DNA of 64,000 nt, from the NCBI GenBank assembly GCA_028293125.1, contig JAQGPJ010000077.1, forward strand, positions 62,001-126,000, given 5' to 3'. The DNA comes from Verrucomicrobiales bacterium. Its GTDB lineage: Bacteria; Verrucomicrobiota; Verrucomicrobiia; Verrucomicrobiales; V1-33. The notes beneath the pieces are model-generated. The model was not told where the DNA came from, made no database searches, and was given only the letters and a program-made list of their open reading frames with translations. This document shows positions 1-64,000 of this stretch, piece after piece. Both the position numbers and the translations under genes were made by a program. Positions within the stretch are counted from its first letter, which is position 1, and each line of letters begins with the position of its first letter.

Positions 1-241
1 CGATCTCCTTGTTTTTTTCAATTTCGGCAAGCTCCGGACTGGAGGCCTTCACTTCGGAAGGCTTCTCCTTTTCCTTTTTCGGGAGTGGCGATTCAGGCCG
101 GATGGTAGACAGCGTTGAAGGCGGATGTGAGGCCGGAGCCGGAGCCGCTCCATCCGGTGCTTCTCCGTGCGTTAGCAGCCATATCCCCGTCAGCAGAGCA
201 AGAATGGCGAGGATGGCGATGACAGGGCGTCGGCGGGACAT
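1..241 (-). CDS. N-terminal part of an exported or membrane-anchored protein of unknown function (runs off the window edge)
   Basis: The reading frame opens with ATG at 241 on the minus strand and is still open at base 1, so only about 80 N-terminal residues are visible. It begins MSRRRPVIAILAILALLTG, a basic N-terminus followed by one hydrophobic stretch typical of a signal anchor or signal peptide. The next part is rich in Pro, Ser, Glu and Lys, probably a disordered periplasmic linker. No domain is visible and the function is not recognised. An opposite-strand frame over the same bases is low-complexity and is probably its shadow. Confidence 0.6.
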   Translation of the reverse strand, partial: MSRRRPVIAILAILALLTGIWLLTHGEAPDGAAPAPASHPPSTLSTIRPESPLPKKEKEKPSEVKASSPELAEIEKNKEI

Positions 242-514
242 GGCTCCAAAAAAGTTTTCAGATCAATACAGGAGGGAACTGCCGGTTCTTAATCCCGGAA
301 TTTCAGCCTGTGGATACGGGGGAATTGGAAAAAAACAGTAATAAAAAACCTGTCTGGATGCATGGCGGTTCATAACAGCCTGTTTGACAGGGCTGGTATG
401 TATGATTTGCCTTTTGAGGAATATAATACGGAGTGCGCTTTTTTTTTTCATCCGGTTAGTGATTTTGTGAAGCTGAATTTCAACCTGGGTTATTTCCGGG
501 TGTCCCAACACCCG

Positions 515-2647
515 ATGAAAATTTCCCATTCCCTCCTTCTGGCCGCCTCCACCGCCGCCGCCGGCGCTGCCGGTGCCTGGTTTCTGAAGCCCACCGGGCC
601 TGCCGGCGGAACCGGCCATGGACCGGCGGGTGTTTTCATGCCGCCAGCCGCGGCGGCGCAGGGCTCACAGCTGGCGGTCACAGTGGAGACCAAAGCCGCA
701 GCGGCGGCGGTGCTGGCCTCCCCAATGGATTTTCTGAAATCCCAGAAGGGACAGCCCTCCCTCGTGGCCCGCAGCCGGATTCTGGCGGCGGTGGGGGCCA
801 TGTCATTGGAGGAGATACGGGCGGCCACCGTCAAGCTGAGAGCCATGGGGGAAGGCGGCGGCACTCCGGCGCAGTGGGAGCTGACGTCCTGCGTGTATGA
901 GCGCTGGGCGGAGCTGGATCCGGAAAGCCTGCTGACCGAGGCTGTCCATCGGGGCATGCAGGATCAGACCGGCTATCTGGGGGTGACCTCCGCCTTCCGG
1001 GAACTGGTGAAAAAAGATGCCGACGGGGCATGGAAACGCGCCCAGGACCTGGGGCCGCTGTCCTACTACGCCAAACGGGAGATCCTCAGCGGCATCGGGT
1101 CCGGCAATCCTCAGCAGGCCCTCAAACTGGCGATGGCGGACGGACCGACGCGCCGGGATTCCTACCTGTGCGGCGGGTTCATGCAGTCCTGGCTAGCCCG
1201 GGACCGCGGCGGCGCGGTCGCCGCTCTGGAGGCTCTGCCGCAGGGGGAATTCCGCGCCGGCCTGGTGGGCCAGATCGCGGGGGCTTTCGCGGCCCAGGAC
1301 GCGGACGGGGCTCTGGCGTGGGCGGCGGGACTGAAAAACTCCGCCGAAAGCACCGGTGTCATCCGGTCCGTGCTCTCGCAGCTCGCGGGTGAGGACCCCC
1401 AGCGGGTGCTGGCCATGGCGGATGATCCCAAATATGCTCAGCACCGCCTGGAGGCCCTTTCCTCGGCGGTCTCGTCCTGGGGACGCCGGGATTTTGACGC
1501 GGCGGTCAGTTTCACCCTTTCCGCCAAAAGTCCCGCTGAGCAGGCCGCCATGTTCCGGCCTCTCAACGAGAATGCCAGTCCCTCGCAGCGGGCCAAGCTT
1601 CTGGCGATGGCCGATAAAATGTCACCCGCGATGGCCAAAACCATCTACAGCTCCGCGCTCAACGACTATTATTTCGGCAGCCAGTCCGACCCCAAATCCA
1701 TTCTGGAGAAAGTCACCTCTCCCGCCATGCGGGAGGAGCTCACCAAAAACGCCATCGGCAACTATGGCACTTCAGTGGAGGAGGGAGTGGAGCTTTTCAG
1801 AAAACTGCAGCCGGTTTCCCAGCCCGGGGAGCAGGCCTCCGAGCTGGCCAAGCGGCTGGCCTGGAGCGATCCCGCCGCGGCCCTGAAGTGGGCGGAGAGC
1901 CTTTCCTCCGCCGATCTGCGCAAAAGCGCGCTCACCTCCGCCCCTCAGACCTAGTGCTATTCCGACCCCGCCGCCGCCAGCGCCAAAGCCGCCTCCCTGA
2001 GCGACCCGGCGCAGCGCGAGGCCGCCCTGCGCGCCGTGGCCGGCAACTGGGGAGGCCGCGATCAGAAGGCCGCGCTCCAGTGGACGGAGTCCCTGCCGCC
2101 GGGGGACCGCTCCCCGGCCCTCGCCTCTTTGGTCCAGAACACCATGCAGTTCAGCCCCGAGGAGGCCCGGAAACTCTATGAGCGCTTCGCCTCCGGCTTG
2201 GATCCCGCAGGAGCGGCCAAGATGGAAAACAGGCAGGTGGCCAAATCCCTGGCCTCCGCCCTGACGGAGAGCAACCCCCAGGAGGCCGTCGCCTGGTCGC
2301 AGGGCCTTACCCCCGGTCCGTCGCAAAACGAGGCTTGGGCCGGAATCGCCGAAAAGTGGGCCGGCTACGACGCCTCCGCAGCCTCCCAGTGGCTGACCGG
2401 CCTGCCGGAGGGCGAGGGACGCGACCTCGCCGCCGACAAACTGGTCTCCGTGATCGCGCGGGATGATCCCGACAGCGCCTGGCAATGGGCGCTGAGCATC
2501 GGCGACCGCGGCAAGTGCCGGGAGGCCGCCGCCCGCACCTTGGAGGCGTGGAAAGCCTACGGGGCCAAGGATGCCGCTCTGGCCGCGCTTCAAAACGGTG
2601 GATTCACTGGGGATGAACTGACCGAGCTTCAGCGTAAACTGGACTGA
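515..2647 (+). pseudogene. Exported Trp/Asp helical-repeat protein, interrupted by an in-frame TAG
   Basis: ATG at 515 gives MKISHSLLLAASTAAAGAAG, a signal-peptide-like start. The rest is a run of about 35-residue helical repeats with the recurring pattern W-x3-D-x3-A followed by W-a-x-x-L (for example SWGRRDFDAA, NWGGRDQKAA, KWAGYDASAA). The frame is stopped by TAG at 1952-1954 (after 479 codons) but continues open in the same frame to TGA at 2645-2647 with identical repeat character. The stop lies four residues before the repeat Asp (stop-C-Y-S-D-P-A-A-A), exactly where the other repeats have Trp, so a TGG to TAG change is the simplest explanation. Repeat proteins of this look are common in Verrucomicrobiota; their function is unknown. 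The upstream in-frame extension to 362 lacks signal-peptide logic and was not used. Confidence 0.75.
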
Positions 2648-3184
2648 AATGCTCCGTGGCTTCCAGGCCGGTCGCGGAATTTCCCAGGCAAAACACGTGT
2701 GGAGCGTGGAGCAGGATGTTGAACGGGCCAGCCAACACAATACCGGGGTATGATTGAATCCGTATTCATCAGGGAAAACCGGACTTGCCACCCATTGCTT
2801 CAGACCGTGCCGTTCCTGGCAAGCCGTGGAAAAGGATAGTTCTCCAACGGGACAGGTTTCCGTCCGCTGCTGTCCGGCAGCACAGGCAAACCGGTTTTGA
2901 AGTGCCTGATTCAGGCTCCGTGGAAAACGGACCGACTCCGCAAGGCGTGGATGCTACGGCGGATAAACCCGCGCCACGGTGCCTGAATCAAGCACCTCAA
3001 AACCCGAAGGGAGCCTCAACGGAACACCCTGCCCAAATATCCGGCACCTGCAAAAACATCCGCTGAGAGATACATCTGCCCATCAATGGGAAACCCAATA
3101 AGGCATTTTATTGGTTCAAAAATCCGTTGCACCTCACCGTCACTCACCTCGGAATCCCCAGCGCACTCCAAACCCCCGGACTTT
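2648..3184. other. Intergenic stretch holding a long inverted repeat
   Basis: There is no convincing gene in these 537 bases; the short frames have no family features and overlap. The main content is the imperfect inverted repeat at 2891-3006, listed separately. The stretch separates the repeat protein (plus strand) from the sialidase-like gene (minus strand), so the two genes converge here and any transcription termination signal would lie in this segment. Confidence 0.5.
2891..3006. repeat. Imperfect inverted repeat, arms of about 33 bp, 50 bp spacer
   Basis: The left arm (2891-2923) contains GTGCCTGATTCAGGCTCCGTGG; the reverse complement of the right arm (2974-3006) contains GTGCTTGATTCAGGCACCGTGG, 20 of 22 matching. 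The match extends outward through a shared GGTTTTGA-type segment. Each arm also carries its own small palindrome around GCCTGATTCAGGC. The size and intergenic position between convergent genes suit a REP/MITE-like element or a strong bidirectional terminator. No transposase is nearby. Genome-wide copy number cannot be seen from this window. Confidence 0.6.
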
Positions 3185-4297
3185 TCAACGCAGCACCACA
3201 AAATCGCCGTTTTGCCCCGCATATGCCGCCACCCGCCCCCAGGCAGGAACACCCGGCACCCGCCCCCCGGCATTAACAGGCTGCAATTGGGCATCGAATT
3301 CCTGCCACGCCGCCATTCCCCCTTGGTTCCATCCAGTCCCCTCCACCCAAGCCACAAGAACTCTTCCCTGCGGATTGGCAACAGCCACAGGGTGCTTCGC
3401 GGTTTTTGCCGCGATGGTGATGAATTTCGGATCCTGCTCTGAAATCCAACCGGCGCGAATCTTTCCCGCAGTCTCCCATGCCCCAAACAGCTTGGAATTC
3501 CACGGCATAACCGTGGCTGAGCTCATCGGGCACGCCATGATTTTCCAAGGTTCGATTTCACGGCTTTTCCAACCGCTGCTTTTGTTGGAGAGCAGCGTCA
3601 TGGCACGGTGATCCGCCGACTCCGCGCTGCGGAAAAACACGCTGGCATCTCCATCAGGATCGAGAGTGACTGCCAGGGAACAGCAGGCACAGACACCAGG
3701 CGCGGCACGGTTCACCGCCTCGGGTTTTCCAAAGCTGCGTCCCTCATCCGCGGAACTGACAACAAAAACCAAACGCTGGCTTTCCTCCGGCTCCCCGCCC
3801 CCCTCGTTACCGTGCCATGCGACGAGTACGCGGCCCTTTCCGTCGGCGGCCACCGAGGCCCCTCCATCCAATGCCGTGGTTCCCCCCAGGAGGTCACGCT
3901 GCGGCCCGAACGCCTTGGCGTCCGCGGCTTTGCTGGCATACCAGAGGGGGGAGCGCGGGGAATGGGCGTCCCCCGCCCCATTCCAGACCACATGCAGCGC
4001 CCCCGCCGCGCCAAGCGCCAACTGAGGACCGCGGATGGTTCCCATGGCAACCGCACTTCCCGGCAGCGTGTTGACTGTCTGAGAGGGCTGCCACGCGGCA
4101 CCGGGTTTGCGCCACGTCCAGCGCACCTCCGAAGCTTTCGGCTCCCCCTTCAAATAGACAAGATGCACGGTTCCATCAGCCGCAATGGCCACTTGTGGCT
4201 GAACGCCACCCTCGGGGATATCCTCCACTTGAACAGCGGCGGAACCCGTCCACGTGCAAAAAGCTGTGATCAATGCGGCAAGCGGTAAAATTTTCAT
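3185..4297 (-). CDS. Secreted sialidase-like (BNR/Asp-box type) beta-propeller protein
   Basis: The start at 4297 gives MKILPLAALITAFCTWTGSA, a signal peptide; a longer in-frame start at 4333 would bury it. The mature part (about 350 residues) has repeated blade-like segments such as QPQVAIAADGTVHLVYL, GPQLALGAAGALHVVW and SVAADGKGRVLVAWHG, and an SADEGRSFG segment resembling an Asp box. This is the pattern of exo-alpha-sialidase-like propellers. A GVCACCSLAV cysteine cluster and a later IMACPMSSA segment sit in the middle, as in a subset of bacterial sialidase-like proteins; they could form disulfides or bind metal. Substrate unknown. The gene stands alone on its strand with open intergenic DNA on both sides. 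Confidence 0.8.
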   Translation of the reverse strand: MKILPLAALITAFCTWTGSAAVQVEDIPEGGVQPQVAIAADGTVHLVYLKGEPKASEVRWTWRKPGAAWQPSQTVNTLPGSAVAMGTIRGPQLALGAAGALHVVWNGAGDAHSPRSPLWYASKAADAKAFGPQRDLLGGTTALDGGASVAADGKGRVLVAWHGNEGGGEPEESQRLVFVVSSADEGRSFGKPEAVNRAAPGVCACCSLAVTLDPDGDASVFFRSAESADHRAMTLLSNKSSGWKSREIEPWKIMACPMSSATVMPWNSKLFGAWETAGKIRAGWISEQDPKFITIAAKTAKHPVAVANPQGRVLVAWVEGTGWNQGGMAAWQEFDAQLQPVNAGGRVPGVPAWGRVAAYAGQNGDFVVLR

Positions 4298-4713
4298 GCG
4301 GTTCAGTAAGCCGAATTGAGCCGGATAATTCAAAAAATACTCTTTTCAGATGTTGGTTCCCAAATTATTCGGCCGGTTTTTTGGATAGCTCCCGGTTCAC
4401 AGATGTTTCCATCCGGGGCGGTCGCAGTTGGGGAACCCACCGGCGGCCGGGAAAATCCGGTTTGGCCTGGCCGGGACTTCAGCCATCCGCCTGCCAAGGG
4501 CGTTTTCCGGCTCCGGACCAAAGAGACTGCCGGCACCGGGATGCTGCGGGGGAGGCCGGTCCCCGGCCAAAGAGTTCTCCCCACTCACCGGCGGAGTATT
4601 TCCATGATGAAATGAGGCCACAGACTGCCTCCTGGAGCTCCGTCATTGCGTTCAGATACTGTGGAAACCGGTTTCGCGCCCGGATGGACTGGCACCGGAT
4701 GCCCGCAGGCCGC
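4298..4713. other. Intergenic, no gene seen; weak inverted repeat near the sialidase-like gene start
   Basis: About 416 bases upstream of the sialidase-like gene and downstream of otsB. Overlapping short frames on both strands show no family signature. Near the gene start there is a loose inverted repeat (GCCGGATAATT at 4320-4330 against AATTATTCGGC at 4363-4373, one mismatch, 32 bp spacer) that could be an operator or hairpin. The surrounding 4320-4390 is more AT-rich than the rest, consistent with a promoter region. Confidence 0.35.
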
Positions 4714-5508
4714 TTACGGAATCCTCAGCCCCCGGAGCCATTCCAGAAACTCCGCGTAGTCCTCGGGACTCCGCAGCCGGCAGCGGGCAAGGGTCGCGGG
4801 ATTCGCCCCCACATGCAGGGTGGTGCCTGAATCACCCAGCACCGCGAAGGCGTCCTCGTCCGTGGCGTCATCCCCGGCATACAGCGCGGCCGCCCCCGGC
4901 AGGCCCAGCCTTTTGAGCAGATGCTTCAGGGCATAACCCTTGTTCCAAGGGACATCCGGACGGAACTCCACCACCATTTTACCCTCGTGGCGCCTTAGTT
5001 CCGGGAATGCCGCGGCGCAAAGCATGGCCGCCTCCTCCACACGTGGCAGGTCATGCTCCGCCACCAGTCGGTAATGAAGGGAGAGGCTCAACTGCTTGTG
5101 CTCGGTGAAGGCCCCTTCGACGCGGCGCAGCTTTTCCTCCAAAAATCCGGCCGCCGCATCCAGTCGGGGGCGGCAGGCCAGGGCCTGGGGATGCACCCAG
5201 TCAATGCCGCCGCCCCTGATCTCCAGTCCGTGATTTCCCGCATACACCGCTTTCGCCAAACCCACGAGTCCGGCCACCTCCGCCAATGCGCGCCCTGAAA
5301 GCACCGCGACCCTTACGCCCGGCTGCTCCGCAAGAGCCTCAAGGCTGGCTTTCGCGCCCGGGGGCATGGCCACATCCTGGGGCCGGGGACATATCGGAGC
5401 CAAGGTGCCGTCGAAATCGGTGGCCACCAGAAGCCTTGGAACCCTTCCCAGCCTTGCCGCCAACTCCTCCCGCCGTTCAGTCCAGTGCGGAGGCATCATT
5501 GCTTTCAT
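4714..5508 (-). CDS. otsB: Trehalose-6-phosphate phosphatase (HAD superfamily)
   Basis: Predicted to dephosphorylate trehalose 6-phosphate (or the related product of the preceding GT20 enzyme) in the cytoplasm. HAD motif I is visible near the N-terminus as VATDFDGTLAPI (nucleophile and general acid Asp), followed by the VLSGR segment and YAGNHGLEIRG typical of OtsB; motif IV is YAGDDATDEDAF near the C-terminus. The length of about 264 residues is normal. The gene overlaps the 3' end of the otsA-like gene by about 32 bases depending on which ATG is used (5508, 5499 or 5496; a further in-frame ATG lies at 5529). The 5508 ATG has GGAA about 8 bases upstream. The overlap implies translational coupling. 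Confidence 0.92.
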   Translation of the reverse strand: MKAMMPPHWTERREELAARLGRVPRLLVATDFDGTLAPICPRPQDVAMPPGAKASLEALAEQPGVRVAVLSGRALAEVAGLVGLAKAVYAGNHGLEIRGGGIDWVHPQALACRPRLDAAAGFLEEKLRRVEGAFTEHKQLSLSLHYRLVAEHDLPRVEEAAMLCAAAFPELRRHEGKMVVEFRPDVPWNKGYALKHLLKRLGLPGAAALYAGDDATDEDAFAVLGDSGTTLHVGANPATLARCRLRSPEDYAEFLEWLRGLRIP

Positions 5509-7003
5509 AGTCGAATTCCGGAAGGTCAAACCTCAGAAGCGCGGTCAGAATTTTGCCCGCCCAGCGGTAAACATTGTTGAAACGGATATGCTCCCGCATG
5601 CGCCGCATGCGCCGGCGCTGCTCGGCTTCGTCCATTTCAAGAGCCATGCGGAGAGCATCGGCGATCTCATGGATGGCGAAGGGATTGAAGGACAGGGCCT
5701 CCCCCAGCTCCCGCCACGCTCCGGTGAAGCGGCTGAGCAGCAGCACGCCGTGCTCATCGCACCGGCTCGCGGCAAATTCCTTGGCCACCAGATTCATGCC
5801 GTCGTGGAGCGCGTTCACCAGAAGGACATCGCAGAGACGGTGCAGGGCCATCATATCCGCCGGACCATGATGCTGCTTGAGCAGAATGATGGCGGGAGCC
5901 CCGGGCGTCCCCCATTTCGCATTGATTTCCTCATACAGGGCGTCCACTGCGGCCTCCTCCATCTGGTAGCTCGGGAGACTGGAGCGGCTGGGAGCGGCGA
6001 TCTGGACAAAAAGCACCTTTCCCCGCCATTCCGGATGTTTGGCCAGAAAATAATCGATGGCCTGAAGCCGGGAAGGAATGCCCTTGGTATAGTCCAGACG
6101 TTCGATTCCCAGCCCCAGTTTCCGCCCGTCAAGGTGCAAGCGCTCCCTCCATCTCTCCATGGCGGCCTCCACCTCCGGGGACTGCGAATCCCTCTCATGG
6201 GCCGCAAAGTCAATGCTGATCGGAAAAGGCCGGATGAGAGTATCCGCTCCGCCGCGTGTGATGAGCGACAGATCCTGGTTCACTCTGGCCTCAATGACGC
6301 GGTCCACGGTGTCCCGGAAGTTCTGGCAGTGGAGCCGCACATGGAATCCCAGCAGGTCATTCCCCAGCATCCCGTCCAGGAGCTCCTCCCCCCAGGGGAA
6401 GGCGCGGAAAACCTCCTTGTTGGGCCAGGGGATGTGCCAGAACTGGGCAATGATGAGCTTTCCGTGCCCGCGCTGTTTGAGGATTCTGGGAAGAAGGGCG
6501 AAATGGTAATCCTGAATGAAAACAATGGCCGCCCCGTCGCCCGCCTCCTCAATCACGGCATCCGCGAAGAGTTCATTCACTTCCCGGTAGTGCTCCCAGT
6601 CCTCGGGACGGAAAACCGGGCGGTTGAAAGTGATATGGCAGAGCGGCCACAGGCCCTCATTGGCCATTCCATAATAAAAACCCTGCTCCTGCTCCTCCGT
6701 GAGCCAGACGCGCCGGAGCGTGTACTGCGGATTCTCCGGCGGCACCTGCAGCCGGTTGTGCGCGTCCACCGTTTCCCGGTCCGCATCCCCGCCTCCGTGG
6801 GCGATCCAGGTGCCTCCGGTCGCCGCCAGCACCGGATGCAGCGCGGTGGCCATGCCGCTGGCGGGGGTGACACACTCAATGCCGGTGGGGCCGTGCCGGT
6901 GGATATAGGGTTCGCGGTTGGCCACCACAATGAATTTGCAGCCGCCCAGCCGCGTTTCGCAGAATTCCAGCAGGCGTTCCCGGGTCCAAAGATTGTGTTC
7001 CAT
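5477..7003 (-). CDS. otsA: GT20 glycosyltransferase, trehalose-6-phosphate synthase type
   Basis: A 508-residue GT20 enzyme expected to join a nucleotide-activated glucose to a sugar phosphate; the otsB partner directly downstream argues for trehalose 6-phosphate as product. Visible family motifs are VERLDY-like GIERLDYTKGIPSRLQAI, DVLLVNALHDGMNLVAKEF near the donor site, and SRFTGAWREL. The N-terminal acceptor/donor region differs from textbook OtsA: it reads VVANREPYIHRHGPTG and WIAHGGGDADRE, and the HIP segment is QFWHIPWPNKEVFRAFPW. GT20 also includes glucosylglycerol-phosphate synthases, so the exact acceptor is inferred, not proven. The start ATG at 7003 lies close to the end of the upstream gap and has no evident Shine-Dalgarno sequence. 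Confidence 0.85.
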   Translation of the reverse strand: MEHNLWTRERLLEFCETRLGGCKFIVVANREPYIHRHGPTGIECVTPASGMATALHPVLAATGGTWIAHGGGDADRETVDAHNRLQVPPENPQYTLRRVWLTEEQEQGFYYGMANEGLWPLCHITFNRPVFRPEDWEHYREVNELFADAVIEEAGDGAAIVFIQDYHFALLPRILKQRGHGKLIIAQFWHIPWPNKEVFRAFPWGEELLDGMLGNDLLGFHVRLHCQNFRDTVDRVIEARVNQDLSLITRGGADTLIRPFPISIDFAAHERDSQSPEVEAAMERWRERLHLDGRKLGLGIERLDYTKGIPSRLQAIDYFLAKHPEWRGKVLFVQIAAPSRSSLPSYQMEEAAVDALYEEINAKWGTPGAPAIILLKQHHGPADMMALHRLCDVLLVNALHDGMNLVAKEFAASRCDEHGVLLLSRFTGAWRELGEALSFNPFAIHEIADALRMALEMDEAEQRRRMRRMREHIRFNNVYRWAGKILTALLRFDLPEFDYESNDASALD

Positions 7004-7359
7004 TCCGCATTAAAGGGCGGCGCGGCATGAAGGAAAAATGAAACTCAGACATTTCAGAAAAACGGCGGGGACAGGCTTGATATCCTGCCTGCGGCGCTGA
7101 TCAAAGCATGCATTTCCGGATGTCGCCCTCACTGCTACTACCGGACACCATGAAGCGGCGCGCCCTGTGGGGCACATTCAGCAGATTTGAAACACCAAGA
7201 TCTCTGCGATGCTTTGGCCATACAGGACCATGGCGGCCGAAGCGCAGAAAGTGCAGGCAATACTCCACCAGACCGGCGGGGAAGGAGGCTGCAAAGGGGA
7301 AGTGTGAGGAGACGGGCATTGGCGTGTTGAGTTTTGGGCGGACCGCCGGATCCACCCTG
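7004..7359. other. Intergenic, no gene accepted
   Basis: Between otsA and the nucleotidyltransferase, both on the minus strand, 356 bases carry only short overlapping frames on both strands without family signature. The 3' flank of the nucleotidyltransferase and a promoter for otsA/otsB would have to lie here. No strong hairpin followed by a T-tract was seen. Confidence 0.4.
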
Positions 7360-8343
7360 TCATAATGAAGGACACTCTCCGGCTTCTGACCGCTCAGGCT
7401 TTCCCCAGAGTGGGGCAGGGTATTCGCCGGCATCCACGATGGCTTGGAGGGCCTGCCGCACGCGGGGTTTGTCGTCCTGATAGGTCACGCCGAACCACTG
7501 GCTGTTCGTGGGCAGGACCTCGCAGGTGGCTTCACCGCTTTGGATGAGATCATCCACACCCAGAGGAATATAAAATTCCGCCTTGGGATCGTGCAGGCGG
7601 GTTTGGAGAAAGCGGGCAAAGCTGCGGGTAAAGCCGTCGAACACTGCCGGAGTGAAGCCCCAGAAATTCATGGACACGGTCTCGTCCCCTGTAAGGGGCC
7701 GCACCGGTCCGCCCTCGGGGCGGTTTTCCGCGCCGCCGGGTGTGCGGTATATATCCGTCATTTCCTCAACGCTCCGCAGCAGGCGGTCCGTGGTGCCGGT
7801 CTCACAGATTCCGCGGGCCACCTTGCCGTATTCTGAAAGCGTTTTGCGGAGCTGGAATCCGACCATGGAGAAGCGGTGCGGTTCCTGACCGGCAGCCGCC
7901 TCCGCGCCGGCCGCCGGACGGCGCACGAAATCCGCCATGGCGGCGAACGATGTCCGGCCATAAAAGTCATCGGCGTTGATCACGCAGAACGGCTCCCGGA
8001 TTTCATGCCGCGCCGCCAGCACCGCATGGCCGGTGCCCCAAGGCTTCACACGGCCTTCGGGCAGGGTGAAACCCTCCGGCAGATCCGCCAAATCCTGATA
8101 CACCAGAGCCACAGGCAGGTGCGGCTCCAGCCGGCTGACCACACGCTCGCGGAACACGGACTCACTCTCCTTGCGGATGATGAACACCACCCGCCCAAAG
8201 CCGGCCCGTATGCCATCGAAGACGGAATAATCAAGGAGCGTCTCCCCGTGCGGCCCCATGGTGTCCGTCTGCTTCGACTGGCCGCCGTAGCGGCTGCTCA
8301 TTCCGGCGGCGAGAACTAAAAGGGTGGGGGCGGGAGTACTCAT
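7360..8343 (-). CDS. Sugar-phosphate nucleotidyltransferase family protein
   Basis: The N-terminus LLVLAAGMSSRYGGQSKQ is the nucleotide-binding loop of NTP-transferase enzymes (L-A-A-G-x-x-x-R), and VINADDFYG is the metal-binding Asp segment that follows in this family; KPWGTGHAVLAA matches the sugar-nucleotide loop. About 327 residues from the ATG at 8343; an ATG 18 bases upstream (8361) is also possible. It would make an NDP-sugar from a sugar 1-phosphate. The position upstream of otsA/otsB on the same strand suggests it could supply the activated glucose, but a 356-base gap makes co-transcription uncertain. Confidence 0.85.
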   Translation of the reverse strand: MSTPAPTLLVLAAGMSSRYGGQSKQTDTMGPHGETLLDYSVFDGIRAGFGRVVFIIRKESESVFRERVVSRLEPHLPVALVYQDLADLPEGFTLPEGRVKPWGTGHAVLAARHEIREPFCVINADDFYGRTSFAAMADFVRRPAAGAEAAAGQEPHRFSMVGFQLRKTLSEYGKVARGICETGTTDRLLRSVEEMTDIYRTPGGAENRPEGGPVRPLTGDETVSMNFWGFTPAVFDGFTRSFARFLQTRLHDPKAEFYIPLGVDDLIQSGEATCEVLPTNSQWFGVTYQDDKPRVRQALQAIVDAGEYPAPLWGKPERSEAGECPSL

Positions 8344-8468
8344 TTTGGAATGCCGTTCCATGCCACGGCCCTGCTTTCTGCCAAGCGGGGAGAATGAGGG
8401 AATCCGGCGGGAGGTCCAGTAATTGGGACGGTGTCTCCTCCAATCGGATCCCTGAAATCATCCGCTCC

Positions 8469-11400
8469 TCACTTATGCATCAGATAGCTTATGAGGTCGC
8501 GGATTTCCGTCTCCGACAGGGAATCCAGCAGCCCCTCCGGCATCAGGGAGATGGGGGCCACTTCCCGTCCGAGGATATCCCCCAGTGGAATCACAACCGA
8601 TTCCGCCAAGGTCTGAAGCGTCAGGGTGCGGTCGTTCTGGGCACGCGCAAAGCCGGCCAGCACGCGCCCGTCCTTGAGCGTCAGGGTGTTCAGCTGGTAG
8701 TCTCTGGCCACCACACTGCTGGGGTCGCCGATGTTCTGGAGCAGATAGTCCAGGTTATCGCGGTTGCTGCCGGTAAGCTCGGGGCCGATGTGCCCGCCCT
8801 CGCTGTTCAGGACGTGGCAGACCGCGCAGAGATTGTTGAACAGAGTGCGGCCCTTGGCGGCGTCGCCCTGCTTAAGGGCGGCCTCCGTCAGGGGCTTTTT
8901 CCACTCCGCGATGCGGGCGGTTTTCTCCGCCGAGGAATCGCGCACATCACCCCAGATTTTCGTGACCTTCTCCGTCAGGGCGGCGTCCCTGTAATTGCGG
9001 ATCTGCCGGGCATGAAAGGCGCTCAGATCCTGACGGGGGACGGTGCCGGCGGCTACGGCGTCGAGCACCAGACCCGCCCAAACGGGCCGGGAGATCAGAA
9101 TGCTGATCAGCGCGGGGCGGTCCGCTCCGGCGGTGACGGCATACTGCTTCAGCAGCAGGGTGGCGATGGCGGGATCGGATTCCAGCGCCAGACCGGCGGC
9201 GGCGGTGGACGTCATCACGGGATCGGCCAGCACCTGCAGGCAGGTGCCGTGCAGGCTGGAGGCGCGGGCGTCGGTCAGGGAGCGCAGGGCATCCTGGCGC
9301 TCCGGCGCGGGCGCCTGGGCATCGAGCACGATTTTCCGCGTGGTCTCCAGGGCCTGGGGATCGCCGAAGCGGTTGCCCAGCTGCCGGGACAAACGACGGA
9401 CGCTTTGGTCCGGGCTGGCGGAGAAAACCTCCGTGGCGCTCTCCCAGCCGCCGGGCGGTTTGGCCGCCCGTTGACCCTGCAGGGCGGCGCTGATGCCCTC
9501 CAGCACATCTGTCTGCCACGCGGTGCCTGCGGCGCCGGCTTGGGACAGCAGGATGGTCATGGACTGCTGGCCGGCTGAATTCTCCATCAGCCGGCGGGCG
9601 ATGCAGCGGCGGACGAGCGGGAGTTCCGTGGATCTTCCCAGCACCGCCAGGGCTTTGGGATCGCTGCCGCCCAGAGGCTCGAGGCCGTACCACAGCAACT
9701 GGGGCAGATTGTGATCACCGGCATCCTGCGCGCGGGCCAGGAGCGGCGCGGCCAGTGCGGCGCGCACCTCCAGAGGCAGCCGCTGGAGGGCGGATGCGAG
9801 CGCCAGCCGCACGCTGGCCTCCTTCTCCTCCATGGCCAGCGCCTGGAGGGCGGCAATAGTGTCGGTGTCCTTCCGGGCCTTGGCGGCATCGTCCAGCAGC
9901 AGGCGCACCGCCCAGGTCCTCACATGTTTGTCCGCATGCCGCAGCTGGGAACGCAGGAATACCATATCATCCGCGCCGATGGCGTGCAGCGCCCACAGCG
10001 CGCGCAGTTTGGCCACCGTGCCGGGCAGGTCCGCATAACGGGCCAGCAACGCCTCCCGGATGCCGGACAAGTCCCCGCCGGACACCGCCAGCTCCTGCAG
10101 CCGCTGGCGGGCGTGGCGGAACATGAACTCGTTTTTCGCGTCCAGCAGGGGGAGAAGATCCTTGGCGGGAAGCGCGCCGATGTCGGCGATGGCCGGGCGT
10201 TTGGGCTGGCCGTGGGTGACTTTGTAAACCCGGCCGGAAAGGCGGTGCACGCCGCTGTCGTCGTGGCATTCGCCGGAATCCGACCAGTCGGAGATAAACA
10301 CCCCGCCGTCCGGTCCATAAATCAGGTCGATGCCCCGGAACCACTTGTCGGCGGAGTGGCCCAGGTCCGGCATGTGCCTGCCCACATAGCCGGAGCCCTC
10401 GGGGATCACGTTCTCCTCATTCAGGCGGCGGCCGTTGAAATTGAGGGTCAGGAGCTTGCCTTGGTGCTCCTCCGGCCAATTGTCGCCCGCATAAAACATC
10501 AGCCCTGTGTGGGCGTGGCCGCCCCCGGCAGCGCTGGTGGCGTCGGTGGTGCCCAGCCGCTGCCAGTCGTTCCAAGCCTCGCCCGTGGCCCAGTGGACGT
10601 GATCGGCGTGCTGCTCGATCAGTTCGTAGAGATAAGGATTGGCGTCCGTGCCGTACATCCGCCGGTAGTGCGCGCCGGGAATCACGTGCCAGAGATGGCC
10701 GATGACGGTATTGATGAAAAACGCCTCCCCCATCTCGTTCCAGTCCATGCCCCAAGGATTGGTGGTGCCCTCGCAGACCACCTCCACGGTTTTCCGCTGC
10801 GGATGGTAGCGCCAGATGCCCACATTCATGGCCAGGCGCTCCCGGTCCGGCGTGCCGGGCCGGCCCAGACGGGACATGGCCTGAATGCCGTGCCGTCCGT
10901 AGAGCCAGCCATCGGGACCCCAGCGCAGGCCGTTGGCGATGGTGTGGTGGTTCACCTTCCACTCAAAGCCGTCCAGATGCACTTCGGGCGGGCCGTCCGG
11001 GCGGTCGTCGCCGTCCTTGTCAGGGATAAAAATCATCTGCGGCAGTGACAGTGCCCACACGCCGCCGAAACCAATCTCGATGCTCGACAGCTTGTCCAGT
11101 CCCTCAATGAAAACCGTCCGCTTGTCCATTTTACCGTCGCCGTCCGTGTCCTCCAGAACCAGAATCCGGTCCTTCAAATCCGCGGCGAAGCCGGTTTTGT
11201 GCTCGGCGTAGGTGTAGCATTCCGCCACCCACAGCCGTCCGCGGTGGTCCATGGCCATGGCGATGGGCTGGCGGACCTGCGGTTCGCTGGCGAAATTGCT
11301 GACCGTGAAGCCTTCCGGGAATTTCCATTGCCGGGCGGCCTCCTCCGGGGATAGGGGACCTTCAGGAGCCGGCTCTGTGTTGTAGGGCTCCTTTCCGGCG

Positions 11401-11507
11401 GCTGCCACCGCAGGCACATCGGCCGGGGGCGGTGTCCCGGCCGCGTAGGCTCCGGGGGCAAAGGTCAGAAATGCTGCTGTGAGGGGGAGAAGGATGGGAA
11501 GTTTCAC
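8469..11507 (-). CDS. PVC-type membrane-bound dehydrogenase with HEAT-like middle and C-terminal haem-binding (CxxCH) domain
   Basis: 1012 residues starting at a GTG (11507) with the signal peptide MKLPILLPLTAAFLTFAPGAYA. The order is: a beta-propeller dehydrogenase-like region (about 60-440; motifs FTVSNFASEPQVRQPIAMAM, GRLWVAECYTYAE, GLRWGPDGWLYGRHGIQ, GPDGGVFISDWSDSGECHD); an Ala/Leu-rich HEAT-like helical region (about 450-850); and a cytochrome-c-like C-terminus with LFNNLCAVCHVLNSEGGHIGPELTG, where CAVCH is the haem site. This architecture (TIGR02604 plus TIGR02603 type) is widespread and highly expanded in Planctomycetes and Verrucomicrobia. Substrate is unknown, generally thought to be carbohydrate-related oxidation in the periplasm. 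It is a single gene with no obvious operon partner. Confidence 0.9.
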   Translation of the reverse strand: MKLPILLPLTAAFLTFAPGAYAAGTPPPADVPAVAAAGKEPYNTEPAPEGPLSPEEAARQWKFPEGFTVSNFASEPQVRQPIAMAMDHRGRLWVAECYTYAEHKTGFAADLKDRILVLEDTDGDGKMDKRTVFIEGLDKLSSIEIGFGGVWALSLPQMIFIPDKDGDDRPDGPPEVHLDGFEWKVNHHTIANGLRWGPDGWLYGRHGIQAMSRLGRPGTPDRERLAMNVGIWRYHPQRKTVEVVCEGTTNPWGMDWNEMGEAFFINTVIGHLWHVIPGAHYRRMYGTDANPYLYELIEQHADHVHWATGEAWNDWQRLGTTDATSAAGGGHAHTGLMFYAGDNWPEEHQGKLLTLNFNGRRLNEENVIPEGSGYVGRHMPDLGHSADKWFRGIDLIYGPDGGVFISDWSDSGECHDDSGVHRLSGRVYKVTHGQPKRPAIADIGALPAKDLLPLLDAKNEFMFRHARQRLQELAVSGGDLSGIREALLARYADLPGTVAKLRALWALHAIGADDMVFLRSQLRHADKHVRTWAVRLLLDDAAKARKDTDTIAALQALAMEEKEASVRLALASALQRLPLEVRAALAAPLLARAQDAGDHNLPQLLWYGLEPLGGSDPKALAVLGRSTELPLVRRCIARRLMENSAGQQSMTILLSQAGAAGTAWQTDVLEGISAALQGQRAAKPPGGWESATEVFSASPDQSVRRLSRQLGNRFGDPQALETTRKIVLDAQAPAPERQDALRSLTDARASSLHGTCLQVLADPVMTSTAAAGLALESDPAIATLLLKQYAVTAGADRPALISILISRPVWAGLVLDAVAAGTVPRQDLSAFHARQIRNYRDAALTEKVTKIWGDVRDSSAEKTARIAEWKKPLTEAALKQGDAAKGRTLFNNLCAVCHVLNSEGGHIGPELTGSNRDNLDYLLQNIGDPSSVVARDYQLNTLTLKDGRVLAGFARAQNDRTLTLQTLAESVVIPLGDILGREVAPISLMPEGLLDSLSETEIRDLISYLMHK

Positions 11508-11782
11508 CGGAACCAGAACGCTAATAAAAAGCGTGGCAATCAGTCAATTTCTTGTTTTGCCGCCCCGCTCCTGAAGGCCCTGACGGATACGTCATTCCCG
11601 AAAATCAGAAAGCCACGGATCCCGGGCAGGAACCATGGCTGTGTGTGACAGTGGGTGTGGAGGAGTTTCCAGCTACGGCTCCCACCATAAAATGGAAAAA
11701 CCGGCCGGGTATGGTCTTCCGGCCACGGGCTCTGCTCTCCAAATTCCAGCCCCCCAGCCCTGTCTGCACAGGCCTCCGCAGC

Positions 11783-12067
11783 TCAGGCTATGGCAGCCGC
11801 GCCGAAATGCCGGAGCCGGCGCTCCGCCTCCAGCCAGTTTTCAAGGCAGTGACCGTCCCGGGAGCCATTTTCCAAATAAACCCTGTAGGCTTCCCCGGCG
11901 ATTTGATCGTGGGAGACATGACCACCCGTTGTGCCCGCCTGCTGTGGCTGCTGATCCTGCGTTTGAGAGTGTTCCGGCTGGGAGTCCGCGTTGCCCTGAA
12001 ACTGCTTCTGGGCGACCGGAAGCTGGGTAACGGATGCCGGACCGGAGGTCTGGGTGATGGTATTCAT
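11783..12067 (-). CDS. Small DUF2934 protein
   Basis: 94 residues. The N-terminal half is Gln/Thr/Ser-rich and probably disordered. The C-terminal half contains IAGEAYRVYLENGSRDGH followed by CLENWLEAERRL, the diagnostic DUF2934 pattern (I-A-x-x-A-Y-x-x-Y-x-x-x-G and a W-x-x-A-E-x-x-L helix). The family is short, cytoplasmic and of unknown role, often found in stress-linked or plasmid-type contexts of soil bacteria. The frame on the opposite strand over the same region has no signature. It stands alone with some 280 bases of open DNA on each side. Confidence 0.75.
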   Translation of the reverse strand: MNTITQTSGPASVTQLPVAQKQFQGNADSQPEHSQTQDQQPQQAGTTGGHVSHDQIAGEAYRVYLENGSRDGHCLENWLEAERRLRHFGAAAIA

Positions 12068-12351
12068 GGGAAGCTTCGCTGTGCATACCTTGGGCCATGC
12101 TGATGATCAGGGAAATGCATGGAAAAAGCCGCGCAAATTGCCGCAAAATATCTCCTTCCCTGTTGCAGCCCGCGACAATTTTCCAAGCGGCACGCGCAGT
12201 CCGTCCTGATTTTCGGTCAAGCGTTAAAGGAGGAGTGGCGGCGGATGCTGAAATGACTGTGGATTAACGATCCCCTTCCATTGCGGCTCTCGGCACAAGG
12301 CGGTAGCGGTGCGACGCTGTCCCATTTTCATGATCTCTTTCCCGCTTTCCC

Positions 12352-13227
12352 ATGCCCGGCAAAACTCCCCCTGATGCCTGCGACGGCCTGATCCGGCTGA
12401 AGCAGGTGGTGCACGATCTCCGCTCCCCCGGTGGCTGTCCCTGGGATCAGGAGCAGACCCACGTCAGCCTGCTGCCGAACCTGATCGAGGAAGCCTACGA
12501 AACCGTGGAGGCCATCCAGTCCGGCGATTCCGCGCACATGTGTGAGGAACTGGGCGATCTGCTGCTTCAAGTGGTCCTGCACGGTGAAATCGCCAGTGAA
12601 ACCGCCGCCTTCGATCTCGACACCATCGCCCATGGCATTGCGGAGAAGCTGGTGCGCCGGCATCCCCACGTTTACGGCAGCAGCAATGCCGCGGACACCG
12701 GCGCGGTGCTGAAGCAGTGGGATGAGATCAAAAAACAGGAAAAAGGCAACGCGCCCCGGCCCTTTCTCCACGGCATCTCCAAGGCCCTGCCCAGCCTCAC
12801 CCGCGCCGCCAAGCTTCAGAAAAAGGCGGCCAAGGTGGGCTTCGACTGGCCGGATCACCATGGCGTGATGGACAAGCTGCGCGAGGAACTGGCCGAGGTG
12901 GAGGAGGCGCTGGCCAACGGGGAGGAGGCCGCCGTGGCGGAGGAGATCGGGGATTTGCTTTTCTCCGCTGTCAATCTGGCCCGGAAGCTGAAGCTGGATC
13001 CTGAAACCCTGCTGACTGCCGCCAACCACAAATTCGAAACCCGCTTCGGTCTCATGGAGCAGTCCCTGGCCGCGGGGGGACAGCCGCTTGAAACCGCCAG
13101 CCTGGAGGTAATGGAAGCCGCCTGGCAGGCTTCCAAGACAGCGGGGGGACATCATCCATTGCCAGCCTCTGCTCTTTTCGATCCCAACCTCCCCACTCCG
13201 CCTGCGACCTCCCATGAGCCCCAGTGA
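12352..13227 (+). CDS. mazG: Nucleoside triphosphate pyrophosphohydrolase MazG
   Basis: A house-cleaning enzyme hydrolysing (d)NTPs to (d)NMPs and PPi. Two MazG domains are visible: the first with LRSPGGCPWDQEQTHVSL, EEAYETVEAI and EELGDLLLQV; the second with KVGFDWPD, REELAEVEEAL and EEIGDLLFSAVNLARKL. These are the paired E-E-x-x-E and E-x-x-D magnesium-binding motifs. The length of 291 residues is normal, with a Pro/His-rich tail. The gene overlaps the start of the next gene (deaminase) by 14 bases, so the two nucleotide-metabolism genes are likely co-transcribed. Confidence 0.93.
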   Translation: MPGKTPPDACDGLIRLKQVVHDLRSPGGCPWDQEQTHVSLLPNLIEEAYETVEAIQSGDSAHMCEELGDLLLQVVLHGEIASETAAFDLDTIAHGIAEKLVRRHPHVYGSSNAADTGAVLKQWDEIKKQEKGNAPRPFLHGISKALPSLTRAAKLQKKAAKVGFDWPDHHGVMDKLREELAEVEEALANGEEAAVAEEIGDLLFSAVNLARKLKLDPETLLTAANHKFETRFGLMEQSLAAGGQPLETASLEVMEAAWQASKTAGGHHPLPASALFDPNLPTPPATSHEPQ

Positions 13228-13684
13228 AAGTGATCCCTCCCTGATCTCCGCCGCGCCCACAGAACGGATCAGCATTCCGGAATATGCCATGGCCCTGGCG
13301 CAGGTGGCCAGTCTGCGGTCGGAGGATCCTTTCCGCAAGGTCGGGGCGGTCGCCATTGACCATGCCAACCGCGTGATCGGCACCGCCTACAACGGCCTTG
13401 CTCCCGGCTTTGTGGCCCCGGTGGGATTCTGGGCGGACCGCGATGCCCGGCAGAAATTCATGCTTCACGCGGAGGTCAACCTCTGCAGCCTCTTTACCCG
13501 CGGTTCCGTCAAACTGGTCGCCGTCACCGCCAAGCCCTGCACCAGCTGCATGCAGATGCTCTGCGCCTATGGCATCCGGGAAATTTATTACCGGGACGAA
13601 TACCCGGCCAGCGAGGCCAACCTGCTGGCGGAGCTCTACGGCGTGCAGCTGGTCCAACTCACCCGGTATCCGCACATCGGCTGA
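13214..13684 (+). CDS. Cytidine/deoxycytidylate deaminase family protein (dCMP deaminase-like)
   Basis: 156 residues with the zinc-binding motif HAEVNLCS (H-A-E) and PCTSCMQML (P-C-x-x-C), the signature of the CDA/dCMP deaminase fold. SEDPFRKVGAVAIDHANRVIG is the expected first strand with the substrate loop, and AYGIREIYYRDEY follows the cysteines. It lacks the longer insertions of tRNA adenosine deaminases. The reaction is probably dCMP to dUMP, feeding thymidylate synthesis, which fits its 14-base overlap with mazG. The start ATG at 13214 lies inside the mazG 3' end. Confidence 0.85.
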   Translation: MSPSESDPSLISAAPTERISIPEYAMALAQVASLRSEDPFRKVGAVAIDHANRVIGTAYNGLAPGFVAPVGFWADRDARQKFMLHAEVNLCSLFTRGSVKLVAVTAKPCTSCMQMLCAYGIREIYYRDEYPASEANLLAELYGVQLVQLTRYPHIG

Positions 13685-13700
13685 CCGCCGGAAAACTAAA

Positions 13701-13763
13701 CCCGGAGGAGCTCCAGCCCGTTCCACGCTGCGCAGGGCGGAAGGGGCTGGACTCTCCTCCGGG
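13701..13763 (-). terminator. Hairpin between convergent genes, terminator-like on the minus strand
   Basis: CCCGGAGGAGCTCCAGCCC (13701-13719) pairs with GGGGCTGGACTCTCCTCCGGG (13743-13763), around 19 pairs with one bulge and a loop of about 23 bases. Read on the minus strand, the stem is followed by TTTAGTTTT, a short U-tract, suiting termination of the STN-like gene ending at 13810 if its transcript extends past it. The plus-strand side has no U-run. It probably serves both converging transcripts. Confidence 0.6.
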
Positions 13764-13809
13764 AGCATGCAACCAAATCAGTGAAGGATACAGCCGGGAA
13801 CCGCCGGCC

Positions 13810-14748
13810 TCAAAGCACCGAACCCTTGGCGGCGGGGGCGGCGGGGCCCGAAGTCGAAGTCGGAGCCGGAACGGCCGCCGGTGCCGGGGGCGGCGCGGGC
13901 AGACGCAGGCCGGCCCCCCAGGGATGCCAGTCCACCTCCAGATCCGCCAGGATGGCGATGGTGCGGATGGCTTCGGAAAGCGGAACGTTGCGCAGGTCCA
14001 TGGTCACCGTGGTGTCCGGAACGTTGCTGCGGGTAACAAGAAGTGGTCCCTTGGACTGGTCCGTCTGCTGGCGCAGCCAGGCCAGAGCCTCCTGCAGGCT
14101 GGCGTGATCCATGGCCATGCGGGTCAGGATCCGCTCCTGCGCCTGCTGCTTCATTTTGAGCATGGCGTCCATGAAAGCCTTGTCTTTGGGATCGATAATA
14201 ACCGAGCCGGCGGTCACGGAAAGCCCCTGCTGCGTCAGGGAGATGCGAACGCCGCCGGCATAGGCCACGGCATCGATCCACCACTGCATGGGCACATCCT
14301 TCACGGAAAGGCTGACCGGGCGGTCCAGCACATCGGCGGGCAGGTCCGTCTGCAGGCCGATGGCTCCGACGTTGGGGCCGGTGCCGGCCTGCTCCACCTT
14401 GCGGCGCACCAGTTCCAAGGCCTCGGAAAGCGGGATGGAGCGGAAAGCCACGGTGCCGACTTTGGCCTTCTCAACGATTTTCCGCGCCAGGGGCCGGGCT
14501 TCCCACAGGGCCTCGGCATGGCGGATCTGGGCCATGTAGATTTTGCCCAGCTGGAAATCCGGATCCGCCTTCAGCAGCCTGGCAAAGGCGGCTTTGGCAG
14601 TCACATAGTCACCCTTGTTGAAGGCATTGCGCCCGGTGCGGTAAACCTCCGTCAGATCCTCTCGGGCCGCCTGGGCGGTGAGGGGGGCGGTCATCAGCAG
14701 AACCGGCCCCGCGAGGGCCGCCAGCAAAGGAAACGAGGTGAATTTCAT
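13810..14748 (-). CDS. Exported protein with TPR-like N-terminus and secretin/STN-like domains
   Basis: The start at 14748 gives MKFTSFPLLAALAGPVLLMT, a signal peptide ending near AQA; a longer frame to 14871 has no such start. After it, EVYRTGRNAFNKGDYVTAKA resembles one tetratricopeptide-like unit. Two later segments share the secretin/TonB short N-terminal look, with IPLSEALELVRRKVEQ and VPLSEAIRTIAILADLEVDW as helix-strand elements and LSVKDVPMQWWIDAV between them. The C-terminus is Pro/Ala-rich. Such proteins in Verrucomicrobiota are often linked to type II/IV secretion or pilus assembly, but none of those genes is adjacent. The function is uncertain. Confidence 0.7.
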   Translation of the reverse strand: MKFTSFPLLAALAGPVLLMTAPLTAQAAREDLTEVYRTGRNAFNKGDYVTAKAAFARLLKADPDFQLGKIYMAQIRHAEALWEARPLARKIVEKAKVGTVAFRSIPLSEALELVRRKVEQAGTGPNVGAIGLQTDLPADVLDRPVSLSVKDVPMQWWIDAVAYAGGVRISLTQQGLSVTAGSVIIDPKDKAFMDAMLKMKQQAQERILTRMAMDHASLQEALAWLRQQTDQSKGPLLVTRSNVPDTTVTMDLRNVPLSEAIRTIAILADLEVDWHPWGAGLRLPAPPPAPAAVPAPTSTSGPAAPAAKGSVL

Positions 14749-15028
14749 AGTAGCCACTGACCTTAGTGTGTTTATGAATACTGTGGGAAACCGGGGGCGG
14801 GCGTCAAGAATTTCCGCAGTTTTATTATTTAATAAATTCTCAATTATCCATCCATGGCCATTCCTTTTCATATAGTGCCTGCCATCTCAGCGGTGTTGTT
14901 TTTCCCGGACTGGATGACCCGGCAAGACGGAAAATTTTTTAAGAATGGGTTGGGAAACTGAATAGAATGCGGAGGTGTTCCGTCGGAGAAGCCGGCGGAT
15001 TCCGTCTCTTCAGCAGCAGCAGCAGTTT

Positions 15029-15322
15029 ATGGCACGCTCCATTTTCCCCGAGCTTCACTGTTCCGGTGAAAGGTCCTCCCTCCGGTCCGCCTCCGCGGCA
15101 GCTCCACCGTTCCTGAATGGAGGCGGTATCCGCTGGCTGTTTCCCACCCTCATCCCGGGATGCGCCGGCGTGGCCATGGCCATTGTTTTCGGCGTGCTGT
15201 GGTGGCACAGCGAATCCCGGACCGCCCACGCGGAGGAGAGCCGGGATATGGCGTTGGCGGAACTGGAACTGGCCGCGGCCCTCAGCGCTGCCAGTGGGGC
15301 TCAGACCGCCTCCGCCAAGTGA
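15029..15322 (+). CDS. Small single-pass membrane protein, unknown function
   Basis: 97 residues from ATG 15029 (a GTG at 14975 would add a Gln-rich leader and is possible). One clear membrane segment, WLFPTLIPGCAGVAMAIVFG, sits in the middle, preceded by a Ser/Ala-rich N-terminus. It is followed by a short Glu/Ala-rich helix (EESRDMALAELELAAALSAA) that may form a coiled coil. No family is recognised. The upstream region (14760-14970) is AT-rich and divergent from the STN-like gene, so it probably holds promoters for both. Confidence 0.5.
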   Translation: MARSIFPELHCSGERSSLRSASAAAPPFLNGGGIRWLFPTLIPGCAGVAMAIVFGVLWWHSESRTAHAEESRDMALAELELAAALSAASGAQTASAK

Positions 15323-15390
15323 GTGGAAAATGAAAATCCAGTGAGTCAGGAGGCGGCGTCAAAAGCCGGTTTATCAAGGCCCACAGCCTC

Positions 15391-15451
15391 ATATTCACCA
15401 TTCCGCTGAGTTGTTCACAGGTTATTCACTGCATTGGCGTGGTTATTCACC
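15391..15451 (+). promoter_or_regulatory. Cluster of four TTATTCAC-like sites (DnaA-box-like)
   Basis: Within 61 bases there are ATATTCACC (15391), TTGTTCACA (15411), TTATTCACT (15422) and TTATTCACC (15443), all in the same orientation. The DnaA box consensus is TTATNCACA; TTGTTCACA differs by one base and the others at one to three positions. They lie about 90-150 bases upstream of the DUF4126 gene. They could bind DnaA or be a direct-repeat operator for that gene. No origin-type genes (dnaA, dnaN, rpmH) are near. Confidence 0.4.
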
Positions 15452-15537
15452 GCAGGGGGAAGGGGAGAGGGCAGGGGCTTCCAAAACGGGGGTGAATTCG
15501 CAATCGCTTCCGGAACAAACAGAGTATCGTTGGGAGT

Positions 15538-16641
15538 ATGCCCATACCCTCGTTGTTAAGCCTGGCTCTGGGGATGTCCTTCATGTCGGGACTCAATCTC
15601 TATCTGACCACCTTCCTCACCGGACTGGCGGTGAGGTTGGGGTGGGGGGATACAGCGTTGCATCCCGCTTTGGAAATCATGGGACATCCGGCGTTGATCA
15701 TCACCGCCGGTGTGCTGTTTCTGCTGGAGCTGGTGGTGGATAAAATCCCGTGGGTGGACACCGTCTGGGATATGGTGCACACGGCGGTCCGCCCTGCGGG
15801 AGCGGTGCTGCTGACCTTGGCGGTCATGAATGGATCGGGGCCGGTCCTGACCACGGTGGCCGCCGTGCTGGGGGCGGGCATGGCGCTGAGCACCCATCTG
15901 ACCAAGAGCGGGGTGCGCCTGATTCTGAACGCGTCCCCGGAGCCCTTTTCCAATATCCTCGCGAGCCTCGCGGAGGATGCGCTGGTGGCCGGGCTGCTGC
16001 TGCTGTCCCTTTATTTCCCGCACACCGGGCTGGCGGTCTGTCTGGTGATGCTGGCGGGCATCTGGCTGATGATGCCGAAGATTTTCCGGCTGGTGAAGGC
16101 CAGTGTGTATCTGCTGTGGAAAAAATTCCGGGCGGGCAATCCCGCCGCTCAGCCGGCGGATTTGTCCGCCGCGCTCACCGCGCACCAGCGTCAGCAGGTG
16201 GCGGATGCCCTGGGACCGGAGGCCGGTCCTCTGCGGGCGGCATGGGCGGTGCGGTGCATTTCAGGAAAATCCCGGGGCTTTGATCGCCTGCGGGCCAATG
16301 TTTTCGGAACCTTGGTCTCTCCGGCGGATCAGCCGGGCACTCTGATCTTCCTTCCCCGCCGCTGGCTGCGCCGCGCGCCGGTCCGGCTTTCGCTGCCGGG
16401 CTGCGGGATCGGTCATGAGAGCGTTTTCCTCAGCGAAAACCTGGTGATCAACAATCCCGCCGAGCGCCTGCTGGCCACCTTCCGTTTTCCGCGCGGGCAG
16501 GCCGCTCTGGCTGCCCGCTTGGAAGCCGACCTCCGGAACCGTCTGGGCCTCACACCTCCGGTCCCGGTCCCCCTTCCGCCACCGGCATTGGGAGCAGGTG
16601 CGGAACCCGGCATGCGCCCTCCGCTTTCCGCCGGTATGTGA
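15538..16641 (+). CDS. DUF4126 integral membrane protein
   Basis: 367 residues. The first 200 residues hold several membrane segments and the DUF4126 hallmark LELVVDKIPWVDTVWDMVHT followed by VRPAGAVLL. Early residues SGLNLYLTTFLTGLAVRLGW and MGHPALIITAG also match the family. The cytoplasmic C-terminal half (about 205-367) is soluble, with GTLIFLPRRWLRRAPVRLSL, and ends in a Pro-rich tail. Function unknown. ATG at 15538 is preceded by GGGAG only two bases away. A cluster of short direct repeats lies upstream. Confidence 0.82.
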   Translation: MPIPSLLSLALGMSFMSGLNLYLTTFLTGLAVRLGWGDTALHPALEIMGHPALIITAGVLFLLELVVDKIPWVDTVWDMVHTAVRPAGAVLLTLAVMNGSGPVLTTVAAVLGAGMALSTHLTKSGVRLILNASPEPFSNILASLAEDALVAGLLLLSLYFPHTGLAVCLVMLAGIWLMMPKIFRLVKASVYLLWKKFRAGNPAAQPADLSAALTAHQRQQVADALGPEAGPLRAAWAVRCISGKSRGFDRLRANVFGTLVSPADQPGTLIFLPRRWLRRAPVRLSLPGCGIGHESVFLSENLVINNPAERLLATFRFPRGQAALAARLEADLRNRLGLTPPVPVPLPPPALGAGAEPGMRPPLSAGM

Positions 16642-16862
16642 TGGAATAATGCAATTCTTGCCGGCGGCTTTATTTTCCGCTATCCGTCCGGGATGAAATC
16701 CAAGCCATTGGCTCTGTCCGCCACAGCTTGATATGAGCCGATTCCGCTGCTGCGGCGGCATAGTGTAAACCTTGCCGCCGGGCAGGGGGCCGGACTGAAT
16801 GCCGCAGACCTCATCTAAACTGAAATGCCGTGGCTGTGAAAGGCGGACTGCCGATCCACCGC

Positions 16863-18449
16863 CTACATCAGACGGGCACCGGCCTCCGCCAGCGGGCTGC
16901 GCTCGCCTTTGCTGAGGCTGATGTGGGCGGCGCAGGGCTCGCCTTTGAGGCGGTTGCGGGTGTAGACGAGGCCGTTGGAGCGGCTGTCCACGTAGGGATT
17001 GTCAATCTGGGCGGGGTCGCCGATGAGGACAAGCTTGGAGCCGCGGGACATGCGGGTGACGATGGTTTTGGCCTCCAGCGGAGTGAGCTGCTGGGCCTCG
17101 TCGAGGATGAAGAAGCGGTTCGGAATGGAGCGTCCGCGGATGTAGCAGAGGGCTTCGATTTCCAGAATGCCCTGCTCGATGAGGGAATCGTAGGGCTTGG
17201 GCGCGCCATTGAGCGCCATCGCCTGCGCCTGCTGGCTTTTTCTCTCCTGCTTGCGGCGCGGGCCCGCATTGACAGCGGCGGCGGGGCGCATGACGAGGTC
17301 CAGAGCGTCGTAAATGGGCTGGAGCCACGGACGGAGCTTTTCATTCAGCGTGCCGGGCAGGAAGCCCAGTGTCTCCCCCATGGCCACCACGGGGCGGCTG
17401 ACCGTCATGCCGTCGTAGCGCCGTTGATAGACCTCGCTCAGGCCGGCGGCCACCGCCATCAGGGTCTTGCCGGTGCCGGCCTGACCATAGCAGGTGACCA
17501 AAGGGATATCCGGATCCAGCAGGGCATCCAACAGGCACTGCTGGCCGAGATTGAGAGGTTTGATAGCCTGTCCCTTGGGAATCTTCACGGCTTCCGGCAC
17601 CTGAAGGCGGATGAACCGTCCCCTGCCGGCGTGCCGGGCGGGCATGGTCTGCTTTTCACTGACCTGAAGGAGCACATACTCGTTGATGGCCAGATCGCTG
17701 GTCTCCGAGGGCGGAAGGGTGATTTCCCCGCTGCTGGCGAACCGCTGCAGTTCCATGGGATCCACGGCCAAGCGCTTCAGGTCATAGCTGGAGACATCCC
17801 GCACCTCCGCCTTGTCATTGAGATAGTCATCGCAGGCCACACCGATGGCGCGGGCTTTGAGCTGAAGGTTGATATCCTTGGTGACGAGCACCACCGGCGC
17901 GGTGTTCAGTTCCTGCAGCACGAGAGCGCAGGCCAAGATTTTGTGATCCACCTTCTGTTCCACAGGAAACAAATTGAGGAACTCCGTCAGCGCCGGGAAA
18001 GCCACGGCATGATCCTCGGCGCTGAAGGTCGCCAGGCGCACGGTGCCGCCCCCGGGCGTGGGCACTCCGGCAGTGACGGCGGTACCGCCCTCATGGAAGA
18101 TTTCCGAGAGCCGGCGGTGGACGGCGCGGGCGCTGGCCCCGCGGTCATTCTGCTCGTTTTTAAAGCGGTCCAGTTCGCTCAGCACATCCACGGGGATGCA
18201 GACATGGTTGTCGGCGAACCGCTCCAGACAGCCGGGATCGTGCAGGAGGACATTGGTGTCCAGGACGAAGGTTTTGGCATGCTGGTCCGGGGAGACCAAC
18301 CCATGCCGGGACCAGTCCCTCCGCGTTTGAGCGGAGACCGGGGACGCCGGCTGGCGGGTTGATTTTTCCTTGGGAGCCGCCCGGTTGGAGCGTCGTTCCG
18401 ACACCCCATTGACGGGGGCGGCCAGCATGGGGTCGTCGTCTCGGATCAT
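16863..18449 (-). CDS. PhoH2-type protein: PIN ribonuclease domain fused to PhoH ATPase/helicase
   Basis: 528 residues. The N-terminal PIN domain (about 60-195) shows KTFVLDTNVLLHDPGC with the first acidic residue, DVLSELDRFK and DHKILACAL, then VVLVTKDINLQLKARA. The C-terminal PhoH domain (about 300-525) has Walker A YGQAGTGKTLMAVAAGL, Walker B FFILDEAQQLTPLEAKTI, and the sensor segment LVLIGDPAQIDNPYVD. PhoH2 proteins couple RNA unwinding with PIN nuclease cleavage. Length and order are canonical. No antitoxin-like small gene was identified immediately upstream, and the 326-base upstream gap holds no clear gene. Confidence 0.93.
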   Translation of the reverse strand: MIRDDDPMLAAPVNGVSERRSNRAAPKEKSTRQPASPVSAQTRRDWSRHGLVSPDQHAKTFVLDTNVLLHDPGCLERFADNHVCIPVDVLSELDRFKNEQNDRGASARAVHRRLSEIFHEGGTAVTAGVPTPGGGTVRLATFSAEDHAVAFPALTEFLNLFPVEQKVDHKILACALVLQELNTAPVVLVTKDINLQLKARAIGVACDDYLNDKAEVRDVSSYDLKRLAVDPMELQRFASSGEITLPPSETSDLAINEYVLLQVSEKQTMPARHAGRGRFIRLQVPEAVKIPKGQAIKPLNLGQQCLLDALLDPDIPLVTCYGQAGTGKTLMAVAAGLSEVYQRRYDGMTVSRPVVAMGETLGFLPGTLNEKLRPWLQPIYDALDLVMRPAAAVNAGPRRKQERKSQQAQAMALNGAPKPYDSLIEQGILEIEALCYIRGRSIPNRFFILDEAQQLTPLEAKTIVTRMSRGSKLVLIGDPAQIDNPYVDSRSNGLVYTRNRLKGEPCAAHISLSKGERSPLAEAGARLM

Positions 18450-18775
18450 GGGTTGAAAAAGGGCACGGCCGGCAGTTCAAAGGACCGCTCAGGGCTGTGC
18501 GGTAAAGAATCAGAGGTCCCGGACGACTGTCTGCCGCTGTCCGCCATGCTGCCACCGGGGCGCTGGAATAGAGACCTGATCTTCAAGACGGAAGGAATCA
18601 AAAGCATGTTGCCCATTCGGCACAAGCACTGTTTTAGCCGGACTGTTTTTTTGAAATTCCAAAGAGAGCGAGTGAAATGCATGGTTGGGTGGGCCGGGAA
18701 ACTTTTTAAAAAACAGCCGCCTGATCCTGCGGGCCAGGAATGGGCCCGGGAGGCCCGCCACTGCGGGTATGGAGT
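18450..18775. other. Intergenic, no gene seen
   Basis: 326 bases upstream of the phoH2 gene and downstream of the zinc-ribbon gene, both on the minus strand. A plus-strand frame through it and into the zinc-ribbon gene has no family features. The middle (18590-18720) is more AT-rich and probably contains the phoH2 promoter. Confidence 0.4.
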
Positions 18776-19138
18776 TCAGGCCCGGAAAAGATGGCGTCCC
18801 TCCACGGGTTCTCCGCAGAACTGGCACTGCGAGCGTTTGGTGACCGTAAGGCGGCCGCACGCCCGGCAGTTCACGGCATCCGAAGGCAGACGGCCGTCCA
18901 GGCAGTTGTCCCGGCCATCGATTTCCAGCATCTTCTGCTTCAGCTCCCCTTCCGTCAGATGGACCCTTTCCTGAAGCAGCTCCCACAGCGCCTGGCTGGC
19001 GAGTGTAAGTCGCTCGATGCGGTCGGTCAGATGATCCAGCTGCGCGCCCTGTTCCCTCCCCCGGATGCCGGAGTCCGGATTCTCAACCACCATGGGGGCA
19101 TCGCCGAAAGGCTGGGAAAGATCAGTCACACTGTCCAT
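18776..19138 (-). CDS. Small protein with coiled-coil and C-terminal zinc ribbon
   Basis: 120 residues from ATG 19138 (a longer frame to 19255 lacks support). The middle (LTDRIERLTLASQALWELLQ) reads as an amphipathic or coiled-coil helix. The C-terminal third has AVNCRACGRLTVTKRSQCQF then CG, a C-x2-C and C-x2-C pair 12 residues apart, forming a zinc ribbon. It is probably a cytoplasmic, protein- or nucleic-acid-contacting adaptor. The exact family is not recognised. It is flanked by the phoH2 and TetR genes on the same strand, each separated by open DNA. Confidence 0.65.
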   Translation of the reverse strand: MDSVTDLSQPFGDAPMVVENPDSGIRGREQGAQLDHLTDRIERLTLASQALWELLQERVHLTEGELKQKMLEIDGRDNCLDGRLPSDAVNCRACGRLTVTKRSQCQFCGEPVEGRHLFRA

Positions 19139-19332
19139 ATCAGGAGGGGTGAACGGGCCATATATCCGGAAGAGAAATCCGCGTCCGGGCAGTCCGGTGG
19201 AGCAGGATTGGTTTGTCAGGATTACGATGCGGCATCCGCTTCCGGATGAGGGCATTTGCCCGGGTCGGCGCGATGAGGGGCAAACGCCGGCGCTTTGGAG
19301 GCTGAGCGGGCTCAGGGCAGGGGTGCCGTTCC

Positions 19333-20163
19333 CTATTCGGAAAGCGGAGCCGGGCTGTGTCCGTGCAGAATGGCCTGAAGCGCCTGGCGGCAGTTTTGCC
19401 GGCGGATGGCCTCATCCGGAAAGGCTTGGTTCAGCAGAGCCAGCAGAAACAGCAGATAGGTGCCGAAAATGGCACCCGCCAGAGCGGTGGTGTCTGTTTT
19501 GGGAAGCAGCATCCCGCGGGTGATGGAGACGCGCAGCAGGAATTCCAGTCCATCCAGAAAATCCTTCAGCAGACGGTCGTGATCCCCCGGACCGTCGGGC
19601 CGCGTGGTCAGCAGCACCTCGCGCATGATGGCGCGGGAGACGCCGCGGTGAACGGAGTAGAAGGTGTAGAGTTTTTCAAAAACATAGTCCAGCTGCTCCA
19701 GCAGGGGGAGGGGCTCCGCGGCGGTCAGCATGACGGTGAATGCCGCCTCGCCGATGGCCCGCAACTGGCCGTCGAAGGCGGCCACTGCCAGCCGCTCCTT
19801 GGTCGGCTCCACGGTGAAGACGGTGCCGTGGGAAACTCCGGCGCGTCTGGCGATCTCGGCCGTGCCGGCGGATTCAAAGTCGGTTTCCTGAAAAACGGAC
19901 AGCGCCGCCTCCAGCACACGGCGGCGTGTCTGCATGCGCTTGGTTTTGCGTGGCGACTGGGGCTCCGCGGCTGAAGCGGGGGCCGGATCGGGAATGGGAT
20001 TTTCGGACAAGGGCGGCAAGAGTGGTTTGAAGGGACCGGGGCAGGGAGGGCGGAGGGCGTCGAATATCTGGTGCGGAAGCTCCGGTCTGTCGAGAGCCCG
20101 TGCAGACTGGCGGCCCGTCATTTTTTTGCGGAGAGAAGACGATTCCGGGTGTAGAGAATACAT
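19333..20163 (-). CDS. TetR/AcrR-family transcriptional regulator
   Basis: The helix-turn-helix is visible as TRRRVLEAALSVFQETDFES then GTAEIARRAGVSHGTVF, followed by the KERLAVAAF start of the ligand-binding domain. The recognition-helix end is slightly off the usual pattern (TVFTVEPTKE rather than LYxxFxSKE). About 90 Pro-rich residues precede the HTH if the ATG at 20163 is used; the true start may be 20121 or 19935 (MQTRRRVL). The gene is divergent from the CNNM/CBS gene at 20199, which it may regulate. Ligand unknown. Confidence 0.8.
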   Translation of the reverse strand: MYSLHPESSSLRKKMTGRQSARALDRPELPHQIFDALRPPCPGPFKPLLPPLSENPIPDPAPASAAEPQSPRKTKRMQTRRRVLEAALSVFQETDFESAGTAEIARRAGVSHGTVFTVEPTKERLAVAAFDGQLRAIGEAAFTVMLTAAEPLPLLEQLDYVFEKLYTFYSVHRGVSRAIMREVLLTTRPDGPGDHDRLLKDFLDGLEFLLRVSITRGMLLPKTDTTALAGAIFGTYLLFLLALLNQAFPDEAIRRQNCRQALQAILHGHSPAPLSE

Positions 20164-20198
20164 GGGCCGTTTTTGGCCACCCCCCTTCAATCACTTAA

Positions 20199-21704
20199 AT
20201 GAATCAACTACTGCTGGATTTGGGAGCCATCTTGCTGCTGCTGCTGGCGAACGGATTTTTCTCCATGGCGGAAATCGCCATCGTCTCCTCCAGCCGGCCC
20301 AAACTGAAACACCTCGCCGCCCAGGGCGACATGCGGGCGGAGGCGGCGCTGGAGTTGGCGGCGGAGCCCAACCGCTTTCTGTCCACCATCCAAGTGGGCA
20401 TTACCCTCGTCGGGGTGGTGACAGCGGTTTTCAGCGGCGCGCGCTTTTCGGAGGCCGTCGCCAAACCGATGCTGGAGATCGCTTGGCTGGCCCCCTATGC
20501 TGAGGAGGTGTCGTTCTCCCTGGTGGTGGGCGCGCTGACCATCTGCACCCTGGTGATCGGGGAACTGGTGCCGAAACGTCTGGGCCTGAGCAACCCCGAG
20601 GGCATTGCCCGCGCGGTGGCCCCGATGATGCGGCGCATGGCGTCCCTCTGCGCACCGCTGGTGGCAGTGCTGGGATTTCTCACGGGCATCTTCATTAAAC
20701 TGCTGCGGGTGAGGGACCGGCCGGAGGCCATGGCCTCCGAGGAGGAAATCCAGATGATGGTGCGCGAGGGCAGCCTGTCCGGGCATTTCCATGAAAGGGA
20801 GGCCAGCATGGTTTCCAGCGTGATGGCGCTGGACAAGCTGCACGTCAGCAACCTGATGACGCCCCGCACCCGCATCATCTGGGTAAGTGTGAACGACAGT
20901 GATGAGATGCTCTGGCACAAGGTGGTGGTCAGCGGGCACTCCACCTTCCCGGTTTACGAAAACACCCAGGACAATGTGCTGGGGACGATCTCCGTCAAAT
21001 CCATCTATGCCACCATCGCCGCCGGCATCCCGGTGAAAATCCGCAATCTGATCGTGCCGCCGGTGTTTGTGCCGGCCACACAGACGGCCACCTCCCTGCT
21101 GGAGAAGTTTCAGCAGTCCACCAAGCATGTGATGCTGGTGCTGGATGAGTTCGGCGGCATCAGCGGGCTGGTGACCCTGCATGACCTGATGGAGGCCATC
21201 GTCGGCGACCTGCCTTCGCAGGGCGACCTCACCCGCCCCACCGCCCTGCGCACGGATGACGGCAAATGGCTGGTGGACGGGATGCTGGACACGGAGGGAT
21301 TCGAGGAGCTGATCCCCGCCTGCGCCCTGCCGCCACTGGCCACGCGCGATTACCAGACCATCGCCGGCTTTGTCATGAAGCACTTGGGGCGGATGCCGGA
21401 GGTCGGGGAGAGCTTCGACTACAGCGGCTACCGGATTCAGATTCTGGATTTGGACGGCTACCGCATCGACAAATTGCTCCTCATGCCCCAGCCCGATCCG
21501 TGGGCGCTGCCGGTCAGGCCTGCGGAAACAGCAGCGGCGGCGGAAAACAGGCGGGAAAGGGAGGAGGCGGACCCGGAGGCTTTTTCATCCAGTCCGGAAG
21601 GCCGTGTGGAAACACAGGAGAATGAGGAACCCGGCTCCCGGACGGAGGAGACCGCCGCCGCCGGGGACAGCACAGAGCGTGCATACGGATCCCGAAAGGA
21701 TTGA
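20199..21704 (+). CDS. CNNM/TlyC-type membrane protein with CBS pair and CorC domain (hemolysin family)
   Basis: 501 residues. The N-terminal DUF21/CNNM membrane domain (about 1-185) shows LLLLLLANGFFSMAEIAIVS and LVIGELVPKRLGLSNPEGIA, the family signatures. The CBS pair follows (VSNLMTPRTRIIWVSVNDSD, STFPVYENTQDNVLG, HVMLVLDEFGGISGLVTLHD). A CorC_HlyC domain (GKWLVDGMLDTEGFEELIPA, ATRDYQTIAGFVM, YRIQILDLDGYRIDKLLL) comes next. The tail of about 60 residues is acidic and Glu/Ala-rich. Relatives are linked to magnesium/divalent-cation homeostasis rather than hemolysis. Its divergent neighbour is a TetR regulator, and a redox gene follows 33 bases downstream. Confidence 0.9.
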   Translation: MNQLLLDLGAILLLLLANGFFSMAEIAIVSSSRPKLKHLAAQGDMRAEAALELAAEPNRFLSTIQVGITLVGVVTAVFSGARFSEAVAKPMLEIAWLAPYAEEVSFSLVVGALTICTLVIGELVPKRLGLSNPEGIARAVAPMMRRMASLCAPLVAVLGFLTGIFIKLLRVRDRPEAMASEEEIQMMVREGSLSGHFHEREASMVSSVMALDKLHVSNLMTPRTRIIWVSVNDSDEMLWHKVVVSGHSTFPVYENTQDNVLGTISVKSIYATIAAGIPVKIRNLIVPPVFVPATQTATSLLEKFQQSTKHVMLVLDEFGGISGLVTLHDLMEAIVGDLPSQGDLTRPTALRTDDGKWLVDGMLDTEGFEELIPACALPPLATRDYQTIAGFVMKHLGRMPEVGESFDYSGYRIQILDLDGYRIDKLLLMPQPDPWALPVRPAETAAAAENRREREEADPEAFSSSPEGRVETQENEEPGSRTEETAAAGDSTERAYGSRKD

Positions 21705-21737
21705 CGGATTGGATATGTCCGGCTCAGGATAGGCCTC

Positions 21738-22922
21738 ATGAAATCTTACTTTCTGGGTGTTCTTTGTCTGCTGGCTCTGATGATCACCGGACCTGCAAGG
21801 GCGGAGGATCCCCTTGGATTTAACCGACTGGCGATCGGGGAGGCGGCTCCGGACTTCAAACTGCCCGGCATCGACGGACGGAACTGGACGTTGGCGGACT
21901 TTGCTGCTTCGGACGTGCTGATGGTGTATTTCACCAGCAACCACTGCCCAGTCTGCCATGCCCACGATCCCCGGCTGCTGGCGCTGCTGAAGGAACTGAA
22001 GGGCAAAAGTCTCGCGGTGGTGGCCATCAATCCCAACTCCCCCGAGGGCCTGCGACCGGATGAACTGGGCTACTCCAAATACGACGACAGTTTCGAGGAC
22101 ATGAAGCTCTATGCCAAAGACGAGGGCTTCACCTTTCCGTATCTGTATGACGGGGACACGCAGAAAACCGCCAAGGCCTACGGCTGCCTGGCCACCCCGC
22201 ATGTATTCCTCTTCGACAAAGCCCGCCGGCTTCAGTATCAGGGGTGGTTTGACGATTCCCGGTTTTCCGACCCCTCCACCGTGAAAAGCCAGGACACCAA
22301 AAAGGCCGTGCTGGCCCTCCTGGACGGCAAGCCGGTGCCGGTGCCCGTGACCCGCCCCTTTGGCTGCTCGACCAAATGGCTGGAGAAAAAGCACGAGGTC
22401 GCCACGGATAATGCGCACTGGGAAAAAGCGCCCGTCACCCTGGAGTCAATCGACGCCGCCGGCGTGGCCGCGCTCGCCAAAAACCCCACCGGCAAATACC
22501 GCCTGATCAATGTCTGGTCCACCACCTGCGCCCCCTGCGTCCAGGAATTCCCGGGTTTGATGCGAGTGTCTCGGCGGATGGGGCTGCGGGAGTTTGAGCT
22601 GATCACCCTGACCACCGACTTGCCGGAGGACCTGCCGAAAGCGCGGGCTTTTCTGGAGAAACAGCGGGCCGTGCTGCCGTCAGGCCTGGCGGACTCGCTG
22701 AAAAGGGAGGGCCGGACCACCAACAACTACCTTTTCAAGGAGGCCAGCATGCAGGCGCTGATCACCGCCTTGGACCCCGTCTGGGAAGGGCCGCAGCCCC
22801 ACACGGTTCTTATTGCACCGGGAGGCAAAATCATCTTCCGCCACACCGGTGCCCTCACTGAAGCGGAACTGCTGGATCAGGTGCTGAAGGTGATGAGCAA
22901 CAGTTATCAGCCGGGTAAGTAA
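21738..22922 (+). CDS. Exported protein with two thioredoxin-like (redoxin/TlpA) domains
   Basis: 394 residues with a signal peptide (MKSYFLGVLCLLALMITGPA, cleavage near ARA). The first domain begins IGEAAPDFKLPGIDGRNWTL and carries a CPVC active site (YFTSNHCPVCHAHDP). The second, after about residue 240, carries NVWSTTCAPCVQEFPGLM with a CAPC site and the cis-Pro region QPHTVLIAPGGKI. Both redox sites look intact. Predicted periplasmic thiol-disulfide chemistry. It starts 33 bases after the CNNM/CBS gene on the same strand and could be co-transcribed. Two-domain arrangements like this recur in PVC bacteria. Confidence 0.87.
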   Translation: MKSYFLGVLCLLALMITGPARAEDPLGFNRLAIGEAAPDFKLPGIDGRNWTLADFAASDVLMVYFTSNHCPVCHAHDPRLLALLKELKGKSLAVVAINPNSPEGLRPDELGYSKYDDSFEDMKLYAKDEGFTFPYLYDGDTQKTAKAYGCLATPHVFLFDKARRLQYQGWFDDSRFSDPSTVKSQDTKKAVLALLDGKPVPVPVTRPFGCSTKWLEKKHEVATDNAHWEKAPVTLESIDAAGVAALAKNPTGKYRLINVWSTTCAPCVQEFPGLMRVSRRMGLREFELITLTTDLPEDLPKARAFLEKQRAVLPSGLADSLKREGRTTNNYLFKEASMQALITALDPVWEGPQPHTVLIAPGGKIIFRHTGALTEAELLDQVLKVMSNSYQPGK

Positions 22923-22974
22923 GGCTCCTGCGGATTTCCGTAATGAAAGGCTGGGGGACAGGGAGAACCGCCCC

Positions 22975-23000
22975 GCGGTCGCCGCACATGCGGTGACCGC
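22975..23000. terminator. Hairpin between convergent genes
   Basis: GCGGTCGCCGC (22975-22985), loop ACAT, GCGGTGACCGC (22990-23000); 10 of 11 pairs. It lies between the double-thioredoxin gene (plus strand, ends 22922) and the acyltransferase operon (minus strand, ends 23012). There is no U-tract on either side, so it may act as a stem for Rho-independent pausing or transcript protection. Its position fits a shared bidirectional terminator. Confidence 0.5.
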
Positions 23001-23011
23001 CGGCGGATCAC

Positions 23012-23782
23012 TCAAAATGTGATAAATCCATCCCTCTTAAGAAAGAGAGAGCATTCCTTGACGAAGGAGTCAATCTCCATGCTGTATCGGCGGCTGTGAT
23101 TCACCATCAGGCGGACAGAGCCGCGATAAAAAGAGTCTTCGATGATAAGGTCCGCACCCTCATGCCGCACAGGGATGCTGCCCAGCCGCTGCAGGGTTCT
23201 GGCAGCGCCATTGGAGGTCCTTAAAGCGGAGATTCCCGGCATTGGCGGCACCATGGCACCCAGCGCCCATGATGCGCTGATCACCGCCATTGACACCACT
23301 GGGCTTCTTGGAAAATCAGAATTGGCCAACCAGCCACTTGTCTCTATCAGAGACGCCGATTCCTGATGGGTTTCCTCCAGCTGGCGGAGCACAGCTTGGC
23401 AGGCGCTGTCCGGGATTTGGTTGCGCTGTATGATTTCCTGGTAAAGTGGGACAGCATCGGCCGGGCTTGGATGCTTCCAGTGAAACTGATTCCGGATTGT
23501 GCCCAGCAGGCAATTATGCCGGTGAATGATCAGATGCACGCAGGATTCATCCCTGCCCCCGGAAAGACGGGAGGGGTTGCGAAGAGCCGTTTTGGGCAGA
23601 ATCCCCCGCTCAATATAGGAGACCGCACGGGCCCGCTGTACAGCGCGGATGGCCGCCGCCGCCGCCACCGGATCCCGGCGCAGCGGCACCTCAGACAGAA
23701 TACCCGCCGCGTGGTAGTCAAATTCCGGGCCGCACACCGCTGTCAGGGAATAGCCCCGATCTGAAATGCCTGTAAAGCGCAT
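23012..23782 (-). CDS. GNAT-fold acyltransferase, FeeM/autoinducer-synthase-like (second copy in operon)
   Basis: 256 residues, last gene of the four-gene minus-strand operon, starting 6 bases after the putative diiron gene. The layout follows N-acyl amino acid synthases: an early basic helix (RAVQRARAVSYIERGIL), a strand with an acidic/polar lead-in (DESCVHLIIHRHNCLLGTIR), then LIETSGWLANSDFPRSP and SASWALGAMV, and LQRLGSIPV in the region where GNAT enzymes hold acyl donor and acceptor. The C-terminal strand segment is SFYRGSVRLMVNHSRRYSME. Assignment is by pattern and by its position with another FeeM-like gene; no single motif is decisive. If right, it transfers a fatty acyl group from acyl-ACP to an amine. 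G+C content is like the rest of the genome. Confidence 0.55.
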   Translation of the reverse strand: MRFTGISDRGYSLTAVCGPEFDYHAAGILSEVPLRRDPVAAAAAIRAVQRARAVSYIERGILPKTALRNPSRLSGGRDESCVHLIIHRHNCLLGTIRNQFHWKHPSPADAVPLYQEIIQRNQIPDSACQAVLRQLEETHQESASLIETSGWLANSDFPRSPVVSMAVISASWALGAMVPPMPGISALRTSNGAARTLQRLGSIPVRHEGADLIIEDSFYRGSVRLMVNHSRRYSMEIDSFVKECSLFLKRDGFITF

Positions 23783-23788
23783 GGCGGT

Positions 23789-24511
23789 TCAATACGCGGT
23801 CAGCTGCTCCAGATCCTCATACCGGGCTCCCTCCTCTGTCCGGAGGATCGAGGAGGTGGGATCAAAATCCTGACAGGTGAGCGTATCGCTCAGGGTGGCC
23901 CAGCCGGCGAGGCGGAGATACATGATGGCTCCGATGTTCGCGCCCTCCACAAGCTCCTCCAAATCCTCCGGTTTAAGCGGAGCGCTGGTGAGGGCATCCA
24001 GAATCTGATCCCCGTGCGGGAGCAGCTCATGGAAATGGATGGTGAGAAACCGGGTGTTGGATTTGGTGAGGAAAGGAGCGTCGTCCAGCAGCCGGTGGCC
24101 CAGAGCGCCGGCGCCGGCGCCCAGATTCTCCAGGACACAGGTGGCGCCCAGCCTGACAAAGGGGCGGTGCTCCACGATCCGGTCAAAATAAGCCCACCAC
24201 AGGCTGACGTCCAAGGGGCAGGGCAGCGGCTTTTCCCCCATCCGCTCAAGATCGACCTCCGCCACCCGGTAATGCGGCTCCTCCTCCAATCCGAACTTGA
24301 ACAGAAACTGCCGCAGCTGATTTTTTCCACTGAGGCGCGGATGGCCGGCCACTTTCAGAAAATGCCGCTGCACCCCCTTGGTCAAATGATACTGGAAAGA
24401 CAGGTAGCGGATGTACATCTGTTTTGAAAGTCCTCCACGGGTCTCCAACTGCTTCAGCAGGGCGGCAAATTTGACTTTGGCCTTCTCGACAATTTCCAAT
24501 ACTTCGTTCAT
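23789..24511 (-). CDS. Haem-oxygenase-fold protein, putative nonhaem diiron enzyme (iron-containing redox enzyme/PqqC-TENA-like)
   Basis: 240 residues, mostly helical. LSKQMYIRYLSFQYHLTKGV then QRHFLKVAGHPRL is the typical opening helices of haem-oxygenase-like proteins. Candidate metal ligands in order are Glu/His in GLEEEPHYRVAEVD, Glu in CVLENLGAG, and a His-rich last helix TIHFHELLPHGDQI (two His seven apart with a Glu between, compared with the usual H-x3-D-x2-H). Members of this fold (UndA, BesC, CADD types) use two irons and oxygen for fatty-acid, amino-acid or amine chemistry. It lies 15 bases after the methyltransferase and 6 bases before the acyltransferase, so it is in the operon. 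Substrate unknown. G+C content is genome-like, unlike the gene upstream. Confidence 0.6.
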   Translation of the reverse strand: MNEVLEIVEKAKVKFAALLKQLETRGGLSKQMYIRYLSFQYHLTKGVQRHFLKVAGHPRLSGKNQLRQFLFKFGLEEEPHYRVAEVDLERMGEKPLPCPLDVSLWWAYFDRIVEHRPFVRLGATCVLENLGAGAGALGHRLLDDAPFLTKSNTRFLTIHFHELLPHGDQILDALTSAPLKPEDLEELVEGANIGAIMYLRLAGWATLSDTLTCQDFDPTSSILRTEEGARYEDLEQLTAY

Positions 24512-24526
24512 GTTTATTAAAAGATT

Positions 24527-25243
24527 TTATATTGATTCAGCAGGCTTAAAAGCAAAAACCCAATCGCTATAATTTCTATAGCATGTTGCATAATTATTGA
24601 TTTCAAATCCTGCGTTTGTAATTTTGTTGATAAATTCCTCGGCTGAATGCACCCAATATGCTCCGCGATCCTGCTGCGATCGGATTTTTTTATTCGATAA
24701 TAAAACCAGAAAACCTTTTATAAGTGTAATAATGGATTGGAAGAAACCTTTTTTGTGATATAAATATTTGAAAATATATCGACGCCAGTCGGAGACGTCC
24801 ATTTTTCTGCCAAGATCAATTGCAAAAAATATACCCCCGGGTTTTAAAGAATCATAAATATTTTTTAAAAGCAATTCATGCTTGTTTGAACAGTAAATTG
24901 AATGCACTGCTACAATAACTGAAATGTTACTTTCGAAGAGTAATAAATCATGATAATCTTTATTTAATAAGATTATATTTGATTTATTCTGAAGTTTAAA
25001 TTTTTCCGCAGCTAATTTTAGCATTTCTGGATTCAATTCCACTGCTGAAATGATATTTTTGTGAAAAATATCACTGAGTTTCAATGAAAAATTCCCAGTA
25101 CCAGAACCTAACTCAAAAATTTTTTCCTCTGAAGATAGCTGTAATTTCCCAAGCGATCGTTGCAGGATTGGAAATAGTTTCTGATATTCAGGATTATTTT
25201 CAGCCATTAAATCATAGCATTTTGCATAGGTGGACCAATTCAT
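24527..25243 (-). CDS. Class I SAM-dependent methyltransferase, AT-rich
   Basis: 238 residues. The SAM-binding Gly-rich loop IFELGSGTGNFSLKLS (motif I) is clear, followed by SAVELNPEMLKLA (acidic ribose contact region), NIILLNKDYHDL and LKPGGIFFAIDLG (motif near the end of the Rossmann core). The C-terminal third (SAEEFINKITNAGFEINNYA) is a typical methyltransferase tail. It overlaps the upstream acyltransferase by four bases (ATGA), implying translational coupling. Base composition is strikingly AT-rich: by direct count, base lines 24541 and 24961 are 32% and 18% G+C, against 53% in the operon's last gene (line 23761). This points to horizontal acquisition. The methyl acceptor is unknown. 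Confidence 0.85.
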   Translation of the reverse strand: MNWSTYAKCYDLMAENNPEYQKLFPILQRSLGKLQLSSEEKIFELGSGTGNFSLKLSDIFHKNIISAVELNPEMLKLAAEKFKLQNKSNIILLNKDYHDLLLFESNISVIVAVHSIYCSNKHELLLKNIYDSLKPGGIFFAIDLGRKMDVSDWRRYIFKYLYHKKGFFQSIITLIKGFLVLLSNKKIRSQQDRGAYWVHSAEEFINKITNAGFEINNYATCYRNYSDWVFAFKPAESI

Positions 25244-25881
25244 TCAAATGATTTAATTAAAGGATGGTGTTCCAAGAAAATTGGAGAATGCAGTGGGTGG
25301 TTTATTGTTCTGTATCTTTGTTCAAGACCGCTTAACTCGATGTAGAAAATGTCATGAATTTTATTTCCAAGCTGCTGATGTTTAAAGGATAGGCCGGGCA
25401 GTTTGGAAAACATCAATCGTTCGTAATCACGGCGTGCTCCTTCGCGAACCCACACAATCATATGATTTCTTTGCAATCCCAAGCAATGACGGTGAAATGC
25501 TTTCCATAAAGCTAGCTTAACTGCTTGACGCTCAGGACAATGGGTTACTGCAAATCTCGTCGCTTCTGAAAAATTCCGCTCAAAGCGATTCAATGCTGCA
25601 GGATCTTGCACATATTTTTCCAATTCAACAGGTCCACGCCAAGCGTCCAAGATTCTTAAAGTGCCTAAAGGAACATTTGATCCGTCGTTTAAATTTGAAA
25701 TGCGGGAAGCGAGAAAAATCGTGGCGTTTTTAGAATTATCATATTCATCCACAATTTCTTCATGACTCAAACCGTATTTTTTATATCCATTATATCTAAT
25801 ATTAATAGCTTTTGAAAAATCAATGGAAAGTTTGACGGGTATTACTTGAATTGTATTTAGAAAGGAAATTTGAGAAATCAT
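25240..25881 (-). CDS. N-acyl amino acid synthase FeeM-like / autoinducer-synthase-like acyltransferase
   Basis: 213 residues, first gene of the operon. The pattern follows FeeM-type and LuxI-like GNATs: an arriving arm INIRYNGYKKYGLS, an acidic Asp/Glu segment VDEYDNSKNATIFLASRI, the strand PLGTLRILDAWRGPVELEKY, SEATRFAVTHCPERQAVKLA (E-x-x-R-F-A-V like the E-x-S-R-L-A-V of these enzymes), LWKAFHRHCLGLQRNHMIVW, and a C-terminal FKHQQLGNKIHDIFYIEL. Expected chemistry is acyl transfer from acyl-ACP to an amino acid or amine. Known long-chain NAS genes are linked to PEP-CTERM/exosortase systems, but no exosortase is seen here. G+C content is lower than genome average (43% by count over line 25501). 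There is no Shine-Dalgarno sequence; the minus strand instead reads CCTCCTGAA just before ATG. Confidence 0.65.
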   Translation of the reverse strand: MISQISFLNTIQVIPVKLSIDFSKAINIRYNGYKKYGLSHEEIVDEYDNSKNATIFLASRISNLNDGSNVPLGTLRILDAWRGPVELEKYVQDPAALNRFERNFSEATRFAVTHCPERQAVKLALWKAFHRHCLGLQRNHMIVWVREGARRDYERLMFSKLPGLSFKHQQLGNKIHDIFYIELSGLEQRYRTINHPLHSPIFLEHHPLIKSFE

Positions 25882-26045
25882 TTCAGGAGGAAAATTTCGA
25901 AGTCTAAAATAGTGACTTGTCTGAAGTCAGTTCTTTGTTTCCAACTTTTTGTCACCGCGCGTGCGCGCTTTTTTTGCGCGGCGCAATGGTTCCGGGAATC
26001 CTGTCCCGTTCCGCCGGAAGCCCCGCGCCGCTGCGGTGCGGAAAC

Positions 26046-28553
26046 TCAGAATGCAAGGCGGGCGCATTTCCATTTTCCGCCCGTGTAAACGAGATCCGCA
26101 GTCCAGACGGCTTCGTGGCCGCGATCGTCTATTTCGAGCAGCACACGGCGGCGTCCGCCGGACAGGCTGGCCGGGGGACTGGGAATGCGCGCAAGACGGG
26201 GGCGGGAGCCGTGGGACTGGCTGTTCCGGAAAGTGCGGATCAGCGTATCGCTGGGGGGTGGCTGAATGACGGGTGGATCCTTCAGGGGAAAATCCTTGAT
26301 TTCCCATATAAGGACCGGGAGAAAAAAATCCCTGAGTGGATCTTCCCCGGCGTGCGGCGCGGGGGATCGCAGGATGGCCGTCAGGGACTCCGCCCATTGG
26401 ACGACCTCGGCCACGGGCAAGGCGCGGGATTCGCACGACCACAGAGGCAGGGAAATGGAATCGAGCCGATCCACAAGATAGGTTTCAGGATCGGGATTCC
26501 TGCCACCGGCCAGCAGCAGGATCAGGGCGCCGGTGGCGGAGCCATCCGGGAAATCGGACATATCCTCGGCCAACCGGCAGTAAGTAAAACGGTTGTATGG
26601 AGGGGGCATGGTGCTCATTCCCTTTCCCACAGGCCTGAATTGCCGGTGGGGGGACTGGAGGCTGGAGGCGAAATCCAGCAACGCCGCCCGCCGGGCGTCC
26701 CCTGAAACGGGGGGAGCGGCGCCGCATCGCAGCGTTCCATCCAGAAACGGCAGGCTTTCGTCCACCGGAATGTCCCTCGGGCTCCGTTGGAGAAGAAGAT
26801 CCATCAGAATCCGCGTGGCGCGGATGGCGCGGGCATCCAGCGTGTACCAAGCCCCCTCGGGATGCCAGGGAGTGGGTCTGTGCTCTGGTTCCTGGCCAAT
26901 CCAGAAGTCCGGCGCGGGCAGGGGACGGGTGGTGTAAAACAGAAAAGCCGGCAGCACCAGACTGTGGCGCCACTTGCGGAACCGCCACCAGCGCTCCAAA
27001 GCGGAAAGCACGGTGACCACGCCGGCGAACAGATAAACCAATGCCAGTGTGGTGATATAGCGCGGGATCAGACCGGGAATATAGAGGCTTTTGTCAAAGT
27101 CCCTGCCGGCAGGGTCGGTCAGCCATCCTAAACGCTCCCGGATCCAATACTCCTGGCCTTCAGGCATCCAGTTCCAAGGATCCAGCGCCTCTTTGCCGTC
27201 GGAGCCGACGGTCAGCACCAGCCCCCGCATCCATGGCGCATAGGTGTCGTCGATCCAGTCAATGCAGCGCTCACTCCAGGCGATGCTGCTGAAAACCGCC
27301 GGGGCCACAACCAGCAGAGCTTGAGTCAGGAGCATGACCGCCGCCGCCTGGTCGGAGGTGCCCAGCCGGAGCCCGAAGGGGGATGGGAGCGCCTCGCGCA
27401 GGGGTGTTTTGCGGAAGTGCCAGAGCCGGAAAATCTGCCACAGCGCGAATGGAAGCGAGATGGTCAGCAGGACCAGCACCGCTTGGTAAGTTCCAATACG
27501 CTCGCTCTGGGGTCCCATCAGGTCCAAGGGCAGGGTGATGCCCAGCTGCTCGATCCGCACAATCATCCCCAGCGAGCCCAGCAGCAGAAACAATCCGGCC
27601 AAAGTCCATGCCGCGTCCATGAACCGCACCGCGCGTGTCACGCGGGGGGTGCCGGCATAACGGGGCGGGGTGCGGGCGATGCGGTTCACCTCGTTCAGCA
27701 TGGCCTGCACGGATGGGAAGCGCCGGAAGGGATCAGGGTCCAGCGCTTTTTGAATAACGTCGTCCACGCGGATATCGACCCGCTTCCGGCGGGAAACGGG
27801 GGACCACGCTCCCCGCGGCGGATGGCCGGACAGTATTTCGTACAGAATGACTCCCAGAGCGTAGATATCCGCGACAGGCCCGGAGCGGTGATCCAGCTGA
27901 TAGCATTCCGGTGCCAGATACTCAGCGGTGCCCGCGATATGCCCCGAGACGCTGAGGGAAAAGGTGACGACTCTTTCCGGAACCGGGCGCGAGAGTCCGA
28001 AGTCCGCCACCTTGATGGCCCCCTCCGGCCCCAACAGAATATTGGCGGGCTTCAAATCGCGGTGCAGGACGCCTTGGGAATGGGCATATTCCACGCCCGA
28101 GGCAATGGCGCGGAAAAGGCGCAGGGCCTCCGGCCAGCCGTATCCCTGATTGGGGATCAGCATGGAAAGCGGGGCTCCCTCCACATATTCCAGCGCCAGC
28201 CATGGCCCTCCGTCAGGGCAGGTGCCGGCCTCCAGGAGGCGGACAATATGAGGGCGTCCCAGGGCGCGCAGGGAATCGGCCTCGGCCATCAGCCGCGCTG
28301 ACATTTCAGAGTCACGCCGTATGGGGATCTTCAGAGCGGCAGGGGTGCCGCCGGGCATGGTCTCCGCTTTCCAGACAACGGCGGATCCGCCTGTGCCCAG
28401 TCGCTCCAAAATCCTTCAGCCCGTGATTGAGGGCATGTCCGCATCATCCGGTCCGCTGCCAGCCAGCCCGAGAGCGGCAAGAGCCTCGAGATTCAGGCCC
28501 CGCGCGGGAGGCCGCGGCGGATGAGGATCCGGGCTGGACGGGAGCGGCATCAT
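26046..28553 (-). pseudogene. Membrane Ser/Thr protein kinase paired with ECF sigma factor; in-frame TGA before the kinase domain
   Basis: From ATG 28553 the frame encodes 45 residues (MMPLPSSPDPHPPRPP, later NLEALAALGLAGSG) ending ...PSITG, then TGA at 28416-28418, then RILERLGTGGSAVVWKAE without frame change. That junction is where kinases have the first strand (x-R-I-L-E-x-L-G-x-G-G), so a codon for a residue was lost. If translation starts after the stop, the first possible codon is TTG 28409, giving a kinase with almost nothing before the Gly loop. The kinase core is otherwise complete: VLHRDLKPANILL, VADFGLS, YLAPECYQ, VADIYALGVILYEILSG. Four or more membrane segments follow (for example LAGLFLLLGSLGMIVRI), then a soluble C-terminal domain. 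The gene lies 36 bases downstream of the sigma gene. Confidence 0.75.
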
Positions 28554-28589
28554 GAAACCAGGAGGCGATACGGACCATCAGTGTGTTTG

Positions 28590-29339
28590 TCACAGGCGGC
28601 CGCTGAAAAGACTCCTCAGTTCCGCATCCAGTTCCGGGCCCTCCCTAACGCCGAGGGCCTGGGCCGCGGTGAGGCGCAGCATTTTCTGATACCGTCTCCG
28701 CAGACGCAGCACCGCCATGCGCAGATTCCCGCCGGTGGTCCGCAGGCGCTGCGCGGTCTGGTCATAGGTTTGATCCGGCAGCGGCCCTTCCAGGGCGGGC
28801 AGCAGGGCCTCCACCAACGCCGCTTTGCCGATGGAGGTGTAGAGGTCCACCAGCTTTTCCACGGCGGAATCCAGGATGGCCGTCGCCAGATTCCGGCGCC
28901 AAGCAGTGGCGGGATCGTCCTGGAGAGCGGGATCATGGCGCCAAATGGCCTCCGCGCTTTCCGCGTCCAGAGTGATCAGCGGTATGCCTCCCCCGCGTTT
29001 GGCGGCCCCCGCGGCCCGTCTGCGGTCGCAGATCTGATTCCGCAGAATAGTCAGCAGCCATGACCGCAGCCTGCCTTTCTCCGGAGCGGCACTGCCCAGC
29101 AGATTTTTCCTGACAACTTCTGCGAAAAGGATCTGCACCGCGTCGCACGCGTCCTCCGGCTGCAGACCCTCGCGCCGGGCTGCAGCATAGAGCGGATACC
29201 AGTAGATCCGGCAGAACTCCTCCCGGTCCATCCTGGTGTCATCCCCCTGCCGGGCGGCACGGCGCACCAGCGACCAGCGCGTGGGCGTGAAGCCGGCATT
29301 CCGGCGCAGTCCGGCTACGGGGGCGATTTCGGCGGGCAT
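28590..29339 (-). CDS. ECF-type RNA polymerase sigma factor (kinase-associated)
   Basis: 249 residues. Region 2 is visible as FCRIYWYPLYAAARREGL then QPEDACDAVQILFAEVV (the core-binding and -10 contacting region) and GRLRSWLLTILRNQICDRRR. Region 4 is weaker: LEGPLPDQTYDQTAQRLRTT then GGNLRMAVLRLRRRYQKML, the HTH part. Sigma factors of this type lie next to membrane Ser/Thr kinases in PVC bacteria, and here the kinase starts 36 bases downstream on the same strand. The kinase presumably phosphorylates the sigma factor or a partner in place of an anti-sigma factor; this is inference from known ECF-kinase pairs. ATG at 29339. Confidence 0.85.
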   Translation of the reverse strand: MPAEIAPVAGLRRNAGFTPTRWSLVRRAARQGDDTRMDREEFCRIYWYPLYAAARREGLQPEDACDAVQILFAEVVRKNLLGSAAPEKGRLRSWLLTILRNQICDRRRAAGAAKRGGGIPLITLDAESAEAIWRHDPALQDDPATAWRRNLATAILDSAVEKLVDLYTSIGKAALVEALLPALEGPLPDQTYDQTAQRLRTTGGNLRMAVLRLRRRYQKMLRLTAAQALGVREGPELDAELRSLFSGRL

Positions 29340-29465
29340 GGGAACAAAGGAGCTACACCGGCGTGTTCAACTCATTTTTCATAACTTACAAAACCCCGTT
29401 CGGCCAGTGGGAGTTTGGAGCCCTGCACCCTGCAAAGCCGGGTCCTGAATTTCAGAGCCGCTTAT

Positions 29466-29957
29466 TCAGAGCGGCGGGGGCGGGGGCATATCCACGGTGG
29501 CGACAGCCATGGCGCACATGCCCTCACCGCGTCCGGGGAAGCCCATGCGCTCGTTGGTTGTGGCCTTGACCCCGACCTGGCTGATGTGCACGCCAAGAAC
29601 CCCGGCCAGACGGATTTTCATCAGCGGCACATGGGGCAGAATCTTCGGGCGCTCGGCGATGAGGGTGGAGTCGATGTTGTGAATCACGGCCCCGCGCTCC
29701 CGCAGAACCCCGGCCACATGCCGCAGGATCTCCAAGCTGCTGATGCCGCGGATCGTTTCATCGCCGGGCGGGAAAAAATGACCAATGTCCGGCTCCCCGG
29801 CCGAGCCCAGCAGGGCATCGGCGATGGCATGGCAGAGCACATCCGCATCTGAATGCCCGTCGAGGCCCAGTTCATGCGGAATTTCCACACCGCCTAGAAT
29901 CAGTTTCCGATCGGAAACCAGGCGGTGCACGTCATAACCAATGCCGGTGCGGATCAT
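29466..29957 (-). CDS. ispF: 2-C-methyl-D-erythritol 2,4-cyclodiphosphate synthase
   Basis: A non-mevalonate (MEP) isoprenoid pathway enzyme forming the cyclodiphosphate from CDP-ME-2-phosphate. The zinc ligands and signature are present: [40 protein letters not shown] and the end segment [19 protein letters not shown]. The length of 163 residues is standard for the trimeric enzyme. A proline run (PPPPP) forms the C-terminus. No other MEP genes are adjacent. It sits between the sigma/kinase pair and a damaged gene. Confidence 0.97.
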
Positions 29958-30001
29958 AAAGGGAGGGGGGAGGGTTCAGGGTTCAGAGGCGGAGACAGAT
30001 A

Positions 30002-30540
30002 TCAGTAAACACTCCGCTTCAGGCTGGGATCCTTTTTGAGCTTTATTCTCATGGCGACTTTGCAGTTGGAGCTGTTGTGCGACCCCGACAGTTTCACCTC
30101 CATGAGGTCATTTTCGATTTTCAGCACTTCGATCCGCAGGTTTTCCAGGCCCCACTTCCACCATAGGTGAACCAGGACAGGTTTTCGCTGCGCTTTCGGT
30201 CGTAGGACTCCCGTTGAATGATTTTTTCGCCGGCTTTCAGGGCCAGCCTTTCAGAGGAAAGAACAGCTGTGGCCTCAAATCCAGGCATGCTTTCACCGTA
30301 AACCTCCACCAGTTCCGGAGTGCGCTTCAAGGACCCGCTGCAGCTGATTTTCACCGTGAACTCCCGGGTGCCGTGCCCTTGGGTGTGCAGATTGTATGAT
30401 GCCCCGCCAATCTTGAATTCCTCCCAGGATCCGTAGTTGTCCTCCATGTGGAACACTTCCGCTTTCATATTGGCCCATGTGGGAGGCTTTCCAAAAAGCC
30501 GCGGGGCAGCCAGCAGAGCAAGGAAGATGCGGCGTTTCAT
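30002..30540 (-). pseudogene. Small exported protein of unknown function, split by a frameshift
   Basis: The frame from ATG 30540 (MKRRIFLALLAAPRLFG, signal-peptide-like) runs to an out-of-place stop at 30121-30123. From about 30160 a second minus-strand frame continues, reading WKWGLENLRIEVLKIENDLM and ending ...KKDPSLKRSVY at TGA 30002-30004. It keeps the same style and composition. Joining the two with one extra base near 30159-30162 gives a continuous product of about 179 residues with a natural end. So one base appears to be missing, from real mutation or assembly error. No family is recognised. The gene lies between ispF and the inositol-phosphatase gene on the same strand. Confidence 0.6.
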
Positions 30541-30588
30541 GGGATTGCCTGCACAGGTGGCGGGACTTTGCGCAGTCTGGAAGGGATG

Positions 30589-31374
30589 TCAGGCCGGTCC
30601 GGCCATTTCGGCTTCGATGTGGGCCAGGGGGAGGAGGCCATTGCTGCAGCACATGGAGTATTTCTCCAGAGCCGCATCGCGCACGAACAGCGGGGCGCGG
30701 CCCCCGGCGGTTTCGACGAGGAGGATCCCGGCGGCGACATCCCAGAGGCTGATCACCTCCTCGATGTAGGCATCCAGGCGGCCGGCGGCGACATAGGCCA
30801 TGCCGAGGGCGGCGCTGCCGAGCATGCGGGTTTTGCGCACTTGGGTGAGCAGGCCGCCGAAGCGGCGCATGCCGGCCTCGATGGACTCCTTGTTCTTGCT
30901 GAAGCCGACGGTGATCATGGCGTCGGCCATGTTCCCACGCTGGCTGACGCGGATGGGACGGCCATTGAGGGTGGGAGTGCCGGCTTTCTCCGCAATGAAC
31001 AGCTCATCCATCATGGGATCGTAGATCACGCCGAGAATAATCTCCTTCCGATGCCGCAGGGCGATGCTGACGCAGAAGTGGGGGATGCCGTAGAAGTAGT
31101 TCACGGTGCCGTCGATGGGGTCCACGATCCACTGAAACTCGCTGCTTTGGTCGCCGGCGATGCCCTCCTCGCCGTAGATGGCATGGCCCGGAAAAGCGGC
31201 CAGCAGGATGCCGGTGATCAACTCCTGGCTGCGCACGTCCAGCTCCAGTTTCAAGTCGTACTGGAGGATCTCGTTCACGCCCAGATCGCTGCCATAGTTG
31301 GCCTTGATCAGCGTGCCGGCCTGGCGGGCGGCGTCCACAGCGACGGGCAGAAAAGCGGAGGCGGTTTCACTCAT
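30589..31374 (-). CDS. Inositol monophosphatase family protein (SuhB-like)
   Basis: 261 residues. The magnesium-binding motifs are AIYGEEG, WIVDPIDGTVNYFYGIPHFC and the C-terminal LWDVAAGILLVETAGGR, all intact. The family dephosphorylates inositol 1-phosphate and similar sugar phosphates; bacterial members also act in nus-type transcription complexes (SuhB), so the exact role is unresolved. Start at 31374 (MSETASAFLPVAVD) overlaps the end of coaB by four bases (ATGA), so it is translationally coupled to coaB. A longer start at 31404 is less likely. Confidence 0.9.
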   Translation of the reverse strand: MSETASAFLPVAVDAARQAGTLIKANYGSDLGVNEILQYDLKLELDVRSQELITGILLAAFPGHAIYGEEGIAGDQSSEFQWIVDPIDGTVNYFYGIPHFCVSIALRHRKEIILGVIYDPMMDELFIAEKAGTPTLNGRPIRVSQRGNMADAMITVGFSKNKESIEAGMRRFGGLLTQVRKTRMLGSAALGMAYVAAGRLDAYIEEVISLWDVAAGILLVETAGGRAPLFVRDAALEKYSMCCSNGLLPLAHIEAEMAGPA

Positions 31375-32015
31375 GATCCGGACCGGACCACCAGTTCCCC
31401 GCACACGCCAACGAGAATTTCCGCCAGCCGTGCTTTCGGCTGGACGGGCAGGGGGCGCACTTCGCCATCCGCAAAGAGCAGGGTGATTTCATTATCGTCG
31501 GTGTCAAAGCCGGTCGCCGTGCCGCCCACCTCATTGGCGGCCAGCAGATCGCAGCCTTTGCGGCGCATCTTGTCCGCCGCGTTGGCCAGGAGATTCTCCG
31601 TCTCCGCCGCAAATCCCACCAGAATTCCCCGGTAGCCCGAAGACCGCGCGGAGCCGAGAATGTCCCGCGTGCGCTCCAAAGTGAGAGTGAGGGTTCCGCC
31701 CTGCTTCTTGATTTTTTGATCCTCCACCTTCACAGGCCGGTAATCGGCCACCGCCGCCGCGAAGACAGCCACCTGCGCTCCCGGCAGTGCGGCCATGACG
31801 GCTTCAAACATCTCCTGCGCGGAGGTCACCCTCACCACGGTCACGCCGTCCGGAGCTGGCAGACTGACCGGTCCGGAGACCAAAGTCACCTCATGCCCGG
31901 CGGCATGCGCGGCCCGGGCGATGGCATATCCCATTTTTCCGGATGAACGGTTCGACAGGTAGCGGACCGGATCCAAGGCCTCCCGCGTGGGGCCGGCGGT
32001 GATCAGAAAGTGCAT
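31371..32015 (-). CDS. coaB: Phosphopantothenate-cysteine ligase domain (stand-alone CoaB)
   Basis: 214 residues from MHFLITAGPTREALDP. Key segments are ITAGPTREALDPVRYLSNRS then SGKMGYAIARAA, the nucleotide-binding CoaB signature, AAAVADYRPVK and ILVGFAAETE. It catalyses CTP-dependent ligation of 4'-phosphopantothenate with cysteine in coenzyme A synthesis. Most bacteria fuse this to the CoaC flavodoxin decarboxylase; here only the CoaB half is present, so CoaC must be elsewhere. The downstream SuhB-like gene overlaps by four bases. Confidence 0.9.
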   Translation of the reverse strand: MHFLITAGPTREALDPVRYLSNRSSGKMGYAIARAAHAAGHEVTLVSGPVSLPAPDGVTVVRVTSAQEMFEAVMAALPGAQVAVFAAAVADYRPVKVEDQKIKKQGGTLTLTLERTRDILGSARSSGYRGILVGFAAETENLLANAADKMRRKGCDLLAANEVGGTATGFDTDDNEITLLFADGEVRPLPVQPKARLAEILVGVCGELVVRSGS

Positions 32016-32164
32016 CAGCCCGCTGTCCTGTGGCCGTGGCCGGCTGTCAAGATAGCAAAAAACCACCGCCATGCCGGCGTTGGCGTGGCATGGCATGGCG
32101 GTGGCGGGTAATGAAACGGAAATCCTGCGTCCCGGAGGCGGACCGCTTCCGGGAGCAGGGGAAA

Positions 32165-32932
32165 TCAGTTGGAGTCGGAGTCCTTGGAATCCTTGGCGGC
32201 TTTGGGGTCGAGCGCCGTAGTGATGATCTCTTGGTCCGTGCTGCTGAGCTTGTTGACGGCGTAGTTGAACACGGTGCCGTCCTTGCGGCGGAACTTGCCT
32301 TGGCCGTTGCTGACGCTCATAAGGGCGGCGGCGACAGGCTTGCCTTCGGCGTTGGTCCAGGTGCGCTCAGGAACGAGGGGACCATTGCCCAGGGTGGAGA
32401 TGGACTTGCCCTTGCCGGCAGCGGCTCCCGGAAGCGTGGAGGTGGACGTGGTGGCCGTCGGTGCGGGAGCCTCCTTCACCGCCTGGCGCAGGAATTTCTC
32501 AAAATCCTTATCGTCCGGATGGCCGTGAAAAAGCATGGTGCCGTCCGCGCCAAAAATGAAGCTGTGGGGAATGCCGCTGAAGGACACCGGGCCATTGGCG
32601 CTCTGAAGCACAGGGAATTTGACCTTGGTGGCCTTCACCTTCTCCAGGATTTCCTCATCCGTGGCCTGCTGAGCATGGGCACCGACGACCACCAGTCCTT
32701 TGGAGTCATAGCGCTTGGCAATGGAGTTGAACATCGGCATGTGGGCCAGGCAGGGACCGCAGTTGACGCCCCAGAACTCCATGACCACCGGTTTTCCTTT
32801 CAAAGACTCCTGGGTGACGGGGGTGCCTGAGAGAGTCTTGCCAAGCTGGAACTGGCTGAGGGTAACCTTTTCCTCCGCCTGGGCCGTCAGAGGAAGCAGA
32901 AGGGCGAGCAGGAGCGCGGGTTTGAATTTCAT
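32165..32932 (-). CDS. Exported TlpA-like thioredoxin with C-terminal SHD1 domain
   Basis: 255 residues from ATG 32932 (MKFKPALLLALLLPLTAQAE, signal peptide; a longer frame to 33127 lacks one). The thioredoxin part has VVMEFWGVNCGPCLAHMPMF with a CGPC active site and the cis-Pro segment GIPHSFIFGADG. The linker is Thr/Ser/Pro-rich. The C-terminal PERTWTNAEGKPVAAALMSV, RKDGTVFNYAVNKLSSTDQE matches SLA1 homology domain 1 (SHD1), a fusion typical of Planctomycetes/Verrucomicrobia. Predicted periplasmic thiol-disulfide exchange or peroxide defence. The gene stands alone on the minus strand. Confidence 0.87.
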   Translation of the reverse strand: MKFKPALLLALLLPLTAQAEEKVTLSQFQLGKTLSGTPVTQESLKGKPVVMEFWGVNCGPCLAHMPMFNSIAKRYDSKGLVVVGAHAQQATDEEILEKVKATKVKFPVLQSANGPVSFSGIPHSFIFGADGTMLFHGHPDDKDFEKFLRQAVKEAPAPTATTSTSTLPGAAAGKGKSISTLGNGPLVPERTWTNAEGKPVAAALMSVSNGQGKFRRKDGTVFNYAVNKLSSTDQEIITTALDPKAAKDSKDSDSN

Positions 32933-33111
32933 AAGGGTAACAAAATTTATTAAAATGAAACGGGGCAGTATATCCTGCAAAACGGCTTCGTCCATACCGC
33001 AATTCCAGGTGAATCCCTGATCATGAACTGTAGTTCCGAGGGGGCATGCTGAATCGTCCAGGCTGCCGGAGCGGCGGCGGATAACAACGCGTTGGGCATG
33101 CTGCTGCCCGC

Positions 33112-33456
33112 TCAGCCTGGAGGCCACTTCAGACTGCGTCCGGCGAGCAGGTGCACATGCAGGTGGGGCACGGTCTCCCCGGCGTCACGGCCGTGGTTGA
33201 TGACCAGCCGGAAGCCGGCGTCCGTGGAGCAGACTCCCAGTTTGCGGGCGGTCTCCCCGGCTGCCAGCAGCACCGCCCCCAACATGGCCTGATCCCTGGC
33301 CGCGGCCTCGCCAACACGGGGGATGACCTTTTTCGGCACCACCAGCACGTGGATGGGCGCCTGAGGGTTAAGATCCCGAAAGGCGATGGCGTCCTCGTTT
33401 TCGAAGACGATGTCGGCGGGAATTTCGCGGGCGATGATGCGTTCAAAAATCGTCAT
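33112..33456 (-). CDS. HIT-family nucleotide hydrolase
   Basis: 114 residues with the histidine triad VPHLHVHLLAG near the C-terminus, and the earlier ADIVFENEDAIAFRDLNPQA then HVLVVPKKVIPRV matching Hint/HIT enzymes. Such proteins hydrolyse AMP-linked substrates (AMP-lysine, AMP-amide). Length and motif spacing are canonical. It sits between the SHD1-thioredoxin gene and a conserved hypothetical gene on the same strand, with short gaps. Confidence 0.93.
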   Translation of the reverse strand: MTIFERIIAREIPADIVFENEDAIAFRDLNPQAPIHVLVVPKKVIPRVGEAAARDQAMLGAVLLAAGETARKLGVCSTDAGFRLVINHGRDAGETVPHLHVHLLAGRSLKWPPG

Positions 33457-33535
33457 GGGTCCAAGGGAGGCGGGAAGGCGGAAGCAGAAGAGTATCAGAC
33501 GTGGCAGGAAAAGCAGGGCAGAGACCCGGCCCGGT

Positions 33536-34087
33536 TTATATCAGGGCAAAACGGCAGCCGCCATTTCCCGGCAGACGGTCCTGAAGGAAAAGCATAATCT
33601 CGTTCTCCAAACCGCGGCAGGTCTGGTTCCATGTTTTGGCGGCACACAGGCGTTTGACACCCTGCCGCGTGGCGGTCAGGGAAACGCAGGGAGCGCGCAG
33701 CGCCGCCAGTTCACGGATGCGGGTGTCGAGCAGCTGGAAAAACCGCAGTTCAAACCCCTCGCCCGCTTCGCGGGCCAGATCGTCCAGCGAGAAGCTGAGG
33801 GCGGGCGGAACCAGATCCACACATTGCCCGATCTCCCCCAGTCCGATCTTCTCAAACAGAGCCCGGATTTTCCCGGTCAGCTCCTCCAACGTGATGGCCG
33901 ATCCGGCAAAATGACCCCGCAGATGAACCAGCAGGCTGAACGCGATATCCTCCGTGAACAGCCAATTTCTCTCCCCGGCGGCCTGGGCCGCGCACTGGAT
34001 GTTCTCCTCCAGCCAGTCCTGACTGTAGGCGGCGACCTCATAGCGTCCTACACGGAGGAGAGGCAACTGGGAGGGGAGGGCAATCAT
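33536..34087 (-). CDS. Conserved hypothetical protein upstream of the HIT gene
   Basis: 183 residues from ATG 34087 (a longer frame to 34159 is less likely). The segments PLLRVGRYEVAAYSQDWLEE, AGERNWLFTEDIAFSLLVHL and ITLEELTGKIRALFEKIGLG suggest a mixed alpha/beta soluble protein with regular helices. The last resembles the helix pattern of an ATP-cone, but that is not firm. The gene starts 97 bases downstream of nrdR, on the same strand, and may share its transcript. No function is recognised. Confidence 0.65.
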   Translation of the reverse strand: MIALPSQLPLLRVGRYEVAAYSQDWLEENIQCAAQAAGERNWLFTEDIAFSLLVHLRGHFAGSAITLEELTGKIRALFEKIGLGEIGQCVDLVPPALSFSLDDLAREAGEGFELRFFQLLDTRIRELAALRAPCVSLTATRQGVKRLCAAKTWNQTCRGLENEIMLFLQDRLPGNGGCRFALI

Positions 34088-34184
34088 GGGAAAAGACCGG
34101 AGGCCATCCTGGAGAGGGAGAGAAGGGGATGGAGCGGATACCGCAACTGGAATTGCCACTGGTGCGTGCGGCGGCGTTCAGCAC

Positions 34185-34679
34185 TCAGCGTTTTGGGAAA
34201 AATTCGGGGTGGGTGATGTTCGCGGGAATCCGGTGCTCCATGGACTCAATCTCATTGATGAAGGCCCCGACATCCTGGAATTCCCGGTAGACACTGGCGT
34301 AACGGACATAGGCCACCGGGTCGATGCTGTGCAGCTTGTCCATGACCTTCAGACCCAGAAGCTGGGAAGGCACCTCGCGCTGCCCCCCGGCCTCCAATTC
34401 GGTGGCAATCTGCTCCGCCGCCCGCCGCAGGGTCTCATGGCTGACCGGACGTTTCTCGCAGGCTTTGATGAAACTGCGGAACAGCTTCTCACGATCAAAG
34501 GCCTCGCGCGCTCCGTTGCGTTTCACCACCAGCAGGTCGGCCTGCTCCACATGCTCATAGGTGGTGAACCGGGTGCTGCATTGAAGGCATTCCCGCCGCC
34601 GCCGTATGGAGTCGCCGTCCCGTGATATCCGGGAATCGATCACTTTGTCCTCCAAATTCTGGCACTTAGGGCAACGCAT
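34185..34679 (-). CDS. nrdR: Transcriptional repressor NrdR
   Basis: A zinc-ribbon plus ATP-cone repressor of ribonucleotide reductase genes. The N-terminal zinc ribbon is MRCPKCQNLEDKVIDSR with C-x2-C and later RRRRECLQCSTRFTTYEHVE (second C-x2-C). The ATP-cone follows (VVKRNGAREAFDREKLFRSF, EVPSQLLGLKVMDKLHSIDP, VAYVRYASVYREFQDV). Length of 164 residues is normal. No nrd structural gene is in the window. The gene is divergent from the PQQ-like propeller gene, with about 260 bases between. Confidence 0.96.
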   Translation of the reverse strand: MRCPKCQNLEDKVIDSRISRDGDSIRRRRECLQCSTRFTTYEHVEQADLLVVKRNGAREAFDREKLFRSFIKACEKRPVSHETLRRAAEQIATELEAGGQREVPSQLLGLKVMDKLHSIDPVAYVRYASVYREFQDVGAFINEIESMEHRIPANITHPEFFPKR

Positions 34680-34940
34680 CGGCTGGAATAATATCGTATC
34701 TTAAGGACCACCGGTTGTGGCGTCAATCGCTGAGACCACAATATTTAGACATTCACCTCTATTTCCGGACGCATTCTGACAGACTGCGGGCATTCCGCAA
34801 AACAGGCGCAAGACCAAGCTGTCCTGCGACGTTGGTGGTTGAAATCCCGGAAAACGGCATCGCCGGAAGGGGCGCTGCCGCTTATGATTTGGCGTCACTG
34901 TCCATCCCCCTCCTGAGCCGGGAGGAAATTTTCAAAATCC

Positions 34941-36266
34941 ATGAGCCTGTCCCATCTTCTTCGAGTTCCCGCTGTTCTGGCTCTGCTGACGGCGGGGTGG
35001 TCCGTTGCCATTTCGTCCGTCCAGGCCGAGGAGTCGGCCTGGCCGCAGTTCCGGGGGCCCCATGCCGACGGCCAGGCGGACGCCAAGGGGCTGCCGGTCT
35101 CATGGTCAGAGGAAAAGAATGTCGCTTGGAAGGCTCCGGTGCCGCATAAGGGGTGGTCCACCCCTCTGGTGCTGGGGCACCAAGTGTGGCTCACCTCCGC
35201 CACCGAGGATGGCCACGGGTTTTTTGTGCACTGCTACGACCGGGAGACAGGCGCCGTGAAGCACGAGGCCCGCCTGTTCACCAGCGATGCCCCGGAACCG
35301 CTGGGAAATGATCTGAACTCCTACGCCTCCTGCACCGGCAGCCTGGAGGCCGGCAGAGTGTTTCTGCATTTCGGCAGCTACGGCACCGCCTGTCTGGACA
35401 CCGCCACCTTCAAGGAGATCTGGCGGCGCACGGACCTGCCCTGCCGGCATTACCGGGGACCGGGATCCTCGGTCTTTCCGTGGAAGGACACCATCATTCT
35501 GACCATGGACGGGGTGGATGTGCAGTATCTTACGGCTTTGGATAAGGCGACGGGCCGCACGGTCTGGAAAACCGACCGGAACACTGAGTTCGACGATTTG
35601 GACGCCGGTGGCAAACCCACCTCCGACGGGGACTACCGCAAGGCCTACAGCACCCCGATTCCCATCGTGGTCGGCGGCAAAACGCAGATCGTGAGCACCG
35701 GGTCCAAAGCCACCGTGGCCTATGACCCGGACACCGGAAAGGAAATTTGGCGGGCCTGCTACAAGGGCTTCTCCAACGCCAGCCAGCCCATCTGGATCGA
35801 TGGCCTGCTGGTGCTGAACACCGGGCACGGAAAGGCGGTGCTGCGCGCCTATCGTATCACCCCGGAGACCACGGGTGACATCACGGACCACCTGGTATGG
35901 GAGCAGACCAAATACATCCCCACCCGGTCCTCGCCGGTGGCCGGCGGCGGGCTGATTTATGTGATGGCCGACAACGGATTCATCAGCGCCGTGGATCCCA
36001 AAGACGGCGAGCTCCTGTTCAGCGAGAGAACCATCGGCGCCTGCAGCGCCTCGCCCATCTGCGCGGATGGCCGCCTCTATTTCTGCAACGAGCGCGGGGA
36101 CACTTTCGTGGTGGAGCCGGGCCGCGAATACAAAAGCCTCTCCCGCAACACCTTGGAGGCCGGCATCATGGCCAGCCCCGTGGCGGCGGGGAAGGAGCTG
36201 TATCTCCGGACTAAAACGCACCTTTACCGCATCGCGGAAAAAACGCCGGCCCCGTCCGCCCCCTGA
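34941..36266 (+). CDS. Exported PQQ-like (BamB-type) beta-propeller protein
   Basis: 441 residues. The signal peptide begins MSLSHLLRVPAVLALLTAGW and cleaves near VQA. It continues AWPQFRGPHADGQADAKGLP, a WPQFRG start seen in many PVC PQQ-like propellers. Repeated blade motifs follow: YDRETGAVKHE, YLTALDKATGRTVWKT, YDPDTGKEIWRACY and GLIYVMADNGFISAVDPKDG, with W-as-blade-end signatures. The family shares the fold of BamB and of quinoprotein dehydrogenases, but no cofactor ligand set is assured, so the role is probably extracytoplasmic scaffolding or enzymatic oxidation. It is followed 40 bases later by a small membrane gene. Confidence 0.85.
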   Translation: MSLSHLLRVPAVLALLTAGWSVAISSVQAEESAWPQFRGPHADGQADAKGLPVSWSEEKNVAWKAPVPHKGWSTPLVLGHQVWLTSATEDGHGFFVHCYDRETGAVKHEARLFTSDAPEPLGNDLNSYASCTGSLEAGRVFLHFGSYGTACLDTATFKEIWRRTDLPCRHYRGPGSSVFPWKDTIILTMDGVDVQYLTALDKATGRTVWKTDRNTEFDDLDAGGKPTSDGDYRKAYSTPIPIVVGGKTQIVSTGSKATVAYDPDTGKEIWRACYKGFSNASQPIWIDGLLVLNTGHGKAVLRAYRITPETTGDITDHLVWEQTKYIPTRSSPVAGGGLIYVMADNGFISAVDPKDGELLFSERTIGACSASPICADGRLYFCNERGDTFVVEPGREYKSLSRNTLEAGIMASPVAAGKELYLRTKTHLYRIAEKTPAPSAP

Positions 36267-36306
36267 GGTTGACAAGGCGGGCAGTGTCCTGTCTCCTGAC
36301 GAACGC

Positions 36307-37020
36307 ATGATCACAGAGTCCGGGGAAATTATCTGCCACACGACACCTTGGTATACGAGACGGCGTCTGCTGATGGCCGGAATGCTCCTGTTTTTCAGTG
36401 CGTATTTTGCCTACGACTGGAAAATCGGCTATCCAAAGGAACGCCTGCGGTACTTGGAATACTGGGCGGAATACCAGAAGCTGGCCGTGGAGGGCAAGGA
36501 TCAGAAAGCCTACCATGATCTCGCCAAGCAAAAAGGCTGGCCTGAGTCCCCGAAGGAGGAGACTCCGGAAAAACATCAGTACCGGCTGAAGGAGCAGCTC
36601 ATCTGGTCCATTGGAACCGGTCTGGCCGGCCTTGCAATGGTGGGAGTCTGGCTGAAAAACAAAGGCACGGTGCTGAAGGCGGACCATGAAAGTCTCACCA
36701 CTCCCGATGGGGTGCGCATCCCTTTCGCCAGTGTGGTGAAGGTGGACAAAAGGAAGTGGGACATCAAGGCTCTCGCCTACGTCTGGTGGGAGAGCGGCGG
36801 GCAGACCAAAAAGGCCGTGATCGACGATCTCATGTACGACAATGCCGGCCAGGTGTTCGACCGCCTGATGGCAAACTTTCAGGGTGAGTTGGTGGACATT
36901 GAGCGCCCGGCTCCCACACCTGTCGTTGAAGAGTCCGCCCCGGAAGAGCCCCTGACTCCCGGCGTACCCGCTGCCGCCCCGCCGGAGGAGTCGCGCACGC
37001 CCGCCGCCGGCGGTTCCTGA
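36307..37020 (+). CDS. Two-pass membrane protein of unknown function
   Basis: 237 residues from ATG 36307 (a longer frame overlaps the propeller gene and lacks support). Two membrane segments: RLLMAGMLLFFSAYFAYDW and LIWSIGTGLAGLAMVGVWL. Between them a charged region of about 60 residues. The C-terminal part (LTTPDGVRIPFASVVKVDKR then KWDIKALAYVWWES) is a strand-rich, PH-like pattern, ending in an acidic Pro/Glu-rich tail. No family is recognised. It follows the propeller gene closely (40 bases) and precedes acpP by 114 bases. Confidence 0.65.
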   Translation: MITESGEIICHTTPWYTRRRLLMAGMLLFFSAYFAYDWKIGYPKERLRYLEYWAEYQKLAVEGKDQKAYHDLAKQKGWPESPKEETPEKHQYRLKEQLIWSIGTGLAGLAMVGVWLKNKGTVLKADHESLTTPDGVRIPFASVVKVDKRKWDIKALAYVWWESGGQTKKAVIDDLMYDNAGQVFDRLMANFQGELVDIERPAPTPVVEESAPEEPLTPGVPAAAPPEESRTPAAGGS

Positions 37021-37134
37021 GCGCCCGGAGGACGGCCCCCGCACGGGGTTCTGTTTTCTGTTGCAATTGAAGGCCGCCCTGATAAGGGGACCCCCAAGTC
37101 AACCGTCCCATTCATCCATCCCAGAAATTTGCTT

Positions 37135-37380
37135 ATGTCAGAAAAATCCGTCGAAGAAAAAGTCCGCGACATCATTGTCGATCAGCTCGGCGTGAATGCC
37201 GAGCAGGTCGTTTCCTCCGCCCGCTTCATTGAGGACCTCGGAGCCGACTCGCTGGACACCGTTGAGCTCGTCATGGCTTTTGAGGAGGAATTCTCCATTG
37301 AGGTGCCCGATGAGGAGGCTGAAAAACTCCAGAGCGTGGGTGACGTGGTGAAATACGTCGAGGAACACGCCAGCGCGTAA
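37135..37380 (+). CDS. acpP: Acyl carrier protein
   Basis: 81 residues. The phosphopantetheine attachment site is [20 protein letters not shown] with the conserved Ser of DSL. The N-terminal [20 protein letters not shown] and C-terminal [20 protein letters not shown] are typical. Length matches AcpP of fatty-acid synthesis. No fab genes are adjacent. In principle, AcpP-bound acyl chains are the donors for the FeeM-like acyltransferases elsewhere in the window; this is inference from family chemistry. Confidence 0.95.
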
Positions 37381-37453
37381 TTTCCGATCCTTTTCAGAGG
37401 GCCGCTAAGGCGGTCCGGTTCCCCCCTTTCACAAATGCCCCTGCCCGCCCTGC

Positions 37454-37483
37454 GCCGGCGGGGGCGCTTTGTTTTGCGCCGGC
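37454..37483 (+). terminator. Hairpin downstream of acpP
   Basis: GCCGGCG (37454-37460) pairs with CGCCGGC (37477-37483) around a GC-rich loop of 16 bases. It lies about 75 bases after acpP stop and 16 bases before the end of the convergent zinc-ribbon bactofilin gene. The T-run (TTTG, TTTT) sits inside the loop rather than after the stem, so it is terminator-like but not a textbook intrinsic terminator. Confidence 0.4.
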
Positions 37484-37498
37484 AGAGGCCCCGCAGGC

Positions 37499-38365
37499 TC
37501 ATTCCTCCGGAATGTCCCCGGATGCCCGACCGAAAATATGCATGCCGGCCATCAGTTCCGCTCCGGCCGGCATGGAGAAAACCGGGGCATTGACGCTGCC
37601 CTCCAGCCGGGCATGACGGTGAAGCCTCACCGCGCCGCTGGCAAAAATCCGGCCTGTGAAAGTGCCCTCAATCTCCACCTCACGCACATGCACGGGCTGC
37701 AGGCACTGCACCGCGCACTTGCGCTCAACGATCAGCCGCCCGCAGCGCAGCTCTCCCAGCACTTTGGTGGAGACTCGGAAGGAGACTGTGTCCTGGGCGT
37801 GGATGCTGCCGCCCACCATGCCCTCCATGATGAGGTTGCCGCAGTAAACGGAGGTGCCGAGCAGAGCTCCCTTTTTGTGCACTGTGACATCCCCCCGGGT
37901 GCGGATTTTCTGGGTGGTGCGCTCCCGGATATCAAAGTGCCGCAGGTCGATGTAGGTGCCGCAGTTGGAGCAGGCCGTGGAGGTGGCATGAAGCGAGGCG
38001 CGGCTGATGGCGTGGCAGTCGAAACACTCCACATCACGCCGTCCGCCGGTGCCGGGGGGCGTGTGATGCGCCTGGTGGGAGGCGTGCGGCGGATGCGGGC
38101 CGCCAGTGCTGGCCACCAGGTCATCAGCCTGCGCACTGCTGCCCAGAAGCTCCAGTGGCACGCTGGGCTGCCGGGCTGGCGGAGGCGGCTGGACCGTTTT
38201 GGATTTTCCGAAGGGCCAGAATCCCGTTTTCCCGCCCGCGGAGGGAAGGGAGCCGCCCAGACGGATGTGCCTGCCGCAGCTGCGGCAGTACGTCGAAAGC
38301 CCGCTTGCAGACTCCTTCTGACGGAAGCCGCAATGCGGGCACTCGATTTCGATTTTCTGAATCAG
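37499..38365 (-). CDS. Bactofilin with two N-terminal zinc ribbons; no ATG/GTG/TTG at its natural start
   Basis: Polymer-forming cytoskeletal protein. Reading on past the GTG at 38161, the frame stays open to 38425 and carries KIEIECPHCGFRQKESASGL then STYCRSCGRHIRLGG, a zinc ribbon of the type seen at the N-terminus of verrucomicrobial bactofilins. A second ribbon is VECFDCHAISRA and ACSNCGTYI. The bactofilin beta-helix follows (about 105-285): RTRGDVTVHKKGALLGTSVY, GGSIHAQDTVSFRVSTKV, EIEGTFTGRIFASGAVRL. The most natural start is CTG at 38365 or ATT at 38362: GGAGG (37-strand reverse of 38375-38379) lies 9 or 12 bases upstream, one of the few clear ribosome-binding sites here. A GTG start would remove the first ribbon. 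The next gene upstream is another bactofilin. Confidence 0.65.
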   Translation of the reverse strand: MIQKIEIECPHCGFRQKESASGLSTYCRSCGRHIRLGGSLPSAGGKTGFWPFGKSKTVQPPPPARQPSVPLELLGSSAQADDLVASTGGPHPPHASHQAHHTPPGTGGRRDVECFDCHAISRASLHATSTACSNCGTYIDLRHFDIRERTTQKIRTRGDVTVHKKGALLGTSVYCGNLIMEGMVGGSIHAQDTVSFRVSTKVLGELRCGRLIVERKCAVQCLQPVHVREVEIEGTFTGRIFASGAVRLHRHARLEGSVNAPVFSMPAGAELMAGMHIFGRASGDIPEE

Positions 38366-38446
38366 CGGGAAATACCTCCGGAAGGGCGGCGGGATGGCCC
38401 GCCGGTTCCGGAATGACGGACATCAGCGGACTTCCCCGCGCAGGTT

Positions 38447-39076
38447 TCAGACGGTGGTGTGGGTGGCTGCGGGAGGCGCAACGGGAGCCGGGACTGCGGA
38501 AGGCTTGGAACCGCTGCTGGTGCCGGGGGGGGCGGGGGCGGCATCCTTGCGGGCGAGGGCGTTTTTGCCCACGGAGGACTTGCCGGAGAAGCTGGCACCC
38601 TCCTCGATGGACATGGTGCCGGCCACAATGTCACCCTCCTGAATGGCATTGGCCTTCAGTTCGCAGCGTTCGGTGACGGTGATGTTGCCCTGAACCTTGC
38701 CGAAAACGATGACGGACTTGGTGCGGATCTCGCCGATGACGAGCGCGTTCTCCCCCACTGTCAGACTGCCGTCGGAAGTCACTTCACCCTCAATGCGCCC
38801 GTCAATGATGAGGTCATTGGAAAATTTAAGAGAGCCTTTGATTTCAACGTCGCTGCTGAGAATATTTTTATTGGGATTCATTGAGTAAGTGGATTTGGCG
38901 GAAGCTGGGGGAGAGTAGGACGGTGCCGCGGAATAGGAGGGGGTGGCAGCGGAGGCAGCGGACGGAGGCGCGGCATAGGTGGGCTCAGGAGCCGCGTAAG
39001 CAGCGGGTCTGCCGGGCACGGGGGGAGCGGGCGGGGCTCCGGGTTGCGGTTTTTGGCCGATGATTTGTTTGAGCAC
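38447..39076 (-). CDS. Bactofilin (polymer-forming cytoskeletal protein)
   Basis: The bactofilin core (about 65-190 residues) is clear: SDVEIKGSLKFSNDLIIDGR, EGEVTSDGSLTVGENALVIG, KSVIVFGKVQGNITVTERCE, AGTMSIEEGASFSGKS. This repetitive beta-helix builds filaments on the cytoplasmic face of the membrane, shaping cells or stalks. The N-terminal 60 residues are Pro/Ala/Ser/Tyr-rich and the C-terminus is Pro/Ala-rich, both disordered. The first good start is GTG 39076 (LKQIIGQKP); a TTG at 39139 is possible, and ATG at 38881 would keep only the core. It is 82 bases upstream of the zinc-ribbon bactofilin, so the two probably work together. Confidence 0.88.
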   Translation of the reverse strand: MLKQIIGQKPQPGAPPAPPVPGRPAAYAAPEPTYAAPPSAASAATPSYSAAPSYSPPASAKSTYSMNPNKNILSSDVEIKGSLKFSNDLIIDGRIEGEVTSDGSLTVGENALVIGEIRTKSVIVFGKVQGNITVTERCELKANAIQEGDIVAGTMSIEEGASFSGKSSVGKNALARKDAAPAPPGTSSGSKPSAVPAPVAPPAATHTTV

Positions 39077-39236
39077 GGTGCGGGTGGATTGGTTATGGGG
39101 GGAGGCGGGGAATCTGGAACAGAAAACCAGCCGAATCAATGGCAGGGTGCCGCGACGGGGATTTATTCATGCGGCACCGCGAAGATCAAGGCGGCAGGCG
39201 TAATTTTTGAGGGCTTTCCCCTGCTTGCGGAATTGA

Positions 39237-41912
<2,676 letters not shown>

Positions 41913-41938
41913 CACCCATCCATCCGCCTTTTTCCGCC

Positions 41939-42547
41939 ATGCTCCTCCTCCCCTTGCCCACCGGCCATCCGCGCCGTCATTACCGCCAGGGATTCACTCT
42001 GCCCGAACTGCTGACCACCCTGGTCATTCTGGCCATTCTGATGGTGGCGGCTTTTCAGGGCTACTCCAAACTTCGCCAGCGGGCGGAGAAGGTGGATGCC
42101 ATCACCAAGATGAAGGGGATATATACCTCCCTGACCGGGTATGTCGCGGACAAGCATGACTGGCCCCACGAGCCGGAGGATGCGGACCACGAGCAGTTGT
42201 GGGAATGGTGGATGAACACCATGAAGCCGTGGGGGCTTTCCCAGGACTCCTGGTTCAGCGCCGCGCATTTGCGGGTCGTCAACCGGCAGCGGAAGGAGTC
42301 GGGTCAGAAAACCTTGGAAATGTCGGAAATGGGCAAGGATGCCGGTTTGAAGATCCCTTCCTTCTTTCCGAGTAAATTCGACGATTATGATGAGGCCTAC
42401 TCTTCCCGTTACCAGCCTTGGGTCTCGGAGACCGGCGAATACCGGGGGGATGCTGAAGGCCACATGGTGATCACGCCGGGCGGCACTGTGACGACCATGC
42501 CCAGCATGTCCGCCATCAATTCCTACCGCAACAGCGGGAAGAAATAA
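41939..42547 (+). CDS. Type II/IV pseudopilin-like protein (prepilin N-methylation motif)
   Basis: 202 residues. RQGFTLPELLTTLVILAILM then VAAFQGYSKLRQRAEK is the prepilin peptidase site (cleavage after Gly, Phe+1, Glu+5) and the hydrophobic helix that forms the pilus core. The rest is a soluble globular domain with SSRYQPWVSETGEYRGDAEG and an alpha-beta look. Such pseudopilins with long, PVC-specific globular parts are scattered singly through Verrucomicrobia genomes. No secretion ATPase, secretin or peptidase gene is close. It starts 26 bases after gyrB on the same strand. Confidence 0.85.
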   Translation: MLLLPLPTGHPRRHYRQGFTLPELLTTLVILAILMVAAFQGYSKLRQRAEKVDAITKMKGIYTSLTGYVADKHDWPHEPEDADHEQLWEWWMNTMKPWGLSQDSWFSAAHLRVVNRQRKESGQKTLEMSEMGKDAGLKIPSFFPSKFDDYDEAYSSRYQPWVSETGEYRGDAEGHMVITPGGTVTTMPSMSAINSYRNSGKK

Positions 42548-42615
42548 AAGTCCTTCCGACCGGGCCTGCCCCCGTTGGGGACGACGACTGTCACCCACTG
42601 CAAGCGGGTGGTGGC

Positions 42616-45600
42616 TCAAGGCGCTTCAAACCGGAACCGCAGCCACCGTCCGGCCCCAGTGCCGAGGGGGCAGTAGACTGTCAGGTGCTCCATGCCCCCG
42701 CCGCGTGCCAGGATGCTGAAGGTGCACTCCGCAGAGGCCCAGTGGATCAGATCCGTGGAGGATTCCAAGGTCCAGGTGCCCATGATCTCCTGGCGGCGGC
42801 TCATTGGCATGGTCAGGCATTCCTGGCCATTGAGGACAGCCACGGTGCAGAGACCGCCGGGGGGCGGGTTGGACAGAACCGGTGAGGTCCCGCAGGCGAA
42901 CTCCAGAAGATTGGGAACGCTATCATGGTCCGGGTCCGCCTGGGGATCCGATGCTGCGCCTCCATCCTGAAAATGGCGCTGACGCCACACGGGGTAGGTG
43001 GCGGTGGTCTGGCCACCGGGGGTTCCACCGGGATCGCTGGAGGCCTGCCAGGAGATGGCTTTGCCGGGCAGCGGCCGGGCGGCGGGATTTTTCAGCTCCA
43101 GCGAAGCCCCTCCGCCATCCGCAGCGGCAGGCCAAGGAGCGGAGTCGGCAAAGGCGAAGGACTGAATGGCGGCACCATTGGCCGCTGTCAGGGTGAGGGT
43201 GTCGCCGCTGTTGTCCAGATGACCGCTGAAACTGCCGCTGACAGGAATGGCGGAGCCGTAGCGCGCGGTGAAGGCCGCGTCATTGGCCGCCAGCACCACG
43301 GTGCCTCCCGGTGCCACCAGACTTTGTGGAGAGGTGGCGGCGAAAGCGAAGGAGACACCTCCGCCGAGGGACATGCCGCTCAGGTCGAGGGTTTGGCCAC
43401 TGACGTTGGTCAGTTCGATGAATTCGAAATCACTGCTTTTCAAAAACCCCTGCGCCAACTGCCCGGCGGTTGGTGCCGCCGGATGATACATGATCTCCGA
43501 GACCGTCAGCAGTCCGGCCGCCGCGGGAACCGCGTCCACCGTGAGGGTGAGGCGCAGCGGCGCGCTCCAATGGGACAAAACAGGCGTCTGTCCGGAGCCC
43601 GCACCGGTATAGGGCCAAGGTGTGAAAGGCCCGGCAGGATCATAAGTTCTTGCCGTGAGGACGGTGTTTTTGTTGATGGTGAGAGGGCCTGAATAGACCT
43701 GCGCCTGCGGAGCCATCTCCGGGGCGTCCGCCGGAATATGGCCGCCCACCAATTCCGCCTGCATGAGAAAATCCGTGGAGTTCACTCCATAGTTCAGCCC
43801 CTGAATGGCCAGCACATTTTCACCCTCGCGCAGCAGGGAGGCGAACTCGGGCACGTCAAAATCCTGCCACACCACGGCTTCGCTGTCCGGGTGGTTGGCG
43901 GTGGCTCCCGCATTCCAAGCCGATCCCGCCGGCGGGGTGTTGGCGCTGGCGATCCGCACGCCGTTCAGCCAGGCGGTGAAGCCGTCGTCATAGCGCATCC
44001 GCAGTTTCAACAGCCCCAGAGCCGCGATGCGCTGGCGGGTGGTCTCGAACCTGAACCGCATCAGACAAAGCGGGGTCACCCCCTTCATGCGCTGGTTGTC
44101 CGGGGGAGGCTCCAGATTCAGCCCGACATAGGAAACATAATCCATGGAGTCGTCATAACCCACACCGCCCGTGCCGCCCAGCCAGCTGGAATCGTCAAAA
44201 ACCGAACCATCGCGCCATGCGGTGCCGGGATTGACGACGGGCAGCAGAATCCGCACGGGATGGTTCCCGCTGACAAAGGTATCCGTGATGAAGCTCTGCC
44301 CCTGGGTGGTGTCGAACAGCCGGGGATCCGTGCCATCCGTGGTGTAGTAAATCCGGGCATCCGGCCGGTTGAGCGACGGGGAGTTCAGGGTGACCGTGCG
44401 GCCGGGCTCCACGCGACCGGACACATGGTCCGCCGTCGGCGGGCGGGTGACTTGGGCATCCATCCAGTGCAGACGGTTCAGGAACCATCCGCGCAGGTGG
44501 TCGATCTCCGCGCTCCAGCCGCCCGCCCGTGGCGCACGCTCCGGCCAGCGCGTAAAATTCCGGGGAGCAGCCTCTGTCAGCTCCGCCACTTGGCGGGCAA
44601 TGACTCCCGCGATATGACTGTCACTGAGAGCCCCCTGCCGCAGCTCCTCCAAGCGGTCGATCCACCGTTGCGCGAAGTTGCTGTCCCGGAACATTTCCTG
44701 ATACCAAGGATGACGGAAGAAGTCCGTGCCCAGATCGCCGGTCTCGCCGCGCCATGTGTTATAGTTGTCATCGCGGCCATCAACAGAATCCAGTGACCGG
44801 TCAAAATCCCAAACCGGCCCGGCCGTCAGGCGGCCGTACCGGCTCTTGGAGAAGTAGGAGCTCAGCCGCAGGCCATCCACGTTTTTGACGGCCACATTCA
44901 GCAGATGGTGATCGATGAAACTCTCCGGATCGGAGCGCTTGGCGTAGCCGTTCACCGGATCAAAAAAGTCCGGGGCCGTCAGGGACTTTTGCCACTCATC
45001 CAGATAGTTTTTGATCCACACCAACTGGGGGCCTGTGGCTTTGGACTCGGAGGGATCCACCCAGTAAATCTGCTGGCCTCCCCCTTTGAAACCGGTGTCA
45101 CCGGGATCGGCACGGTCGATTTTCAGCACATATCCTCCCTGCACGGAAGGGGCCGCATCTCCCTCCGCACCCATCTTTTCCACATTCACGCGGTGGGTGC
45201 CGCGGCCGATCCGCTCCATCAAAGTGTAAACGCCCGCGTAGTCGGAGGCTGAGACCGGGCCGCCGTCCGTGTTCAGATACAGTTCCACCGCGCGGGTGCG
45301 CACCGCGTAGCGCCCGGCGTCATTGCTGAGTTGGTAAACCAGCGGATTGCGAATCAGTGAGCGGTCGTAGTCGTAGGGGGCGTTCAGCACCCAGTCCTCA
45401 TCCTGCGGCATGCCGGCGGGGGAGACATCGCGATCACGCCCCGACGCGTCCTTGGACTCCAAGGTAATCGAATACTTCGCGGAGTTGGCGGTGCTGGAGC
45501 CGCGCACCTTGACGGTCGCCAGGGTGTCGAGTTGAGGGGTGCCCGTCAGCACGGTGCGGCCCGTGCCTGTTTGCGGTATGAAGACCATCCACAGGGCTCC

Positions 45601-46455
45601 CACTTCATCTTCCGGGCGTCCGGAGCCAAAGGTGTCCACGATGAGCAGGGGCAGATTTGAGTCCGTGGCCGCCACTTCCGGGTCCAGCTGCACATAACCC
45701 TGCGCACAGGGCATTCCCGGTTTCCGCCCCGGCACGAATACCCGCGCCCGGAGCCGCGTGGACTTCGTGAGAATCAGAGGAGCATCATACACGGGTGACG
45801 AGGCGTCAGGCAGTTTGCCATTCAGCGTGTAGTGGATCACCGCTCCCGGCACCAGGCTCGACAGCATCACGGCCTGGGCATCGGTGAAAGTGCCGCCGGC
45901 AGGCTCCACCACCGGTGGATCCGGAGGGGAGTCCGCGGGATTGTTAATGGTGCCCGGCGACGGCGGACTGAAGAATCCCCGGGGAGCACTGTCCCCCGGA
46001 GCCAGCCTGCCGTAGGAAAAATCCTCCGTCTGCTCCGGCGTCAGCGCGGGATACAGATCCGCCATCGAGCCATCGGGCCGGATCAGCGCCAAGGCCTCGC
46101 CGGATTTTTTCAGAGCGAAATCCGTGTGCAGCGGCCGCCCGGTCTCCGCCCGGTCCTTGCCGGAGGCAAACACCACCAAACAGGCACCCGGCATCAGGGT
46201 GGTTTCCGGAAACTCCCAGCCGGTATGCTCCTCAGGGCGGTCGGTCAGCCGCCAACCTTTCAGATAAGCAGGCTCCCGACCGGTGTTCAGCAGCTCGATC
46301 CAGTCGATCAAATCCCCGTCCTCATCCCTCAAACCATTCACGGACTGGTTGGAGGAAAGAAATTCAGAAATGACAACCCCGGCGTGAAGCTTTGCCGACA
46401 GGGAGATCAGCAGAAGCCACGCCAGCATCATCCGGCGCGGGGGAGGGACGGACAT
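42616..46455 (-). CDS. Large secreted surface protein: lamin-tail, chitobiase-like and CotH kinase-like domains
   Basis: 1279 residues with signal peptide (after MSVPPPRRMM: LAWLLLISLSAKLHA). Domains in order: lamin-tail domain (about 25-150, VVISEFLSSNQSVNGLRDED, ISWIELLNTG-like LIDWIELLNTG); a chitobiase/HEX C-terminal-like segment (about 195-250, GAVIHYTLNGKLPDASSPVY); CotH kinase-like core (about 310-640, KYSITLESKDASGRDRD, LNAPYDYDRSLIRNPLVYQL, YAGVYTLMERIGRGTHRVNV, GPVWDFDRSLDS); another chitobiase-like element (about 695-720, DARIYYTTDGTDPRLFD); a galactose-binding-like region; and a second lamin-tail (about 1020-1130, FEFIELTNVSGQTLDLSGMS). CotH proteins are atypical kinases that phosphorylate extracellular proteins; here it may act in the envelope. 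It stands alone. Confidence 0.85.
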   Translation of the reverse strand: MSVPPPRRMMLAWLLLISLSAKLHAGVVISEFLSSNQSVNGLRDEDGDLIDWIELLNTGREPAYLKGWRLTDRPEEHTGWEFPETTLMPGACLVVFASGKDRAETGRPLHTDFALKKSGEALALIRPDGSMADLYPALTPEQTEDFSYGRLAPGDSAPRGFFSPPSPGTINNPADSPPDPPVVEPAGGTFTDAQAVMLSSLVPGAVIHYTLNGKLPDASSPVYDAPLILTKSTRLRARVFVPGRKPGMPCAQGYVQLDPEVAATDSNLPLLIVDTFGSGRPEDEVGALWMVFIPQTGTGRTVLTGTPQLDTLATVKVRGSSTANSAKYSITLESKDASGRDRDVSPAGMPQDEDWVLNAPYDYDRSLIRNPLVYQLSNDAGRYAVRTRAVELYLNTDGGPVSASDYAGVYTLMERIGRGTHRVNVEKMGAEGDAAPSVQGGYVLKIDRADPGDTGFKGGGQQIYWVDPSESKATGPQLVWIKNYLDEWQKSLTAPDFFDPVNGYAKRSDPESFIDHHLLNVAVKNVDGLRLSSYFSKSRYGRLTAGPVWDFDRSLDSVDGRDDNYNTWRGETGDLGTDFFRHPWYQEMFRDSNFAQRWIDRLEELRQGALSDSHIAGVIARQVAELTEAAPRNFTRWPERAPRAGGWSAEIDHLRGWFLNRLHWMDAQVTRPPTADHVSGRVEPGRTVTLNSPSLNRPDARIYYTTDGTDPRLFDTTQGQSFITDTFVSGNHPVRILLPVVNPGTAWRDGSVFDDSSWLGGTGGVGYDDSMDYVSYVGLNLEPPPDNQRMKGVTPLCLMRFRFETTRQRIAALGLLKLRMRYDDGFTAWLNGVRIASANTPPAGSAWNAGATANHPDSEAVVWQDFDVPEFASLLREGENVLAIQGLNYGVNSTDFLMQAELVGGHIPADAPEMAPQAQVYSGPLTINKNTVLTARTYDPAGPFTPWPYTGAGSGQTPVLSHWSAPLRLTLTVDAVPAAAGLLTVSEIMYHPAAPTAGQLAQGFLKSSDFEFIELTNVSGQTLDLSGMSLGGGVSFAFAATSPQSLVAPGGTVVLAANDAAFTARYGSAIPVSGSFSGHLDNSGDTLTLTAANGAAIQSFAFADSAPWPAAADGGGASLELKNPAARPLPGKAISWQASSDPGGTPGGQTTATYPVWRQRHFQDGGAASDPQADPDHDSVPNLLEFACGTSPVLSNPPPGGLCTVAVLNGQECLTMPMSRRQEIMGTWTLESSTDLIHWASAECTFSILARGGGMEHLTVYCPLGTGAGRWLRFRFEAP

Positions 46456-46875
46456 TGAAGGAGCGGAAAGGGCGAATAGATTATGCCCGGATATGAGAGA
46501 CGGGCAAAGCAGAATGATTCAACTCAGCATAGGCCTTCAAATCCTCCGATGACAAGCTGGGAATCGCTTTTTACAGGAGATTTCCTGATCCTTGAGAGAG
46601 ACTTAATTATATATTATTTTTTTATTAAAATAGAATATTTTCGACCTGATTCATGATAGTCGGGTGGTCACTGGATAGAGATATCCGGTAATTCCGAAGT
46701 TTGGAATTCCCGGCTGAAGCCAATGCCGGATACGGAGGCGCGGAAGGGTGCCGCACACGGGAATGCCTGACTGAAACAGGTGGCGCCGCCGCGGAATTTG
46801 TGCCAATTCTTCCCCTCTCGATGCCCGGGCTGCTGCCGGCGCCGGGGCAGGCTGGCGGACTTCCCCCCTTTTCCC
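46456..46875. other. Intergenic with an AT-rich promoter-like stretch
   Basis: 420 bases between two divergently oriented genes: the CotH-like gene (minus) and the COG0523 GTPase (plus). No gene is supported. Bases 46590-46650 are strongly AT-rich (TTAATTATATATTATTTTTT and similar), standing out from the GC-rich surroundings, and are likely to hold the promoters for one or both genes. No perfect zinc-uptake-regulator-type palindrome was found by eye. Confidence 0.4.
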
Positions 46876-48003
46876 ATGTTACCCGAATCCCGGAAGGCTC
46901 TTTATCTCATGATCGGCGGTTTCCTCGGTGCCGGTAAAACTACGGCCATCGGCCGGCTGGCGCGGCACCTCAGCGGCAAGGGGCTGCGTGTCGGCCTGAT
47001 CACCAATGACCAGGCGGGCGGGCTGGTGGACACCGCTCTTCTGCGCGGGCAGGGCTTCGCGACCGAGGAGATCGCCGGCGGCTGTTTCTGCTGCCGGTTC
47101 AACACCCTCGTGGATGCCGCCTCCCGGCTGAATGAATCCACCCGGCCGGATGTGTTCATCGCTGAACCGGTCGGCAGCTGCACCGATCTCGTGGCCACGG
47201 TTACCTATCCGCTGCGCCGGATGTACGGCCAGGACTTCACCATCGCTCCGCTGAGCGTGCTGGTGGACCCCATCCGGGCACAGCGTATCTTTGGCCTGGA
47301 GAGCGGCGGGACTTTTTCCTCCAAAGTGGCCTACATCTTCAAAAAGCAGCTGGAGGAGGCGGACGTGATCGTCATCAGCAAGAGCGATCTCCTGCCCCCG
47401 GCTCAAATGGAGGAGCTCACCGGTGTGCTGGAACGGAATTTTCCGAAAGCCCGTATTTTCGCCGCCTCCTCCCGTCAGGGGGATGGACTGGACGAATGGT
47501 TTGCCGCCGTCCTGGAGGGCAAGCCGGGCGACCGCAGCCCGATGGTCCTGGATTACGAGGTCTATGCCGACGGCGAGGCCCTGCTGGGCTGGCTGAATGC
47601 CACTGTCACGCTGAAAGCCGTGGAGGAGTTCGACGCCAATGAGTTTCTCAAAACCCTCGCCGCCTCCGTGCAGCGGAGGCTGGCGGGCATCGAGATCGCC
47701 CACTTCAAGATGACTTTCAGCCCCGATGATGGCATCCGGGGGGAACTGGCGTCCATCAATCTGGTCCGCACTGACTACGTGCCGGAGCTGGGCATGGAGC
47801 TGGACGAGGAGACGCTGGGCGGCCAGCTGATTGTCAATCTCCGGGCCGAGGGGGCGCCTGAAGATCTGGTGGAGGCCGTGCGCGCCGGTCTGCAGGAGGT
47901 CAGCGCCGGCTTTCCCACGCTCCGGACCACTCTGGACCACGAGGAGCATTTCCGCCCCGGCAAGCCCACACCGACCCACCGCGATGGCCATGCACCTGTG
48001 TAG
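46876..48003 (+). CDS. G3E-family P-loop GTPase (COG0523/CobW-YjiA type, metal chaperone-like)
   Basis: 375 residues from ATG 46876. Walker A is MIGGFLGAGKTTAIGRLARH; the metal-binding C-x-C-C signature is EEIAGGCFCCRFNTLVDAA; Walker B EPVGSC lies downstream, and ISKSDLLPP is the NKxD-equivalent motif. The C-terminal half is the CobW C-like domain. The family loads zinc or other metals into target proteins, often under zinc limitation; the specific target is not evident. The last residues PTPTHRDGHAPV include two His. The divergent neighbour is the CotH-like gene. No zinc-paralogue gene was seen nearby. Confidence 0.85.
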   Translation: MLPESRKALYLMIGGFLGAGKTTAIGRLARHLSGKGLRVGLITNDQAGGLVDTALLRGQGFATEEIAGGCFCCRFNTLVDAASRLNESTRPDVFIAEPVGSCTDLVATVTYPLRRMYGQDFTIAPLSVLVDPIRAQRIFGLESGGTFSSKVAYIFKKQLEEADVIVISKSDLLPPAQMEELTGVLERNFPKARIFAASSRQGDGLDEWFAAVLEGKPGDRSPMVLDYEVYADGEALLGWLNATVTLKAVEEFDANEFLKTLAASVQRRLAGIEIAHFKMTFSPDDGIRGELASINLVRTDYVPELGMELDEETLGGQLIVNLRAEGAPEDLVEAVRAGLQEVSAGFPTLRTTLDHEEHFRPGKPTPTHRDGHAPV

Positions 48004-48068
48004 ATCGCGGTGAAGGGCGGCTGCCGGCCGGACAGCGGCTGTTGCCGGGAACCGGGCTTCCCTCCGGC

Positions 48069-48794
48069 TCAAAGCAGAACCGACCAGCGGTGCAGGGTCA
48101 CGGGATGTTTGAGCCAAGCATTGTTATCCTGATGTCCTTTCAGGATGACCACTTGGCCGATACCGGGATCCGCCTCCGCCCATTCCTCCCCGCCCAGAAA
48201 AACCAGCACATGAGCCCCGTCCCCGGTGACCGCCAGATCACCCGGCAGCAGCGGACTGTAGTCCATCTCTGAAATCCGGCCCTTGATCCCCAAAGGACGC
48301 GTGAAGCCCCGGTGCCCCTCCGACAGGGCCAAAGCGCTGGCATCGAACATCCACTGATGCGCGAACTCCCGCAGCGCGCCGGGATCCGCATGGCGCAGGG
48401 CGCGGGAAATCAGAGCGTCCCGCAGCGCCCGGCGCGGCAGGCCGGAGCAGTCGATCCCGCGGGGGCTTTCCCCGCCCCACAAATAAGGGGTGGACTCCAG
48501 TCGCCGCAGCCGGGCCACATAATCCGCCCGCAGTTCCGTGGCATTCATCCGCCGTGCCGGCAGCAGCCACAGTCCACCCGCCAGCGGAGGCAGAATCAGC
48601 AAAGCGGTGCGGATCCCCTTCCGCTTCCAAAGGAGTGCCACCAGCCCGCCCCACACTCCGGCCGCGGCCATGATCTGCACCAGACGCTGAATCATAAAAC
48701 TTACCGGGTTCAGTGCCGTGGCAAAAACAATCACCACCGCTAAAACCGTGAAAAGCATCAGCAGCCGGCGCAAAGTGGAAGTCATGAGGGACAT
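48069..48794 (-). CDS. Membrane-anchored NlpC/P60-type peptidase-like protein
   Basis: 241 residues. The first 80 residues contain two to three membrane segments (LRRLLMLFTVLAVVIVFATA, MAAAGVWGGLVALLW, TALLILPPLAGGLWLLPARR). The NlpC/P60 domain follows, with TPYLWGGESPRGIDCSGLPR carrying the catalytic Cys and YSPLLPGDLAVTGDGAHVLV carrying the catalytic His. NlpC/P60 enzymes cut cell-wall peptides; membrane anchoring suits peptidoglycan remodelling. The C-terminus ends in HPVTLHRWSVLL. It is convergent with the COG0523 gene. Confidence 0.8.
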   Translation of the reverse strand: MSLMTSTLRRLLMLFTVLAVVIVFATALNPVSFMIQRLVQIMAAAGVWGGLVALLWKRKGIRTALLILPPLAGGLWLLPARRMNATELRADYVARLRRLESTPYLWGGESPRGIDCSGLPRRALRDALISRALRHADPGALREFAHQWMFDASALALSEGHRGFTRPLGIKGRISEMDYSPLLPGDLAVTGDGAHVLVFLGGEEWAEADPGIGQVVILKGHQDNNAWLKHPVTLHRWSVLL

Positions 48795-49066
48795 CCATAC
48801 CGGATTTTCCAGTTCCGGGAAACTCTGTTATGCGGATTTTTGCCCTCTGTAAAAAAAGGCCCCGCCATCCTGACGGATCACCAGAGTCATACTGTCCCTG
48901 CAGGGCACCGGCGGCCGGAGTTGCAAAAGAATGCACTGGGACCGGGGTTGTGGGGAAAAGACGGCATGCGGAACGCGTAATGGCGGAGCAGGCGGCGGAC
49001 TGCCCTTGCCTTTGCCCTGTTTATACCATCCTGCCTGCACTGAATCCTCATCCTGCCGCCTCCCCT

Positions 49067-50149
49067 ATGAGAATACCAATATCCCGGTTTTTTCCTTTGC
49101 TGTTTCTGTCCGCTGCTTTTCCGGTCCAGCCCCCATCGGTTCAGGCGGAGGAGGTTTCGCCGCAGGTCCTGGAGCGCATCGCCTTCGGCTCCTGTGATGA
49201 TCAGAACCGTCCGCAGCCCATCTGGGAGCAGATCGCGAAACAGAAGCCCCAGCTGTTTCTGGCGCTGGGGGACAACATCTACGGCGACACCACGGACATG
49301 GAGGTGATGAAGGCGAAATACGCAAAGTTGGGGGCCTGGCCGGAGTATCAGCATCTCCTCCGGACCTGTCCAGTGCTGGCCACCTGGGATGACCACGACT
49401 ATGGGGTCAATGACGGCGGGGCCGGTTATTCCCGGAAGGTGGAGTCCCAGCGGATCATGCTCGACTTTTACAAGGTTCCGGGAGACTCACCACGCCGGAA
49501 ACGGCCGGGAGTGTATGAATCCTGGCGCTTCGGGCCGGAGGGGAAGCGGGTGCAGATCATCCTGCTGGACCAGCGGTATTTCCGCAGCCGTCCCGTGAAG
49601 GACACCCGCGCGGCGGAGGAGAAGGCCAAATTGAACCTCGTCGGCTGGTATGTGCCCGATCCCGATCCGAAAGCCACCATCCTTGGTGACACGCAGTGGG
49701 CCTGGCTGGAGGAGCAGCTGAAGCTGCCGGCGGACCTGCGCCTCATCGGATCCAGCTATCAGGTCATCGCCAGCGAGAAGGGCATGGAGTCCTGGGGGTA
49801 TTTCCCTTTGGAGCGCCAGCGCCTCTACCATCTCATCGGCAAAACCGGAGCCAACGGCGTGGTGTTTCTCTCCGGGGATGTGCATTTCTCCGAGATCTCG
49901 GAGACCAAAGAGGGACCATATCCCCTTATGGATTTCACCAGCAGCGGCCTTACCCACAGCAGCCCGGTCTGGGCTGCGGCGGTCAACACCTTCCGCGTCA
50001 GCCCCATCGCTTATGCGGAGCCGACCTTCGGGCAGCTGCTCATCGACTGGAAGGCTGTGCCGCCCACGCTGACCATGCAGGCCTGCGGCCTCACCGGAGA
50101 CGTGGCCTTCTCCAAAACAGTGTCCCTGGGGGATCTGCGGAAAAAATAA
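49067..50149 (+). CDS. Secreted PhoD-like alkaline phosphatase family protein
   Basis: 360 residues. The signal peptide is MRIPISRFFPLLFLSAAFPV ending near VQA. Metallophosphoesterase motifs: IAFGSCDDQNRPQPIWEQI, LFLALGDNIYGDTTDME (metal-binding Asp/Asn), CPVLATWDDHDYGVNDGGAG, LRLIGSSYQVIASEKG and GVVFLSGDVHFSEI (His). These are the PhoD-type core of bacterial phosphodiesterase/phosphatases that release phosphate from organic phosphates in the periplasm. Length and order are canonical. It is flanked by short intergenic DNA, with the zinc-tail gene convergent. Confidence 0.9.
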   Translation: MRIPISRFFPLLFLSAAFPVQPPSVQAEEVSPQVLERIAFGSCDDQNRPQPIWEQIAKQKPQLFLALGDNIYGDTTDMEVMKAKYAKLGAWPEYQHLLRTCPVLATWDDHDYGVNDGGAGYSRKVESQRIMLDFYKVPGDSPRRKRPGVYESWRFGPEGKRVQIILLDQRYFRSRPVKDTRAAEEKAKLNLVGWYVPDPDPKATILGDTQWAWLEEQLKLPADLRLIGSSYQVIASEKGMESWGYFPLERQRLYHLIGKTGANGVVFLSGDVHFSEISETKEGPYPLMDFTSSGLTHSSPVWAAAVNTFRVSPIAYAEPTFGQLLIDWKAVPPTLTMQACGLTGDVAFSKTVSLGDLRKK

Positions 50150-50209
50150 GCCCTCGCGCCGGTTCCGCCCGCCGTGGAACGCGCGGCGCCTCTCCCGCAC
50201 AAAGGGTGA

Positions 50210-50416
50210 TCAGCAGCAGCCTTTCTCCCCACAACCGCAGCCGCCGGATTCCGGGAGGATGACGGGACTGCCGTCATCGTTGAAAACGCGCTCCCAAGCT
50301 TCGCCAGTGTGCGGGTGGGCAGCCATTGGAGCCTCATCATTTTCCTGACTGATCTGGTAATAGACTGGTTCGCCACCGCTGTTGACGGGAGGAATCTGGT
50401 AGAGAAAATTCGGCAT
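50210..50416 (-). CDS. Small Cys-tailed protein of unknown function
   Basis: 68 residues from ATG 50416 (MPNFLYQIPPVNSG; a longer frame to 50494 is less natural). The middle has VYYQISQENDEAPMAAHPHT and a GEAWERVFNDDGSPV segment, and the C-terminus ends PESGGCGCGEKGCC, four Cys within eight residues, likely to bind metal (zinc or iron-sulfur) or form a redox tail. The overall pattern recalls FmdB-type short zinc proteins but lacks their usual C-x2-C ribbon. The gene is convergent with the phosphatase and upstream of an exported protein. Confidence 0.6.
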   Translation of the reverse strand: MPNFLYQIPPVNSGGEPVYYQISQENDEAPMAAHPHTGEAWERVFNDDGSPVILPESGGCGCGEKGCC

Positions 50417-50544
50417 GGCTGGAGAAAGGAAGGGAAGGAGAAAAGGACGGACCGGCAGGGAGGGGATCCGGCAAGGCACGGGATGGAGCATCACCCCGCA
50501 CCTTTCAAAAATACCGGTGCCCGGCTTGTCTGTATGCCTGTCTG

Positions 50545-51096
50545 TTATTTGGTCAGAGCCGCGGTGATGATCTGCTTGATGCTGTCCTTTTGGGCCAGAG
50601 TGGCAGCCTGCGGGCCGGTGACTTTGAGAAAAACATCCCCCTCCGGGCTCTGGAGAATGGCTCCGACCATGGCGTAGTCCCGCATGGGCGTTTTTTTGGC
50701 GGACATGGCGGGGCCGCTGAGGAAGGTGCCGGTGATGGTGACCAGCAGGGCTTTCTGTCCGCTCACGGTGATCTCCTCACGCGTCATCGGGGCGGGATTG
50801 CCCTGGGTGTCCGGCAGGAACTGCTTCTGCCAGCGCTGGAGATTGGGCTCCACCCCGCCGCCCTGACCGGATCCGAAGTGGTAAAAGTCTGCCTCGATGC
50901 TCGCGGCACCGTCCTTTCCGGGCAGGGTGAAGCCGCCCGCGCTCATGGCCTTCTTCTCTTTCCTGGCCTCCCAGGGAGCGGCCACTTTGAAGGTAAAGGC
51001 GCCGACTTTCAGCTCGGCGGGTTTGGCATCCTCCGCGCGGGAGGGGGAGGCAACGGCGGCAAAAAGGGCGAAAGCGGTAAGCAGGGGGCGGATCAT
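50545..51096 (-). CDS. Exported hypothetical protein
   Basis: 183 residues with a signal peptide (MIRPLLTAFALFAAVASPSR, cleavage near SRA). The mature part reads AELKVGAFTFKVAAPWEARK, SIEADFYHFGSGQGGG and GQKALLVTITGTFLSGPAMS, a beta-rich sandwich-like protein of about 160 residues. C-terminal KDSIKQIITAALTK is a helix. Secreted proteins of this size and style recur in Verrucomicrobia but their function is unknown. It lies downstream of a Dabb gene and upstream of the Cys-tailed gene on the same strand. Confidence 0.7.
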   Translation of the reverse strand: MIRPLLTAFALFAAVASPSRAEDAKPAELKVGAFTFKVAAPWEARKEKKAMSAGGFTLPGKDGAASIEADFYHFGSGQGGGVEPNLQRWQKQFLPDTQGNPAPMTREEITVSGQKALLVTITGTFLSGPAMSAKKTPMRDYAMVGAILQSPEGDVFLKVTGPQAATLAQKDSIKQIITAALTK

Positions 51097-51291
51097 GGCG
51101 CGGGAAGGGTGGTGAATGGTGCTGAGTTTCTAAGGTTGGGGAGCGGTTCCGGTTTCCTGAATTGCCTGATGTTGATGCGTGGAACCCTATCCCGAAAGCG
51201 GCGGATGAAGCCGTCACGATACGGCATGACGGGCTTCAACAGGGCTGAAAGCCGCGCGTGGCGCGGAACCACGGGAAATAACGCCCGGAAA

Positions 51292-51609
51292 TCAGGAGTA
51301 CTTCACGTTTTTCCCCGGCTCCAGCTCGTAATCGAGCACCATCTTCTCCAAGGTGTAGGGCCGGATCACATCGCTGAGGAACTTGTGGTGCACGGCGTCG
51401 TCCAGAAAAATGCGCTGCTTGGCGCGGTTCTCAAAATCCAGCCCCACGAAGAACGGCCACTCGCTGCCGGGATCAATCCTTCGTCCGGAGCGCACGGCCA
51501 TGACTTCGGGAACCTTGAGGAGCAGACTGCGGGTGCGCCGGATCATTTCCTCAAGAATCTCCTCCGTGACTCCGGGGTGGAGTTTGTAAAGTGCCAGTTG
51601 ATGGACCAT
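51292..51609 (-). CDS. Stress-responsive A/B barrel (Dabb) domain protein
   Basis: 105 residues. The ferredoxin-like Dabb pattern is clear: MVHQLALYKLHPGVTEEILE (H at the strand end), VMAVRSGRRIDPGSEWPFFV, and DDAVHHKFLSDVIRPYTLEK near the C-terminus. Members form dimeric alpha/beta barrels found in plants and bacteria; some participate in polyketide cyclisation, but most bacterial ones are of unknown function. It lies 39 bases downstream of nuoA on the same strand. Confidence 0.9.
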   Translation of the reverse strand: MVHQLALYKLHPGVTEEILEEMIRRTRSLLLKVPEVMAVRSGRRIDPGSEWPFFVGLDFENRAKQRIFLDDAVHHKFLSDVIRPYTLEKMVLDYELEPGKNVKYS

Positions 51610-51648
51610 GCCGGGAGGGGCGCGGAAGCGCCGGAATCATTGGATCAC

Positions 51649-52020
51649 TCAGTCATTCCACTTCAGCGCGCCTTTTTTCAGCGCGTAAACGTAAGCCACG
51701 AGCAGCACGAAGGCGAAGCCCGCCATGCTCCAGAAAGCGGTGGTGCTGTGCAGCACGAGATCCTTGAAAGTGACCGCCCAGGGGAACATGAACACCACCT
51801 CGATGTCAAAGAGGACAAAAAGCATGGCCACCATGTAGAACTTCACGCTGAACCGCGGCTGCATGTCGCCGATGGGCAGCATGCCGCACTCGTAGGCGGA
51901 GTCCTTGATGGCGTTGCGCTTGCCGCTTTTCCCGAGCAGCACGGACACCGCCAGGGTGACAGCGGCAAATCCTGATGCGATCAGGATTTGCATGAGGACG
52001 GGAAGGTAGTCTTGCAGCAT
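51649..52020 (-). CDS. nuoA: NADH-quinone oxidoreductase subunit A, isolated
   Basis: 123 residues from ATG 52020 (MLQDYLPVLMQIL). Three membrane helices are seen, plus the subunit-A signature KDSAYECGMLPIGDMQPRFS then VKFYMVAMLFVLFDIEVVFM, with the conserved Cys-Gly and Asp-Ile-Glu. It forms part of the membrane arm of complex I (quinone site lining). The other nuo genes are not within the window, so this is either an isolated copy or the 5' end of a split operon; the downstream neighbour is a Dabb gene, not nuoB. Confidence 0.93.
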   Translation of the reverse strand: MLQDYLPVLMQILIASGFAAVTLAVSVLLGKSGKRNAIKDSAYECGMLPIGDMQPRFSVKFYMVAMLFVLFDIEVVFMFPWAVTFKDLVLHSTTAFWSMAGFAFVLLVAYVYALKKGALKWND

Positions 52021-52068
52021 GGCCTCCCCTTTTACCATCCGCCGCCACGGGATCAAGCGGACTCCGGG

Positions 52069-54687
52069 TCAATTTTCACAGGGAAGCCGCAGCACAAAGC
52101 AGGCACCGTGCGGCCAGGTATGATCGGGCTCCAGGGTGCCGCCCAGATCCTGCGCCAGCCGGCGGCAAAGGGCCAGCCCCAGCCCCACGCCCGGCGCGGT
52201 GTGCGCGGCGTCGCGGGCGCTTTTATGAAAAGGGCGGAAAAGCTTTTTGGACTCCTCGCGGCTGATGCCGGGACCGTAATCCCGCACCGCGAAACAGACA
52301 CGGTTTTTCCCCGTCTGCACGTCCAGGGTCACGCGGGGGGCGGCTCCGTCCCGGCGGGCGTACTTGCAGGCGTTGTCCACGAGGTTGAAGAGGATCTGCT
52401 CCACGGCGGCAGGGTCAGTGACCAGGGAAAGACCGTCCGGCAGGGCTTCGGAACCAATCTGCCACTCGCCCCCGGCCTGCTCCACCCGCTGGTTCAGCCG
52501 GGGGCCGATGCGCTGAAGCAGGCTGGAGACCTCCACGGGGGTGCGCCCGCCGGGCACCTTGCCGCTTTCCAGCCGGGAATAGGAAAGGACATTCTCCACC
52601 AGATGCCCCAGCCGGTCGGCCTCGGTGCTCAGGGTTTCCAGATAACGCTGCCGCTTGCTCTCCTCCCGGACCATGCCGTCGGCCAGCATTTCCGAATACA
52701 GCTTGAAGGTCGCCAGAGGAGTGCGCAGCTCGTGGGTGACAGCGGACACAAAGGAGGCCCGGCGCTCGTTCAGCAGCATCATGCCGCGCAGCACCATGAG
52801 CACCGCTGCCGTGGCCAGCAGCACGCAGGCCCAGGCGGTGGCCAGGGAGAGTTTCAACGGGCTCCAGAAGGCTGGCACGGGCAGTGGCAGCAAGCCCGGC
52901 AGGAACCGCACCGGCAGCGAGGCCAGCAGGTCCGTCCCCCCGCCGCTGCGCGCCGGTGCCGGCTCCAGGGAGGCCTCCGGAAACAGATCGCCCACGGTGG
53001 CGAGCAGATGGGTGCGGAATCTGGGCCAGTTGACCCACGCCCCCTGGATGCAGACGGCTCCATCCCGCGTCACACGGCGGGTGAGGAAAAGCGCATCCTT
53101 GATCCACAGCGCCCGGAAATCGCTGACGGTGACCGCTGGAGGGGGTGCCGGCGGATTCATGCCGAAATACTGGAGAGTCTCCGGTTCCGCCCCCTGTTCC
53201 GCCCGCACAGCCTCCGTCATGGCCGTGGCGGAGGCCGGTGGGGAAGGGGAGGACGGCTCCTGAAGAGGGGAAGGAGCCCGGCTCAGAGCGGAAGGCGCTG
53301 CAGGTGAGGCCGGGACCGCGTCCGCGGCGGCCACGGCATCCATGCTGGAGCGTGCAGCGACGGCCTCCGGTTCTGTTTTGGCTTCAGAAGTCTCAGCGGG
53401 TGCGGGAGCGGGAAGGATGCCCGGTGCGGGGGGATCCGCCGCCATGCCGCGGCGGAGCAGAGGAGGGGGCTCATCCGGAGTCCCGCTCCGCGAGAGCTGG
53501 CTGGCCCCCGTCACCCTGTCGGCGACAGCCAGTTCAGTTGTTCCCCTGGTCAGGGTGGTTTCAGTGTCCGCCAACTTGGCTTCCGGAATTCCGAACGGGC
53601 CGCCGCCGGTTTTTTTATCTGACTGGCTTTCCTTAAAGGCCGAACTCGCCATGGGAGCAGACACGGCGGCGGCAGGTGGGCCGGGAACCGCCGGAGCCGC
53701 CACAGCGGCGGGGGAGGCCACCGACTTCAGCTTTTCATCACCGGACTCTTCAGACTTTTTCATTGCCAGCTCTTCTGTTTCCTTCTGCCGCCGCTCCAAG
53801 GATTCCAGTGGAGCCGCCGGTGCCTCCGGCAGGCGCTCCCGGTTTTCCACCCCTTGGCTGCGGCGCCGAGCATAATTGCCGGCGATCAGCTCCTGACGCA
53901 CATCCGCCTCTTTTTTGTTATACGAATCCTGCTCCTCTTGGGCTTCGCCGGGTTTCAGCGAGGAGGGCAGCTTCACTGAGGCGTTCTCCTGATTGACATC
54001 CTTGGACCGGTTTCTGCCGGCGGGTCGGGAGAACTCCTCAGTGGTTTTAGCGGCTTTCACCTCACCGAACCCCTCATCCTGTTTGGTTTCCCTGGAGACT
54101 GTCTCCGCACCGAAGGCCCCGCCGGCGGCGGCAGGGGCATTGGAGACGGCTTCAGCCTCCGGAACAGCCGTTTCCAGGCTGTTGGCCATGGAAAGCCAGG
54201 TCCGGTTGTCCGGCTCGCTGCGGGTGCCCCGGAAATCCTCCATACCCAGAGTGGCCCACTGTTCGGGACCCGCCTTCTCCGCCAGACGAACCCGCAGTTC
54301 CCGCAGACGGCGCGCGGGTTCGTCAGGGACTTCAGGCCTGTCCCGCTCCGCCGGCACCTGGGGGGAGTGGATTTGGCCGCCGGCGTCCATTTCAAAGTGC
54401 AGCCACACGCGGTCCTCCTGACCGGCGGGAGCGGGAAGGGCTGTGGTCCCGTCCGGCGGGGCGGCATACTGGGCCGGATCCCGCGCACTTTCCTCCAGCA
54501 CCAGCGCCGCGGCCACGGACTCCATGCGCCACAGCGCCAGGCGCATGCGGTCCTGCACCACGGCGTCGGCCTCCATGCGGTGGCGGGTGCCCTCCATGCC
54601 CACCAGCGACCATGTGGCCCAAGCCATGGCCCCGGTCAGCAGCAGCAGACAGAACGCCGCGATACTCCATGTCAGTGCCGGCTTCAT
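52069..54687 (-). CDS. Membrane histidine kinase with a very long low-complexity sensor region
   Basis: 872 residues from ATG 54687. The N-terminal membrane helix (SIAAFCLLLLTGAMAWATWS) is followed by about 550 residues mostly of Ala/Pro/Glu/Ser/Lys with almost no structure-like stretches, then a second membrane helix (SLATAWACVLLATAAVLMVL) near residue 620. The transmitter follows: H-box SAVTHELRTPLATFKLYSEM, N-box FNLVDNACKYARRDG, G1 RDYGPGISREES and G2 GVGLGLALCRRLA. It overlaps the response regulator gene by four bases (ATGA), so they form a two-component pair. Catalytic residues look intact. The disordered periplasmic segment contains no recognisable PAS, Cache or HAMP domain. Confidence 0.9.
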   Translation of the reverse strand: MKPALTWSIAAFCLLLLTGAMAWATWSLVGMEGTRHRMEADAVVQDRMRLALWRMESVAAALVLEESARDPAQYAAPPDGTTALPAPAGQEDRVWLHFEMDAGGQIHSPQVPAERDRPEVPDEPARRLRELRVRLAEKAGPEQWATLGMEDFRGTRSEPDNRTWLSMANSLETAVPEAEAVSNAPAAAGGAFGAETVSRETKQDEGFGEVKAAKTTEEFSRPAGRNRSKDVNQENASVKLPSSLKPGEAQEEQDSYNKKEADVRQELIAGNYARRRSQGVENRERLPEAPAAPLESLERRQKETEELAMKKSEESGDEKLKSVASPAAVAAPAVPGPPAAAVSAPMASSAFKESQSDKKTGGGPFGIPEAKLADTETTLTRGTTELAVADRVTGASQLSRSGTPDEPPPLLRRGMAADPPAPGILPAPAPAETSEAKTEPEAVAARSSMDAVAAADAVPASPAAPSALSRAPSPLQEPSSPSPPASATAMTEAVRAEQGAEPETLQYFGMNPPAPPPAVTVSDFRALWIKDALFLTRRVTRDGAVCIQGAWVNWPRFRTHLLATVGDLFPEASLEPAPARSGGGTDLLASLPVRFLPGLLPLPVPAFWSPLKLSLATAWACVLLATAAVLMVLRGMMLLNERRASFVSAVTHELRTPLATFKLYSEMLADGMVREESKRQRYLETLSTEADRLGHLVENVLSYSRLESGKVPGGRTPVEVSSLLQRIGPRLNQRVEQAGGEWQIGSEALPDGLSLVTDPAAVEQILFNLVDNACKYARRDGAAPRVTLDVQTGKNRVCFAVRDYGPGISREESKKLFRPFHKSARDAAHTAPGVGLGLALCRRLAQDLGGTLEPDHTWPHGACFVLRLPCEN

Positions 54688-55445
54688 TCGGAGGATGGGG
54701 ATGGGGAGGAGTCTCCGGCGCGGATTTTGGCGGGTGCCGCGCCGCCGCTGTTGCCGTTGCCGTTGCCCAGCATATAGCCTTTGCCTCGCACGGTCAGGAT
54801 CACGCGGGGATCCGTAGGATCGTCCCGCAGCTTGGCCCGCAGGTTGGCCACGTGCATGTCGATGGTCCGGGTGGCGCTGGCGCTGGCCGGCAGCCGCCAC
54901 ACCCGCAGGAGGATTTCCTCCCGTGAAATCGCCCGCCCCGGATGTGCCGCCAGGTAGCGCAGCACGGCGATCTCGCGTTCGGAGAGCGGCTCGCGTTTGC
55001 CGTCCTCATGCCGCACCTCACAGCGCGCGAGATCGGCCTCGCCACCAGGAAAGGGCACGCTCAGGATTTCCTGCGGACGCTCCGGCGAGCGCCGCAGCAC
55101 GGCATTCACGCGGGCCAGCAGCTCCCGCGCGCCGAACGGCTTCACCATGTAGTCATCCGCGCCCAGGTTCAGCCCCCGCACCCGGTCCGCCTCCGCTCCC
55201 ATGGCGCTGAGGATGATGACCGGGGTGGTGGGCCGCAGCTCGCGGACCTTTTTCAGAATCGTCAGGCCATCCACATGCGGCAGCACCAAGTCCAGCAGCA
55301 GCAGATCGAAGGACGCCCGCTGCGCGGACTCCATCCCCGCCCGGCCATCGGCGGCCGATATGGTGTCATAACCCGCCGAATCCAAAGCATCCACCAGTCC
55401 CGTGCGGATGGGGGCGTCGTCCTCGATTACCAGAATAGTGGGCAT
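54684..55445 (-). CDS. OmpR-family response regulator
   Basis: 253 residues from ATG 55445 (MPTILVIEDD). The receiver domain has VIEDDAPIRTGLVDALDS, phospho-acceptor Asp in LLLLDLVLPHVDGLTIL, the Thr/Ser site in IILSAMGAEADRVRG and the Lys in MVKPFGARELLARV. The winged-helix domain is REPLSEREIAVLRYLAAHPG, GRAISREEILLRVWRL, TRTIDMHVANLRAKLRDD and ILTVRGKGYMLG. The C-terminus is a Gly/Asn-rich tail. It overlaps the kinase start by four bases, so the pair is translationally coupled. Target genes are unknown. Confidence 0.96.
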   Translation of the reverse strand: MPTILVIEDDAPIRTGLVDALDSAGYDTISAADGRAGMESAQRASFDLLLLDLVLPHVDGLTILKKVRELRPTTPVIILSAMGAEADRVRGLNLGADDYMVKPFGARELLARVNAVLRRSPERPQEILSVPFPGGEADLARCEVRHEDGKREPLSEREIAVLRYLAAHPGRAISREEILLRVWRLPASASATRTIDMHVANLRAKLRDDPTDPRVILTVRGKGYMLGNGNGNSGGAAPAKIRAGDSSPSPSSE

Positions 55446-55706
55446 GGAAGTGAAAGGAAAAGGGCGGAAAAAGCGGGCCGGGTGGAGCGCCGGCAACCGC
55501 CAGGGCAGTGACAGGCGGAGGGCAGGAACTCTGCACCGGTTACGCCCAGGGAGCCACCGGCAACACACTGTTATCTCCGTTCCGGTGGAATGTCTGTAAA
55601 CCGGGTGTAAACCCGCCGGGAGCTGCCCGCTGAGTGATCAGCACAGATCCGCCAGTCGGCACGGGCCGGCGCTTGTGCGTTCAAACCCCGGCCCGTAGTA
55701 TGGCTG

Positions 55707-56045
55707 ATGATGATACCGGACGCCTACGGGTTTCTCAACCTGCCCCTGATCGACACCCGTGGCGACAGCCTGGGTTTCCTCAGGCTGCCCTATCTGATTT
55801 TCAATGCTGTGGAGGCCGTCTGCTGGCTGGCGGTCTCGTTGGTGATCCTGTGGCGCTTTCTACGGCACCGGAAATCCCGGCGCGAGGTTTATTACGCCTT
55901 GGCCTTTCTGGCCTTCGGCCTCAGCGATGTCATTGAGACCAACGGCACCACCGCGCTCCTGCTGCTTTTCAAAGGGGCCTGCCTGCTGGCCATCGCGGGA
56001 TTCCGTCCGGCAATCATGGCGCTGCACGGCAGCCGCAGGTTTTAG
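55707..56045 (+). CDS. Small two- to three-pass membrane protein, unknown function
   Basis: 112 residues from ATG 55707 or 55710. The membrane segments are AVEAVCWLAVSLVILWRFL, YYALAFLAFGLSDVIETNGT and ALLLLFKGACLLAIAGF. They are separated by short basic loops (RHRKSRREV). A region of this size and pattern recurs in Verrucomicrobia as a stand-alone gene; no family is recognised. It is divergent from the two-component operon and convergent with the Nudix gene only six bases beyond its stop. Confidence 0.65.
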   Translation: MMIPDAYGFLNLPLIDTRGDSLGFLRLPYLIFNAVEAVCWLAVSLVILWRFLRHRKSRREVYYALAFLAFGLSDVIETNGTTALLLLFKGACLLAIAGFRPAIMALHGSRRF

Positions 56046-56051
56046 CCGGCG

Positions 56052-56555
56052 TCAGGCGGGGCCGGAGACAGCACTTCCTCCATTGCCGGATCCTGAGGCG
56101 GCCGCATGCAGGGTCCGGATCCTTTCCGCGGCGAGTCCCAGCATCCACGCCGCCGTGCCTTCCTCCGCGGCAGTGCCCGCCCTTCCCTTCAAGGCCAGAT
56201 GCGCCTGCGCCAGTGGAAACCAAGTGGGTGCGCGTCCGGGCTCGGGGGTGCCGTCGGTGTCCGTTACCCGCATGAGCCAAGTCTCCACCTGCTGGGTGGC
56301 CCATTCGCGGGATTTCTTCAGCCATGCCCGGTGCCGGAAGACTCCCAGCCGCCGCGCCTCCATCTCTCCCCTCGCGCCGGCCTCCTCCCAAGTCTCACGG
56401 GCGGCGGTCTCGTGACCGAATGCCTCCCAGACCTCCATGGTTCCCTTGGGAAAAACCCACTGGGTGTTGGCCGTGTTCCGGACCAGCAGAAACTCGGGCT
56501 CACCGGCGGGGTTCAGCCGGTAACAGACGGCGGCGGCTTTGCGGGCGGCGGGCAT
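56052..56555 (-). CDS. Nudix hydrolase
   Basis: 167 residues from ATG 56555 (a longer frame to 56744 lacks support and would cross the kinase's upstream region). The Nudix box is visible as FPKGTMEVWEAFGHETAARE then TWEEAGARG, with one extra residue before the R-E compared with the usual G-x5-E-x7-R-E-U-x-E-E-x-G-U. The active-site E-E is intact. FLLVRNTANTQWVFPKG precedes it, as in general MutT-type enzymes. Substrate unknown, possibly a nucleoside diphosphate derivative. It is divergent from the zinc-ribbon kinase gene at 56736. Confidence 0.85.
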   Translation of the reverse strand: MPAARKAAAVCYRLNPAGEPEFLLVRNTANTQWVFPKGTMEVWEAFGHETAARETWEEAGARGEMEARRLGVFRHRAWLKKSREWATQQVETWLMRVTDTDGTPEPGRAPTWFPLAQAHLALKGRAGTAAEEGTAAWMLGLAAERIRTLHAAASGSGNGGSAVSGPA

Positions 56556-56735
56556 GGCGGGTTGGAGTGGAGGGACGGCATTCCGGAAACAGCCGGGATT
56601 TTCGGAGAGAACGCGGCGGGCCCTGTTTCTGGATTCTTTTTCACCGGTCCGCAAACCGGAAGGCGTGACAAAAATGCTCGAATGATTTTCCGCTTTTCCG
56701 CAACGGTTGCGCCGGGGAGCGTCAGGAACCGGCGT

Positions 56736-59414
56736 ATGACCCATTCCGACTCTTCTTTGTGTCCCGTCTGTGGAACCGTCCGCACGGACGAAGCTCCGGA
56801 CGGCCTGTGCCCCGCCTGCCTGATGCGTGAGGCCATGCAGCCCACCGGAGGAGGTGGCCCCATCGGCTCCGGTCCCGAAGTCGGCACTGACACCGCCGTG
56901 CCTCCGCTTTCAGCCGTGGCCGCTGCCTTCCCGCAGTGGGAGGTGCTGGAGCTCATCGGCCGGGGCGGCATGGGCGCGGTGTTCAGAATCCGCCAGCCGA
57001 AGCTGAACCGTCTCGCGGCTTTGAAGATCATCCCCGCCTCCTTGGCGGAGCGCGATCCCGCTTTCGCCGGACGCTTTGAACGCGAGGGCGAGCTGCTGGC
57101 CCGGCTGCACCACCCGAACATCGTGAATGTCCACGATTCCGGGCGTTCCGGCGATTTTTACTACCTGCTCATGGAGCACGTGGACGGTGTGAATCTCCGC
57201 CAGGCCATGCGCGCCAACCGCTTCACGCCGCAGCAGGCGCTGTCCGTGGTGCCGAAGATCTGCGAGGCCCTGCAGTATGCGCACGAGGAGGGGGTGCTGC
57301 ACCGGGATATCAAGCCGGAGAACATCCTCCTCGACAGCAAGGGGCGTGTGAAGCTGGCCGACTTCGGTATCGCCAAGCTCATGGAACCCGCCGCCGTGGC
57401 GGAATCCGCAGGCGAAGTGTTGAATGCCGAGGCTGGCTGGCATTCCGGTTCCGGGGAGCCGGCCCGTGATCCGGACTCCCTGACCAAAACCGGGTCCGCT
57501 CTGGGAACTCCGTGCTATATGGCTCCGGAGCAGGCAGAATGCCCGCAGGGAGTGGATCACCGGGCGGATATTTACTCCTTGGGGGTGGTGTTTTATGAAC
57601 TGCTCACCGGCCAGTTGCCAGCGTCCGGCGCATTCTCGCCGCCTTCGGCCTGGGCGGCGGTGGACCACCGGGTGGATGGCATCGTGCGCCAGGCGCTGGA
57701 GCGGGAGCGGGAGCGCCGCCAACGCAGCGCCGGGGAGATGAAAACCCAGGTCGAAACCCTGGCCGGCGGTTTCAGCGCCGAGGAGATTGCCGCCGCCGTG
57801 GCTGGTCTGCGGCGGAATTTTGATTACAAATCAAAGCGCACGGTCATGGGCATGCCGCTGCTGCACGTCGCCTACGGCTACGATCCCGTGACGCGCAAGC
57901 CGATGGAGGCGCGGGGGTTTTTCGCTTTCGGAGGGGTTGCCTGCGGCGTTTTTGCCTTTGGCGGACGGGCGCGCGGGTTCTTCGCCTTTGGCGGGCTGGC
58001 TACGGGGGTGGTGGCCTTTGGAGGCGTGGCGGTGGGTCTTGTCTCCATGGGAGGTCTGGCGCTGGCCGCCGGTCTGGCGCTCGGGGGCATGGCGGTCGGC
58101 ACCTTCGCCACCGGCGGCATGGCTGTGGGGTGGTTCTGCGAAGGCGGCATGGCGCTGGGCTGGAATGCTGCGGGCGGCATGGTTTACGCCCATCTGGGGA
58201 CCGGTGGGCGGGTCATCGCCACCCATGTGGTCCGGGCGGGGGAGGCGCTGCCCGCCGGTCTGCGCTGGGTGATGGGTCTTTCCCCTGTGGTGGCTTTCAC
58301 CGGGGTGTTCATGGTGGTGCCGATGCTTGCGGCTGCGCTGGTGCCGGTATGGGCCAGGCGGCAGGTGGAGGCGGGACGCGGGGCCGGAAATCAAGGGGGT
58401 GGGATGCCGCAGGATGGACGGAGTGGACTGGGTGGACGGAGTGGACGGCTTGAGAACAGGAAGGACCGCAGTCTGGCGGCGCTGGCATTCACTCTGATGC
58501 TGCACACCGTGCTGCTGGCGGTTTTTTGTTACGCACTGGCGGTTATGCTGGCCCGCTCCGCTTTGCTGATTGCCAATTTTGGAATCATGCCATCCAAACT
58601 GGCGGGTGCCGCTGTCAGGGAAGCTTCCAGTCCGGGCGGTTGGTATTTCCTCACCCTCCTGATCCTGGATGCCGGGATCTGTCTGCTGGCCCATATCCTG
58701 GCCGGTCGTCGGGGACTGCGCCGATGGACAATGGCCGCGGCTGCCGGCATGGTGGCCGTGCTGGTCCTCACCCTGCACGAGGTAGCCACACCCATTCAAA
58801 GGATGGCTGATCAATGGACTCCACCGGTTCCTGCTGCGGCATCCGCTGCGGATTCCACTTCCCATGCTGATGTGGAGTCCGCCCGCCGCATTTATGAAAT
58901 TCTTAAAGCCCGGCATGAAGCCGGTATGACCAATGCACTGGAATTGCTGGATGCCGTGCATGATCTGGATGTCGCCGAGGCCCGGGCCGGCAATTCCCCC
59001 GCTGGTGCCACAGCCGCCACCCTGAAGTGGGCCAAAGCGCGCATGGAGCTGATCATGGCCTGGCATGAGGCCGGATTGGCCACGAAGCTTGAAGTGCTGG
59101 ATGCCCGGCGTGCGCTGGCTGTGGCCGAAGCGGAAGCTGCTCAAAATCCTGCCGCTGCTGCGGCTGCGGATCTGGACTGGGCCCGGGCCAGGCTGGAATT
59201 CCTGACCAGCCAGTACGGGGTGGGCAATATCAACTTCGTTGAGGTGGAGCGTGCCAAGGCGGATCTGCGCCGGGCCGAGGCGAAAATCACCCCTGCTGCC
59301 CCATCCGGTAAACCGCAGGTGCCCGCCAACAGCGTCAGTCCCTCTGCGGGCACTCCTGCGGACCCTGTTCCGGAAACGCAGGGCAGTCCCAAACCGGTGA
59401 ACATGAATTGGTAA
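56736..59414 (+). CDS. Zinc-ribbon Ser/Thr protein kinase with Gly-rich repeats, membrane helices and three TolC-like C-terminal repeats
   Basis: 892 residues. The N-terminal zinc ribbon is SSLCPVCGTVRTDEAPDGLC then PACLMREAM (C-x2-C twice, 12 residues apart). The kinase domain (about 67-350) has LIGRGGMGAVFRIRQP, HRDIKPENILL, VKLADFGIAKLME and CYMAPEQAECPQG. From about 390 to 490 a tandem Gly-rich repeat runs at roughly ten residues per unit (RGFFAFGGVACGVFAFGG, TGVVAFGGVAVGLVSMGG, AVGTFATGGMAVGWFC), then four membrane helices. At about 710-850 there are three 50-51-residue repeats, starting RRIYEILKARHEAGMTNALE, ARMELIMAWHEAGLATKLEV and ARLEFLTSQYGVGNINFVEV. These resemble the coiled-coil hairpins of TolC-type outer-membrane channels. 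A sigma gene follows 143 bases downstream. The longer in-frame extension from 56106 has no support. Confidence 0.85.
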   Translation: MTHSDSSLCPVCGTVRTDEAPDGLCPACLMREAMQPTGGGGPIGSGPEVGTDTAVPPLSAVAAAFPQWEVLELIGRGGMGAVFRIRQPKLNRLAALKIIPASLAERDPAFAGRFEREGELLARLHHPNIVNVHDSGRSGDFYYLLMEHVDGVNLRQAMRANRFTPQQALSVVPKICEALQYAHEEGVLHRDIKPENILLDSKGRVKLADFGIAKLMEPAAVAESAGEVLNAEAGWHSGSGEPARDPDSLTKTGSALGTPCYMAPEQAECPQGVDHRADIYSLGVVFYELLTGQLPASGAFSPPSAWAAVDHRVDGIVRQALERERERRQRSAGEMKTQVETLAGGFSAEEIAAAVAGLRRNFDYKSKRTVMGMPLLHVAYGYDPVTRKPMEARGFFAFGGVACGVFAFGGRARGFFAFGGLATGVVAFGGVAVGLVSMGGLALAAGLALGGMAVGTFATGGMAVGWFCEGGMALGWNAAGGMVYAHLGTGGRVIATHVVRAGEALPAGLRWVMGLSPVVAFTGVFMVVPMLAAALVPVWARRQVEAGRGAGNQGGGMPQDGRSGLGGRSGRLENRKDRSLAALAFTLMLHTVLLAVFCYALAVMLARSALLIANFGIMPSKLAGAAVREASSPGGWYFLTLLILDAGICLLAHILAGRRGLRRWTMAAAAGMVAVLVLTLHEVATPIQRMADQWTPPVPAAASAADSTSHADVESARRIYEILKARHEAGMTNALELLDAVHDLDVAEARAGNSPAGATAATLKWAKARMELIMAWHEAGLATKLEVLDARRALAVAEAEAAQNPAAAAAADLDWARARLEFLTSQYGVGNINFVEVERAKADLRRAEAKITPAAPSGKPQVPANSVSPSAGTPADPVPETQGSPKPVNMNW

Positions 59415-59557
59415 TTCCTGCCTAGGAGGATTCCAGAGCCAGTGCCACAGTTGGCCCCACCTTTGGGGAGGCCCGGGCAAAATTGGACCTTACCAAAACA
59501 TAGATCGGCTGAACCTTCAGGCGGCCCTGTGTATGTCCGTTTTCCGGCAATTTTCCC

Positions 59558-60292
59558 ATGGACGAATCCGCTCCCGGTTTTCTCACCACCCAGTGGACCC
59601 GTGTGCTGGCGGCGCGGGGGGATTCCACCTTGGCGGGCAACGCCCTCAGCGAGCTGTGCGCCGCCTATTACGCGCCGGTCACCGCCTTCCTCCAGCGCAC
59701 GGAGGGCCGGCAGGGGACCGATGCCGCGCGCGAGGCCGCACACGGATTTTTCGAGTGGGTGCTGAGCCGCGATCCCTTCGCCGCCGCCGACCGCCAGCGC
59801 GGGCGGTTCCGCAGCTATCTGCTCGGCGCGCTGAAGCACTGGCTTTCCCATGAGCGCGCCAAACTCCAAACCCAAAAGCGGGGCGGTGGCCAGGCTGCGC
59901 ACCTCCCGTTGGCTGGTCCAACCGACACCTCGCCGGGAGTGGATCCACCGGATCCTGCGGCTCTGCCTCCAGACCGTGAATTCGACCGCCAGTGGGCGCT
60001 GCATGTCCTGCGTCGGGCGCTGGAGGCGCTGGAAAGGGAGTTCACGCAGCAGGGAGAGGCGGCGCGCTTTGCTTTGCTGAAGCCCTTTCTCACCGGCGAT
60101 GCCGTGCACGGCGGGCTGGCGGCGCTGGCCCAGTCGGAAGGCTGGGCGGAATCCACGGCGCGCAGCCATCTGCACCGTCTGCGTCTGCGGTTCCGCCAGT
60201 GCGTGAAACGGGAGATCACGCCCACCCTGGCTTCCGGCGCGGAGACTTCCGATGAGATGGCGCTTCTGATGAACGCCCTGACGGGAAACTGA
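59558..60292 (+). CDS. ECF-type sigma factor following the kinase
   Basis: 244 residues. Region 2 shows TLAGNALSELCAAYYAPVTA then FLQRTEGRQGTDAAREAAHG and the SYLLGALKHWLSHERAK -10 recognition segment; region 4 shows LAALAQSEGWAESTARSHLH then RLRLRFRQCVKREI. This is the large class of PVC sigma factors tied to membrane Ser/Thr kinases. Here the order is reversed compared with the 29-26 kb pair: kinase first, sigma second. It ends in ALLMNALTGN. Its role is presumably transcription of its own operon or of surface genes, by analogy only. Confidence 0.8.
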   Translation: MDESAPGFLTTQWTRVLAARGDSTLAGNALSELCAAYYAPVTAFLQRTEGRQGTDAAREAAHGFFEWVLSRDPFAAADRQRGRFRSYLLGALKHWLSHERAKLQTQKRGGGQAAHLPLAGPTDTSPGVDPPDPAALPPDREFDRQWALHVLRRALEALEREFTQQGEAARFALLKPFLTGDAVHGGLAALAQSEGWAESTARSHLHRLRLRFRQCVKREITPTLASGAETSDEMALLMNALTGN

Positions 60293-60315
60293 AAACCCGC
60301 CCCCCCCACCGCCCG

Positions 60316-60337
60316 CCGCCGGATTTTCAGCCGGCGG
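60316..60337. terminator. Hairpin between convergent genes
   Basis: CCGCCGG (60316-60322) and CCGGCGG (60331-60337) form a 7 bp stem with an 8-base loop. On the plus strand it is followed within 25-45 bases by TCTTTTGATTTTT, a late T-rich stretch. It lies 24 bases after the sigma gene stop and before the end of the flavoprotein gene on the other strand. Confidence 0.5.
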
Positions 60338-60421
60338 ACGGAGCGGGAAAGGGACGGGTCTTTTGATTTTTGAACCGGACAGTGTCCGGACTTCAATTGG
60401 ACGCCGGGAGCGGTTTGGATT

Positions 60422-61582
60422 TCAGTAAACGTCGCGGCGGTAACGTTTGGATTTGCGCATCTCCTCCACGTATTCCACCGCTTCCTCACGGGTTTTGCCG
60501 CCGGCTTTTTCGATGGCGGTGTGCAGGGCATCGTCCACATCCGCCGCCATGCGGCTGGCGTCGCCGCAGACATAGAAAATAGCGCCCTCCTCCAGCCATT
60601 TCCACAGTTCCTCCGCCGCCTCGACCATGCGGTGCTGCACGTAAATTTTCTTTTCCTGATCGCGGCTGAAGGCGGTGTCCAACCGGGTCAGCACGCCTTT
60701 TTTGAGGTATTCGTCCCATTCCTCCGCATAGAAGAAGTCGGTTTTGGCGCTGATCTCTCCGAAGAACAGCCAGGCTTTGCCCTTGGCGTTGGTCACTTCA
60801 CGCTCCTGCAGGAAGGCGCGGAAGGGCGCGATGCCGGTGCCGGGACCGCACATGATGATGGGGGTGTCATCATCCGGGGATGGCAGCCGGAACCCCTTGC
60901 CGGCATTGATGAAGGTGGGGATCACCGTTTCATTCAGCACCGTGCGCTCCGCCAGGAAGGTGGAGGCGACGCCTTTCCGGTCGCGACCGAAAGTGTGGTA
61001 GCGCACGGCGGCCACCGTGAGATGCACGGAGTCCGGATGGGCCTTGAGGCTGGAGCTGATGGAGTAGAGGCGGATCAGCAGGCGCTTGCAGAAGCTGACA
61101 AACTCCTGAGGCTGGAACTTGGCGTCCGGGAACTCGTGCAGGAAGTCGATCAGCTCCCGGCCGTGCAGGTGCTGCGTCAGCTGGTCCTTGCGGGCGGGAT
61201 CGAGGAGCTTGGCCAGTTCCGGCGCATTGCCGGAGCGCTCCACGATGGCGTTGAGAAACTTTTTGTCAGGGGTCGCGAGGTTGCAGCTGGAGGTCAGGGC
61301 CTCGCGGAAGGTCATTTCCCGCTGGGTGGCGTCCTTCACCGGCTCGTCGCCCGTGGCTCCGAGAGCGTGAAGAACATCATTCACCAGCTCCGGGCAGTTG
61401 GTCGGCAGCACCGCCAGGGAATCCCCGGGCTCGTAGGTCATGCCGCTGCCGCGCAGATCGATCTCATAATGACGCGTATCCTTGGGGGAACCTTCTCCGG
61501 ACAGCTTCACGGCCCGCTTCATCCGCGCCAGACAGGGATTCTTAAGATTGAAAGCCGGGGGCGTGTGGGGAGTGTCGCTCAT
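60422..61582 (-). CDS. Sulfite reductase flavoprotein-type ferredoxin-NADP reductase domain protein
   Basis: 386 residues from ATG 61582 (a longer frame to 61774 lacks support). This is the CysJ-type diflavin reductase FNR half: the FAD-binding RLYSISSS motif, RDRKGVASTFLAERTV, the NADPH-binding CGPGTGIAPFRAFLQEREV, SRDQEKKIYVQHRM and CGDASRMAADVDDALHTAIE, ending at aromatic YRRDVY (Tyr at the C-terminus, as in CysJ). The N-terminal flavodoxin domain of CysJ is absent, so electrons must come from a separate flavodoxin or ferredoxin. The normal role is electron supply for sulfite reduction; the partner hemoprotein is not in the window. Gene symbol is withheld because the domain set is partial. 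Confidence 0.87.
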   Translation of the reverse strand: MSDTPHTPPAFNLKNPCLARMKRAVKLSGEGSPKDTRHYEIDLRGSGMTYEPGDSLAVLPTNCPELVNDVLHALGATGDEPVKDATQREMTFREALTSSCNLATPDKKFLNAIVERSGNAPELAKLLDPARKDQLTQHLHGRELIDFLHEFPDAKFQPQEFVSFCKRLLIRLYSISSSLKAHPDSVHLTVAAVRYHTFGRDRKGVASTFLAERTVLNETVIPTFINAGKGFRLPSPDDDTPIIMCGPGTGIAPFRAFLQEREVTNAKGKAWLFFGEISAKTDFFYAEEWDEYLKKGVLTRLDTAFSRDQEKKIYVQHRMVEAAEELWKWLEEGAIFYVCGDASRMAADVDDALHTAIEKAGGKTREEAVEYVEEMRKSKRYRRDVY

Positions 61583-62002
61583 GGAAGGGAAAAGAAGGAA
61601 ACAGGGCTGGGAAACGGGAGGTCGGGGCACCGGGTCAGGCAGCACGGAATGGATACCGCAGCGGATTCCGCTGAGGACAGCGGACGCGTTCCGTGCCAGC
61701 CGGGGAACACGCCGCCCGTCGGACGCGGACCGTCCGGCAGCAGTGACAGAGCACACCTCCTGCCCCCCCGCCACTGGAAAATCGCCGGTTTTCCCCGGCA
61801 GGCACGCCGGCGGAGCGTGGATACTGACAAACAGCCGGTGCCAGTGTCAGTGCCGATGCGGATGGGGGCGGCCGGACTCTTGAAGGAAAATCCGGCGCGG
61901 ACAGACAGATTTTTCCGGAATTATGGAAATCGGCTTGCATTCTCCCCCGCCTACCCTTAGATCGCCAAACGGTCGGCGTCTCCTCTGCTGCGACCGTTTT
62001 TC

Positions 62003-62087
62003 GGGTAGGTTCCAGAGTGGCCAAATGGGGCAGACTGTAAATCTGCTGGTTTTACCTTCGCTGGTTCGAATCCAGCCCTGCCCACCA
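62003..62087 (+). tRNA. tRNA-Tyr (anticodon GTA), class II with long variable arm
   Basis: 85 bases including an encoded 3' CCA. The 5' acceptor strand GGGTAGG (62003-62009) pairs with CCTGCCC (62077-62083), leaving discriminator A and CCA. The D-arm lies around GAGTGGCCAAATGGGGCA, the anticodon stem-loop reads CAGACTGTAAATCTG with GTA, and the T-arm is GCTGGTTCGAATCCAGC. A long variable arm (GGTTTTACCTTC) fits bacterial tRNA-Tyr. Confidence 0.95.
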
Positions 62088-62318
62088 TATTTCTTTTGCC
62101 GATTGGGTGATTGCAAGCGGATAAAAGTAGGGGTTCCGGCTATGCTTTGATACGGTTGGGTTGAAGCTATATGGAATGCCAAGTGCCCCGTGAATCAGCT
62201 GGGAATATCAAAGGTGGAGACAGACTGCCGCCGCCAATTCAGAAAGCATCAACCAGCTTGGCGATGGGGTTCGTAGACTGTTGAAAGTTTAAGATTCCAC
62301 TCTCAAAAACAAACGCTT

Positions 62319-62621
62319 ATGGACTCCCCTCAAAACTCCGTGCTGGACCCTGTGGTGAAAATTGACCCCGCCGATGGGGAGAAGTGCCGGATTGAGGTGG
62401 AGCCGAAGGCCGCCCAGTCGCTGATCCGCTTTTTGCTGGACCGGAAAATCCAGCTGCTGCCTCCTGAAGGAGGAGTGGCGCGGACATTTGACCTGCAGGT
62501 GGAGCCTAAAGGCATGCCTCCACTGCATCCGTTCTTTGCCTATGACACACAGGAAACCCTGCAGGCGGCGGTGACGGACTGGAAAAAATCGGGACCGCGT
62601 CAGGCACAATCGGTCGTCTGA
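62319..62621 (+). CDS. Small hypothetical protein
   Basis: 100 residues from ATG 62319. The sequence (KIDPADGEKCRIEVEPKAAQ then SLIRFLLDRKIQLLPPEGGV, and a DLQVEPKGMPPLHPFFAYD segment) has no recognised family, signal or membrane segment. It is acidic in its first half and ends in a Gln/Ser-rich tail. It lies alone between tRNA-Tyr and the PA14-like gene, which is convergent. Base use is like the genome's. A real but uncharacterised gene is the best guess. Confidence 0.55.
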   Translation: MDSPQNSVLDPVVKIDPADGEKCRIEVEPKAAQSLIRFLLDRKIQLLPPEGGVARTFDLQVEPKGMPPLHPFFAYDTQETLQAAVTDWKKSGPRQAQSVV

Positions 62622-62723
62622 TCCAGGATCGGCTCCGCCACCTTTGACCGGTCACTGTTCTACCACAATATTTACCGATGCCCTGCGGCCGGATGTGTTT
62701 GGTGGGCGGAGAACTGAGGGTGA

Positions 62724-64000
62724 TCACCGCTCCCGGACACGGTAGAAATACCGGGGAGCGGAAACGGGCAGGGGCGGGGATGTGTAGGTAGTGGTGGAGC
62801 CGCCCGAAGGCAGGCTGAGCTCCGCATTGCTCCAAGTGGTCAGATTTGTGGAGCGCTGCACCGTGTAGTTTTTTCCGGGAGCGGAGGCCCACACAAGGCT
62901 GAGTTCCCGGCTGGCGGGGAAGCTGACGCTGATGATCTCCAGCGGCGGCCCGGCGGGGGTGGTGGCCTCCAGTTGGAGACCGTCAGAATCCTGAGGTCCG
63001 TTGGCGGTGGTGCCGCTGGTGGTGGTGATGAGGTTGTAAGGCTGCTCCGGCCCCGCGGCGAAGACTTCGAAGTGGGAACTGCCCGCGTCCTCAAACCACA
63101 TTACCCGCACGGGATACTGACCGGCCGGCAGCTCAATGGCTCCGATGGTCCGGGTGTTGCCACCGCCACCGTTGTGCTGAAGGCGGCCTTTGGAGAGGCC
63201 ATCCGAGGAATCCGTGATTACAGAATTGCCGGTGGCATTGGCGGTCAGGTGATTGAAGGAGACCGGCCAGGGAGGATTGACAAATTCCAGAAATCCCCCG
63301 TCATCCCCCTGCCAGCCGATGAAATACTCACCATCCGCCGGCACGCGGATGGTGCCCTCCATCAGGGTGGCGAAATAATTGTCGTCCGCTGGGGTGCCGC
63401 TGTTGTTCCAAGGGATGGGTGCATCATTGGCGAAACTCCCGGTGCCGCCAAAGCCGGGGTCGTTGAAATTCAGGGCGCCGGCGCTCACAGTGATCAGTCC
63501 GTTCACCGAATCCGGCTGAGCCAGCCACCACACGGCGGCCTCGACAGTGCCGGCTCCGGGATAGGCGCCGGCCTGGGGGCGGGTCTGCCTCACGCTCCAA
63601 GAGGCGGTGACCCCCAGCCGGGGAAAGATGCCCTGCGAGCGGTGGCCCACCAGACGCCACGCGGCTCCGGGCCCCGCGTCGCCCGTATTCACCGTGCCCA
63701 GGGCGGCGGTGTCGGCGGTCCCAAGGAGATTTCCAGCGACGGCGTAAAGCTCGAACTGGGTGTCCCGCTGGTCCTGAAAGGTGACGAAATCCACCTCATG
63801 GCTGCCTTGGGTGAGGTAAATCAGTCCCGCCCCGCGGAAGTCGCCTAAGGCGGTGGCGGACCCCGTGACGTTGAAAATGAGAGTGGAGGTATCGGCGGGA
63901 TCAATGCCCGCGCCGCTGCGGTCCAGCCAGGGCACTCCCCGGAAGCGCAGCGCCCAGCCATCGGCGGACCGCACCGCAAAAGTGTAAAAACCATCGGAGG
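62724..64000 (-). CDS. C-terminal part of a large secreted PA14-like surface protein (runs off the window edge)
   Basis: The frame is open from 64000 and ends at 62724, giving at least 424 residues of the C-terminus; its start lies outside. Segments such as SDGFYTFAVRSADGWALRF then RGVPWLD, and GEYFIGWQGDDGGFLEFVN are PA14-type carbohydrate-binding folds; the middle is beta-rich, and the C-terminus is NYTVQRSTNLTTWSNAELSL, a fibronectin/verrucomicrobial C-terminal type sandwich. Proteins of this type in PVC bacteria bind polysaccharides or mediate adhesion. An internal ATG near 63974 is probably not the start because the pattern continues upstream of it. Confidence 0.75.
   Translation of the reverse strand, partial: SDGFYTFAVRSADGWALRFRGVPWLDRSGAGIDPADTSTLIFNVTGSATALGDFRGAGLIYLTQGSHEVDFVTFQDQRDTQFELYAVAGNLLGTADTAALGTVNTGDAGPGAAWRLVGHRSQGIFPRLGVTASWSVRQTRPQAGAYPGAGTVEAAVWWLAQPDSVNGLITVSAGALNFNDPGFGGTGSFANDAPIPWNNSGTPADDNYFATLMEGTIRVPADGEYFIGWQGDDGGFLEFVNPPWPVSFNHLTANATGNSVITDSSDGLSKGRLQHNGGGGNTRTIGAIELPAGQYPVRVMWFEDAGSSHFEVFAAGPEQPYNLITTTSGTTANGPQDSDGLQLEATTPAGPPLEIISVSFPASRELSLVWASAPGKNYTVQRSTNLTTWSNAELSLPSGGSTTTYTSPPLPVSAPRYFYRVRER

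Follow-up and report, generated by a model that had tools for sequence, protein, structure and literature searches.

FeeM-type N-acyl amino acid synthases (NAS; Pfam family PF21926) are known from eDNA clusters and occur with tailoring enzymes in several described pathways. In the clusters for stieleriacine, thalassotalic acid, kyonggic acid and tyrazolone (tyz), the NAS gene is accompanied by genes for a methyltransferase and for an oxidising enzyme (PMC12479983, PMC7293339, PMC10404671). The arrangement nearest to the locus described here, an NAS with a methyltransferase, a ThiF protein and a nitroreductase, is found in Stieleria and related clusters (PMC12479983). N-acyl amino acid methyl esters (NAMEs) are known from roseobacters, and synthase candidates for them were not found (PMC11580390, PMC6296433). 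Enzymes of the haem-oxygenase-like dimetal superfamily usually carry a ligand set of three histidines and three carboxylates (PMC13108848). We analysed a four-gene locus that brings together two FeeM-like enzymes, a methyltransferase and a haem-oxygenase-fold protein. It lies in a 64-kb stretch of DNA from a Verrucomicrobiales bacterium (hereafter, the window), taken from a contig of 176,915 bases in a genome of 6.48 Mb.

Two gene pairs in an operon-like arrangement

The four minus-strand ORFs, each with an ATG start, were confirmed in the window (Table 1). Genes 1 and 2 overlap by 4 bases, gene 3 starts 15 bases after gene 2, and 6 bases separate gene 3 from gene 4, in agreement with the preliminary description, which had presented the genes as closely packed. 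The ORFs represent more than chance, since all four have relatives in other genomes and genes 1 and 2 pass Pfam cut-offs. The tight spacing implies co-transcription; no promoter was identified with confidence in the upstream intergenic region. The segment directly upstream of the operon (26046-29339) encodes a Ser/Thr kinase and a sigma-70 region 2 protein.

Table 1. Positions, strand and base composition of the features of the locus in the window (GC3, GC at third codon positions).
Feature	Position	Strand	Description	GC	GC3
Gene 1	25240..25881	-	213 aa, FeeM-family N-acyl amino acid synthase (PF21926)	0.37	0.30
Gene 2	24527..25243	-	238 aa, class I SAM methyltransferase, rare NAS-linked subfamily	0.32	0.28
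Gap	24512..24526	-	15 bases, junction of the low-GC pair and the host-like pair		
Gene 3	23789..24511	-	240 aa, haem-oxygenase-fold protein, putative dimetal oxidase/oxygenase	0.59	0.73
Gene 4	23012..23782	-	256 aa, divergent FeeM-like GNAT acyltransferase	0.58	0.65
Upstream intergenic region	25882..26045	-	flanked by gene 1 and by the kinase gene, which ends at 26046; likely operon promoter site		

The base composition breaks abruptly at the gap between gene 2 and gene 3, a feature absent from the preliminary description. Genes 1 and 2 form the lowest-GC stretch of the window, the overall GC of which is 0.62, and no repeats marking an insertion mechanism were found at the junctions of the low-GC segment. 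Relatives of genes 1, 2 and 3 were absent from the phage and viral collections, where these were searched, and the set is therefore not evidently phage-borne; defence-system and phage libraries returned generic methyltransferase matches only. Judged by composition and gene content, the locus apparently joins two modules, a low-GC pair of gene 1 and the methyltransferase and a host-like pair of genes 3 and 4. The former probably came from a low-GC donor and was placed directly upstream of the resident pair.

Each pair also recurs on its own. Genes 3 and 4 are adjacent at all three intact gene 3 loci (the window and two further loci from Verrucomicrobiota, L002 and L003), and relatives of genes 1 and 2 were found at neither L002 nor L003. 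The methyltransferase adjoins FeeM-type genes in other phyla, at loci without genes 3 and 4. A second genome with all four genes was not found among the collections and Verrucomicrobiota samples searched. The linkage in relatives that the preliminary description had anticipated was thus observed for each pair and failed for the full quartet. Its view of the genes as a single four-gene system was not supported in that form, given these separate occurrences and the foreign composition of genes 1 and 2. The earlier interpretation as a whole was partly supported.

The reading that we favour, with a probability of about 0.5, is that of a composite operon which makes modified N-acyl amino acids and is built from two gene pairs that would act on one molecule. 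Gene 1 would load an amino acid with a fatty-acyl chain, the donor of which is probably acyl-ACP. Gene 2 would methylate the product, most likely at the carboxylate, so that an N-acyl amino acid methyl ester results. Genes 3 and 4 are most likely a pair for oxidation and acylation, in which gene 3 would oxidise an amino acid, an amine or an acyl substrate and gene 4 would either acylate the oxidised molecule or make the substrate for gene 3. Alternatively, two independent pathways, each with a product of its own, may share a promoter, the insertion upstream of gene 3 being incidental. This is a serious possibility, with which the occurrence of each pair without the other, the sharp GC break and the failure to find a second genome with all four genes agree; it is opposed by the co-transcription that the gene overlap and short gaps imply and by the FeeM-like enzyme held by both pairs, which makes related chemistry plausible.

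The haem-oxygenase-fold protein and the divergent acyltransferase

Two relatives of gene 3, labelled Akkermansia sp. and Verrucomicrobiia, were present in a bacterial and archaeal genome collection; the full-length identity of gene 3 was 82% to the protein at L002 and 71% to that at L003. A search of 388 sampled genomes of the phylum matched its own genome only, and a search of 387 genomes of the order returned its own genome, G408 (apparently L003), a fragment of 53 residues in G433 and, with doubt, G539. At L064:9187-9345, a 53-residue piece of a gene 3-family protein has no gene 4 relative nearby and is apparently a decayed copy. In L002, as in the window, gene 3 is followed by a gene 4 relative (40% identical) on the same strand. 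The L003 relative faces gene 3 in convergent orientation, overlaps it by 4 bases and is more distant (25% identity over 84 residues to the L002 protein; E 2e-5 in one comparison). Similarity among the three loci begins approximately at the gene 3 start codon, and the loci resemble each other too closely for conserved residues to be very informative. At L002, the gene 3 relative is immediately preceded by a pair encoding an Xre/MbcA/ParS antitoxin and a RES-domain toxin (L002:4364-5260). The sigma-factor and kinase genes found upstream both at L002 and in the window were considered as a shared context and rejected; at 29% and 34% identity, they were taken as probably generic.

Gene 3 had no noteworthy match in Pfam or NCBIfam, and a direct sequence search of the PDB returned nothing meaningful. 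Its AlphaFold2 model was weak (pLDDT 55.8, pTM 0.57). Among the Foldseek matches listed for this model, nearly all had the haem-oxygenase fold, with a best E value of 0.015 and TM scores of 0.44-0.59 in the first four; the CADD-like 3b5o/3b5p and Sden_3740 (3dde) headed the list. VIA-align gave Z values of 11-14 over approximately 200 residues, with TenA chains first (14.2). Both structural searches point, on a low-confidence model, to the haem-oxygenase fold that the preliminary description had proposed. A profile comparison with three PF14518 proteins was weak (probability 4.5, P 0.009) and collinear over 174 columns, and its reversed control failed. In this alignment the LSK-type start of the first helix of gene 3 lines up with the PF14518 proteins, and H159 and H166 match both histidines of the HxxxDxxH motif; the aspartate aligns with L163, E162 standing one position before it, so that the pattern in the third core helix is HxxExxxH where those proteins have HxxxDxxH. 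The candidate metal ligands are E76-E78, H80, E128, H159, E162 and H166, which would keep part only of the known diiron ligand set. Set against the usual three-histidine/three-carboxylate set, gene 3 is accordingly described as a haem-oxygenase-fold protein with a putative, atypical and unproven metal site.

The protein could instead have a non-redox role within the fold, as a TenA-like protein or, for instance, a hydrolase. We consider this rather unlikely. The VIA-align ranking of TenA, the loss of the aspartate and the absence of a PF14518 match at E 1 would fit such a protein, but the Foldseek ranking favours the CADD-like structures and 3dde, and the first-helix start and both histidines align with PF14518 proteins. 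Metal-dependent oxidation is the predicted activity of gene 3. The same genome encodes a second haem-oxygenase-fold protein (PF14518; L068:1165-2930, contig C52), the gene for which overlaps one resembling a fatty acid desaturase.

Gene 4 had no match in Pfam or NCBIfam and did not reach the PF21926 cut-off, and its AlphaFold2 model (pLDDT 41) was too poor to use. Its family (the proteins of the window, L002, L003 and L036) nevertheless aligned with a FeeM-family set in hhalign with a probability of 96 (E 3.5e-9), which fell to 92.5 for three sequences, without L036, and to 90 for two. The controls stayed far lower (0.3-0.7 for reversed profiles, at most 0.1 for 20 column shuffles and 0.1 for the gene 3 profile). 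R52 of gene 4 falls at the first arginine motif of gene 1, R97 and E147 fall at R76 and E106, and ETSGW stands where gene 1 has EATRF. By this profile evidence, gene 4 is a divergent FeeM-like GNAT acyltransferase and a remote relative of the FeeM family; it is filed as FeeM-like and not as a member because it scores below every family model. The FeeM-like character claimed for it in the preliminary description was thus upheld by profile comparison and not by a PF21926 match. Its acceptor probably differs from that of gene 1, as suggested by the replacement of the ExxRF motif by ETSGW.

The FeeM-family synthase and its methyltransferase partner

Gene 1 exceeded the curated PF21926 cut-off (E 1e-6; 29.1 bits against 27) and gene 2 matched Methyltransf_25 (E 1.9e-12) with the SAM-binding motif GxGTGN, which bore out the earlier assignments of these genes as a FeeM-type synthase and a class I methyltransferase. 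Gene 1 keeps motifs of the LuxI/FeeM type, namely RYNGY (R29), DEYD (45-48), LGTLR (R76) and EATRF (E106, R109). Its nearest outside matches were Paraburkholderia/Caballeronia plasmid proteins (27-29% identity), and phmmer found no relatives among the verrucomicrobial loci collected. Proteins in which a FeeM domain is fused to a class V aminotransferase-like domain were observed at L013:1351-3078 and L014:346-1968 (540-575 aa), a length common to many verrucomicrobial FeeM matches. Earlier work, in so far as it is cited in PMC7293339, linked PEP-CTERM proteins to NAS genes; this genome has 14 PEP-CTERM matches, and none of the matches listed falls in the window.

Gene 2 matched broad families of class I methyltransferases and reached the cut-off of no curated equivalog. 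The best NCBIfam match was BioC (TIGR02072) at 50.9 bits, far below the cut-off of 184.95. BioC is a carboxylate O-methyltransferase. The gene 2 subfamily was rare: among 72,556 plasmids it was present in four records, three from Sulfitobacter and one from Deinococcus, and reciprocal queries with the Sulfitobacter and Deinococcus methyltransferases recovered the same four plasmid records only. Of 260 sampled Verrucomicrobiota genomes, the 259 other than its own contained no member. Identity over nearly the full length was 33% to the Sulfitobacter and 25% to the Deinococcus proteins. A FeeM/GNAT-type gene adjoined the methyltransferase in every one of the four records, and the two neighbours that were scanned matched PF21926 with E values of 1e-36 and 7e-26. 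The three Sulfitobacter records are close relatives, and the independent instances are therefore the window, Sulfitobacter and Deinococcus. Pairwise BLAST gave no significant similarity between gene 1 and the Sulfitobacter and Deinococcus FeeM proteins, which places the NAS partners in different FeeM subfamilies. The methyltransferase is consequently the constant element, and we do not claim the pairs as orthologous units, as only the methyltransferase subfamily is shared. In Sulfitobacter sp. OXR-159, the NAS-linked methyltransferase gene on plasmid unnamed03 (L072:3277-5438) is split by an IS256-family transposase gene, and the copy on plasmid unnamed02 (L085) is uninterrupted. The Deinococcus actinosclerus plasmid operon (L071:4264-7622) encodes a fatty acid desaturase, a FeeM-type NAS, the methyltransferase and a second methyltransferase. 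Family membership alone does not determine the methylated atom; gene 2 may instead catalyse UbiE-type C-methylation or N-methylation, and the methyl ester is favoured as the simplest product and one that would match the roseobacter NAMEs.

Gene 1 could also be read as a LuxI-like synthase in a quorum-sensing operon whose product is an autoinducer. It retains the ExxRF and DxxD residues of the LuxI type, and FeeM relatives adjoin EAL-domain genes in Paraburkholderia and a histidine kinase gene in Sulfitobacter, yet neither gene 1 nor gene 4 matched PF00765 (Autoind_synth) at E 1 and no LuxR-type regulator was present among the flanking genes scanned, which leaves a signal synthase improbable. 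An assembly artefact, with the low-GC segment as a contaminant joined into the contig, is very improbable: the GC change is abrupt and gene 1 and the methyltransferase are absent from the relatives searched, but host-like sequence lies on both sides of the segment within the long contig, so that the assembly would have had to go wrong twice, both times at a gene boundary and with an operon-like arrangement as the outcome.

Comparison with known systems

By its Pfam match gene 1 belongs to the FeeM-type synthases known from eDNA clusters, of which gene 4 is a remote relative; the locus differs from those clusters in that its operon holds two enzymes of this type and, between them, a haem-oxygenase-fold protein. 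In S. neptunia, the NAS adjoins a UbiE-like methyltransferase, similarly to genes 1 and 2. Gene 2 shares the class I fold with BioC/UbiE-type methyltransferases, which gave its best family-level scores; it lies far below their cut-offs and belongs to a separate NAS-linked subfamily. The stieleriacine, thalassotalic acid, kyonggic acid and tyz clusters rely on a desaturase of the nitroreductase family together with a ThiF-family protein, whereas the oxidising candidate here is gene 3; no ThiF-family or nitroreductase genes were found among the five flanking genes scanned (19333-29339). Gene 3 shares the fold and perhaps part of the ligand pattern with UndA, CADD, SznF, BesC, AetD and PolF (PMC13108848), and is set apart from such dimetal enzymes by the lack of a sequence-family match and by HxxExxxH in place of HxxxDxxH. 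A limited search of the open-licence literature for haem-oxygenase-like diiron enzymes with N-acyl products in gene clusters found only work on diazo metabolites.

The roseobacter NAMEs are the predicted product class of an NAS and O-methyltransferase pair, and their biosynthesis has not been linked to any gene. The gene 2 subfamily with its FeeM-type neighbour is present in plasmids of Roseobacteraceae, and its position next to a FeeM/GNAT-type gene there, in Deinococcus and in the window, that is, in three phyla, provides a concrete candidate gene pair. Pairs of the gene 1 and gene 2 type are candidates for a methyl-ester lipid pathway whose genes were not known. With genes 3 and 4, the NAS would gain an oxidising partner of a new kind; those in the described clusters compared here work with nitroreductase-type desaturases.
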